Both the position numbers and the translations under genes were made by a program. A model generated the notes under the pieces. It had not been told where the DNA came from and made no database searches. It saw only the letters and a list, made by a program, of their open reading frames with translations. From the IMG/VR virus record IMGVR_UViG_3300042197_003584, positions 1-39,207 of that record: 39,207 nucleotides of DNA; one strand, written 5' to 3'. Shown here piece by piece: positions 1 through 39,207 of the stretch. Origin of the DNA: a virus. Position 1 is the first letter of the stretch; every line of letters starts with the position of its first letter.

Positions 1-51
1 CAACCTCCAAGTTTAAATCCTGTGAACTAATATGGTTGGTGGTGAACTTAT

Positions 52-337
52 GGCCTCTTGGCGTAATAGGCAGCCGCAACGGACTTATACAATTTGAGTG
101 CTTAGGAGGAAACCCCTAAAGTAGAATCGCTTAAATTCGGTGAAAGCTTAACTGCTAATACCGAGCCAAGTCTGAGTAATCAGAAAGGTGTAGAGACTAA
201 ACAGGCGATACCTAAAACTAGAAGTAGTAATGGTAAAGATATAGTCCAGACCACAAACAGAAATGGCAACGAAAGTTGTAGTGGTAAGAAAATCCGTTGG
301 GAGTAATCCCGTGTGGGTTCAAGTCCCACAGAGGCCA
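52..337 (+). tRNA. tRNA-Leu(UAA), interrupted by a group I intron
   Basis: The exons are 52-86 and 289-337 and join to an 84-nt class II tRNA. The acceptor stem GGCCTCT (52-58) pairs perfectly with AGAGGCC (330-336), and A337 is the discriminator base. The D arm is GCG/CGC, and the anticodon stem is ACGGA/TCCGT around the spliced loop CTTAAAA, giving anticodon UAA. A variable arm GGGA-GTAA-TCCC and a T arm GTGGG-TTCAAGT-CCCAC follow. CCA is not encoded. The intron lies between U34 and A35 of the anticodon, the same site as in cyanobacterial and plastid tRNA-Leu(UAA). The fold is complete and should work if splicing occurs. Confidence 0.95.
87..288 (+). other. Group I self-splicing intron (IC3-like) in tRNA-Leu
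   Basis: This 202-nt insert has the group I hallmarks. The 5' exon ends in T86, which forms the conserved U·G wobble with G96 in a short P1 (ACTT 83-86 with GAGT 96-99). P7 is a perfect GACTA (195-199) with TAGTC (242-246). The intron ends in G288 (omega G). The core segments GAGCCAAG near 165 and GTGTAGAGACTA near 189 closely resemble the tRNA-Leu introns of cyanobacteria. There is no internal ORF, so it carries no homing endonuclease. Splicing presumably happens in the transcript without protein. Confidence 0.92.
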
Positions 338-366
338 CTCAATACTTAAAGAAAGAGTTTACTCTT

Positions 367-567
367 ATGACATTCGACCAATGGCTATATCAAGACGAAG
401 GTTTTGGAGAACGATCAGAAAGATTGTTTGAAGATATAAAAATCTGTGTTGAACAAGAACGGACAGATGATATTATAAAGTGGCTAATGGCAGCGTATGC
501 TATGGGTCATGCTCAGGGATATGATACTGGATACTATGATTGTACAATAAATAAGGAAGAACTATGA
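367..567 (+). CDS. Small hypothetical protein (66 aa)
   Basis: I do not recognise this family. The ATG at 367 follows an AAAGAAAGAG purine stretch. An upstream in-frame start at 313 lies inside the tRNA-Leu 3' exon and is rejected. The product is acidic and probably helical, with TFDQWLYQDEGFG near the N-terminus and a MAAYAMGHAQGYD segment near residue 45. It overlaps the next gene by four bases (ATGA), so the two are likely co-translated. It is the first of a run of small early-type genes leading to the rIIA-like gene. Confidence 0.6.
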   Translation: MTFDQWLYQDEGFGERSERLFEDIKICVEQERTDDIIKWLMAAYAMGHAQGYDTGYYDCTINKEEL

Positions 568-779
568 GTAAAAACACTATAGAACTAAATGCTATTGGCT
601 CTAAGGTTAAGTTGGAAGATGATGTTTATGGAATTATTACAGCTATTCATATTACTGATAATAACTCTATAAATTATGAAGTTGGTTGGTGGAATGGGCG
701 ATCTTATACCAAAGAAGTATTTTCTCCACAACAAATAACTGTTACCGTAGCAGAAAAATTGAGGATAGGATTTGCATGA
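564..779 (+). CDS. Small hypothetical protein (71 aa)
   Basis: No family is recognised. The pattern resembles a small beta-barrel, with short strands (GSKVKLEDDVYGIITAI, YEVGWWNG, VFSPQQITV) like those of other phage proteins that bind nucleic acid or sit in complexes. That is only a guess from residue pattern. It starts in the stop codon of the previous gene and its own stop overlaps the ATG at 776, so it sits in a tightly coupled operon. Confidence 0.6.
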   Translation: MSKNTIELNAIGSKVKLEDDVYGIITAIHITDNNSINYEVGWWNGRSYTKEVFSPQQITVTVAEKLRIGFA

Positions 780-1096
780 AATATTCATCTAATAGATTGT
801 GTCGTGCTAATGTTCCTTTTGATTGTCATAAATCTCTATTTCAATCATTTGAATTAGTAACAGTAAGAGAATATATTGACCATGATGGTGGTACGTATTT
901 AGATGAAATAAATACAGCAGCAGAATATCTGGATGCGTCCGATGCTTATGATGATCCGTTCTATCGGATATATGGAGTCTATAAAAACCCTATGCCAAAA
1001 AAAATGACTTTTATTGCTGACTTTTTTAATATAGATGATGCTAGAAAGTTTTTATATGAACTTACTGGTGAAAGCGTAGACGTTATATCATACTAA
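776..1096 (+). CDS. Hypothetical protein (106 aa)
   Basis: The start at 776 is chosen because it overlaps the previous stop codon and follows a GAGGATAGGA ribosome-binding stretch. A longer reading from 686 would overlap the previous gene almost entirely. The protein is mixed alpha/beta with an acidic middle (EYLDASDAYDDP). The last third, FIADFFNIDDARKFLYEL, looks like an amphipathic helix. No catalytic motif is visible. Confidence 0.6.
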   Translation: MKYSSNRLCRANVPFDCHKSLFQSFELVTVREYIDHDGGTYLDEINTAAEYLDASDAYDDPFYRIYGVYKNPMPKKMTFIADFFNIDDARKFLYELTGESVDVISY

Positions 1097-1097
1097 C

Positions 1098-1658
1098 ATG
1101 ATTAATAATGATTATCTAGTAGATGATAGTTATGCTGACTCTGGTGGCTATTGTGATTTTTTACCCATAAAAGACTGTTCAGATTTGGGCTTTAAGAGTT
1201 TTAAACGTAAAGACAAAGCACAACAGGCACTGGATTATCAGAAAAAATTAGCCCACTTCGATCTTGCTCCAATTCCCATAACCAATCTTTGCAAGATACC
1301 TTATTATTTTGATCCAAAAATATTAGCAGTTTGGACTCCATCAGAAACCACTACCGGATGGGGATTCGTAACGGAGAAAGCCCGTCTAATAGATTATAAA
1401 TACATAGACAACAACAAAAGCTCCTATTTGCATAAAATACAAGATTTAGTAGATAAGATTTGGAAAAAAACACGATTAAAATTTTGGGATTGCCACGAAC
1501 ACAATGTGGGTTATATCAAAAGGGGGCGTAAAAAACATTTTGTTTGTATAGATACGGGTAAAGAAAGTTTCGACCCACACAGCAATGCGTGGGGTTTTGC
1601 TGAACCTGGGCCTAAGTGTTGTTATTGTAATAGATATAATTGTAAATGCGAGGACTAA
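1098..1658 (+). CDS. Kinase-fold-like protein with C-terminal cysteine cluster (186 aa)
   Basis: The protein shows several features of a stripped-down protein kinase or phosphotransferase fold. FKSFKRKDKAQQAL (about 32-45) followed by an ALDYQKKLAHFDLAPIP segment resembles an N-lobe with its alpha-C helix. FWDCHEHNVGY (129-139) resembles the HxxN catalytic loop. VCIDTG (149-154) resembles the metal-binding DFG/DxG motif. The C-terminus has a CCYCNRYNCKC cluster that could bind zinc. The fold call is inference from motif order; the protein is far shorter than a full kinase, so it may be a pseudokinase. It lies in the small-gene operon ahead of rIIA. Confidence 0.5.
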   Translation: MINNDYLVDDSYADSGGYCDFLPIKDCSDLGFKSFKRKDKAQQALDYQKKLAHFDLAPIPITNLCKIPYYFDPKILAVWTPSETTTGWGFVTEKARLIDYKYIDNNKSSYLHKIQDLVDKIWKKTRLKFWDCHEHNVGYIKRGRKKHFVCIDTGKESFDPHSNAWGFAEPGPKCCYCNRYNCKCED

Positions 1659-1660
1659 TT

Positions 1661-2008
1661 ATGCCTTATATTAAAGAAGAAAATAGACTAAATTTAGATG
1701 ATTGTATAGAATCAATGGTAAAGTGCTTTAAAAATAACATACCAAACGATAACGAAAAAAACCCTTGGTCTAATCCTCAAAATCGAGGAATTTCTAACGA
1801 AGAATTGTTGAGTGTATGTGGAGATATTAACTATTGTTTTTCCCGTATTTTAGGCGGTCTTATTGGTCAGGTATCTTACTCTAAGATTGCAATCATAACT
1901 GGTGTACTAGAGAATATTAAGCAAGAATTTTATCGTCGTGTAGCAGAGGCTTATGAGGATAAAAAGATATTGGAAAATGGAGATATTAAAGAATATAAAA
2001 AACTGTGA
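1661..2008 (+). CDS. Conserved phage-type hypothetical protein (115 aa)
   Basis: The start at 1661 has GCGAGGA just upstream; the in-frame start at 1646 lies inside the previous gene. The layout matches a small family common in phages and some bacteria: an N-terminal MPYIKEENR segment, a GDINYCFSRIL helix, and the C-terminal block EFYRRVAEAYEDKKILENGD. I recall this C-terminal block as the family signature, but its function is unknown to me. It is probably all-helical. Confidence 0.7.
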   Translation: MPYIKEENRLNLDDCIESMVKCFKNNIPNDNEKNPWSNPQNRGISNEELLSVCGDINYCFSRILGGLIGQVSYSKIAIITGVLENIKQEFYRRVAEAYEDKKILENGDIKEYKKL

Positions 2009-2020
2009 CGGAGTTATGTT

Positions 2021-2326
2021 ATGTCAAAAAATATAGATGATGTTTATAAAGAAGTAGCTAAAATTAATAAGGATATTCAGGCTTTAGATAAACAAGTATC
2101 AGATGACATAGCACAAATTAAAAAATTCTTCAAAGGTTTTGACAAGAAGCTATCTCTAGTCTTAGAAAAGATACAGGAATTCGAGGTTATAATGGATGCT
2201 GCTGAAATTATAGAAGAACATATGGAGGAAGAAGAAGAAAAATACAATACAGAATGGAATCCTTACGAAGATGAGGATTATGTAGCAGAAGACTATGAGA
2301 GCTATGATGATGAAGAGGATGGCTGA
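2021..2326 (+). CDS. Coiled-coil protein with acidic tail (101 aa)
   Basis: Residues 1-65 form a heptad-rich helix (DVYKEVAKINKDIQALDKQ and following), predicted as a coiled coil. Residues 66-101 are a strongly acidic tail of Glu, Asp and Tyr. A similar acidic tail ends the rIIB-like protein downstream. No enzyme motif is present. A GACGGAG ribosome-binding site precedes the ATG. It may act as a binding or anti-host protein, but nothing in the sequence proves that. Confidence 0.6.
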   Translation: MSKNIDDVYKEVAKINKDIQALDKQVSDDIAQIKKFFKGFDKKLSLVLEKIQEFEVIMDAAEIIEEHMEEEEEKYNTEWNPYEDEDYVAEDYESYDDEEDG

Positions 2327-2559
2327 TGGCGAGTTTAGCTCTAATTATTTCTCTGATTTTTTTGAGCTTAATCATTATTGGTCCGCTTAGTTATATCATA
2401 TGTAGTTTTGATTGGACACCCAAGTTACTCAAATATTTCTTGGCTATATTTTGTATGATTGTTGGTCTATGGGCTATATTTATTCCTGTGCCATTATTTA
2501 AAATACTAGGCTTGATCAACTTTTCTATAGGATTAAAATTGACTTTAAAGGCAAAATAA
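2326..2559 (+). CDS. Small membrane protein, two or three TM helices (77 aa)
   Basis: Nearly the whole protein is hydrophobic. Residues 3-27 and 35-57 are clear membrane spans, and a weaker one runs 58-72. It starts in the TGATG overlap with the previous gene. It is unlike a classical holin because it has no charged C-terminal tail beyond the short KLTLKAK end. Function is unknown. Confidence 0.6.
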   Translation: MASLALIISLIFLSLIIIGPLSYIICSFDWTPKLLKYFLAIFCMIVGLWAIFIPVPLFKILGLINFSIGLKLTLKAK

Positions 2560-2574
2560 AAACACAACTCAAGG

Positions 2575-2603
2575 TTGACAACGGAGTTGGTCGATGGTAT
2601 ACT
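2575..2603 (+). promoter_or_regulatory. Sigma70-type promoter upstream of the rIIA-like gene
   Basis: TTGACA (2575-2580) is separated by exactly 17 bases from TATACT (2598-2603). This is a near-consensus bacterial housekeeping promoter in the only real gap of the region, 43 bases before the rIIA-like start. Transcription would begin near 2610 and cover rIIA and rIIB, suggesting early expression by host polymerase. Confidence 0.85.
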
Positions 2604-2645
2604 TGAGGGATCACAGGACAATTTCACTTTTTGGAGACAGTAGCA

Positions 2646-5312
2646 ATGAAGTTGGCAGATCGCACGGTTGAGATTCATAGTCGCGGGCTTGATAGTTCTA
2701 ATCAGTTCACTATCGCCCAAACTAGCAAAATGTTTAAAATCCTTTCGGACTCTCTTTATTCCGATAAGGTTATGGCTGTTATTCGTGAACTTTCTACTAA
2801 TGCTTATGATGCTCATGTAGCAGCGGGAAACAAGAATCCTTTTAAGGTGACTTTGCCTACTCAAGCCAATCCTAATTTCACAGTACGAGATTATGGCACT
2901 GGTCTTAGTCAAAAGGATATGGAAGAACTGTATACCACATACGGTGCGTCCAATAAGAATGACAGTAATGATTTTGTGGGTTGTCTTGGTCTTGGCTCTA
3001 AGAGTCCGTTCGCTTATACTAAGAGTTTTAGTACCACATCTTACTACAACGGCAAGGCGTATAATTATATTGCTGCTATGGACGAGGGTGGTGTTCCTAG
3101 TCTGAATCTGTTTGGAATCACTGAAACATCTGAGCCTAATGGTCTTGAGATTAGTTTCGCTGTTAAGCAGTATGACTTTACTGAATTCAGTAATAAGAGT
3201 AAAAGAGTTTTCCACTACTTTAAGATGAAGCCGATCATTGAGGGTGGTGTTTGTGATACTCTTAAAGATCACTCGTATTCTCATACTAATACTGTTATTG
3301 AAGGCAAGGGTTGGAAGATCGGACGAGTATCATCTAATCACTATCAATATCCTAGTCATCATTATGGCCCCGGTTCTGGCGTTGTGGCTATCATGGGTAA
3401 TATTGCATATCCTGTCGATGCCACCAAAATTATTGGTGATGAAAAAGAAATCAATAGTAACGATGCTATTCAGCGATGGAATCGTGCTTTTAAGAAAGCG
3501 GACGTTGATAACTGGAAGAATCTAGTCAGAGAGATTCTAAACTCTGGACTTTATCTTGAAATCCAGTTTGGTATTGGTGAACTTGAAATGGATGTTAGTA
3601 GAGAGGGTTTGCAGTACACAAAGAATGTTATCAATGTATTGCGTGAAAGAACCCAGGAGATTTATCTGACGCTCAAGGAGGATATGAGTAAAAAACTTGA
3701 GGCTTGTACCAATCTTGTTGACGCATATCAGACATATTATAATCTGAGCGATCTTGCTGGCGGCTGGACTGCTGGTGCGTCTTGGACTGACACTGATGGT
3801 AAGACTCATGAATTGACCAGTGGTAAAGACCTTGAGTATACTTTCAAGAAAAGTAAGCAGTTGTATGTGTTCAACTTTAGAACTGCTGGCTATCGTTCTA
3901 GGCGTATGGTTTATCTTACCAATCAGATTCATTACCAAACCATACAAGGTGTTGGTGAGTATTATTGGAGCGGAGCCAAGAAAAACGGCAAGATGGCATT
4001 TTTCAGATGTGATGTTAAGGGTGCTGAAACCGCTAAGAAAATCGTAACTAAATATTGCAACACAAATGATTGTTTTGCATATCTTATGATCGATAGCGAT
4101 AATCCAGAAGATTCGTCGAAAGGTTTTGATAAATTGATCAAAGACATTGGTGGCGAATCTAATGTTCTAAATGTTTCTGATTATCGTAGTCTACTGAGCG
4201 GTGGAACCCGCCAGAGTAGAGGGTCAACAGGAACTATTAGTAAGGACGAGATTTTTGCTATCTCTAATCTTGGGGCAGATAAGAACTGTGCGTTACTTGG
4301 TGGAAATGAATTGAATGACTCATCTTATCTTAGAGAGTTGTCTGACGATCTTATGGAATACATCGAAGACGAAGACAACGAGATTGTCTATGTCCCTATC
4401 CTGCGATATGCTTCAGTGGACGGCTATCCAGAGATCCACAAGATTGTGTCACTAAGTCAAAATACTGATACATCTCTTGGTAAGAATCTTTTTGATAGTC
4501 AGAAGATTTTTGCGATCAAGCAAAGTGCTGTAGATAAACTGAAGAAGGAAGGTATCAATCTTGTAAACTTTAATGAGTGGTTCAAGAAATGGGCCGACAA
4601 GATTGTCAACAAGCTCATAGACAAAGTAGCAGTTTATGGCGATATTATCGGATATGTTACGGGCGAATTTAATTGTCAGGACAAAACATTTGGGGACGGG
4701 TATTATTACTACCACTGTAAGTATAGTGATCGTAAAATTGTATATCATATCTTTAACTTGTTTGGTCTAGACTATCGTAAGCATATTCAAAACAGCGATT
4801 TTTGTGATGCTCTGGATCAATGGTTAATGATGGAATTTTTCTCGGTCACTATTCATCGTGATAGGTTTGACATTACTAGATTCAAGAAAGATGACTACTA
4901 TGCTCATATTGCTACAATCTTGAATAAGTATGGTATGAACGGTATTGATCCGTCACAGATCAAAGATAGTCATACTGATCTCAAAAAGGTGAAGTATGTA
5001 CTAGATAATCTTTATGGTGGAGATAATCCGATTACAACATCAAACAAGCATACAAAAATGAGTTCAGATATTATTGCTCAAATGCCCAAGATGACCGATA
5101 TTCGTAAAAATCTTAAAGATGGGGTTGACAGCAATCCGATACTCAAGTATATTGTAGGGACGGTTGATGTTGACGGCGAACTGCGTAAACTATCTGGCAG
5201 CAACCCAATCAAGGTTCATCAGAATAGTTATAACGGTTTGCCAGCGTGGTTCTCTAACATTAGCGATGACAACATTGAAAAGCTAAAGAGTATTGTAGGT
5301 AGTGCATTTTAA
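2646..5312 (+). CDS. rIIA: rIIA-like protein with GHKL ATPase domain (888 aa)
   Basis: The N-terminal 200 residues carry a GHKL (Bergerat) ATP-binding fold. The N-box is ELSTNAYDA (48-56), the G1 box RDYGTGL (81-87) and the G2 loop GCLGLGSKSPF (112-122). This matches phage rIIA proteins, which are membrane-associated and affect lysis timing and exclusion of phage in T4. At 888 aa it is longer than T4 rIIA (about 725 aa), with a long unrecognised C-terminal half. The ATG at 2646 lies nine bases after GGAG; a TTG at 2631 is in frame but has no such site. It is transcribed from the sigma70 promoter at 2575 and sits directly before rIIB. Confidence 0.9.
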   Translation: MKLADRTVEIHSRGLDSSNQFTIAQTSKMFKILSDSLYSDKVMAVIRELSTNAYDAHVAAGNKNPFKVTLPTQANPNFTVRDYGTGLSQKDMEELYTTYGASNKNDSNDFVGCLGLGSKSPFAYTKSFSTTSYYNGKAYNYIAAMDEGGVPSLNLFGITETSEPNGLEISFAVKQYDFTEFSNKSKRVFHYFKMKPIIEGGVCDTLKDHSYSHTNTVIEGKGWKIGRVSSNHYQYPSHHYGPGSGVVAIMGNIAYPVDATKIIGDEKEINSNDAIQRWNRAFKKADVDNWKNLVREILNSGLYLEIQFGIGELEMDVSREGLQYTKNVINVLRERTQEIYLTLKEDMSKKLEACTNLVDAYQTYYNLSDLAGGWTAGASWTDTDGKTHELTSGKDLEYTFKKSKQLYVFNFRTAGYRSRRMVYLTNQIHYQTIQGVGEYYWSGAKKNGKMAFFRCDVKGAETAKKIVTKYCNTNDCFAYLMIDSDNPEDSSKGFDKLIKDIGGESNVLNVSDYRSLLSGGTRQSRGSTGTISKDEIFAISNLGADKNCALLGGNELNDSSYLRELSDDLMEYIEDEDNEIVYVPILRYASVDGYPEIHKIVSLSQNTDTSLGKNLFDSQKIFAIKQSAVDKLKKEGINLVNFNEWFKKWADKIVNKLIDKVAVYGDIIGYVTGEFNCQDKTFGDGYYYYHCKYSDRKIVYHIFNLFGLDYRKHIQNSDFCDALDQWLMMEFFSVTIHRDRFDITRFKKDDYYAHIATILNKYGMNGIDPSQIKDSHTDLKKVKYVLDNLYGGDNPITTSNKHTKMSSDIIAQMPKMTDIRKNLKDGVDSNPILKYIVGTVDVDGELRKLSGSNPIKVHQNSYNGLPAWFSNISDDNIEKLKSIVGSAF

Positions 5313-5337
5313 TTTCACAGGAAAATAGGAGTTTATC

Positions 5338-6204
5338 ATGAGTGTTCCTTTTATGTGGGTTGATGGTAATCTTACGGTGATCCTTAATAACAAGGCTCAT
5401 CAGGTTCTTCCAGATCATATTAATTATCGGCTGATTCTGGAGGCTCTTCCAACTGCTTCTAATGATGAGTTGGCACAGTTGGTTGATCTTGAAAAAGCCG
5501 TTGAGAACTTTAGTCAGGGTATGGTTGAAGTCAAGAACGGCAAGGTGTTGTATCAAGGCGAAGAAGTTCATGGTAGTATTAGTAAGCGTATTCTGGAGTT
5601 TATGAAGAAGGGACTGCCGTTCCAGCCTCTTGTAAACTTTCTGAATAATCTTATGGAAAATCCAAGTATGCAGAGTCAAACTGAACTGTATGATTTCTTG
5701 GAGCATGAATTGCTTCCGATTACTGAAGACGGTTGTTTTCTTGCATACAAGGCTGTGCGTAGTGATTACATGGATAAGTATGCTGGTACTTTTGACAACC
5801 ATGTGGGTAATGTGTGCGAAATGCCAAGATCAAGAGTAGACGATAATCGCAGCGTAGGTTGTTCTAAGGGTCTTCATGCTGGTGCATTGAACTATGTGGC
5901 CGGTTATGGCAATGCTGATCATGGTGACCGCATTGTAATTGTGAAGATTCATCCCAAGGATGTGGTGAGCGTTCCTAGTGATTGTAATCACGAGAAACTT
6001 CGTACCTGTCGATATGAAGTAGTCGGTGAATATCAGGGCGAATTGCTAAAGCCTCTCTACAAGAGTGAGTTTAGTGAGGATTCTTATTACGAAGACGAAG
6101 AGGATAATCTGTATGATGAATACGATGATGCGTACTGGGATCAGTATGATGAAGAAGATGAGGATGATGAATGGGGAGGTGCTGTAGACGATGAGGATTA
6201 TTGA
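5338..6204 (+). CDS. rIIB: rIIB-like protein (288 aa)
   Basis: The protein follows the rIIA-like gene by 25 bases with its own AATAGGAG ribosome-binding site. The central part (about 100-235) matches the rIIB pattern: FLEHELLPITEDGCFLAYKA, a CSKGLHAGALNYV segment and the VIVKIHPKDVVSVPSD strand. In T4, rIIB partners rIIA. The C-terminal 50 residues are almost wholly Asp, Glu and Tyr, an extra acidic tail that could bind basic proteins. The family assignment is firm; the biochemical role in this phage is not known. Confidence 0.88.
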   Translation: MSVPFMWVDGNLTVILNNKAHQVLPDHINYRLILEALPTASNDELAQLVDLEKAVENFSQGMVEVKNGKVLYQGEEVHGSISKRILEFMKKGLPFQPLVNFLNNLMENPSMQSQTELYDFLEHELLPITEDGCFLAYKAVRSDYMDKYAGTFDNHVGNVCEMPRSRVDDNRSVGCSKGLHAGALNYVAGYGNADHGDRIVIVKIHPKDVVSVPSDCNHEKLRTCRYEVVGEYQGELLKPLYKSEFSEDSYYEDEEDNLYDEYDDAYWDQYDEEDEDDEWGGAVDDEDY

Positions 6205-6219
6205 TTGATAAGGGATGTT

Positions 6220-6239
6220 GGTCGCCATAAAACGCGACC
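6220..6239 (+). other. GC-rich hairpin downstream of rIIB
   Basis: GGTCGC (6220-6225) and GCGACC (6234-6239) form a perfect six-pair stem around an eight-base loop. No T run follows, so it is not a standard terminator. It lies immediately upstream of the tRNA-like element and could be an RNA-processing or 3'-end protection structure. Confidence 0.5.
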
Positions 6240-6245
6240 GGAAGA

Positions 6246-6301
6246 AGATGGTCCGCTGGGCGGATACTAGTTAAAGTGTGGTTCGATTCCACAACCATCT
6301 T
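6246..6301 (+). other. tRNA-like element lacking a D arm
   Basis: AGATGGT (6246-6252) pairs perfectly with ACCATCT (6294-6300), extendable by another A-T pair. A canonical T arm, TGTGG-TTCGATT-CCACA (6277-6293), joins straight onto the 3' acceptor strand. Between them only 24 bases remain. They can fold as a two-base linker, a five-pair/seven-base anticodon-like arm (GCTGG-GCGGATA-CTAGT, 6255-6271, two G·T pairs) and a five-base variable loop, leaving no room for a D arm. The loop has C where U33 is expected, and CCGC/GCGG can form a competing hairpin. It may be a degraded tRNA, a D-armless tRNA-Ser(GGA)-like RNA or a tRNA mimic. Confidence 0.6.
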
Positions 6302-6390
6302 TTTAATAGGATGTTGATTTTGATAGGTTATGTTATCTATCCCGGCATCTCTATGATTTTGTAGGTAGAGGCACAGGAAAAGGAAAAGAT

Positions 6391-7527
6391 ATGTTTAGTG
6401 ATAAGTTGGCTTTTAATCCCTTTGATAAGAATAACGATGTTAACTGCGGTTTTGCTCAAGATGCTAGAGCTAAGTTCCTAGACTCTTTTAAGCAAAGCCA
6501 TATCTTTGTTTACAATGGTAATCCACGCAAGAAAATTAGTAGCATGAATCATTCATCTGGAGATAATGGTCTTGCAGAAGCGGTGAGGGCCAATGTAAGC
6601 AATCACTCAGATGTTTATTTCTACGTTAATGGTGGACGTAAACTTTATGCCATCAAGCAGTTTACTTGTTGTTTCTGCGATATGGATGCTGGTCGTGATG
6701 AACAAGGTAGCTATTTCAAGCCAAGTATTGTGATGCAAAAGAAGAAGGACTTTCTTGATGCTATCAATGATTTTCCAGTAAAACCAAGTTGGGTGGTAGA
6801 TACTCGTAATGGTTATCAGTGCTACTGGATTTTTGATGATGCTAGTCGAAACATTGTGGGTCATAACAAGACCTTCTGGAATGGTCTGCAAAAGAAGCTA
6901 GTGAACTACTTTGGTGGAGATCCCCGAGCCATCAAGCCCAATCAGATTTATCGTGTTCCTTATACTTGGTGGCGTAAGGAATGGGAAAAGAAGGCTCCGT
7001 ATTTTACGAGTCTGCTTCCCGGTTGTACTGGTCAACCGATTAATGTGGCAGATCTTAAAGCGGCCCTTACTGGTCAACCAGCCACTCTACAAATCGTTCC
7101 TGAAAAGTGCAGCGATGAATGGTATAAGGGTTATGCTAAGGCTTATAAGCAGTCTGATATTACTGGTGTTCCAGTGTCGGCCTCTGTTGCTACAGACATT
7201 CTGAACCAACTCAGGCACGAAGAGACGGACAAGCAGATAAAGACGATCTATAATAATCCAGACGCTCTAAAGTATTATCGCACCTATGGTAATCCTATGC
7301 CGGTGATGCCTGTGTCCGATGACGAAAAAGATACGCTACAGACGCTACCAGAGGATACTGGAGACGAGGATATAAACCTTGATGGGTCACAGACGCAACT
7401 TTTAAAAACCGTTGTGGAGTTCCTAAATCAAGTGAGTACTCCTCTCTACTTTAGTAATAATAGATTCCTCTCTAATGCTGCTAAAGAATTGGCCAATAAG
7501 ATTAGCGATAAATTTTGTATCGGATAA
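6391..7527 (+). CDS. AEP/RepB-type DNA primase (378 aa)
   Basis: This looks like a phage primase of the archaeo-eukaryotic superfamily, similar to RepB-like primases, making primers for phage DNA replication. The metal-binding DxD is in FCDMDAG (D97, D99). The segment PSWVVDTRNGYQCYWIF (132-148) matches the substrate-binding strand with the asparagine-glycine turn, and IYRVPYT (186-192) is the expected strand near the active site. The C-terminal 150 residues are not recognised, and no helicase motifs are present. AGGAAAAGG precedes the ATG. It is followed by a tRNA-Gly gene. Confidence 0.75.
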   Translation: MFSDKLAFNPFDKNNDVNCGFAQDARAKFLDSFKQSHIFVYNGNPRKKISSMNHSSGDNGLAEAVRANVSNHSDVYFYVNGGRKLYAIKQFTCCFCDMDAGRDEQGSYFKPSIVMQKKKDFLDAINDFPVKPSWVVDTRNGYQCYWIFDDASRNIVGHNKTFWNGLQKKLVNYFGGDPRAIKPNQIYRVPYTWWRKEWEKKAPYFTSLLPGCTGQPINVADLKAALTGQPATLQIVPEKCSDEWYKGYAKAYKQSDITGVPVSASVATDILNQLRHEETDKQIKTIYNNPDALKYYRTYGNPMPVMPVSDDEKDTLQTLPEDTGDEDINLDGSQTQLLKTVVEFLNQVSTPLYFSNNRFLSNAAKELANKISDKFCIG

Positions 7528-7540
7528 GAACCCTTATCAA

Positions 7541-7611
7541 GCAAGTGTCGTATAATGGTATTACCTTAGATTTCCAATCTAATGACGAGGGTTCGATTCT
7601 CTCCACTTGCT
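7541..7611 (+). tRNA. tRNA-Gly(UCC)
   Basis: A full cloverleaf is visible: acceptor GCAAGTG/CACTTGC, D loop TAATGGTA, anticodon stem TTAGA/TCTAA with loop TTTCCAA (anticodon TCC), and T arm GAGGG-TTCGATT-CTCTC with one G·T pair. T7611 is the discriminator, and CCA is not encoded. The D and anticodon regions closely follow bacterial tRNA-Gly(UCC). It would read GGA codons, common in this AT-rich genome. Confidence 0.95.
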
Positions 7612-7634
7612 TTTCAAACAAACGGAATACAATA

Positions 7635-8054
7635 ATGCATCAAAACGAAGATGACGAAAATTATGATGATGACGAATCATACTATGATAGTCAATATAAA
7701 TATAAGCACTATTTTAAGTTTGATCCTGCTGCTTGGGACGCTTGGGGTAAATGGCTGTATGACGCTATGAAAGAAATAGTTGAAACCAACCCAAACGTCT
7801 GGTATACTCCAACTTACATCGAAGGATGGCCGACCAAAAAGTTTCCTGTGAATAGTTACTTTCCCAATACTGGTAAAGACCAAAAAACTTTCCAGTATTT
7901 GGGGAATAACTATGATGGTCAAGCTATTTGGAAGAAAAAATATTTTGTTAGTAATCCCATACAAAGTATCTATATTGATCATTTAGCCGCTAATGCTGCG
8001 TATTTTGTTAAACAACCACATTACTATAAAGGACTGTTCGATATACTGAACTAA
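7635..8054 (+). CDS. Hypothetical protein (139 aa)
   Basis: No family is recognised. The ATG at 7635 is chosen because an in-frame start at 7515 would run through the tRNA-Gly gene. The N-terminus is acidic (EDDENYDDDESYYD). The rest is rich in Trp and Tyr (AAWDAWGKWLYDAMKE, FQYLGNNYDGQAIWKK), suggesting a compact alpha/beta domain. No catalytic or membrane signal is visible. Confidence 0.6.
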   Translation: MHQNEDDENYDDDESYYDSQYKYKHYFKFDPAAWDAWGKWLYDAMKEIVETNPNVWYTPTYIEGWPTKKFPVNSYFPNTGKDQKTFQYLGNNYDGQAIWKKKYFVSNPIQSIYIDHLAANAAYFVKQPHYYKGLFDILN

Positions 8055-8059
8055 ATATT

Positions 8060-8494
8060 ATGGCAGCAGAAGTATTCATTATAGATGATCTCGACAAGTT
8101 TATAGAATGTACCAGGGTATTGATATATCAAAATTTTGGATCAGATACACGCAAAGATATATTAGAAACAAGTTTTGATATAAATAAATTAGATGCTGTA
8201 GAGCTTCAAGAGCTAGATTCTGTACTGTCTCAAACAGAATGTCTTTTAATGGCTAAGGATTATATTAGGTCACAACAGCATAAAACCAACAAGACTATTA
8301 GGTATCTTATATCTAATAATGAATACATGAAAATGATAGAATGTTTTAATAGTCGTATGGTAAGTAATATGCTTAATAATTTGGTAAACAAAGGAGTACT
8401 AGAAACAGCATATGATGCTGAATCTAATGACTTTATTTTTTGGACTAAAAATGACGACACAAAATCAACTAATCAAAAACCAGAAACCGACTGA
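8060..8494 (+). CDS. Hypothetical helical protein (144 aa)
   Basis: The protein is mostly helical, with a C-terminal part (NSRMVSNMLNNLVNKGVLE, then AYDAESNDFIFWTK) that looks like a winged helix-turn-helix ending in a beta wing. This suggests DNA or protein binding, but the call is by pattern only. It overlaps the next gene by 44 bases in another frame and belongs to the recombination operon leading to RuvB. Confidence 0.55.
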   Translation: MAAEVFIIDDLDKFIECTRVLIYQNFGSDTRKDILETSFDINKLDAVELQELDSVLSQTECLLMAKDYIRSQQHKTNKTIRYLISNNEYMKMIECFNSRMVSNMLNNLVNKGVLETAYDAESNDFIFWTKNDDTKSTNQKPETD

Positions 8495-8927
8495 ACTAGA
8501 CGTACATCTAAAATATAGGTGTCCAGAATGTGCGAGAGATCATTGGCTTGCATTGAGAGAAACTCAGACTAGAGGATTTATTATAGTCTGTGAATGTAGT
8601 ACTATTATCAAGCCAAAGCTAATTAAAGATATCAAAATTCAATATAATAAAAAGATTAAAGCTATTGCGCAACCAGCAGTAGAGACCATAGAAACTATAG
8701 AAATACCAGAACCCGTGGTGAATATTATAGTAGAAAAACCTGAGTTGATTCCGCCAGATAGTCTAATAGATAGTTGTGTTTCTGTTTTACAAACTTATGG
8801 GTTTACTGATACCGAAACTAAAGATTTGATTCATAAAACATACCAACAGCACAGCACCTGTACAGTTAGTGAATTTATTCGATACTGTTTAAAAAATATT
8901 ACTTTGGGAGAAAATAATAATGGCTAA
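8451..8927 (+). CDS. Zinc-finger protein with RuvA domain III-like C-terminus (158 aa)
   Basis: The N-terminus carries a zinc-ribbon-like set, CPEC (24-27) and CEC (47-49). A Pro/Glu/Ile-rich linker runs about 70-103. Residues 104-151 match the small three-helix domain III of RuvA, including the VLQTYGFTDTE turn (compare ALGYKPQEA in RuvA) and VSEFIRYCLK (compare the LIREAL helix). In bacteria that domain binds and activates RuvB. The next gene, overlapping by eight bases, encodes RuvB. I infer a phage adaptor that recruits the motor through a zinc finger in place of the RuvA tetramer. The ATG at 8451 is chosen over upstream starts inside the previous gene. Confidence 0.65.
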   Translation: MTTQNQLIKNQKPTELDVHLKYRCPECARDHWLALRETQTRGFIIVCECSTIIKPKLIKDIKIQYNKKIKAIAQPAVETIETIEIPEPVVNIIVEKPELIPPDSLIDSCVSVLQTYGFTDTETKDLIHKTYQQHSTCTVSEFIRYCLKNITLGENNNG

Positions 8928-9813
8928 TCTTGTTAGACCTTCTACTTTTGATGATGTGATTGGTCAAGAAGATGTTGTACAAAGATTAAAGATTGTGGTG
9001 GCTGGTTGCAAGTCTACAGAATCAGTAATGCCTCATATTTTAATTGACGGGCCTCCGGGACTAGGTAAAACCACGATATCTAGTGCTATTGCTAATGAAC
9101 TAGGAGTCAATCTTTACACTATTAACGCGGCAAACATTCGTAGTGTAAAAAATCTATTGCCGTATCTAATGGGCATTGCTCCACGTTCTGTATTATTTAT
9201 TGACGAAATCCATAGACTACCTAAGATTGTTGAAGAATTTTTATATCCAGTAATGGAAGACTTTGTATTGAATATTGTACTAGAAAGCAAGCCTGAACAA
9301 ATTGATCTACCTATGTTTACTGTGGTTGGGGCTACTACTAGTGGAGGTAGTTTAAGTCAACCATTTTATGATCGGTTTGCAATGAAAGAACATTTGTCTT
9401 TCTATAACAACACTGAACTAGCTAAACTAGCAGAGTTGAACGCCAAAAAGCTCGGACTAAATATTTCTCAAGAAGCTCTATTAGAGATCGCTAAAAGAAG
9501 TAAGGGCACTCCTCGTATCCTTAATGCTAGACTGCAATGGTATAAGAGCTTTGTGAGTTATCATAACAATAACAATTCTTCTGTAGATGAGATTTTTATG
9601 AGTCAGGGTATTGACGACAAGGGACTTGATCTGTATGATAGAATGTATTTAGAGGTATTGAAGAAAAACAAAATGAACCCACTAGGTTTAAAGAGCATAT
9701 CCTCATTAACGGGGATTGCTATGGAAACTATCGAAAATAGCGTTGAGCCATTTTTGATTAGAATGGGCTATGCTGTCAGGACTCCCAAAGGAAGAGTGAT
9801 TGGTAATGTTTAA
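8920..9813 (+). CDS. ruvB: RuvB-like branch-migration AAA+ ATPase (297 aa)
   Basis: RuvB drives Holliday-junction branch migration using ATP. The match covers the family's full order: RPSTFDDVIGQ near the start, Walker A GPPGLGKTT (44-52), Walker B LFIDEIHRL (92-100), LYPVMEDF (108-115), sensor 1 GATT (137-140), the arginine-finger region DRF (151-153), sensor 2 GTPRI (196-200) and a C-terminal winged helix ending in MGYAVRTPKGRV. At 297 aa it is slightly shorter than bacterial RuvB (about 330-350). No RuvA or RuvC gene is seen in the window; the upstream gene supplies a RuvA-III-like domain. It overlaps the HNH gene at its 3' end. Confidence 0.92.
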   Translation: MANLVRPSTFDDVIGQEDVVQRLKIVVAGCKSTESVMPHILIDGPPGLGKTTISSAIANELGVNLYTINAANIRSVKNLLPYLMGIAPRSVLFIDEIHRLPKIVEEFLYPVMEDFVLNIVLESKPEQIDLPMFTVVGATTSGGSLSQPFYDRFAMKEHLSFYNNTELAKLAELNAKKLGLNISQEALLEIAKRSKGTPRILNARLQWYKSFVSYHNNNNSSVDEIFMSQGIDDKGLDLYDRMYLEVLKKNKMNPLGLKSISSLTGIAMETIENSVEPFLIRMGYAVRTPKGRVIGNV

Positions 9814-10129
9814 GATTTTCAATTTTGGAATTTTACGATATGCTGCCAGATCATCTAAGTGGTCTCAGGTTAGAAAAAACCATTTAAAGTCCAATGATAA
9901 ATGTGCTGCCTGCGGAACAGATAAAGATCTGGAGGTTCATCATATTGTTCCTGTACATATCAATGCAGATTTAGAGCTAGACCCTGATAATCTCATCACT
10001 CTATGCTCTAGGTCATGTCATTTATTAATAGGTCACTTGATGGACTTTAAAAGCTGGAATCCTCATGTAATACATGATGCTAAGAATATTTGTATTAAAA
10101 TTAAAACGAGACCTTATAAAGACGTATGA
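9806..10129 (+). CDS. HNH endonuclease (107 aa)
   Basis: The HNH fold is clear: zinc-type CAAC (33-36), LEVHHIVPV with the catalytic His pair (45-46), DPDNLITLC with Asn 62 and Cys 67, then CHLLIGH (71-77). It is small and has no extra DNA-binding domain. It could be a free-standing homing nuclease, or, given its place right after RuvB, a junction or recombination nuclease. It starts inside the RuvB stop region; a TTG at 9800 is an alternative start. Confidence 0.85.
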   Translation: MFKIFNFGILRYAARSSKWSQVRKNHLKSNDKCAACGTDKDLEVHHIVPVHINADLELDPDNLITLCSRSCHLLIGHLMDFKSWNPHVIHDAKNICIKIKTRPYKDV

Positions 10130-10695
10130 TTAGATATACAAAAAATTGGTTAAATCATAATGCTTTCAATGCTTTAAATAAATTCAAAGGATTAGATAAT
10201 CTAAATTTTTTAGAAATCGGTTCTTTTGAAGGACAGTCTGCTAATTTTTTTATTGATAACTATTTAACAGGTAGTAATTGTTATATAACATGTATCGATC
10301 CATGGATAGAGTATAGTCAATCTACGGTAGGTAATATTCAAGGCTGGGACGAGTATATTAATCCAAGTACATATAATTTATTTATATCTAATACTCAACA
10401 CAATAAAGACAAAATAATAGTATATAAACATCTCAGTCAAGAGATTTTACATAAGCTTGATCCAGTGTATGACTTTATTTATATAGATGGGGATCATACC
10501 ACTAGTGCTGTTATGTATGATGCTGTTAATGGATTTAAATTATTAAAAAATAAAGGTATCTTAATTTTTGATGATTACGACTGGGTTCAAGGTAGTAATA
10601 GGCCCAAAATTGCTATAGACTCATTTTTAGAAGAATATAAAAACGAACTGAATGTTATAGAGATAGGATCACAAATCACAATAGAAAAGAAGTAA
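10126..10695 (+). CDS. Class I SAM-dependent methyltransferase (189 aa)
   Basis: The glycine-rich SAM-binding motif is FLEIGSFEGQS (28-38). The acidic loop follows at CIDPW, and FIYIDGDHTTSAVMYDA with KGILIFDDYDW is typical of the Methyltransf_24 group, which often acts on sugars or small molecules. Length fits that family. The target is unknown. It overlaps the HNH gene by four bases. Confidence 0.82.
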   Translation: MIRYTKNWLNHNAFNALNKFKGLDNLNFLEIGSFEGQSANFFIDNYLTGSNCYITCIDPWIEYSQSTVGNIQGWDEYINPSTYNLFISNTQHNKDKIIVYKHLSQEILHKLDPVYDFIYIDGDHTTSAVMYDAVNGFKLLKNKGILIFDDYDWVQGSNRPKIAIDSFLEEYKNELNVIEIGSQITIEKK

Positions 10696-10700
10696 CTATA

Positions 10701-10985
10701 ATGGGTACTCTTATTAATTATGATAATACGACAGTTAAAACCTGTTTTATTCCATGTGACTGCCAAACAGAAGTTTTATATATAGAGTATGACAATGACA
10801 TTAGGATGGCTGACGTTGCTTTATACGAATATCGGGGATATATTGTAGGTAGGATGTCTTTTTGGCAGAGACTTCGATATTGTTGGAAGATATTATCTAG
10901 TGGACGTCCGTATTGTGATCAATTAGTTTTGAGTATACAACAACTCAAAGAACTAAAATCTTTTCTGTCATCAATAGATATGTAA
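10701..10985 (+). CDS. Small conserved phage-type protein (94 aa)
   Basis: The protein opens with a beta-rich part containing CFIPCDCQTEVLYIEYD. It ends with FWQRLRYCWKIL and a helix LSIQQLKELKSFLSS. I recall this layout from many phage genomes, but it has no assigned function. The CxC near residue 19 could hold a metal. It follows the methyltransferase by five bases. Confidence 0.65.
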   Translation: MGTLINYDNTTVKTCFIPCDCQTEVLYIEYDNDIRMADVALYEYRGYIVGRMSFWQRLRYCWKILSSGRPYCDQLVLSIQQLKELKSFLSSIDM

Positions 10986-10995
10986 TAGTTATTTA

Positions 10996-11007
10996 GGTGT
11001 AGTATAG
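10996..11007 (+). promoter_or_regulatory. Candidate phage promoter motif (GGTGTAGTATAG)
   Basis: This lies in the gap before the gene at 11042. GGTGTA followed by an A/T-rich TAGTATAG recurs in similar form before the genes at 11513, 31358, 32643 and 33320. The site is followed by AGATT-ATAC-AATCT, a short hairpin. Assignment as a promoter is inference from recurrence only. Confidence 0.3.
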
Positions 11008-11041
11008 ATTATACAATCTCAACCCACCAGTAGGAGAAATT

Positions 11042-11254
11042 ATGAATAAAAACATACATTCATACATTGGTGACGAGTTAGTTAATAAAATCAAACATCT
11101 AAGTTTAGCTTTAGGTCAAGCAGAGTCTATTATTTCTTCTTTAGAAAAAGAGAATTCTAAACTAACTAGTGCTTTAATAGCCTTGACTTCATTATCTGAA
11201 GAATACTCAGTTTTAGATAGCGAAGCCTGGGATACTTCTGAGTGTTCGGAATAG
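11042..11254 (+). CDS. Coiled-coil hypothetical protein (70 aa)
   Basis: Residues 10-55 form a leucine-rich helix (LSLALGQAESIISSLEKEN and following) with heptad spacing, likely a coiled coil for oligomerisation. The C-terminus is acidic. A good TAGGAGAAATT site precedes the ATG. No function is recognised. Confidence 0.6.
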   Translation: MNKNIHSYIGDELVNKIKHLSLALGQAESIISSLEKENSKLTSALIALTSLSEEYSVLDSEAWDTSECSE

Positions 11255-11263
11255 GTGATTATT

Positions 11264-11449
11264 ATGCAAAGATTAGCTAAATGTAATAAAGACCGAATGT
11301 TCTTCGGAGTATGTTGTGGAATAGCCAAACATCTAGGGCTAGATATTAGTATAGTCAGGCTAGGCTTCGTACTGGGGGCTATTTTCACAGGAAGTATGCT
11401 GTTATGGATTTATCTCATAATGGCTATAGTGCTACCATCTGATAACTGA
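11264..11449 (+). CDS. PspC-domain membrane protein (61 aa)
   Basis: The sequence fits the PspC domain almost end to end: RLAKCNKDRMFFGVCCGIAK, then HLGLDISIVRLGFVL, a hydrophobic span and the ending MAIVLPSDN. PspC is an inner-membrane protein of the phage-shock response, which guards the membrane against stress. A phage-borne stand-alone PspC may buffer membrane damage during infection; that is inference. The ATG at 11264 lies eight bases after AGG; a GTG at 11255 is an alternative start. Confidence 0.85.
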   Translation: MQRLAKCNKDRMFFGVCCGIAKHLGLDISIVRLGFVLGAIFTGSMLLWIYLIMAIVLPSDN

Positions 11450-11476
11450 TTAATAGTTTGGTCTAGTCAAATATGA

Positions 11477-11506
11477 CCTCCTTTGGTGTATTGATAATAA
11501 AGGAGG
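11477..11506 (+). promoter_or_regulatory. Hairpin sequestering the ribosome-binding site of the thioredoxin-like gene
   Basis: CCTCCTTT (11477-11484) is the exact reverse complement of AAAGGAGG (11499-11506), the Shine-Dalgarno site of the gene starting at 11513. The loop is 14 bases and contains GGTGTATTGATAAT. Folded, the RNA would hide the whole ribosome-binding site, so translation could depend on temperature, a protein or an RNA. The loop also carries the recurring GGTGTAT motif, so initiation inside it would give an unfolded leader. Confidence 0.65.
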
Positions 11507-11512
11507 AAATAT

Positions 11513-12016
11513 ATGTCTACTTTAGACAAAATTATCATAGTCTGCGCATCACTGTGCATAGGATGGGGCTTGAGTGAAAAATATTCTCAACCATTATGTA
11601 AGCCTCCTGTGGTGGCTCCTGTTGTAGAGCCTATTGTTCCTCTCCCAGTCCCAGTGCCAGCGCCTCTGCCGCCAGCACCTAAGCCAGAGCCATCGTATCC
11701 TCAAGTTTTTTTTGATGAATACGATAAAGTGCTTTCTATAGCAAAAGAAAAACAAAAAAGAATAATTGTTATTTTTAGTGCTGATTGGTGTCCTCATTGT
11801 CAAGATCTTAAAAAAGACTTAACAAGCATGTCAATACCACAACAATATCTGCTTTGCATTATCGATATTGACAAAAACAAAGCATTAGTTAACAAATTTA
11901 ATATTTCGGGTCTTCCAACAACCATAGCCATTACATCTAATGAAAAAGAATTATGTAGAAAATCAGGATATCAAAAAAAATCCTATGAGGCATGGTTATA
12001 TCAATGTATCAAATAA
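11513..12016 (+). CDS. Membrane-anchored thioredoxin-like protein (167 aa)
   Basis: Residues 5-20 are a hydrophobic anchor or uncleaved signal. Residues 30-62 are a Pro/Val/Ala-rich linker, then a thioredoxin fold with IFSADWCPHCQDL (active-site CPHC, 93-96) and cis-proline loop GLPTT (133-137). The active domain would lie outside the inner membrane, where it could make, break or shuffle disulfides. The long Pro-rich stalk suggests it spans a gap such as the cell wall. Its ribosome-binding site is strong but sequestered in a hairpin. It overlaps the next, also exported, gene by 13 bases. Confidence 0.85.
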   Translation: MSTLDKIIIVCASLCIGWGLSEKYSQPLCKPPVVAPVVEPIVPLPVPVPAPLPPAPKPEPSYPQVFFDEYDKVLSIAKEKQKRIIVIFSADWCPHCQDLKKDLTSMSIPQQYLLCIIDIDKNKALVNKFNISGLPTTIAITSNEKELCRKSGYQKKSYEAWLYQCIK

Positions 12017-12852
12017 TTTGGATTATCATCGTATTAATGAGTAGCTCCTCTATTTATGCTCATGATAAATATATGCATTTTTATAATACTTATACGGTTA
12101 AGTATGATACTGGTGCTAGGGACAGAGTTATTTCTGTAGGTCTGAATCTAATAGACATACCCCAGATAAGTAATTTAGAACCTTCTAACTCAGTTTATAA
12201 TCAGATATTATCCAGTTCTGAAACAAAGCCTTTCGGAGACGAACACGGAAGGTCTACTAATGCTCACGAAACTGTACATGGTATTAATAATGTACTAAGA
12301 AATAAATACAAAAAAATTTTAAAGAAAAATGTTAATGCTTTTTATGCTGGAGCTAGAAAAGGGATAATTATAGAAAATCCCAAATTAACTATGAGAGATA
12401 TTATTCCTTTCATTCCAGAAGCTGTCAGGGGTTATCGTTTTAATCTATATTTTGTAGAACAACTAGGATCATGGAATGATGTACCAACTTACCCTATGGA
12501 TGAGTGGTCAGCATATATCGCAGGGGCGGAATGTGCTGTGGATGACTATAGGAGGGGGCTTAAAGCGGAGAAGTCTGACTGCGTATCTGGAGCATTAGAG
12601 TTTAGTATTTATTGCACTGCTTTATCTATGGCTATTAAAAATAGAGATTCTGACTTTTGGAAAAATAATACGCAATTTAAACATACTATGAAATATTATC
12701 TTATTAAATCAGAAAAAATATTTTTTGAAGGACAGTCAACATTTCCTTCCGATAAACAAGACAAGTTACTATGGACCTTGAGAGAGCATAATGATACGGC
12801 TGATATGCGTCAATTTTTATTAAATGAATTTGACGGAATATTTGTAGACTAA
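12004..12852 (+). CDS. Secreted HExxH metallopeptidase-like protein (282 aa)
   Basis: The ATG at 12004 gives a clean signal peptide (YQIIWIIIVLMSSSSIYA, cleavage after about residue 19). NAHETVHGINN (86-96) contains the HExxH zinc motif with catalytic Glu 89. The third zinc ligand may be one of the acidic residues in PMDEWSAYIAGAE (164-176). No named peptidase family is recognised. As a secreted zinc peptidase beside an anchored thioredoxin and other proteases, it likely acts in the periplasm or outside the cell. Protease activity is inferred from the motif only. Confidence 0.65.
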   Translation: MYQIIWIIIVLMSSSSIYAHDKYMHFYNTYTVKYDTGARDRVISVGLNLIDIPQISNLEPSNSVYNQILSSSETKPFGDEHGRSTNAHETVHGINNVLRNKYKKILKKNVNAFYAGARKGIIIENPKLTMRDIIPFIPEAVRGYRFNLYFVEQLGSWNDVPTYPMDEWSAYIAGAECAVDDYRRGLKAEKSDCVSGALEFSIYCTALSMAIKNRDSDFWKNNTQFKHTMKYYLIKSEKIFFEGQSTFPSDKQDKLLWTLREHNDTADMRQFLLNEFDGIFVD

Positions 12853-12869
12853 TACTGATAAACAGTATT
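12851..12869 (+). other. Hairpin at the end of the metallopeptidase gene
   Basis: AATACTG (12851-12857) and CAGTATT (12863-12869) form a perfect seven-pair stem with a five-base loop, starting within the stop codon. Only a few T bases follow, so it is a weak terminator at best, or an mRNA-stability or operator site. Confidence 0.4.
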
Positions 12870-12911
12870 TGAATGGGGTATAGTAATATTGTCTATGTTC
12901 GGAGATTCTTT

Positions 12912-13670
12912 ATGAAAAAATTGACCATAATATTTTTATGTACTATTAGTACTCTTTTATCTTCTTGTTTTTCAATTGGTGGGCTTATAGATCCATCAGT
13001 ACCGGATAGTCATTATGTAGAATATGCTAAAAATTTTTATTATGTAGGTAAAATTTATGGATTAAATATAAATAATAAAGATTATTTTGGTTCATGTGTA
13101 GCTATTACTGATAATGTGGTATTAACAGCAGCACATATCGTACAAGAAATGAAAACAGCAAAAGTATTGATTAACAATAGACAAATTAATGTAATCAAAT
13201 CTATAGCCCATCAAGACTTTCGAATAGATAAATTAGGACATAATGATATTGCTATATGTTTTTTAGAAGAAAATATTGGATTAGAATGGTATCCTAGTTT
13301 ATATACAAATAAAAATGAAATTAATAAATTGTGTTGTTTGTCTGGTTATGGGGCTTATGGTACATTTTTTAGTGGTCCAACAAAAACAGATAATCAAAGA
13401 AGAGCTGGATCAAATTATATAGATTATACAGAACTTGGTGTTTTAATATGTACTCCTTCTACGGATAATACGAAAACCGCTTTAGAATTTTTGATTTGTC
13501 CAGGAGATAGCGGGGGTGGCCTGTTTATTGATAATAAATTAGCTGGTATACATTCTTATGTTATTACATTTAAGCCAAGTAAAAAACAAGAAAGTGCGCA
13601 TACTAGAATTAGTGATCATGTAGAATGGATAGAAAAACACAAAAAACTCATCATACAAGAAGGTAAATAG
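12912..13670 (+). CDS. Trypsin-like serine protease lipoprotein (252 aa)
   Basis: The start at 12912 gives a lipoprotein signal, MKKLTIIFLCTISTLLSSC, with lipidation Cys 19. The S1 (trypsin-like) triad is intact: His 75 in VLTAAHIV, Asp 112 in HNDIAICF, Ser 200 in CPGDSGGG. It would be anchored in the membrane with its active site outside the cytoplasm. Its end (LFIDNKLAGIHSYV) closely resembles the second trypsin-like protein at 15968, so the two are likely paralogues with different locations. It follows the metallopeptidase and precedes a subtilase by two bases. Confidence 0.88.
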   Translation: MKKLTIIFLCTISTLLSSCFSIGGLIDPSVPDSHYVEYAKNFYYVGKIYGLNINNKDYFGSCVAITDNVVLTAAHIVQEMKTAKVLINNRQINVIKSIAHQDFRIDKLGHNDIAICFLEENIGLEWYPSLYTNKNEINKLCCLSGYGAYGTFFSGPTKTDNQRRAGSNYIDYTELGVLICTPSTDNTKTALEFLICPGDSGGGLFIDNKLAGIHSYVITFKPSKKQESAHTRISDHVEWIEKHKKLIIQEGK

Positions 13671-13672
13671 TT

Positions 13673-14611
13673 ATGTTATGGAAAAAATTATTTGGTAAAA
13701 AAATAGGCTTATTACCATATATCAGAGAAGATGTTCATTCAATATCCACATCATCTCCTCAAATTTATGGTTGGGAATTGCAGAAATTTGCTATTCCTAG
13801 TGTCTGGTCAAAAACTCAGGGTGAGGGTGTCGTGGTGGCCGTTATAGATACCGGGTGTGACATCTACCATGACGATTTAAAAGAAAACGTGCTGGTAGGC
13901 AAGAATTTTATTAACCCCGGTCATGCCCCGCTGGACGTTGTGGGTCATGGATCTCATGTTGCTTCAACTATAGCAGCATCAGATAATGGTACTGGTATTG
14001 TGGGGGTTGCTCCTAAAAGCAAAATTTTGCCGATTAAAAGCTTAGGTGATGATGGCTCGGGTAATATGAGAGATATTGCTGACGGTATTCGTTGGGCGGC
14101 TGATCAGAAAGCGGATTTAATTACCATGAGTTTGGGGTCTCCGGGTCCGGCTAAAATGATAGAAGATGCGATTAATTATGCCGTCAGTAAAGGCTCTGTT
14201 ATTTTTTGTGCGGCTGGTAACGATGGACCAGCAACAGACATAATGTATCCCGCTAAATATGAGCATACTGTCGCTATTGGTGCTATAGATGAAGATCTTA
14301 ATAGAACTAATTTTACATGTAGTGGAGACACATTAGACTTTTTAGCTCCTGGACATAATATTCTGGGATGTGTTCCGGGTAATAGATACGCTTTAATGAG
14401 TGGCACTAGTATGAGCAATCCTTTTGCTGTTGGTTGTGCGGCATTGGTTCTATCTTATTATAGAAAAATCCACAGATCTGTTCCTAGAACCTCAGAAGAC
14501 TATATACGTATTTTTAGAGAACATGCTATTCCATTAAAAAATGCTCAATACTATAACCAAAAAAAATATCAGGGATATGGCATTATTAACGTATCTGAGA
14601 GTCTAAAATAA
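13673..14611 (+). CDS. Subtilisin-like serine protease, S8 family (312 aa)
   Basis: All S8 signatures are present: Asp 59 in VAVIDTG, His 92 in VGHGSHVAS, oxyanion Asn 183 in CAAGNDGP and Ser 246 in SGTSMSNP. There is no signal peptide and only a short N-terminal part before the catalytic domain, so it probably lacks the usual prodomain and may act in the cytoplasm. Family and activity are firmly supported. Its base composition is slightly richer in G and C than its neighbours, hinting at transfer. Its last base overlaps the next ATG. Confidence 0.93.
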   Translation: MLWKKLFGKKIGLLPYIREDVHSISTSSPQIYGWELQKFAIPSVWSKTQGEGVVVAVIDTGCDIYHDDLKENVLVGKNFINPGHAPLDVVGHGSHVASTIAASDNGTGIVGVAPKSKILPIKSLGDDGSGNMRDIADGIRWAADQKADLITMSLGSPGPAKMIEDAINYAVSKGSVIFCAAGNDGPATDIMYPAKYEHTVAIGAIDEDLNRTNFTCSGDTLDFLAPGHNILGCVPGNRYALMSGTSMSNPFAVGCAALVLSYYRKIHRSVPRTSEDYIRIFREHAIPLKNAQYYNQKKYQGYGIINVSESLK

Positions 14612-14946
14612 TGAATGAAAATTGGAATATTGTAACACATATTTTATGTACAATTATTGGAGCGGTGTCTACTTACATTGTATGTGGGTATCGTCACAAA
14701 TTAGAAGTACGCATGAGCGATCATTATCAATCTTCTGGCTTTAATGCGTCAAAAAATACCGGCTTGTCTGAAAAAACAAAACAGACTATTAAAAAAATAG
14801 AAATAGACTCTAGAACAGTAGTGGTGAATGACATGGATAATAACTATACGAAATTATTTGACGATTTAGGAGGAGAGTCTATTCATAAAGATAATATTAT
14901 GGATGCAGTAAACAAACTATCTCAATTAAAAAATAATGGAGGCTGA
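14611..14946 (+). CDS. Single-pass membrane protein (111 aa)
   Basis: Residues 7-26 form one membrane span (IVTHILCTIIGAVSTYIVC). The rest is a soluble tail with a mixed-charge helix (KTKQTIKKIEIDSR) and a C-terminal helix. No family is recognised. It lies between the subtilase and the actin-like ATPase, two bases before the latter, so it may anchor that protein to the membrane; this is inference from position. Confidence 0.6.
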   Translation: MNENWNIVTHILCTIIGAVSTYIVCGYRHKLEVRMSDHYQSSGFNASKNTGLSEKTKQTIKKIEIDSRTVVVNDMDNNYTKLFDDLGGESIHKDNIMDAVNKLSQLKNNGG

Positions 14947-14948
14947 TT

Positions 14949-15968
14949 ATGGCTAAGGGTCTAGATGTAGGCACATCTTTTATTGTTATGGCTTATCAAG
15001 ATCAAAATGATGACTCTTATGAGCTAATGAAATATGTAGATTTTAGAGATGCTTTTTATGTGGTTAAGCCCAACAATATCATTGCTCAAAATATGATGGA
15101 GAAAGGGTTGCAAGGTAAGGTATTCGTGAAAGATGAAGATGGGTCTTTTATTATTCTAGGTCAAGATGCAATAGATAAAGCTTTAGAGAGAAATGAATCA
15201 GCGAATAGGCCGATGTATAGAGGTATTATTTCGGCTAAGGAAAAAGACGCAAGAAGGGTATTGGCTTTTATTATTAGTCAAGTTATTGGCAAGCCAGCTT
15301 ATGTAGACGAAAAGGTAGTATATTGCGTACCAGCACAGCCTATTGATCAAGACAATGAAGATTTTGATGTTGGCTATCACGAAGATGTTGTCAATACTAT
15401 TTTAAGTAAAATGAATTATAAACATGTGAGAGCGATTAATGAAGCCGAGGCATTATGTTATTCGGAGTTAGGTGGTAGTAATTATACTGGCATTGGGCTA
15501 TCTTGGGGTGCTGGTATGGTGAATACGTGTATTATGCTAAATGGTGAGCCGATCTCAGTATTTTCTACTACTAAATCTGGAGACTGGATTGATCGTATGG
15601 CTGCGGCTGCTACAGGAGAAACGGATGGAATAGTCCAAGCAGAGAAGGAGTCAGGCAAATTTACCATAGGACAGTCCAATGACAATCCTATCCTGTCCGC
15701 TGTATCGTCTTATTATGAACGCTTAATTGATTATACAACTAAACATCTAACTATTGCTTTGAGTGAGCATAAATTATTACCTAAGTTTAGAAAACCTTTA
15801 GATATTGTGTTTGGAGGAGGTACGTCTCAAGCAAATGGCTTCCAAGAAGTTTTTGCAAAAAAATTAGTAGAGAATGAGTTTCCTGTAAAGCTCAACAAAG
15901 TATTTCAGGCTCGTGATCCTTTACATGCCGTTGCTCGTGGATGTTATATCGCAGCGAAGATTTTATAA
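14949..15968 (+). CDS. Actin/Hsp70-superfamily ATPase, ParM/MreB-like (339 aa)
   Basis: The actin-fold motifs come in order: phosphate 1 GLDVGTSF (4-11), the connecting AINEAEALCYSE segment (162-173) with the catalytic Glu, phosphate 2 GIGLSWGAGMVN (181-192), and the adenosine motif DIVFGGGTSQANGF in the last quarter. Length fits ParM, MreB and related filament proteins. It probably binds ATP and may form filaments for DNA or virion positioning. It sits between a membrane protein and a cytoplasmic trypsin-like protease whose ATG overlaps its stop, which suggests coupled expression. Confidence 0.85.
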   Translation: MAKGLDVGTSFIVMAYQDQNDDSYELMKYVDFRDAFYVVKPNNIIAQNMMEKGLQGKVFVKDEDGSFIILGQDAIDKALERNESANRPMYRGIISAKEKDARRVLAFIISQVIGKPAYVDEKVVYCVPAQPIDQDNEDFDVGYHEDVVNTILSKMNYKHVRAINEAEALCYSELGGSNYTGIGLSWGAGMVNTCIMLNGEPISVFSTTKSGDWIDRMAAAATGETDGIVQAEKESGKFTIGQSNDNPILSAVSSYYERLIDYTTKHLTIALSEHKLLPKFRKPLDIVFGGGTSQANGFQEVFAKKLVENEFPVKLNKVFQARDPLHAVARGCYIAAKIL

Positions 15969-16606
15969 TGAACAACTATGGCGGGTCTTTGCATTCTAAT
16001 TTTAATGATAATGATTATATAGCATATGCTAAAGATATATCTGTAGTCAAAATTATAGCTGATGATAAATTTTGTAGCGGAGTACCTATAAATAGATCAG
16101 CTATTATTACTATCAAACACGCTATAGAATATCAAAATAATATTCAAGTATTTTATAATAATTTATTGTTAGATATTAAAGATATTCAATATCACAAAAA
16201 AGAAGATCTAGCAATTATTCGTCTTAATAATTTGATAAAATGCAATAGTATTGAGTATTGCGAAGATATTCCTCTCATGGGTAAGATATGCTCAATAGCA
16301 GGATATGGAGTAAAATATCAGAACAGCAAACAATACAACGTCGATCTAGAAAAAAGAGGCGGTCAAAATCAAATTATATGGGAAACAGATTCATATTTTG
16401 AGTGTCGCATGGATATGGATGGGGTTGACCTAGAATTTATACCAACAATAGGGGATAGTGGGGGTCCAGTTTTTGTAGATAATAAGCTAGCAGGACTCAA
16501 TAAATATGTAAAGTCTGTGGATGGCTTGGCAGATAGTAGTTATGGAGATATTTCAGGACATATTAAATTAAGAAAATATGTCTCATGGATACAGGCGAGA
16601 CTATGA
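15968..16606 (+). CDS. Trypsin-like serine protease, cytoplasmic form (212 aa)
   Basis: The triad is readable: His 51 in IITIKHAIE, Asp 80 in KEDLAIIR, Ser 164 in TIGDSGGPVF. No signal peptide is present. The usual TAAH before the His is changed to TIKH, which may alter specificity. VFVDNKLAGLNKYV matches the lipoprotein protease at 12912, so they are paralogues. Its start overlaps the stop of the actin-like ATPase, and its end overlaps the minus-strand gene by six bases. It may be a protease effector linked to that ATPase. Confidence 0.8.
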   Translation: MNNYGGSLHSNFNDNDYIAYAKDISVVKIIADDKFCSGVPINRSAIITIKHAIEYQNNIQVFYNNLLLDIKDIQYHKKEDLAIIRLNNLIKCNSIEYCEDIPLMGKICSIAGYGVKYQNSKQYNVDLEKRGGQNQIIWETDSYFECRMDMDGVDLEFIPTIGDSGGPVFVDNKLAGLNKYVKSVDGLADSSYGDISGHIKLRKYVSWIQARL

Positions 16607-17482
16607 ATTAAGAGCCTCTAGTACCTTATAGAAGCTTTTATATTTAGATAATATATCTTGTTCTCTCCCATTAAATAAATTAGCAATATTACTTTCATGC
16701 CACCATAAATCAAAAAAATGAGGATTGAAAGACCCCATATCTCTATAATAGAGAGCAGTTAAAATTTGCTCTTCACTATACAACTCTTTTTCCTGATCCA
16801 AGAGCTGAGACAGTAACTGTAAAAAATTACTGCATATTTTTTCTACTATATTTTTTTGACCACCAAATAAACCACCTATAATATGTCTATGATTGCAGTA
16901 TTGAGTATAGTAAGATTCTGGAATTGTATGGCTCCAAAAAAACTCGGTATTATCTTTAGCTACAACAAAGAATTTATCTTGGGAAAACTGCCGTAGATTA
17001 TGTAGAAATTTGTTATTAAATAAAGATGAATTAAAATACCTATCATAATAAGTAGGACCATCTATATTAAGATATTTATCTGGAATTAATCCGGAATAAG
17101 ATAGACCAGCATCGAGCCAGTAGATGTACTCATTGGAGTGATTAGGTAAATTATGTAATAGCCAGTGGATTTTCATATATTGAAGTTCAAAACATCTGAA
17201 AGATTGCTTCATTTCATCTATGTTTTTGAGTTTATCAATTTTTTCTTTATCTGGAGTAGATGATAGGTCTTGTGGAATAATCACATAATTAACACTATTC
17301 TCTATATTATCTTTTAAAAAAGTCTCAACTTTTTCTGTATCATTAGTATAGATAATATATCTAGCATCTGTCATTCTCATTAGTGTCTTCAGACTAGACA
17401 AATAATGAGTTTCTCTGGATGGTCTGCCGCCGTATGTTGTGCCATATAAATTATTGTATACAGCAGTAACGATAGTTGTCAT
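16601..17482 (-). CDS. HtrL/YibB-type glycosyltransferase-like protein (293 aa)
   Basis: The opening VTAVYNNL, the middle EYIYWLDAGLS (118-128, Asp 124) and the glycine-rich HIIGGLFGG fit the HtrL_YibB family. These proteins occur in surface-glycan loci and are thought to be glycosyltransferases. No membrane span is present. It is the last gene of a four-gene minus-strand unit. Its stop overlaps the stop of the plus-strand protease gene (16601-16606), so the transcripts converge. Confidence 0.75.
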   Translation of the reverse strand: MTTIVTAVYNNLYGTTYGGRPSRETHYLSSLKTLMRMTDARYIIYTNDTEKVETFLKDNIENSVNYVIIPQDLSSTPDKEKIDKLKNIDEMKQSFRCFELQYMKIHWLLHNLPNHSNEYIYWLDAGLSYSGLIPDKYLNIDGPTYYDRYFNSSLFNNKFLHNLRQFSQDKFFVVAKDNTEFFWSHTIPESYYTQYCNHRHIIGGLFGGQKNIVEKICSNFLQLLSQLLDQEKELYSEEQILTALYYRDMGSFNPHFFDLWWHESNIANLFNGREQDILSKYKSFYKVLEALNS

Positions 17483-17491
17483 GAGATTTAA

Positions 17492-18763
17492 TTAGTGTAG
17501 AGTGCCTTCTATAATAGAACACCACCCCTTACTTACACTATGAGGCCATACGACCCATTTTTTTGGTACTTTTTTAGTCTGAAATTCTCGCCAAACTTTG
17601 CAATATCCATCAGGATCATTTTTCATTTGAGTAATCTCATCTGGAGTAGCATCTTGCCTATATATATCGTTTTCGTTTTCATCCTTAAAGACAACACACC
17701 AGAAATCATAATCTTCTTCTGGTACTTGAGCATAGCCTATATCGATACAGTGTTTAAAAATATTTAATAATGATTCTTGCCATCTATCGTCAGACACTGT
17801 AGGATTGGGGGGTTCTTGATGATCTAATGTATATTGCTGGATAGCTCTGTCAGCAAAACTAATCCCTGCATACTTTTCATAGTCATGCAGAGTTCTCTCT
17901 GTTCCAAATCCATATTTACCCATATCAGTTGCAGGCTCACCATCCATGCCGAATAGTTGTCTATTTAGTTTATGGCATCTATTATTCCTTTCTACCCATT
18001 GCTTATCATCATCCCATTGCTTTGAACGTCCTTTGCGAGTATACTCATGCCAGCATATCACCTTGTGCGGATGGAACAAGTCATATCCATGCGTAAAGGC
18101 GCGTGCTGCTATACTAATTTCTTCTCCGTGAAAGTAATAGTCTGGGTTATGCTGTACCTCTTTAGCAAAAGCTCCTATACTAAATGCAAAATGAGCGCTA
18201 TAGAACCTGGCTTTCATTGGTCGTGTTTTGTCATCAAAAGCATCAAATGATGCTGGTAAAAAGAAAATAGCTCCTTCTGGAATGAATCTATCAAAGTTCA
18301 TTTTCCATGGCTCTTGAACCCTAGCAGCAGGATCATTGTCAGGATCAAAACTAGGAATATATGCAGTAATTAATGGTTTAGGATAACCATTTTTTTGCAA
18401 ATCTTTTAGCATAGCAATTAGCTCTGTATCCCAATGCGGAGCAAATCTATGGTGACTATCTAATTGAAGTGTATAAGTTTCGTTATCATATAGTTGTTGC
18501 ACAGCATTTCTAGCCCAACACACCCCCTTAGAATCCAAATAATCAATATCTATTATACGAAATTTTTGATCATTTTTATATTCGTCTAAATTATCCCACG
18601 CATCTTCTGACGAGTGTTGCCATGCAATACCAATACGTAGATTTTCAGGATGATCAGCCTTCTCTATCATATCTTGTAGAGTTGGTTTAAGTTGAGGATC
18701 TCTATAAGATGCTATTTGAATAAAGATGGTATTATTAGTGGTTGCTTTTTTCTTTTTAGTCAT
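17492..18763 (-). CDS. GlcNAc transferase of the Skp1/PF11397 type (423 aa)
   Basis: The N-terminal half matches the glycosyltransferase family that includes the eukaryotic Skp1 prolyl GlcNAc transferase: IFIQIASYRDPQL at the start (13-25), CWARNAVQQLY, and the nucleotide-sugar/metal motif LQLDSHHRF (99-107). HGEEISIAARAFTHGYD is also family-like. The C-terminal 130 residues are extra and hydrophilic, ending in a Trp-rich stretch. It starts inside the stop of the methyltransferase gene. It would transfer GlcNAc or a related sugar to an unknown acceptor. Confidence 0.8.
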   Translation of the reverse strand: MTKKKKATTNNTIFIQIASYRDPQLKPTLQDMIEKADHPENLRIGIAWQHSSEDAWDNLDEYKNDQKFRIIDIDYLDSKGVCWARNAVQQLYDNETYTLQLDSHHRFAPHWDTELIAMLKDLQKNGYPKPLITAYIPSFDPDNDPAARVQEPWKMNFDRFIPEGAIFFLPASFDAFDDKTRPMKARFYSAHFAFSIGAFAKEVQHNPDYYFHGEEISIAARAFTHGYDLFHPHKVICWHEYTRKGRSKQWDDDKQWVERNNRCHKLNRQLFGMDGEPATDMGKYGFGTERTLHDYEKYAGISFADRAIQQYTLDHQEPPNPTVSDDRWQESLLNIFKHCIDIGYAQVPEEDYDFWCVVFKDENENDIYRQDATPDEITQMKNDPDGYCKVWREFQTKKVPKKWVVWPHSVSKGWCSIIEGTLH

Positions 18764-19388
18764 TGTTTAACTCATTAAGATTAAGATTAATAATATTTTT
18801 ACTGCTATAATGCGTACTGAGAAATGCTTTATCTTGCTCTGTGATATCTAAAGTATAGATAGGTTCATTATTGTTTTTGTTGTTTTTCTTTAGATATATC
18901 CCGTAATCATACCTTAAACAATACAACTCAAAATCTGGATACATTTGTAGAAATTTTTCATTATACAAATCGTTCTGAATATGGACTTCGTATTCGTTAC
19001 CCATTACTGAGTCTTGCTTAGCGTTAAAAGGAACACCAATGATAATATCTTCGCATGATTTAAGTTTGTTTAATACAATCAAAGAATCTCTGTATGTCAT
19101 GTGTTCAATCACATCACCTAGTATCGCTAGCTTATAGTCGTCTAGGTACAGTTCGGAGTTTATTATATTATGATTAAAAACAGATCTATATTTGTCTTTT
19201 AAATGATATCCTTCTATATATGGCTCATATACCTCTATAGCGTCTATATTGTTATATCCTAAAGGCTTAAGTAGGTCTGCGTATGTGCCAACCCCAGCAC
19301 CAATATCGATAATATTGGTTTCTTTATCTATGTGTTTGGTGATATAATTTATCGTTTGAGACTTAAATATTGGAGTACTAGTTGGCAT
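18756..19388 (-). CDS. Class I SAM methyltransferase (210 aa)
   Basis: IIDIGAGVGTYADLL (about 28-42) is the SAM-binding motif, followed by an acidic residue in IEVYEP and by LAILGDVIEHM. The last is typical of Methyltransf_11/23-type enzymes that act on lipids, glycans or small molecules. The start at 19388 has GGAAGGA upstream; a start at 19406 is in frame but less likely. It sits among glycosyltransferases, so it may methylate a glycan. Confidence 0.8.
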   Translation of the reverse strand: MPTSTPIFKSQTINYITKHIDKETNIIDIGAGVGTYADLLKPLGYNNIDAIEVYEPYIEGYHLKDKYRSVFNHNIINSELYLDDYKLAILGDVIEHMTYRDSLIVLNKLKSCEDIIIGVPFNAKQDSVMGNEYEVHIQNDLYNEKFLQMYPDFELYCLRYDYGIYLKKNNKNNNEPIYTLDITEQDKAFLSTHYSSKNIINLNLNELNND

Positions 19389-21027
19389 TATTTTCCTTCC
19401 TGTCATCTTTGCCGTAAAAATAAACTCTATTATGAGTAATTGGACTACATAATAATAAGCCTGGACGCACAGATCCTGCTCTGGTAAGTGTGTAAATATG
19501 ACTCATCCATGTTTGTTCATAAGGATATTGCCATTTAGTGTCCAGAAACATTTTCTTATTGCCTTCTTGTGTAACTATCTGGGGCCAGTTAGAATAATAT
19601 ATCTCTCCCTCTGCATATGGTATTTTGTCGAATGTTTTGATGCAAGAGAACTTGGTCAAAGGTTTCTTGTTTAGATTACCAAAGTATTCCTCTTTCTTTG
19701 GGCTGGGCACATTATGCCAACTCCATTGCTCTCCATTATGTCCATAAAATTCACTAAATGTTAATTTTAAAATATCATAATACTCTTTATTCATTAACTT
19801 AATCATATTCTCAAAAAAATTAGGCACAAATTTATTGAATCCAAAATTACATTTAATATTTTGTAAATCTAATAACATATCATCTTCAAAAAATAGCATA
19901 TATTTAGAACCGGATTCTGCAAAGTGTTCTGCAGCAAACTGCCTAGCTCCACAAACACCCATATTGCCTTGATTAATATGAGTAAATTTATATTTATCGA
20001 TCATTAGTTCGTACTGGGGCAAAAGGGTAGAGTCGGTAGAATTGTTGATAAGAATAACCTTAGTCTCTGAAAGAAATCTATTATCATATTTTTGAAATGA
20101 ATCAATCAGCAATTTCAGCTGATCTGGAGTGTTGAATGTGTTGATATACAATAAAACTTTATCGTTTGTATAATTTTTATTGGCTAGTTTATTTTCTATT
20201 TTATAATTCTTTAGATACTCAAAAAAAGTGCCAAGCAAACCATTATCTTCTATTGTATGTATGTCAAAAATATCTGGATCAATATAGGTCATTAGGGTAA
20301 ATATACTTTCTTCAGTACCCATAAAACCATTATTTAATGTATCTTGCAGTAATTTGTAGTACATATCATTAACAGAAGATATGTAGTCTATATGACCTCC
20401 AAACAATCCCCCTCTAGCCACTCTATCTACTTTGGTATTGACTAAATTATTCATTTCCCCGATGTTAAAGCCATGTATTTCTGTAGTAGTCTCATAAGGG
20501 AAGCATACAAACATAAATTTATCAGTTATGTATTTTAATTTTGGAATTACTTTATCATGACTAAAATATCCAGGATGAATTGTATTAGTAATACCTCCGT
20601 CTATCCAAAAATAGTACTGACTACCGAATGGGTTAAAGCATTTAGCATTATGCAGCAAGAACATTTTGCTCATAACCATTGGATTATAATACTCTAATGA
20701 GCCCTGAGTACTGTCCTTCAACCATCCGACTTGGTTATACCAGTCAGGATTAGTGCGTATTTTTTGTACTTGATCGAAAAATGGGAAAAAAGAGCCAGAA
20801 AAACTGTCTTTTGTATGGGGATATACTTTGGTATTAGATCTATCTCTAATTTCCCACACTATATGTTCTATAGATGGGTCTATAAAAATACATAGATTAA
20901 CATCGTTAGTAGCTAATAGCAGTTCACGAAATTTTTCTATGTAATGATCGAAAGATCTATTCCACCCCTCGGCAGCAGAATCACGCTTAAGATCCCATAT
21001 CCCAGTAACTAGGGTAATGTCTTGCAT
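19378..21027 (-). CDS. Two-domain glycosyltransferase: HtrL/YibB-like plus GT2-like (549 aa)
   Basis: Residues 1-260 resemble HtrL/YibB proteins (VTGIWDLKRD, then YFWIDGGIT at 139-147 and RGGLFGG). Residues 290-549 look like a GT-A fold glycosyltransferase, with VLLYINTFNTPDQLKLL, VILINNSTDST and the metal motif MLFFEDDMLLD (EDD 381-383). The first domain resembles the gene at 16601, suggesting duplication and fusion. It is the first gene of the minus-strand unit, downstream of its own promoter. The ribosome-binding site is weak. Confidence 0.75.
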   Translation of the reverse strand: MQDITLVTGIWDLKRDSAAEGWNRSFDHYIEKFRELLLATNDVNLCIFIDPSIEHIVWEIRDRSNTKVYPHTKDSFSGSFFPFFDQVQKIRTNPDWYNQVGWLKDSTQGSLEYYNPMVMSKMFLLHNAKCFNPFGSQYYFWIDGGITNTIHPGYFSHDKVIPKLKYITDKFMFVCFPYETTTEIHGFNIGEMNNLVNTKVDRVARGGLFGGHIDYISSVNDMYYKLLQDTLNNGFMGTEESIFTLMTYIDPDIFDIHTIEDNGLLGTFFEYLKNYKIENKLANKNYTNDKVLLYINTFNTPDQLKLLIDSFQKYDNRFLSETKVILINNSTDSTLLPQYELMIDKYKFTHINQGNMGVCGARQFAAEHFAESGSKYMLFFEDDMLLDLQNIKCNFGFNKFVPNFFENMIKLMNKEYYDILKLTFSEFYGHNGEQWSWHNVPSPKKEEYFGNLNKKPLTKFSCIKTFDKIPYAEGEIYYSNWPQIVTQEGNKKMFLDTKWQYPYEQTWMSHIYTLTRAGSVRPGLLLCSPITHNRVYFYGKDDRKENNAN

Positions 21028-21075
21028 GTAGTTATAGTATTTCTTAGAAAGAGATTATCTCACCGGCCCTGCATA

Positions 21076-21105
21076 ATAATTAGTATTTCTCTTTTGTTTT
21101 GTCAA
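21076..21105 (-). promoter_or_regulatory. Sigma70-type promoter for the minus-strand glycosyltransferase unit
   Basis: On the minus strand TTGACA (21105-21100) is followed after 18 bases by AATTAT (21081-21076), four of six matches to the -10 consensus. It lies about 49 bases before the start of the 549-aa gene, in the divergent gap. Confidence 0.55.
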
Positions 21106-21128
21106 GACATAGTTTTTTAAAACTGCAC

Positions 21129-21157
21129 TTGACAGACCGCACCTGCCTACTCATAAT
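21129..21157 (+). promoter_or_regulatory. Sigma70-type promoter for the rightward operon
   Basis: TTGACA (21129-21134), 17 bases, then CATAAT (21152-21157). The -35 is perfect and the -10 has five of six matches. It stands about 30 bases before the gene at 21189. Together with the minus-strand promoter it makes a compact divergent control region between two glycan gene sets. Confidence 0.75.
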
Positions 21158-21188
21158 ACATTTGTTAACTACTTGATCGGCCAATACG

Positions 21189-21377
21189 ATGTTTGACGAT
21201 AAAAAAGAAAATCGCAGAAAACACCTAACAAACAATAAAAAGAGGGATTCATCTAAGCGCAATCATAAATATGGCGAAGATGATGGTGCCCCAAGAAAAA
21301 GAAGTCCTAGATATGACAAAGAGGATACTAGGGCAGAAGAAATATGGGAAGAGTGGGAAAATAGATCAGATTACTAA
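21189..21377 (+). CDS. Small highly charged protein (62 aa)
   Basis: Nearly half the residues are Lys, Arg, Asp or Glu (for example DDKKENRRKHLTNNKKRD near the start). It is probably disordered and could bind nucleic acid. No family is known to me. It is the first gene after the promoter at 21129, but its ribosome-binding site is poor (GGCCAATACG), so the call is uncertain. Confidence 0.5.
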   Translation: MFDDKKENRRKHLTNNKKRDSSKRNHKYGEDDGAPRKRSPRYDKEDTRAEEIWEEWENRSDY

Positions 21378-21386
21378 TTAACCATT

Positions 21387-22133
21387 ATGTCAACCTACCC
21401 CATATCAATAGTTTTTCCTGTCATGAATAGGACAGATGTTCTTATTCGCAGCGTACCTTCATGGTTACAAAACGCTGATATTGAAGAAGTTTTGATAGTT
21501 GATTGGTCAAGCTCTATTCCTGTATTTGAAGATCCTAAAACTCAAAATATCATTAATGATCCTAGAGTTAGGGTTGTTAGAGCAGAAAATGAACCATATT
21601 TTTTAAGTCCGTCTTTTTCTATAAATTTAGGAGTAGAGAAAACTTCTAATGACCATATTATAAAACTAGATATTGATTACGAATTAATCAACCAAGACTT
21701 TCTAAAGTACCTAAATAAAATTTTACCTAAATTAACATCTGGATTTTTTATTACAGACTTCCACTATGTTCCCAATAACGAAAGCATGATGGGATTTGTT
21801 ATTTTTCATAAAAGCCATTTCCATATGGTTAATGGATATAATGAAATTTTTAGAGGTTGGGGCTATGAAGATTTAAATATGTATGATAAACTTTCCAGAG
21901 TTTGTCAAAAATATATCATCAGCAATTTAGGAAAATTTATATACCATATCCCTCATGACGATACCGTGAGGAACGCCAACCATATTGACAAAGACACCCC
22001 AATCATGGATAATGAAAAGAGAAACAGGGCTAGGGCGCTCTTGCCCGAACCTCCTAGATCACAATACAAGACCATTAGTACTTTACAAGAAAATAACAAA
22101 ATTAAATACGAAATAGTTGAGAGAATTAGATGA
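21387..22133 (+). CDS. GT-A family glycosyltransferase (248 aa)
   Basis: ISIVFPVMNRTDVLIRSV at the start is a GT2-type opening. The DxD metal motif is in IKLDIDYEL (D95, D97), and FRGWGYEDLNMYDKL (155-169) is the C-terminal acceptor-site motif found in galactosyltransferase-like members. No membrane span. It overlaps the following zinc-ribbon gene by four bases and probably takes part in the same glycan pathway as its neighbours. Confidence 0.85.
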   Translation: MSTYPISIVFPVMNRTDVLIRSVPSWLQNADIEEVLIVDWSSSIPVFEDPKTQNIINDPRVRVVRAENEPYFLSPSFSINLGVEKTSNDHIIKLDIDYELINQDFLKYLNKILPKLTSGFFITDFHYVPNNESMMGFVIFHKSHFHMVNGYNEIFRGWGYEDLNMYDKLSRVCQKYIISNLGKFIYHIPHDDTVRNANHIDKDTPIMDNEKRNRARALLPEPPRSQYKTISTLQENNKIKYEIVERIR

Positions 22134-22384
22134 CTACTTTTTTTATTAGGGTTTGTACTTTTGTGAAATCCTTGTATTTTCACATAGCCATGGGCTTGCC
22201 TAAAAGCACTCAAGAACAAATCAATACCAGACACGCTATTTGTGTTTCTTGCGAACACTTCAATCGTACAAAATCAGAATGCTATATTTGTGGCTGCAAT
22301 ATCTCTACAAAAAAACAATTCTTAAATAAGCTGGCATGGGCAGACCAAGAATGTCCAGTAGGTAAATGGAATAAACTAATATAA
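22130..22384 (+). CDS. Small zinc-ribbon protein (84 aa)
   Basis: Cysteines are arranged as CVSC (38-41), CYICGC (51-56) and C75, with a conserved-looking ending KLAWADQECPVGKW. I recall this type as a small phage and bacterial family of unknown role, often near glycan or structural genes. The N-terminal 20 residues are hydrophobic and could touch the membrane. Confidence 0.7.
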   Translation: MTTFFIRVCTFVKSLYFHIAMGLPKSTQEQINTRHAICVSCEHFNRTKSECYICGCNISTKKQFLNKLAWADQECPVGKWNKLI

Positions 22385-22395
22385 AGGACCCAAAA

Positions 22396-22977
22396 ATGCC
22401 ATACGCTCAAAATAATCAAAACACAACATATACTACATATAACAATCACGATATATTGACTAACACCCTAAATATTGTTAAGCTAGATCAAGTCGGATAC
22501 TCTATTGTGATTCCGCATGTATGCAATAATATTAATGTATTCGGAGCAGGGTTTGCCGAAGCTATTGCTTCTAAATATCCTGAAGTAAAAGCTAATTATC
22601 ATTTGTTAGGGAACTCTTTTTTAAGAAACAATCTAGGATATGTACAGTTTATTGAGGTATATAATAACCAAAAATATGGACATAAATTGATTGTAGCAAA
22701 TATGATTGCTCAAAATGGAATAAAGAGAAATAATAATCCCAGACCTCTTAATTATATTGCACTAGCTAAGGCAATGTTGGGCGTATCTTTGTATATCAAA
22801 GGTATGCAGGCAAAAAATCGAGACTATGCATCCAAATGGACAATCCACTGTCCCAAATTTGGGTCAGGATTAGCTGGAGGCAATTGGAATTTTATATCAG
22901 AGATGATCACCGACGCATGGAAAGATTACTCTGTTTTTGTATATCAACCTCAACATCATGACCAACAAAGAATTTAG
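22396..22977 (+). CDS. Macro-domain protein (193 aa)
   Basis: The macro-domain blocks appear in order: IPHVCNNINVFGAGFAEAI (39-57), which holds the ADP-ribose-binding Asn and glycine loop; VANMIAQ (100-106); and IHCPKFGSGLAGGNW (150-164), the phosphate-binding loop. Macro domains bind ADP-ribose or remove it from proteins, nucleic acids or ADP-ribose-1''-phosphate. Here it may counter host ADP-ribosylation or process NAD-derived nucleotides; that role is inferred. Its end overlaps the next gene by 20 bases. Confidence 0.88.
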   Translation: MPYAQNNQNTTYTTYNNHDILTNTLNIVKLDQVGYSIVIPHVCNNINVFGAGFAEAIASKYPEVKANYHLLGNSFLRNNLGYVQFIEVYNNQKYGHKLIVANMIAQNGIKRNNNPRPLNYIALAKAMLGVSLYIKGMQAKNRDYASKWTIHCPKFGSGLAGGNWNFISEMITDAWKDYSVFVYQPQHHDQQRI

Positions 22978-23269
22978 ACAGTTTTTGACTTGGATTCGTA
23001 ATCGATTGGTATACAAATACCACGAAAAAGATCCTACAATTATTACAGCTTTGAATTGTTTAATTAATAATCACTATTTCATAGTCAATACTTTGTTAAA
23101 AGATAAAGACCTAACAAGAGTATGCCAGAAATATTATGCTGATTTTGATTACGAAAAAGATAGTCCTGACGATACTCTAAATATTGGATATACTAACGAC
23201 GAAAAAAGAAAAATTAAAGATTTTATTCAATCCCTTGGTAAAGATATTATGGAGATATACACATCATGA
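22958..23269 (+). CDS. Hypothetical protein (103 aa)
   Basis: No family is recognised. It is mainly helical with many charged residues (KEFRQFLTWIRNRLVYKYHEK at the start) and an acidic loop (DYEKDSPDDT). The ATG at 22958 is chosen over a TTG at 22937. It is embedded between the macro-domain and deoxyribosyltransferase-like genes, so a nucleotide-related role is possible but unproved. Confidence 0.55.
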   Translation: MTNKEFRQFLTWIRNRLVYKYHEKDPTIITALNCLINNHYFIVNTLLKDKDLTRVCQKYYADFDYEKDSPDDTLNIGYTNDEKRKIKDFIQSLGKDIMEIYTS

Positions 23270-23412
23270 TTTTAACTTTAGCTTTTATTATAGCTATTTT
23301 CATTGGTATTTGTGATAGCATTTATACAAGAAATGAAATTCACAAAGGCAGACTGCCAGGAGTGAAAGAATCTAAGAACATCCTAGAATACATGCTGGGT
23401 AATAATGAATAG
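23266..23412 (+). CDS. Small membrane protein (48 aa)
   Basis: This short frame fills the gap between two genes. It starts in the stop codon of the first (ATGA) and ends eight bases inside the next. Residues 1-17 form one hydrophobic segment (MILTLAFIIAIFIGICD), and the rest is a charged tail ending in MLGNNE. The exact overlaps on both sides support it as a real gene. Function is unknown. Confidence 0.6.
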   Translation: MILTLAFIIAIFIGICDSIYTRNEIHKGRLPGVKESKNILEYMLGNNE

Positions 23413-23935
23413 ACTAAGAAATCAAAGAGTATATTTAGCAGGAGCAATGGATAGAGTGGCTGATCGAGGCAATGGTTGGAGAGATAAGATCACCCCATTC
23501 TTAGAGTCTCTAGGAGTGGTGGTCTTCAACCCTATAAAAAAACCATCATCTATTGGAATGGAAGACGAAATTACTCATCAGCATAAGTCTGTATTAAAAA
23601 GCAAAGAACAATATGACGAATTATCAGCTCTCATGAAATCTATTAGGTCTGTAGACCTGAGACTCGTAGATATTAGTGATTTTTTAATAGTTAATCTAGA
23701 CCTAGATGTTCATCCATGTGGCACATACGAAGAAATTTTTTGGGCCAACAGACAGAAAAAACCTATTATTATACATATGGTACAAGGTAAACAAAAGGCT
23801 CCTGACTGGCTGTTTGGGACCATCCCTCATAGAATGATATTCTCTTCTTGGGATGAGATTGAAAGTCATCTTTATCATATAGACACAGCAACACATATAG
23901 ATTCATTTAATAGATGGTATTTTTTTAATATATGA
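23405..23935 (+). CDS. Nucleoside 2-deoxyribosyltransferase-like protein (176 aa)
   Basis: VYLAGAMD (9-16) is the nucleotide-binding opening of the family. DISDFLIVNLDLD (89-101) and GTYEEIFWA (106-114), with the likely nucleophilic Glu, complete the active site; KPIIIHM follows. Relatives swap bases on deoxynucleosides or hydrolyse nucleotides. It lies in a run with the macro-domain protein and GMP reductase, suggesting a shared nucleotide-salvage or anti-defence role. The 3' end overlaps the next gene by four bases. Confidence 0.8.
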   Translation: MNRLRNQRVYLAGAMDRVADRGNGWRDKITPFLESLGVVVFNPIKKPSSIGMEDEITHQHKSVLKSKEQYDELSALMKSIRSVDLRLVDISDFLIVNLDLDVHPCGTYEEIFWANRQKKPIIIHMVQGKQKAPDWLFGTIPHRMIFSSWDEIESHLYHIDTATHIDSFNRWYFFNI

Positions 23936-24669
23936 GAAAACTCTCAATCAGCTTAACATGCTGCAACAGACCAGATTACCTATCACAAGTATTAGATGCG
24001 TTAGCAAATGCAGATAAAACCAATATAGACGCTAGGCTAAATATTAGCATAGATAAAGCTGATCCACAGGTTATAGAAATAGCCAAATCATTTAAAGGCT
24101 TGTCAATAGACAATCTTATTGTACACGACCCGAAATTAGGATGTAATCAAAATACGTTATATGCTATTAAATTAGCTAGTTCGACTGACCATTCTCCATA
24201 TATTCTTCATTTAGAAGATGACACCGTACCTACAAAAGATTGTTTACAATTTTTTATGTACGCTTTTCATAAGTATGAAGCAGATGATACTGTATTGAGC
24301 ATTGGTGGATATAATAAAACAGAAGATCTAGACGATGACCTCATTTATAGCACTTTTTCTGAAGCATTTTTTAGTGCTTGGGGATGTGGTTTTTGGAAGC
24401 ATAAATTAGATAAAATCTATCAAGCATGGACAACATCTAATACTAACAATGGAATGTCTTGGGACTCATATTTATCAGAATATTTCTTTGAAAGACAAAA
24501 TCATTTACAGCTAAGACCTCAAATATCTAGAATACAAAATATAGGAGCAGAGAAAGGAACATGGGTGGCTGATCCTATGTGGCACTATTATAATCACAGA
24601 TCGCCTTTCTTATCTAACGATTACTCTGGCACAATAGATTGGGTAAAGTATGCAGAAAATAATTCATGA
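23932..24669 (+). CDS. GT-A family glycosyltransferase (245 aa)
   Basis: It opens with LSISLTCCNRPDYLSQVLDAL, a GT2/GNT-I-like start, and has the metal motif ILHLEDDTVP (EDD 95-97). AFFSAWGCGFWK and the later DSYLSEYFFERQ fit the acceptor half. It is cytoplasmic, with no membrane span. It overlaps the GMP reductase gene by 20 bases in another frame. Confidence 0.82.
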   Translation: MRKLSISLTCCNRPDYLSQVLDALANADKTNIDARLNISIDKADPQVIEIAKSFKGLSIDNLIVHDPKLGCNQNTLYAIKLASSTDHSPYILHLEDDTVPTKDCLQFFMYAFHKYEADDTVLSIGGYNKTEDLDDDLIYSTFSEAFFSAWGCGFWKHKLDKIYQAWTTSNTNNGMSWDSYLSEYFFERQNHLQLRPQISRIQNIGAEKGTWVADPMWHYYNHRSPFLSNDYSGTIDWVKYAENNS

Positions 24670-25750
24670 ACCAAAATTAGACTTTGATGATGTATTGATT
24701 ATACCTCAACGCTCAACGTTGACTAGTAGATCAGAGATACAGCTAGAACGCACTTTTCGGTTTTATCACAGTCCTAGGAGTTGGACTGGAATACCAATTA
24801 TGTGTGCTAACATGAGTTTTTGCTCTTTTGATATGGCCAGAGCATTAGCTCGTCATAAAATGATAGCCTGCTTACACAAATATCATACATTAGAGAAATT
24901 ACTAGATTACTTTGATAAACACCCCAATAATATAGACTATACTTTTATTTCTATAGGCTATAAAAAAAGCGATATAGAACACCTAATTAAGTTTAAAGAG
25001 CAATCAGGGATACAACCCAATATCTGTATAGACGTACCTAATGGACATATGGATGTTTTTGTTAAGTACTGCAATAAGGTAAGAGAGCACTTTCCCGAAT
25101 CAATTATTATTGCAGGTAATGTAACGAACACATCCTCTACACAGGAGTTGCTAATATATGGAGGAGTGGATATAGTCAAGACAGGAATAGGTGGAGGATC
25201 TGCCTGTACAACCAGATTTCTGACAGGATGCGGCATACCCCAACTATCTTGTTGTTTGGAGAATTCATATGTTGCACATGGTCTTCAAAATGGACCTAAA
25301 AAACTGGGCCTTATTTGTTCAGATGGTGGGCATAAAACAGTAGGTGATGTATGCAAAGCATTGTGCGCTGGCGCCGATTTTGTGATGTTAGGAGGATATT
25401 TTGCTGGTAGTGATCAGTGTGAAGGAGAATGGGAGCTTGGGGGATCTTATTCAACAGAAGTACAATTCGGTAAAAAAACAAAAGGACAATTTACATATTA
25501 TGGCATGAGCACCCATCATGCTCAAGACCTTTTTGAAGACGGTAAGAAAAATTATCGAGCAAGTGAAGGTACAAAAATCACAGTTCCATACAAAGGGACT
25601 CTAGATGAAATTGTTCAAGAGTTGCTTGGAGGCATTAGGTCTTGCTGTTGCTATATTGGAGCATCTCATATCAAACATATAATTAAATGTGGACAATTTT
25701 GTAAAGTTAGTAAGGTACACAGTAACCATAATCCAATATTAGGAGTCTAA
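24650..25750 (+). CDS. guaC: GMP reductase (366 aa)
   Basis: This belongs to the IMP dehydrogenase/GMP reductase family and fits GMP reductase, which converts GMP to IMP with NADPH. LDFDDVLIIPQRSTLTSR (10-27) is the family opening. GGGSACTTR (181-189) holds the catalytic Cys 186, followed by TGCGIPQLS. DGGHKTVGDVCKAL and GADFVMLGGYFAGSD are the phosphate-binding part. No CBS domains are present, as expected for GMP reductase. The phage enzyme would shift purine pools from G to A precursors. An ATG at 24650 inside the previous gene is the only fitting start. Confidence 0.88.
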   Translation: MQKIIHEPKLDFDDVLIIPQRSTLTSRSEIQLERTFRFYHSPRSWTGIPIMCANMSFCSFDMARALARHKMIACLHKYHTLEKLLDYFDKHPNNIDYTFISIGYKKSDIEHLIKFKEQSGIQPNICIDVPNGHMDVFVKYCNKVREHFPESIIIAGNVTNTSSTQELLIYGGVDIVKTGIGGGSACTTRFLTGCGIPQLSCCLENSYVAHGLQNGPKKLGLICSDGGHKTVGDVCKALCAGADFVMLGGYFAGSDQCEGEWELGGSYSTEVQFGKKTKGQFTYYGMSTHHAQDLFEDGKKNYRASEGTKITVPYKGTLDEIVQELLGGIRSCCCYIGASHIKHIIKCGQFCKVSKVHSNHNPILGV

Positions 25751-25753
25751 GTA

Positions 25754-26824
25754 ATGAATATTAATTTTTATAGTCCAATAGGATACACTGGTTATGGAGT
25801 AGCCGGTATGAATTTTCTCAAATGTCTCTCCTCATCTAACGAGGTTGCATTGTTTCCAATAGGTCAGATGCATCCAGAGTCTCAGGAAGATTCTGCTGTT
25901 TGTTTTAAAAGCTTTGAAAAACAAGAAACATTTGACCCAGAAGCACCCTGTTTAAAAATTTGGCATCAGTTCGACATGGGAACAAAAGTAGGCAGAGGTA
26001 AGTTTTTTGCTTTCCCATTTTTTGAATTAACACTACTTAATAAAAAAGAAATCCATCATCTCAATACTGCAGATGAAATTATAGTAACATGCGAATGGGC
26101 TAAGACTATCTTGCAACAAAATGGCATCCAGAAAAAAATTAACATAGTTCCATTAGGTGTTAATACTCAAATTTTTGACCATACTATCAAGTCAGCTCTG
26201 AAAAAAGAAGATAAATTTATATTTATGAATATTGGTAAATGGGAAGTGCGTAAAGGACATGACGTTCTTGTTCACTGGTTTAATGAAGTGTTTACCGAAA
26301 AAGATGATGTCGAGCTATGGATAGAAGCATCTTCTAGTGAATATGCATTTACTCAACAAGAGCTTGATAAATGGCATAAACTATACAGCGAATGTAAACT
26401 AGGTAATAAAATTAAAATTTTCCCAAGACTAAATACACAAGCCGAAATTGCACAACTGATGAGCTATGCTGACTGTGGTATTTTTCCAACCAGAGCAGAA
26501 GGGTGGAACCTAGAGTTATTGGAAATGATGGCTATGAATAAGCCAGTTATTACCACTAATTATTCAGCTCATAAAGCATTTTGCGATAAGGACAATGCTA
26601 TGTTGGTCGATATTGATGAATTAGAAGAAGCTAATGACAATAAATATTTTAATGGTTTTGGTAAATGGGCCAAATTAGGAAACAAACAAGCCCAGGAATT
26701 TAAAGACTATATGTTACATGCTTATAAAAATCGCATAAATACTAATCCCAACGGGCTCAAAACTGCCACAAATTTTAGTTGGGAAAACGCTACTTCGACG
26801 CTATTAGAGTGTATATCTAGGTAG
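25754..26824 (+). CDS. GT4-type (GT-B fold) glycosyltransferase (356 aa)
   Basis: The C-terminal half has the GT4 hallmarks: NIGKWEVRKGHD (159-170) for donor phosphate binding and PTRAEGWNLELLEMMA (245-260), the E-x7-E motif (E249/E257 region). The N-terminal GYTGYGVAG resembles the acceptor domain glycine loop. It transfers a nucleotide-sugar residue to a glycan. It is the last of the rightward glycan genes before the virion-type block. Confidence 0.85.
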   Translation: MNINFYSPIGYTGYGVAGMNFLKCLSSSNEVALFPIGQMHPESQEDSAVCFKSFEKQETFDPEAPCLKIWHQFDMGTKVGRGKFFAFPFFELTLLNKKEIHHLNTADEIIVTCEWAKTILQQNGIQKKINIVPLGVNTQIFDHTIKSALKKEDKFIFMNIGKWEVRKGHDVLVHWFNEVFTEKDDVELWIEASSSEYAFTQQELDKWHKLYSECKLGNKIKIFPRLNTQAEIAQLMSYADCGIFPTRAEGWNLELLEMMAMNKPVITTNYSAHKAFCDKDNAMLVDIDELEEANDNKYFNGFGKWAKLGNKQAQEFKDYMLHAYKNRINTNPNGLKTATNFSWENATSTLLECISR

Positions 26825-26840
26825 AGGAGAGTTTGTAGAC

Positions 26841-27470
26841 ATGCCTTTACCAGCACAAAATCCTGGCGAAAACAACAAAAAGTTTGTTTCTCGTTGTATG
26901 ACTAACGAAACGATGAAGAAAGAATATCCAAATAATAAACAGAGAGTGGCTATTTGTATGAATCAATCAAGAAGTCAAAATTTATTATCAGAAGTATGTG
27001 ACAACATAGAGAGCAATTTATACGGATTTACAGAAGAACTCACAGAAGCGAATACGGTTATTCCTACTCCTGAGAGTTATGTAGATTTTGGGGAAGACAC
27101 AGAAGAAGTAGAACTACAAATAGCTATATATAAATATAAAGATCCAGTCACTCAAGAAGTATATATGTTTGAGTATCCTGGAATTCATAAAAAAAATAAT
27201 AGAAAATTAGTATTGATGGCTGAAGGTTCTGAATATCAAGGAAGAAAAGTTACTCTCAACAAACCTTTTAGAACACCTAGCGGTCCCAAAAAATTTAGCG
27301 TATACGTTAAAAATGAAAAAGGAAATGTTGTTAAGGTAAACTTTGGCGATCCTAATATGAAAATAAAAAAAAATATTCCTGAGCGACGAAAAAGCTTCAG
27401 AGCCCGCCATAACTGCGATAATCCAGGACCAAAATGGAAAGCCAGATATTGGTCATGCAGAGCATGGTAA
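26841..27470 (+). CDS. Conserved phage protein with KKFVSRCM and RRKSFRARH blocks (209 aa)
   Basis: The N-terminus (KKFVSRCMTNETMKKEYPNN, then KQRVAICMNQ) and the C-terminus (FGDPNMKIKKNIPERRKSF, ARHNCDNPGP, KARYWSCRAW) are two short blocks I have seen in virion-assembly proteins of many environmental phages, often beside portal, core or protease genes. The middle is acidic then beta-rich. The Cys and His of the C-terminal block could bind zinc. The exact function is unknown. A GAGGAGAG site precedes the ATG. Confidence 0.6.
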   Translation: MPLPAQNPGENNKKFVSRCMTNETMKKEYPNNKQRVAICMNQSRSQNLLSEVCDNIESNLYGFTEELTEANTVIPTPESYVDFGEDTEEVELQIAIYKYKDPVTQEVYMFEYPGIHKKNNRKLVLMAEGSEYQGRKVTLNKPFRTPSGPKKFSVYVKNEKGNVVKVNFGDPNMKIKKNIPERRKSFRARHNCDNPGPKWKARYWSCRAW

Positions 27471-27533
27471 TAAATCACAATCAATGAGTCTACAATATTT
27501 CTTAAGTACCTTAGCTTAATAATGGAGTAAATA

Positions 27534-28157
27534 ATGAGCAGATTTTATGATATTCTTAATTCTATTAATGATATAATAATAGCAAGACAAGGCTGTGGTA
27601 GTGATTGTGGAGAGTATAATGATACTCCAGAAGAAAAACGTAAAGAGCTATTGGAAGAAGAGCTTGAGTTAGCTATAATGAAACAAAAACTCAAAGACCT
27701 GCGCAAAAGTAAAGCAGAAGATGGTGACTTTATGAATATTGAAGATATGGAGCTAGAGACTATTGAAGAAGAAATGATGGAATACAAAAAAGACTTCTAT
27801 CACATGAGTGTAGGATCACTCAGAGCCATCGCTACACACGCTCAAAAAATTCTGGATAGTCTAGACAACCCCCAAGTTAACGAAAACTTGACAGAGAGCT
27901 GGTTACAGGGTAAAATCGCCATTACAGAGGACTACATGAGAACAATCCACGATTTTGTCATGTTTGTTGCCGATGCTGACGATAATAACCAAGGAGTTGG
28001 TCAAGCTAAGAAACCCGGACTTTGGGAAAATATTCGCAAGAAAAAAGAGCGAGAAGGCAAAAATTACAGGCCAGCTAAACCGGGAGACAAGGATAGACCA
28101 GACTCTGATCAGTGGAAGAAGTTAACTAAAGATAATAAAGATAAAAAAGACAAGTAA
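27534..28157 (+). CDS. Probable prohead core/scaffold-like protein (207 aa)
   Basis: The protein is helical and highly charged. A middle block, MSVGSLRAIATHAQKILDSL then WLQGKIAITEDYMRTIHDF (about 91-143), resembles conserved segments of scaffold or head-assembly proteins in T4-like environmental phages. The Lys-rich tail (AKKPGLWENIRKKKEREGK and following) is also a recurrent phage ending. No enzyme motif. It lies between the RRKSFRARH protein and the sigma factor. Assignment is by remembered pattern, so moderate. Confidence 0.5.
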   Translation: MSRFYDILNSINDIIIARQGCGSDCGEYNDTPEEKRKELLEEELELAIMKQKLKDLRKSKAEDGDFMNIEDMELETIEEEMMEYKKDFYHMSVGSLRAIATHAQKILDSLDNPQVNENLTESWLQGKIAITEDYMRTIHDFVMFVADADDNNQGVGQAKKPGLWENIRKKKEREGKNYRPAKPGDKDRPDSDQWKKLTKDNKDKKDK

Positions 28158-28195
28158 GATATTTACATTTTAAAAATTTTCAAAAGGACTAATTA

Positions 28196-28780
28196 ATGGA
28201 CAACCAGTTTGATGATCTGTCTGTATATCTAAACCTAGCCAAAAAAACAATCTCAAAATTCTCTGCAAAATATCATTCTTCCTTGAGAAACGAAATGTTA
28301 AAAAATGAAGATGCAATATCTGATGTTGCATCGGCCATTATGTATGCTGATTGGAAGTGGGATAAGAATAGAGTAGGCAAGTCTGGCATGACAAAAAGCA
28401 AGTATGCTTATAGAAATCAGTGCGCTATATGGGCTATTCAAACTTATATTACTAAAAAATATAAAGTCAAGAATAAGAAATTATCAATAGATGAATCTAT
28501 GAATGACGATAATTTAACACATGCTTCTATACTAGAGTCTAAGTCTGAACCAGACCCTTTGGATTATCTCATAGATCAAGAAAATAATGAGTTGATTCAT
28601 AGTCATATCCATGCTATTATTAATAGCAATATCATCAATGACAAGCAAAGAGAACAATTAAAAATGTACTATTTCGATAGCATGACCCTCAATGAGATAG
28701 GTCAAAAATTTAATGTAACTAGAGAAGCGGTGCGCCAAAATATCAAGAAAGCAATTTCTCTTATTCAAGCCATAGCATGA
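28196..28780 (+). CDS. Phage RNA polymerase sigma factor (194 aa)
   Basis: The C-terminus is a clear sigma70 region 4 helix-turn-helix: MTLNEIGQKFNVTREAVRQN (163-182), followed by IKKAISLIQ. The N-terminal half (about 10-90, with SDVASAIMYADWKWDK and YRNQCAIWAIQTYI) fits a region 2 for core binding and -10 melting. At 194 aa it is as short as phage late sigma factors, but unlike T4 gp55 it keeps region 4. It likely redirects host polymerase to phage late promoters. An AAAAGGA site precedes the ATG. Confidence 0.85.
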   Translation: MDNQFDDLSVYLNLAKKTISKFSAKYHSSLRNEMLKNEDAISDVASAIMYADWKWDKNRVGKSGMTKSKYAYRNQCAIWAIQTYITKKYKVKNKKLSIDESMNDDNLTHASILESKSEPDPLDYLIDQENNELIHSHIHAIINSNIINDKQREQLKMYYFDSMTLNEIGQKFNVTREAVRQNIKKAISLIQAIA

Positions 28781-29121
28781 CAAAAATAGTTTTATATTTA
28801 CTGTCTATTGATATCAAAGAAGGTATAGAATATATTGTGTCTTCTAGTATATTGGAGCTAAAGCCACCAATAGCAAACAATGACACAACTAGATCTGTTA
28901 AAGAAAACTTGTATGAATTGTCTTCCAGTATCATTAATGCAAATCCTGATTGGTTGAAATATAAAATTGTCAATGTTCTTAACAAAGAAGGAATTACTGA
29001 ATTATGGTATTTTGCAAGAATACCTCATGAATATAAGTATATGATTAATAAGAATTACCATACTATTAAATTATCAACATCAGAAGATAATGATGTATTA
29101 AGATTAAAATACTATCTATGA
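28777..29121 (+). CDS. Hypothetical protein (114 aa)
   Basis: No family is recognised. It opens with a hydrophobic strand (TKIVLYLLSIDI) and has a central ELWYFARIPHEYKYM segment with alternating aromatic residues, so a small beta-rich fold is likely. It overlaps its neighbours by four bases on both sides, between the sigma factor and another unknown gene. Confidence 0.6.
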   Translation: MTKIVLYLLSIDIKEGIEYIVSSSILELKPPIANNDTTRSVKENLYELSSSIINANPDWLKYKIVNVLNKEGITELWYFARIPHEYKYMINKNYHTIKLSTSEDNDVLRLKYYL

Positions 29122-29534
29122 TTAAATATATTATTACTAAGCTTTATTACTGGATTGTTAAACCGTCTGAGTCAAAAGATGAAGACAATTTAATAGAGCT
29201 AAGTAAAGATATACTTTGTGGAATATCCTGCTTATATCATGAGACTAAAAACATAACTATAGATCTTATCTTAAACAAGTATTCAGCAAATTTAGATAAA
29301 CAAGCAGAACAATTTTCTCAATTTTTATATCATATTACCCAGCCATCATTTCGACAAACTATATTAGATAATATAAAAAACCATTCTCAGACCCCAGACG
29401 AAGTATTATTTTATCAGAATGTAATATTCAATATAGCTATGCTTGAATTAAATCAAAAAAATAAAGCATATTCTCTTCAAAAAGATACTGAGCCGGTAAT
29501 ACGTCCTCTATCAGTTTTTAATACTTCACACTAA
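29118..29534 (+). CDS. Hypothetical helical protein (138 aa)
   Basis: The first 15 residues (IKYIITKLYYWIV) are hydrophobic and could be a membrane-touching helix. The rest is helical with no motif I recognise. A C-terminal PVIRPLSVF tail could be a docking peptide. It is in the operon between the sigma factor and the ClpP-like gene. Confidence 0.55.
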   Translation: MIKYIITKLYYWIVKPSESKDEDNLIELSKDILCGISCLYHETKNITIDLILNKYSANLDKQAEQFSQFLYHITQPSFRQTILDNIKNHSQTPDEVLFYQNVIFNIAMLELNQKNKAYSLQKDTEPVIRPLSVFNTSH

Positions 29535-29544
29535 AGAGTATACC

Positions 29545-29970
29545 ATGCCTAGCGCACCTTTAATAGTCTGGGAGAAATGGGTTGACCCGCTGGGGCTAGA
29601 GCAGGAAGAATCATATATAAATGAATTTTTTGAGGATGATCAAAATGACGATAATGATTCTATAGATAATGTAGTAGATAATTTTGACGATAATAAAAAA
29701 CCACCTAAAAATATGCGGGTTTTATCTACACCTATGGGATTAATTCCTATGGATCAAACACTATCAGCGGGAAAAGTATTTAATTTCTGGGTTGGTTATA
29801 CTAATTTTAATATCACCAAACCTATTGCATATATTATAGAAAAAACCAACGGTGTAGAAACTCTAGACATCTTCACTCGCTATAGATTTCGTATAGGGGT
29901 TGGCAAGTTATTTGAAGATGGTGAAGTAATGAGAGAAATTAATTCTAGAGTCTATGAGCACCTATTATGA
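29545..29970 (+). CDS. Conserved phage-type protein (141 aa)
   Basis: Residues 25-55 are an acidic, Asp/Asn-rich stretch. The second half (STPMGLIPMDQ, then FNFWVGYTNFNIT, then TRYRFRIGVGKLF) looks conserved; I recall similar proteins next to virion genes of large environmental phages, without a known role. It probably forms a small beta-rich domain. It overlaps the ClpP-like gene by four bases, suggesting a link to capsid maturation. Confidence 0.6.
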   Translation: MPSAPLIVWEKWVDPLGLEQEESYINEFFEDDQNDDNDSIDNVVDNFDDNKKPPKNMRVLSTPMGLIPMDQTLSAGKVFNFWVGYTNFNITKPIAYIIEKTNGVETLDIFTRYRFRIGVGKLFEDGEVMREINSRVYEHLL

Positions 29971-30635
29971 CTGTCCAAAAAAACCTAACTCAACATGATG
30001 ATATTTATTATATACATTCTTATGGTATAGATATACCCAATAGAGAAATATATCTACATTCTTATATAGACGGAGAAGAAGAAGGCGGGGTAGACTATAG
30101 ATCTGCTATTGCTTTCGAAAAAAACTTAAGATATTTATGTATGTTATCAAAAGATCCAATACTCATACACATGCACCTACCAGGAGGAGATTGGGAAGAC
30201 TGTATGGCTATATACGATGCTATACAAACCTGTAAAGTTAAAACTACTATTTTAGCATATGGGAAAATCCAGTCATCTAGTAGTGTGATTCTACAAGCTC
30301 CGACTACTAGGATAATAATGCCAAATACTAATGTACTACTACATTATGGCTCTATTAGCCTAGACGGTGAACATAGTAAGGCAGCATCTAATCATGTTCA
30401 ATGGAACGAAAGAGAATGTGATAAAATGATAAATATTTTTGTGGACAGATGCACTACTAGTCCTTTGGCCGAAGAAAAAAAATGGAAAAAATTGATGGTC
30501 AAAAAACATATTACTTCTCAACTTGCCAATAGGTGTGACTGGATACTCACAGCAGAAGAAGCGGTGTATTATGGATTTGCGGATGCTATTTTAGGCACCT
30601 CAAAATATCCTAATATACAAAGTCTTAAAAAATAA
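29967..30635 (+). CDS. ClpP-like serine protease (222 aa)
   Basis: The fold and triad fit ClpP: the nucleophile Ser 103 in GKIQSSSS (after the conserved Gly), His 126 in VLLHYGS and Asp 191 in RCDWILTAEEA, the last followed by the family-typical YYGFADAI. HMHLPGGDWEDCMAIYDAI (68-86) is the oxyanion strand with its Gly-Gly. Phage ClpP-type proteins usually act as prohead proteases or self-assembling peptidases. It sits in the assembly block, so a capsid-maturation role is likely. Confidence 0.88.
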   Translation: MTVQKNLTQHDDIYYIHSYGIDIPNREIYLHSYIDGEEEGGVDYRSAIAFEKNLRYLCMLSKDPILIHMHLPGGDWEDCMAIYDAIQTCKVKTTILAYGKIQSSSSVILQAPTTRIIMPNTNVLLHYGSISLDGEHSKAASNHVQWNERECDKMINIFVDRCTTSPLAEEKKWKKLMVKKHITSQLANRCDWILTAEEAVYYGFADAILGTSKYPNIQSLKK

Positions 30636-31300
30636 TGCGTATAGAATATTCTTACTTTGACGTAGCATCAAATGATCTGGAAACTAAACAGAATATTACA
30701 CGGGCTATTAAGCTGGGTGTAGATTGTGTCTCTGTCCTTCCTCTATATGTTAAAAATATCAAGGCCGATTGTGAGCAAGCTAAAGTGGCTATAGCTTGTC
30801 CCGTAGACTATCCTCTGGGTGTTATGGATCTGAAAAGTAGAGTTTATGCAGCAGAATATCTTTTCAAAAATGGCGTTGATATAGCAGATGTTGTTGTTCC
30901 TTGTCACTCTCTATCTCATCGTAAATACGATAAATTTAGAGAAGACATTCGTAGTATTACTAATCTAGGTATTGAGTATAATAAAAAAGTTAGATATTTT
31001 TTGGAATATAGAATATATACATACGATTTACTGTACAAAGTTGCGCAAATTTTATTAGAATTCGGTATTTCTGACTGTTTTCCTTCTACTGGATATATGT
31101 TAGACGATATTAGTGATAATATTATTGCGGCGGCTATGATCAATAAAAAAACCGACAAAATTAATATGATTATTAACGGAAATCTTTGGAATGATAAACA
31201 AATAGACCTAATTAATAAAAGTAAAATTTACGGCATCAGACTAAATTCAGTACACTCTCTGGCTCTTTTAAAGGAAAAACGTAAAAATATCACCGAATAG
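30635..31300 (+). CDS. DeoC-like TIM-barrel protein lacking catalytic lysines (221 aa)
   Basis: The protein follows deoxyribose-phosphate aldolase along its length: AIACPVDYPLGVMDLKSRV, VDIADVVVPCH (as in DeoC's EIDMV strand), RYFLEYRIYTYD, then CFPSTGYMLDD. In DeoC the last block reads FIKTSTG with the Schiff-base Lys; here Phe replaces it, and the second active-site Lys of KPAGGVR is also missing (IINGNLW). It probably keeps the barrel but not aldolase chemistry, or uses another residue. It overlaps the ClpP-like gene by one base. Confidence 0.75.
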   Translation: MRIEYSYFDVASNDLETKQNITRAIKLGVDCVSVLPLYVKNIKADCEQAKVAIACPVDYPLGVMDLKSRVYAAEYLFKNGVDIADVVVPCHSLSHRKYDKFREDIRSITNLGIEYNKKVRYFLEYRIYTYDLLYKVAQILLEFGISDCFPSTGYMLDDISDNIIAAAMINKKTDKINMIINGNLWNDKQIDLINKSKIYGIRLNSVHSLALLKEKRKNITE

Positions 31301-31327
31301 GTGTATACGTACAATGATACGTATCAC
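31300..31327 (+). promoter_or_regulatory. GGTGTATAC motif and inverted repeat before the 186-aa gene
   Basis: GGTGTATACGTAC (31300-31312) shares its core with the sites before 32643 and 33320. GTG-ATACGT and ACGTAT-CAC form a nine-pair stem (31301-31327) with one bulged T and an eight-base loop. It could be a phage late promoter, an operator or both, 31 bases before the structural-type gene. Confidence 0.4.
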
Positions 31328-31357
31328 CAATTCTTTCAACATTAGCGGAGAATTATA

Positions 31358-31918
31358 ATGGCCACAAAACAAATCGACGGAACCACAAACGTCACAGCAA
31401 CCAGCACCGTTAATAACGGCGGAGTTGCAAAAAATGTCGGATCTTCAGCAGCATTATTAACAAACTCAGGTCTTGGCAGGGATAATGTTGGAGTATTTGG
31501 CTCCACAGTTTTGGATAACGACGTCGCAGACAAGGCAGTAACAGCGGGTACTTTTGCATTTAACAATCAATCCCCCGTAGCCAAGAGACTTACAGATAGC
31601 TTATCTAATGTCAGTAATGATGTACTTTTAAGTGGTGCAGCTCAACCATCGCTAGTCAAAAGTGTTCATCAGACACTGGTAAAAAATGGTTCTAGTAATC
31701 TAGTTGCTGGCGTCAGAACACGTAGATTAGCGACAGCTATTCGTTCTGGAACTTACAACATCTATACAGGTCAGTTCTCAGCTGCCCCAACAGTAGCTGT
31801 TGATGAATTTGGCACAGATAATGCCGCTAACGTAAGTAGAAGCAGTCAGGGGTCTTTAGTATATCGTACTGGAGCCAAAAATCCGGTCACTGATAACTAT
31901 GCAGCTAAAACTGCCTGA
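31358..31918 (+). CDS. Ala/Ser/Thr/Asn-rich probable structural protein (186 aa)
   Basis: The composition is unusual for the window: rich in Ala, Ser, Thr, Val and Asn, few aromatic residues, no Cys. This is typical of abundant virion or decoration proteins. A good GCGGAGAAT ribosome-binding site precedes the start, a candidate regulatory site lies upstream, and a strong terminator directly downstream, so it is probably highly expressed. Codon use is more GC-rich than its neighbours. Homology is not recognised. Confidence 0.6.
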   Translation: MATKQIDGTTNVTATSTVNNGGVAKNVGSSAALLTNSGLGRDNVGVFGSTVLDNDVADKAVTAGTFAFNNQSPVAKRLTDSLSNVSNDVLLSGAAQPSLVKSVHQTLVKNGSSNLVAGVRTRRLATAIRSGTYNIYTGQFSAAPTVAVDEFGTDNAANVSRSSQGSLVYRTGAKNPVTDNYAAKTA

Positions 31919-31952
31919 TGCTTGTATTAAGATTTGAGTTATATTATAATAT

Positions 31953-31988
31953 AAGCTGGTAGCTTTGTTGCTGCCAGCTTATTTTTTT
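31953..31988 (+). terminator. Rho-independent terminator
   Basis: AAGCTGGTAGC (31953-31963) pairs with GCTGCCAGCTT (31970-31980) as an 11-pair stem with one G·T, a six-base loop, then a run of seven T. It ends the transcript of the structural gene and sits just before the ribosome-binding site of the FkbM gene. Confidence 0.92.
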
Positions 31989-32000
31989 AGGAGATTTTTT

Positions 32001-32594
32001 ATGAATATTGTTCAAATAGGATGCCATGATGGTAATGATCATGTATTAGACTTCATTCGATTACATGCTCATGAAATTAATCAAATAATTTTTATTGACG
32101 CCAACAAAAATGTAATTCCATATTGTCAAAAAACATATGAATTTTTACAAAATACATCAATTAAAACACATTTTTTAAATTATGCTGTAGTAAAAGATTC
32201 TGTCACAGCTCCCAGTCTTAAGCTGTATGTACCCAAGAATCAGCCATGCAGTCTTCACTGTTCGTATTCTTACGCTCATATGAAAGAACACTTTCACAAA
32301 GATCAAGACCTAGAATTAGTGGATGTGCCAACTATAACACTCACACAATTAATTACTCAATATAATTTAACTAAAATTGATTATCTATATATTGATACAG
32401 AAGGTATGGACACAGATATTGTTAACACTATCCCATTTAATCAAGTATCAGTAGACTTCATCAAATTTGAGCACGCCCATACAGATGGTCCATTTTCTAA
32501 TGGAGGGGATAAATATGACTGGACAGTCAAAATGTTGGAGAGATTAGGCTATACTATTAATAAAGAGCTTAATGATACTATTGCTACTAAATAA
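32001..32594 (+). CDS. FkbM-family SAM methyltransferase (197 aa)
   Basis: NIVQIGCHDGNDHV (2-15) is the SAM-binding start of FkbM-type enzymes. IDYLYIDTEGMDTDIV and DFIKFEHAH are the later family blocks. FkbM enzymes O-methylate sugars, peptides or lipids; among so many glycan genes a sugar target is plausible. The start at 32001 has TTAGGAG; an in-frame start at 31965 lies inside the terminator. Confidence 0.85.
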   Translation: MNIVQIGCHDGNDHVLDFIRLHAHEINQIIFIDANKNVIPYCQKTYEFLQNTSIKTHFLNYAVVKDSVTAPSLKLYVPKNQPCSLHCSYSYAHMKEHFHKDQDLELVDVPTITLTQLITQYNLTKIDYLYIDTEGMDTDIVNTIPFNQVSVDFIKFEHAHTDGPFSNGGDKYDWTVKMLERLGYTINKELNDTIATK

Positions 32595-32596
32595 TT

Positions 32597-32617
32597 GGTG
32601 TATTTTAAATATAAATC
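32597..32617 (+). promoter_or_regulatory. Candidate phage promoter (GGTGTAT plus TATAAATC)
   Basis: GGTGTAT at 32597 is followed by TATAAATC at 32610-32617, which resembles the T4-type late -10 element TATAAATA at seven of eight bases. It lies in the gap before the gene at 32643. Inference only. Confidence 0.35.
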
Positions 32618-32642
32618 TCTATTTCTCTTAAAGGTTATATAT

Positions 32643-32960
32643 ATGTCAGAAACTATAATAAATTTTTGGCAAAGCCTAGCTACTGCTTCCATAGGAATTG
32701 TTGTGACCATGGGAGGCTTTTGGGTTATGATAGGACGTAATATGGCCACTAAGTCCGAGGTCGCTCATATGATCGAAACAATGTCCCCATATGCTCATGA
32801 TCGACAATTTATTATGGAAAGACTTGCTAATAATAAAGAAAATCAAGCTGCTTTTGCTATGGCTCTACAAAGAAACACAGAGGTCATGAACGAATTAAAA
32901 ATTCAAATCGCTATGTTAGGTAAAACACTAGAAGCTCTCGAAGAGAGAATAGAAAGGTAA
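32643..32960 (+). CDS. Membrane-anchored coiled-coil protein (105 aa)
   Basis: Residues 11-29 are one membrane span (ATASIGIVVTMGGFWVMIG). The rest is helical, with a coiled coil at the end (ELKIQIAMLGKTLEALEERI). The topology, short N-terminus in and long charged helix, resembles some phage spanin-like or holin-partner proteins. No exact family is known. It precedes the lysis-type block. Confidence 0.55.
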   Translation: MSETIINFWQSLATASIGIVVTMGGFWVMIGRNMATKSEVAHMIETMSPYAHDRQFIMERLANNKENQAAFAMALQRNTEVMNELKIQIAMLGKTLEALEERIER

Positions 32961-32964
32961 TTAT

Positions 32965-33183
32965 ATGGCAAATGATATTCAAGTCATAGTCAGTGGTGTT
33001 GCAATTAATAATTCACAAGCTATTTGCTCAACACTACCTACTGGAGAAACGGCAAAAAGACTGGTTCGCGCCAACGATCCTGTTGATCTTACAATAGCAA
33101 ATATTCAATCTAAGTTTGATGATAGATTTGATGATCCTAGCTATTACTATGGTGTCGGTGGATCTACTGTGGTAGGAGGATAG
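32965..33183 (+). CDS. Small hypothetical protein (72 aa)
   Basis: The sequence has beta-strand character (IQVIVSGVAINNS), then RANDPVDLTIANI, and a Gly-rich end (YYYGVGGSTVVGG). It may be a small virion or fibre-tip protein. The neighbouring 25-aa frame also looks fibre-related. No family is recognised. Confidence 0.5.
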   Translation: MANDIQVIVSGVAINNSQAICSTLPTGETAKRLVRANDPVDLTIANIQSKFDDRFDDPSYYYGVGGSTVVGG

Positions 33184-33185
33184 AT

Positions 33186-33263
33186 ATGTCTATTAAGCGT
33201 ATTAAAGATTTTCAAGACGGCAATACGGATTTGACAGAAGACGATATTTTTCTATTTATGTAA
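33186..33263 (+). CDS. Very short frame with fibre-like start, possibly a remnant (25 aa)
   Basis: The frame reads MSIKRIKDFQDGNTDLTEDD then IFLFM and stops at TAA. This opening resembles the N-terminal trimer-forming motif of longer phage head- or tail-fibre proteins, which continue well past FM. It could be a truncated relic or a tiny peptide. The start follows the stop of the previous gene by two bases. Confidence 0.35.
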   Translation: MSIKRIKDFQDGNTDLTEDDIFLFM

Positions 33264-33293
33264 TGCAAATTAATTAGGCCAAATACTATTCCT

Positions 33294-33305
33294 GGTGTAT
33301 ACTAC
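33294..33305 (+). promoter_or_regulatory. Candidate promoter motif (GGTGTATACTAC)
   Basis: GGTGTATACTAC, 15 bases before the holin-like gene's start codon, contains a perfect-looking TATACT but no -35 at the right distance. It matches the site at 31300 over nine bases (GGTGTATAC, then AC one base later). It is likely a phage sigma or late promoter element; inferred. Confidence 0.4.
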
Positions 33306-33319
33306 TTGGGAGACTAATT

Positions 33320-33700
33320 ATGAAAATAAAACCCGGTTATAAAACAAGCGAATTTTGGTTTACTCTAGTAAGTTTTCTTTTTAGTGGATTATATCTATTA
33401 GGTATAATAAGCGATATGACTCAAAAGGAAGATCTTATTCGAGATGTTAGTCATGGTGTTGAGAGTATTATTTTAATAAGTGGTCAATTAGCAATTCTAT
33501 GGAAATATATCAATAGTAGAAAAGAAATCAAACAAACCTGGAAAGACTCTGTGGAGTCAACAGAGATTACTCCAGATACAGTAGAATCCATCAATAAGAC
33601 AGAACCCAAACCCAAGAGGTCAAAAAATGCCAACAGTAAAAGAAATAATAGCAGCAGAAGTAGAAAAACTAATAATTCAAGCAAAAAGCTCGCTGAATGA
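33320..33700 (+). CDS. Holin-like membrane protein (126 aa)
   Basis: Two membrane spans (about 11-29 and 48-64) are separated by a short loop (SDMTQKEDLIRD). A long basic, Ser/Asn/Arg-rich tail (KRSKNANSKRNNSSRSRKTN) ends the protein. KPGYKTSEFWFTLVSFLFSG is typical of the N-terminus of one holin-like family. It may form lysis pores. Its last 74 bases overlap the start of the next gene in another frame, so the basic tail is partly a by-product of that overlap. Confidence 0.65.
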   Translation: MKIKPGYKTSEFWFTLVSFLFSGLYLLGIISDMTQKEDLIRDVSHGVESIILISGQLAILWKYINSRKEIKQTWKDSVESTEITPDTVESINKTEPKPKRSKNANSKRNNSSRSRKTNNSSKKLAE

Positions 33701-34055
33701 AGTTAAAGTTGTTGCAATTGCTCAAGCATGGAAAATTTTACAATTAGCAGTAGCTAGCACTATTCAAGTTATAGAAAATACAGCTACAGATTTAGCTGGT
33801 AAAGATAAAAAAGTCATTGCTATGGAATTATTATCTAAATTTTATGATAGTGTTTTCGTTGTGGTGGATATTCCCTTTGTCCCATCCATAGTCGAACCTA
33901 TTATACATAGATATGTCAAGTCATTCTTGATGATATTGGTTAGCTCTACGATTGATGCTATGGTAACAACATTTCGTCATACTGGAGTATTCGTTGATCC
34001 CAATGTAACAGCTAATGTTTTTGTTAATATCAAACCTAGAGTTTCAGACAAATAA
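33627..34055 (+). CDS. Hypothetical protein overlapping the holin-like gene (142 aa)
   Basis: The ATG at 33627 lies in the end of the holin-like gene, preceded by AAGAGG. The protein is Val/Ile/Ala-rich. A hydrophobic stretch in the middle (SVFVVVDIPFVPSIV) and another near 100 (FLMILVSSTIDAMV) may touch the membrane. No family is recognised, but it could be a holin partner or antiholin given its location. Confidence 0.55.
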   Translation: MPTVKEIIAAEVEKLIIQAKSSLNEVKVVAIAQAWKILQLAVASTIQVIENTATDLAGKDKKVIAMELLSKFYDSVFVVVDIPFVPSIVEPIIHRYVKSFLMILVSSTIDAMVTTFRHTGVFVDPNVTANVFVNIKPRVSDK

Positions 34056-34066
34056 GTGAGGATAAG

Positions 34067-34471
34067 ATGAATTTTACAGAAAGCTTTCAAGAGTTTAGTA
34101 GTAAGTTAAGCCCAACGGATTTGGCTCTTTATGCTGGTGTCGGATTAGTCATTTGGGTTCTGTTCAAGGATAGGCTTAGTCCTGTCCAACAATTCCTATT
34201 GGGGTTACTTAATAAGAGCAAGGGATTGCTTGCTGGTGGTGGCTTAATGAAGTTGCCCACAGTTGATGTTCCTAAAATTGATGATGTTGTTGTTCCTTCA
34301 ACATCTAACAATGATGTTGAGGACGTCTTTTTTAAACTAGTTGTTTCATGGAAGCAAACCCGTGATTTGGCTGTTCAAAGTGGATGCACAGAAGCAGTGA
34401 AAGTAGCAGATCAGATGTTTCCGTTTTTAAGTCCCAATGTTTGCTCTAAAAAAGAGGATAAATTAGTATGA
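34067..34471 (+). CDS. Single-pass membrane protein (134 aa)
   Basis: Residues 17-33 form one span (LALYAGVGLVIWVLFKD). A Gly/Leu-rich stretch and a Val/Asp/Pro-rich linker follow (about 48-85), then a helical C-terminal domain with two Cys. Unknown family. It overlaps the next gene by four bases. It belongs to the membrane/lysis block. Confidence 0.55.
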   Translation: MNFTESFQEFSSKLSPTDLALYAGVGLVIWVLFKDRLSPVQQFLLGLLNKSKGLLAGGGLMKLPTVDVPKIDDVVVPSTSNNDVEDVFFKLVVSWKQTRDLAVQSGCTEAVKVADQMFPFLSPNVCSKKEDKLV

Positions 34472-34962
34472 AACAAAGCAATGCATTACTAATTATAGCA
34501 GGATTATTGATCTTAGTTGGATTGGGCAAATTTGATTTATCTAAAATTAATATTTTGCCTAACAAACCTGCTGTTGTCGATGTAATGGAATTATCTGTTC
34601 CTAGCGATGAGTCTATTCTTAAAGAAGCTAAAGATGTTGTTAAAATCGTTAAGGATCAGATGACCAAAGAAGAAGCTAGAAAATTAAGAGACCTTTGTTT
34701 GGATCTTGGGCAGCTTATTAAGCTTGACGGAGAGGATCAGGTCATAAAAAATACCGAAGAAATTCGTCAAGCAAATAGTATTGCGGGTTCAATGTTAAAA
34801 CTAGATATCAAAGGCAAATATCCGGATTTAGCTCAAGAAACCAAAGAAGTCATAATAGCTGCTATTGGAGATGATAATATTGTGCTTTCTCCAGACCTAC
34901 GAGTGAAATGTGTTGATGGTTTCAATGCTTTGGCTTGGGCTTTTAATGAAGGTAGTAAATAA
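34468..34962 (+). CDS. Membrane-anchored helical protein (164 aa)
   Basis: Residues 5-20 are hydrophobic (NALLIIAGLLILVGLG), a signal anchor. The rest is a soluble helical domain rich in Lys and Glu (MTKEEARKLRDLCLDLGQLI and others). The topology puts it outside the membrane. It overlaps the papain-like gene by one base, so the two may act together. Confidence 0.55.
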   Translation: MKQSNALLIIAGLLILVGLGKFDLSKINILPNKPAVVDVMELSVPSDESILKEAKDVVKIVKDQMTKEEARKLRDLCLDLGQLIKLDGEDQVIKNTEEIRQANSIAGSMLKLDIKGKYPDLAQETKEVIIAAIGDDNIVLSPDLRVKCVDGFNALAWAFNEGSK

Positions 34963-35888
34963 TGCCACGATATTCTCCTAAAGAACTATTTGACAATTAC
35001 CGCCAAGGATTTAGCGGTTGTTTGTGGGAACAACATATCTTTGATCATTTAATGGAAGTATCAAAATATCCATTATTTGGAGATGCTAGCAAAAAAATCA
35101 AAGGGTCTGGCAAAGGCAAGCTTTCAACACCGTATAAAAGCGTATTGAAATTTGATAAACATCCTTATAATGAGCGACAGACAACAGGCGATTGTGTTAG
35201 TCATGGAACACGAAACGCTTGTGATATAAGTCGAGCCGTAGAAATAGATGTACATAATGAGAGAGAGGATTGGGTAGCTAGAGGAGCAACAGAAGCTATT
35301 TATGGGGCCAGAGGACATGGTGGACAAGGTATGAGTTGTGCTAGAGCCGCAGAGTTTGTGAGCAAGCACGGTGGATTACTAGTAAGAAAAAATTATCCAG
35401 GAGTTGTTGATTTATCAAAATACCATGGCAATTTAGGAGCTGGATGGGGAGGTAGGGGACTACCCGATCCTGTAATAGACTTAGCTAATAATCATCAAAT
35501 TAAAACAGTATCTCTTATTCGCACAGTAGAAGAAGCCAGAGATGCTTTATCTAATGGCTATGGAATAGCTGTGTGTTCTAGTTATGGTTTTAGTGGTACG
35601 CGAGACAAAAAAGGATTCGCAAGAGTTTCTGGGTCATGGGCTCATTGCATGGCATGGATAGCTTGTGATGACACTAATGATGAACCAGCATTTCTTGTGC
35701 AAAATAGTTGGGGTAAATGGAATGATGGAGGTCATCCAGAGTGGGGTCCAATACCAGACGGATCTTTTTTGATTCATGCTGACACAGCACAAGGAATGTT
35801 ATCTCAAAATGGATCATATGCTTTCAGTAATTTTGATGGTTTTCCGGTACAAAAATTACCCTCTTATGGTTTTGAGGACTATTTATGA
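34962..35888 (+). CDS. Papain-like cysteine peptidase (308 aa)
   Basis: The C1 family catalytic set is complete: Gln 73 and Cys 78 in QTTGDCVSHG, His 228 in WAHCMAWIA and Asn 248 in LVQNSWGKWNDG. No signal peptide. Phages rarely carry C1-type peptidases. Next to holin-like and membrane proteins it could act in wall degradation, in virion maturation or in host-protein cleavage; the sequence does not decide. The ending GFEDYL overlaps the next start. Confidence 0.85.
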   Translation: MPRYSPKELFDNYRQGFSGCLWEQHIFDHLMEVSKYPLFGDASKKIKGSGKGKLSTPYKSVLKFDKHPYNERQTTGDCVSHGTRNACDISRAVEIDVHNEREDWVARGATEAIYGARGHGGQGMSCARAAEFVSKHGGLLVRKNYPGVVDLSKYHGNLGAGWGGRGLPDPVIDLANNHQIKTVSLIRTVEEARDALSNGYGIAVCSSYGFSGTRDKKGFARVSGSWAHCMAWIACDDTNDEPAFLVQNSWGKWNDGGHPEWGPIPDGSFLIHADTAQGMLSQNGSYAFSNFDGFPVQKLPSYGFEDYL

Positions 35889-36076
35889 ATATTAGAGAAA
35901 GACTACAGGTTAGAGCTATAGTTAATTTAGTGATTAGTATCTTAGAAAGACTAGTCAACATATTTGCAAAATTATCTCCTAAGGTAGACCATCCCAAAGT
36001 TGAGCCGACCAAACCTAAGAGATCTAGACCTTTTAAAAAAATCATAGATACTATCTGGAGCAAGAGTGATGAATAA
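35885..36076 (+). CDS. Small amphipathic protein (63 aa)
   Basis: Residues 8-30 form an amphipathic or weakly membrane-active helix (VRAIVNLVISILERLVNIF), followed by a Pro/Lys/Arg-rich tail. No family is recognised. The tail overlaps the following gene by eight bases. Confidence 0.5.
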   Translation: MNIRERLQVRAIVNLVISILERLVNIFAKLSPKVDHPKVEPTKPKRSRPFKKIIDTIWSKSDE

Positions 36077-36299
36077 AATGCTTATAGGTTTATTGTGTAT
36101 GAGTATGTTATTTGGTCAACGGTATTACTACGGATCTACTACTGCTGCCGTGGTTACAGCGGGAGCCATAGTTAAGGCAAAACATGAACAAGAAAACACT
36201 AAAAAATATAAGAGAAAAGATTGCCCAGTATGTAAGGGTAAGGGTTGGTATATTAGTGGAGATGACATTACTAAAGTTAATTGTGGTTATTGTGAATAA
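36069..36299 (+). CDS. Small exported protein with DnaJ-like zinc-finger motif (76 aa)
   Basis: Residues 1-17 look like a signal peptide or anchor (MNKMLIGLLCMSMLFG). The C-terminal part carries CPVCKGKGWY and CGYC, resembling one CxxCxGxG repeat of DnaJ-type zinc fingers. A GTG at 36066 is also possible. It may act in a disulfide or chaperone role at the membrane; inferred from motif only. Confidence 0.55.
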   Translation: MNKMLIGLLCMSMLFGQRYYYGSTTAAVVTAGAIVKAKHEQENTKKYKRKDCPVCKGKGWYISGDDITKVNCGYCE

Positions 36300-36310
36300 A
36301 AGGAATAGCT

Positions 36311-36703
36311 ATGAGCATAGAGCCTAAACTAGAAGCTATCGGTTATAAAATTTTAAATAAGGTTGATAATAAGCCTCAAGATGAGCATGGCAGCATAATA
36401 CTGATTGTTATGGTCATTAGTGTGGTATTATCTTTAATTAGAGTAATTCAAGAATGTAACTCCAAAAAACTAGTATTACTAAATAGACCTCAACAGTTTC
36501 AACTGATGGGAGAGTCTATGAAAACCATAGCCATGAAACGTACCTTAATCAATCAATGGAGATTAAAGCGTATACTAAAAAATAAACTATCTCCTCAAGA
36601 TTATCGTTTATATGGTCAGTCTTTACAACGAGCTATTATGGATACCGGAGCCCATCTCACGGATGATGAAATTTCAACACTTCTGGAGGCGTCTAATGTT
36701 TAG
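36311..36703 (+). CDS. Single-pass membrane protein (130 aa)
   Basis: A short N-terminal part (MSIEPKLEAIGYKILNK) is followed by a span at about 27-45 (GSIILIVMVISVVLSLIRV). The soluble remainder is helical and basic (KRTLINQWRLKRILKNKL), then a PQDYRLYGQ segment. No known family. The end overlaps the next gene by eight bases. Confidence 0.5.
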   Translation: MSIEPKLEAIGYKILNKVDNKPQDEHGSIILIVMVISVVLSLIRVIQECNSKKLVLLNRPQQFQLMGESMKTIAMKRTLINQWRLKRILKNKLSPQDYRLYGQSLQRAIMDTGAHLTDDEISTLLEASNV

Positions 36704-36947
36704 TTTACTAGTGTGGTGTGTCTATGGTATTTTTGTTGGCAGCATTGCGAAAAGTATTGTACCAGGAGAAGAGAATTTTGGTTTTTTCAAAACAGTAGCT
36801 TTAGGAGTAGCAGGATCTTATTTAGGCGGCTCTGTTTGTTACATGATAGGACAATACGAAAGTCTACAACCAGCAGGTTTATTTATGGGTGTAGCTGGTG
36901 CAGTATTAGCCATTCTTCTATATAATAAACTAGTATTAACAAAATAA
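36696..36947 (+). CDS. YeaQ/YmgE/GlsB-type membrane protein (83 aa)
   Basis: The layout fits the small transglycosylase-associated family: VYGIFVGSIAKSIVPGEENF, then FFKTVALGVAGSYLGGSV, then a second and third span. These bacterial proteins have about 80-90 residues and respond to stress. It is unusual in a phage and, with the PspC-like gene at 11264, suggests membrane maintenance during infection. TGGAGG precedes the start. Confidence 0.75.
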   Translation: MFSLLVWCVYGIFVGSIAKSIVPGEENFGFFKTVALGVAGSYLGGSVCYMIGQYESLQPAGLFMGVAGAVLAILLYNKLVLTK

Positions 36948-37023
36948 AACCCATCTGTCTTGATTTATACTACCAGGTTTTTACTATAGCACATAGTATG
37001 TTAAATACCTACATTGATTTAGT

Positions 37024-37263
37024 ATGAAATATTTAGAAGAAATGCTTCCTGGAGATGGTATTTATATTAACAGCGAATATTTTGTTGTTAGTGCAGACTA
37101 CAAGTCCAATGGGGATCGTATGTGTGTTTCTCTTACTACTGGCTTTTGTAGGTATCTGAAATCTGATGCTATAGTAGAACCATCTCCTTTATATTCTCTC
37201 GATAAAGAAACCAATATTATTCCTATTAAACCCACAGCCAAGGTTACGACAAATGGCCAATAA
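37024..37263 (+). CDS. Small conserved phage-type protein (79 aa)
   Basis: MLPGDGIYINSEYFVVSADY and KSNGDRMCVSLTTGFCRYL suggest a small beta-barrel; I recall the SNGDR block from other phage genomes, with no known role. It overlaps the epimerase-type gene by 11 bases. There is no ribosome-binding site, so it may be translated from a leaderless or weak site. Confidence 0.55.
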   Translation: MKYLEEMLPGDGIYINSEYFVVSADYKSNGDRMCVSLTTGFCRYLKSDAIVEPSPLYSLDKETNIIPIKPTAKVTTNGQ

Positions 37264-38257
37264 AACCATTCTGATTACTGGGGCAGCGGGTTTTTTGGGT
37301 TCTCATCTGGTCGAAGAAACTCTTATTAATACCGACTGGAATATTATTGCTTTGTGTAGAATGACTTATGTTGGGGATATGGATCGCATAGTCAAAAGTT
37401 TACATGTTCAAAAATATGCTAATAGAATTAAATTAATATATCATGACCTTAAGTTTGATCTGCCTCCTCATGTTGTAGATTCTATAGGAGAAGTAGATTA
37501 TGTGGCACATATTGCTGCTAATAGTCATGTAGACAGAAGCATTGTTTATCCCAAACAGTTTTTTGAAGACAATGTGATGGGTACTATTAATTTATTAGAA
37601 TGGTATAGACAATATTCTCCAAAAGCTATATTTATCAACTACCTCACAGACGAAGTTTTTGGACCAGCACCAGAAAATTATGATTTTCTTGAAGATGACC
37701 GATGGAGACCGAGCAATCCATATAGCGCCAGCAAGGCTGGTCAGGGTGCCGCTGGTATAAGTTATCATATAACATATAAACTGCCCATTATTACTACGTA
37801 TACCATGAATTTATTTGGTGAACGTCAAAATAAAGAAAAACTAGTAGCAAAAAGCATAAACAGTATCCTACATAACCAGTCTATTAAAATACATGCTAAA
37901 TTAGACCATTCAGGAAATGTGGAATATGTAGGACAACGACATTGGCTTCATGGACGCAATGCGGCCAACGCCACTTTGTTTTTGTTGAATTACGGACAGC
38001 CCGGACAGCACTATAATATAGTTGGTGATGTAGAAATGCATAACGATGAGTTGGTAAAAAAAATTGGAAAGTTAATGAATAAAGAACCTCGCATAGAATA
38101 TATAGATTTTTCACATGCTAGACCGGGGCATGATCGTAGATATAGCTTGAATGGAGATAAGCTTAAAAATATGGGATGGCAACCACCGGTTGATTTTGAC
38201 ACTTCTCTTCAGCGTACGATCAATTGGATGATTAAAGATGCAAATACAGTCAACTAA
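37253..38257 (+). CDS. RmlB-like NAD-dependent sugar-nucleotide 4,6-dehydratase (334 aa)
   Basis: The Rossmann start is ILITGAAGFLGSHLV (6-20). The dehydratase triad appears as TDEVFG (T132, D133, E134) plus YSASK (Y157, K161). HIAANSHVDRSI is the dTDP-glucose 4,6-dehydratase type block. It would convert dTDP-glucose or a similar sugar to the 4-keto-6-deoxy form. The next gene is RmlC-like, and the pair would make a rhamnose-type or related deoxysugar. The rest of the pathway is not in the window. Confidence 0.85.
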   Translation: MANKTILITGAAGFLGSHLVEETLINTDWNIIALCRMTYVGDMDRIVKSLHVQKYANRIKLIYHDLKFDLPPHVVDSIGEVDYVAHIAANSHVDRSIVYPKQFFEDNVMGTINLLEWYRQYSPKAIFINYLTDEVFGPAPENYDFLEDDRWRPSNPYSASKAGQGAAGISYHITYKLPIITTYTMNLFGERQNKEKLVAKSINSILHNQSIKIHAKLDHSGNVEYVGQRHWLHGRNAANATLFLLNYGQPGQHYNIVGDVEMHNDELVKKIGKLMNKEPRIEYIDFSHARPGHDRRYSLNGDKLKNMGWQPPVDFDTSLQRTINWMIKDANTVN

Positions 38258-38726
38258 TATTCCAGATTGTGTAGTTGTTCAATATAAGCCATTTTATGAT
38301 AATAGGGGTATATTTTGTGAGCTTTTTAAACAGTCCGTCATACCCTGGTTTAAACCCGCACAATCCAACTACAGTTTTTCTAAAAAAGGGGTTTTGAGAG
38401 GCTTACATCGTACTCCCTACGCCAAACTAGTGACATGCGTTCATGGTTCGGTCTTTGATGTTTGTGTTGATCTCAGAGAAAATAGTCATACTTATGGGCA
38501 ACATTTCGGTATAACTTTGTCATCTGACAAGGCTCTATATATCCCATCATATTGTGGTCATGCTTTTTTAGCTATGGAAGATAGTATTGTTATTTATTAC
38601 CAGGATGGTGAATACAACTCATCCACTGATGAAACTTTTTGTTATAAAAACTATAAGATAGAATGGCCAGATACCCCCATATATTTATCTCATAAGGATT
38701 CGGTTGGCTGTGATGAATCAAATTAA
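38238..38726 (+). CDS. RmlC-like dTDP-4-dehydrorhamnose 3,5-epimerase (162 aa)
   Basis: The cupin blocks fit RmlC: FYDNRGIFCELF (19-30), QSNYSFSKKGVLRGLH with the likely base His 57, HGSVFDVCVDLR (69-80) and YIPSYCGHAFLA (101-112). It epimerises the 4-keto sugar made by RmlB. The RGLH block continues as RTP rather than the more usual FQ, so the preferred substrate may differ. It overlaps the dehydratase by 20 bases. Confidence 0.85.
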   Translation: MQIQSTNIPDCVVVQYKPFYDNRGIFCELFKQSVIPWFKPAQSNYSFSKKGVLRGLHRTPYAKLVTCVHGSVFDVCVDLRENSHTYGQHFGITLSSDKALYIPSYCGHAFLAMEDSIVIYYQDGEYNSSTDETFCYKNYKIEWPDTPIYLSHKDSVGCDESN

Positions 38727-38846
38727 GATTTTTAATGATTAAACATTAATGATAATACGAGTGACACTATATTTTCTCTCAAGAAATGTAAGCAGGTTGA
38801 CTGCTCCAATCTTTCTATCTACCTTTATGTCAAAGGTCAAACACAT

Positions 38847-39128
38847 ATGCAAAACTGGATAATATTAGGCTTAAAAGCTATAAACTTAGCTTTTGATAAC
38901 AACGAACAAGTTGACCCCGATAAATCAATTGAAGAAATAGAATCTGCGAAACAGTATCTCTATAAGTGTTTAGAGAATAAACCAACAGAAGCTTGGCCAT
39001 ATATAAAACTTGCCGATCTAATAAGTGAAGAAGAAGAAAAGATCAGATTGTATAATGAAGCTTTAAAAGTTGAAGAAAACGATTTTGTTAAGGCAAGACT
39101 GTATGATCTTGTAGTGAGGAATTTATGA
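38847..39128 (+). CDS. TPR-like helical protein (93 aa)
   Basis: Two to three helix pairs fit tetratricopeptide repeats: ESAKQYLYKCLENKPTEAWP (about 33-52) and KIRLYNEALKVEENDFVKAR. It likely binds a protein partner. It overlaps the NeuB-like gene by four bases. The gap before it (38727-38846) holds an AT-rich TTAATG/CATTAA hairpin (38732-38749) and a possible TTGACT box at 38797, but no clear -10. Confidence 0.55.
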   Translation: MQNWIILGLKAINLAFDNNEQVDPDKSIEEIESAKQYLYKCLENKPTEAWPYIKLADLISEEEEKIRLYNEALKVEENDFVKARLYDLVVRNL

Positions 39129-39207
39129 ACACCAAGATAATAGCGGAAATAGGTATTAACCATAATGGAGATTTAGATATTGCTAAAAAGCTTATTTCTA
39201 TAGCCTC
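39125..39207 (+). CDS. neuB: NeuB-like nonulosonic acid synthase, N-terminal fragment
   Basis: Only 27 codons are in the window: MNTKIIAEIGINHNGDLDIA then KKLISIA. IAEIGINHNGD is the hallmark opening of NeuB-family synthases, which condense an N-acetyl sugar with phosphoenolpyruvate to make sialic, legionaminic or pseudaminic acid. The gene continues past the window end. Together with RmlB/RmlC it shows that the phage codes for activated surface sugars. Confidence 0.8.
   Translation, partial: MNTKIIAEIGINHNGDLDIAKKLISIA

Follow-up and report, generated by a model that had tools for sequence, protein, structure and literature searches.

How would a phage RuvB be brought to its DNA when the gene beside it does not encode a RuvA? 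RuvB and the RuvA tetramer are taught as an inseparable pair, and the locus that raises this question lies in an IMG/VR virus record of 39,207 bases, analysed here over its whole length (the window). On the plus strand, an ORF of 158 aa (8451–8927; ATG at 8451, last stop base 8927) is followed by a RuvB ORF of 297 aa (8920–9813), and the two share 8 nt (ATGGCTAA). An initial annotation of this DNA had placed the pair and its overlap correctly, and had proposed a two-part motor for branch migration or fork remodelling in which the upstream protein, here called the adaptor, replaces RuvA by means of a zinc finger and a C-terminal block resembling RuvA domain III.

By its sequence, the downstream product is a true RuvB. 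It was annotated as complete, and this holds at 8920–9813: the Pfam domains RuvB_N, AAA_lid_4 and RuvB_C each scored over their cut-offs, as did NCBIfam NF000868 (303.5 bits, cut-off 282), with TIGR00635 slightly below its cut-off (283.9, cut-off 299). Identity to E. coli RuvB is ~40%. At least 332 relatives were collected from IMG/VR; RuvB matches in the phage collection reached at most 41% identity, and some of these look like host DNA by appearance. Using residue roles from PMC10272136 and PMC10071043, the Walker A lysine, the Walker B DE and the arginine finger (E. coli R174) were found to be invariant in 59/59 related phage RuvBs, and the C-terminal DNA-binding arginine hairpin (RTPKGR in the window) was kept with small variation. 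The pre-sensor-1 hairpin is four residues shorter than that of E. coli in all 59, the position of E. coli I148 being among those missing, and some of the 59 carry short insertions elsewhere in the same hairpin.

The layout of the adaptor was determined from its ORF, an alignment of 45 non-redundant homologues and an AlphaFold2 model. An N-terminal basic zinc ribbon with four cysteines (residues 9–66, 8475–8648, from the homologue alignment and weak structural matches) is followed by a variable linker (residues 67–102, 8649–8756, from homologue comparison) and a three-helix C-terminal domain (residues 103–151, 8757–8903, from profiles and the AlphaFold2 model), all on the plus strand. Searches with the single 158 aa sequence gave no matches. 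The annotated zinc finger was borne out by the alignment, in which C24, C27, C47 and C49 are invariant in 45/45 homologues and form knuckles of the types C-x2/4-C and C-x-C, both on beta strands (AlphaFold2 pLDDT 92). P13, Y22, W32, G117 and E122 are also invariant, the last two within the C-terminal domain. Mean pairwise identity among the homologues is 48% in the ribbon, 14% in the linker, which ranges from 10 to 59 residues, and 36% in the C-terminal part; the mean net charge of the ribbon is about +4.6. Structural matches to the ribbon were weak and generic (ZitP, LysW and ribosomal zinc ribbons; best Z 3.7), and a BFVD structure search returned no useful match.

RuvA_N, the OB fold that forms the junction-binding core, was not found in the adaptor ORF by domain search, in agreement with the annotated lack of a RuvA DNA-binding core, and the adaptor is therefore not a RuvA. 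Using tblastn with two different adaptors as queries, no relative was matched in cultured phages. The single match in bacterial genomes was an 11.4 kb contig (RFVO01000059.1) in a freshwater Chitinophagia MAG, carrying the same adaptor–RuvB pair. This contig is probably a phage contig binned with its host, and it gives a possible hint of Bacteroidota hosts.

The likeness of the C-terminal block to RuvA domain III, as initially annotated, was confirmed at the level of sequence and predicted fold, with profile search, profile–profile comparison and the AlphaFold2 model in agreement. When the adaptor family profile was searched against all PDB sequences, RuvA domain III took first and second place (1ixs_A, E=0.0015; 1ixr_A, E=0.0071), and five more RuvA sequences were matched, including 7pbp, 7pbl, 1bdx and 1cuk. 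As a yardstick, Thermus RuvA domain III finds the E. coli domain III at E values of 0.0012–0.012 and M. tuberculosis RuvA at 0.7–0.9; by this sequence measure, the adaptor profile value is as good as that between the Thermus and E. coli domains. Comparison of the adaptor C-terminal domain with RuvA domain III using hhalign gave a probability of 89.6% (E 1.9e-6). The domain profile scored 13.4 bits against the Thermus domain III and 15.7 bits against that of E. coli, both above the maxima of 300 shuffles of each (1.8 and 9.4 bits, respectively). The check that had been suggested against the RuvA C-terminal family came out in part: RuvA_C was the Pfam family most often matched by adaptor homologues (9/45, best E 0.0043) and, with E=1.1e-4, matched a homologue encoded beside RuvB in a different phage, but its curated cut-off of 24 bits was never reached, the best scan giving 21.2 bits.

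The AlphaFold2 model (pLDDT 85) places three helices at residues 103–151. Its ten best PDB matches were RuvA domain III by Foldseek and by VIA-align alike, the latter with Z up to 7.2 and an rmsd of 1.5 Å over 52 residues. Since such Z values can arise by chance among small helical domains, the case for domain III is built on sequence, fold and gene neighbourhood pointing the same way. Taken together, the adaptor–RuvB observation exceeds chance.

Conservation of the pair in other phages was evident. With all loci pooled, the adaptor lies just 5′ of RuvB in 118/145 distinct phage RuvB genes and is absent in 27. Among 93 distinct loci, gene order is kept as rIIB (85), the gene at 7515–8054 (92), g8060 (93), adaptor (80) and RuvB (93). 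The gene just 5′ of the adaptor, g8060 (8060–8494, plus strand), is thus a member of the conserved block around RuvB, and it and the gene at 7515–8054 are possibly linked to the function of the pair. The adaptor, used as an independent query with a closer subset of the 45-row alignment, retrieved 121 relatives. RuvB was directly 3′ in 80/80 testable fetched loci, and the adaptor was never seen without RuvB; ten of the loci from this query were flagged by the script solely for stop-to-stop ORF overlaps of 60–75 bases. At some loci the adaptor and RuvB lie in the same reading frame.

At adaptor-less loci, g8060 abuts RuvB and there is no space between them for an adaptor. A moved or hidden copy was sought in three adaptor-less records (L010, 229 kb; L012, 192 kb; L051, 95 kb) and not found. 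A maximum-likelihood tree of 86 rows (quick search) gave 7 changes in adaptor presence or absence, at least 3 of them forced by well-supported branches; FastTree on a larger set gave 15–16 changes and 16 adaptor-less clades. The simplest reading is that the adaptor was lost repeatedly, with ~16 lineages keeping RuvB without it; transfer is the alternative.

Other genes of the window were recorded alongside this block. Homologues of rIIA and rIIB (2631–6204) adjoin it, and a protein at 6391–7527, kept in 57/93 loci, weakly matches phrog_3123 and a polymerase/primase PHROG. An HNH gene and a methyltransferase lie 3′ of RuvB, in an order that is not conserved among the 93 distinct loci. Further on are a phage-encoded PspC-domain protein (11255–11449; PF04024, E 1.7e-17), a run of thioredoxin-like, trypsin-like and subtilase-like genes (11513–14611) and an actin-like protein of the Volactin family (14949–15968; PF25216, E 3.1e-60).

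The adaptor-less lineages bear on where the adaptor would bind. In RuvB, helix alpha-3 and the pre-sensor-1 hairpin form the binding site of RuvA domain III (PMC9477746, PMC10272136), and an adaptor docking in the same way would lead to the expectation that adaptor-less RuvBs are relaxed at the hairpin. RuvBs were clustered at 95% identity, giving 23 adaptor-less and 86 adaptor-bearing clusters. In the 23 adaptor-less clusters, the rate of deviation at conserved positions was 0.143 inside the hairpin and 0.020 outside it (ratio 7.2). Subsets of the same size drawn at random from the adaptor-bearing clusters had a mean ratio of 2.0, and 0/1000 were as high as 7.2. At positions 137 or 139 in E. 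coli numbering, chosen once a first set of 8 cases had been looked at, residues were polar in 11/23 adaptor-less vs 6/86 adaptor-bearing clusters (Fisher P=2e-5), with relatedness partly controlled in the hairpin statistics. Position 137 alone was polar in 5/23 vs 0/86. Counted by clade, 7/16 adaptor-less clades were polar at 137/139 (P=6e-4, clades compared with clusters) and 9/16 retained hydrophobic residues there, and among the adaptor-less loci found once the pattern was known, 4/11 were polar at these positions (P=0.014). The decay of the hairpin with adaptor loss supports, as evidence from sequence, binding of the adaptor to RuvB at the hairpin.

The genetic setting was examined in large related records (92–238 kb), at most 23 per search, which may be incomplete, so that absences are provisional. 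RecA/UvsX was present in 21/23. RuvA_N and RuvC were each found in 0/20, and a UvsW-type helicase (phrog_9690), the T4-type sliding clamp gp45 and Pfam PolA and PolB each in 0/23 (including L010, L012 and L016). One 238-kb record holds UvsX, DnaB, primase, exonuclease and a PHROG DNA polymerase all together; close to its endonuclease VII gene lies an ATP-dependent DNA ligase. A polymerase at positions 2295–3914 of record L248 was detected by phrog_405 alone. These phages thus appear, from their gene content, to run a UvsX-type recombination pathway with RuvB in place of T4's UvsW, whose absence is provisional. Endonuclease VII is encoded in 16/23 records, usually 8–20 kb upstream of RuvB. The HNH nuclease, initially put forward as a candidate partner resolvase, did not hold up in that role; it occurs in 43/93 loci, usually about 2.3 kb away, and was placed outside the adaptor–RuvB unit because its position is not conserved.

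We consider it probable that the pair is a phage branch-migration or fork-remodelling motor in which a zinc-ribbon adaptor, rather than RuvA, tethers RuvB. RuvB, given its conserved motifs, would assemble on duplex DNA as the usual AAA+ ring. The domain-III-like module of the adaptor would dock where RuvA domain III does, at helix alpha-3 and the pre-sensor-1 hairpin, a step supported by fold, gene pairing and the joint decay of the hairpin. The basic ribbon, on its flexible linker, would tether or load the ring at a recombination or replication intermediate, supplying the target through contact with DNA or with a protein of the phage. RuvA domain III has been described as the nucleotide exchange and ATPase-activating domain of RuvB (PMC9477746), and because it activates the RuvB ATPase, a tethered, isolated domain III could stimulate the ring without the RuvA tetramer; the adaptor may thus take over the loading and ATPase-stimulating job of RuvA without a junction-binding tetramer. 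The motor would act in a UvsX-type pathway in which no UvsW was detected, and the nuclease more likely to cut the junctions is endonuclease VII.

The two-part motor is well supported in that adaptor loss goes with decay of the RuvA-docking hairpin. The initially proposed replacement of RuvA is weakened as an obligatory one: with ~16 lineages keeping RuvB without it, the adaptor is not always needed. The missed RuvA_C cut-off and the weak ribbon matches also count against the adaptor as part of a motor, as does the fact that host RuvA could be used. A fuller account is more tentative, and we regard it as close to evenly balanced, leaning towards doubt: a RuvA-less RuvB machine in which a zinc-ribbon protein that keeps nothing of RuvA but its docking domain would both load and regulate RuvB, at stalled forks or at intermediates made by UvsX, standing in for RuvA as well as UvsW. 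Lineages that lose the adaptor would change to another mode of RuvB recruitment.

Several other explanations of the pair were weighed. The phage RuvB might partner with host RuvA while the adaptor merely regulates or competes, which we think unlikely. The persistence of RuvB in adaptor-less lineages would fit such a partnership, and cross-species complementation between RuvA and RuvB is known (PMC9477746); yet the four docking-hairpin residues, including the I148 position, are missing from all 59 phage RuvBs, and decay of the hairpin upon adaptor loss would not be expected were host RuvA still using it. This same decay points to the phage RuvB as the partner of the adaptor, and so argues against a decoy or inhibitor that captures host RuvB or blocks host RuvAB, for which the place beside phage RuvB would be secondary. 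An isolated RuvB-binding domain has the shape expected of a competitor, but the adaptor is never seen without phage RuvB, and we judge a decoy quite improbable.

Whether the three-helix domain is instead an unrelated UBA/CUE-type fold, its pairing with RuvB having some other cause, turns on the searches described above. UBA/CUE domains do match the model (Z 3.9–4.8) and the Pfam cut-off was missed, but they fall behind RuvA domain III, which came top in sequence searches, structure searches and the tally of Pfam matches, and the neighbouring gene is RuvB; this reading is very unlikely. Least probable of all is that the pair is no branch-migration motor but a clamp-loader-like ATPase comparable to T4 gp44/gp62. 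The clamp-loader profile phrog_168 matches RuvB and nothing else in 23/23 records, a result best read as cross-matching because RuvB-specific domains are present and gp45 is not found in these records. As the winged-helix domain and DNA-binding hairpin specific to RuvB are conserved, RuvB scores lie far above those of clamp loaders and the partner protein carries RuvA domain III, the clamp-loader reading was dropped.

The tethered motor that we favour can be set against known systems. What it shares with bacterial RuvAB (PDB 1IXS, 1IXR, 7PBL–7PBT, 7X7P/Q) is a RuvB in which every ATPase and DNA-contact motif is present, and an adjacent gene encoding a domain III of three helices attached by a flexible linker. 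Unlike RuvA, the adaptor has no domains I and II, which form the junction-binding tetramer, and carries a zinc ribbon instead; the docking hairpin of its RuvB is shortened, and RuvC was not found in the 20 large records. In T4, branch migration in the UvsX pathway falls to UvsW, a superfamily 2 helicase. The pathway expected here is likewise UvsX-type recombination, paired with endonuclease VII, whereas the candidate motor is an AAA+ RuvB ring. The T4 gp44/gp62 clamp loader also has a small partner gene beside an AAA+ gene, and PHROG clamp-loader profiles match RuvB, but it differs in the points given above. In a survey of Holliday junction processing in jumbo phages, phage RuvC was described without a RuvB-like ATPase (Iyer et al. 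2021, PMC7824862); those large phages likewise process junctions with enzymes of their own, endonuclease VII among them, and the converse is seen here, RuvB without RuvC.

In the open-access literature, no description was found of a phage RuvB with such a zinc-ribbon partner. What is known is a true RuvB; what is new is a partner that is not a RuvA yet carries domain III. If the reading is true, a system with only the docking domain would tell which of RuvA's functions are indispensable, junction binding on the one hand or ring loading and ATPase stimulation on the other, and the two-part system would be a minimal test system for them. It would also close a gap concerning how branch points are shifted in large phages that lack UvsW, and the recurring presence and absence of the adaptor would be a natural experiment on the RuvA–RuvB interface. 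A large family of uncultured phages carries its own RuvB, usually with the adaptor, and seems to move DNA crossovers with a machine that dispenses with RuvA.
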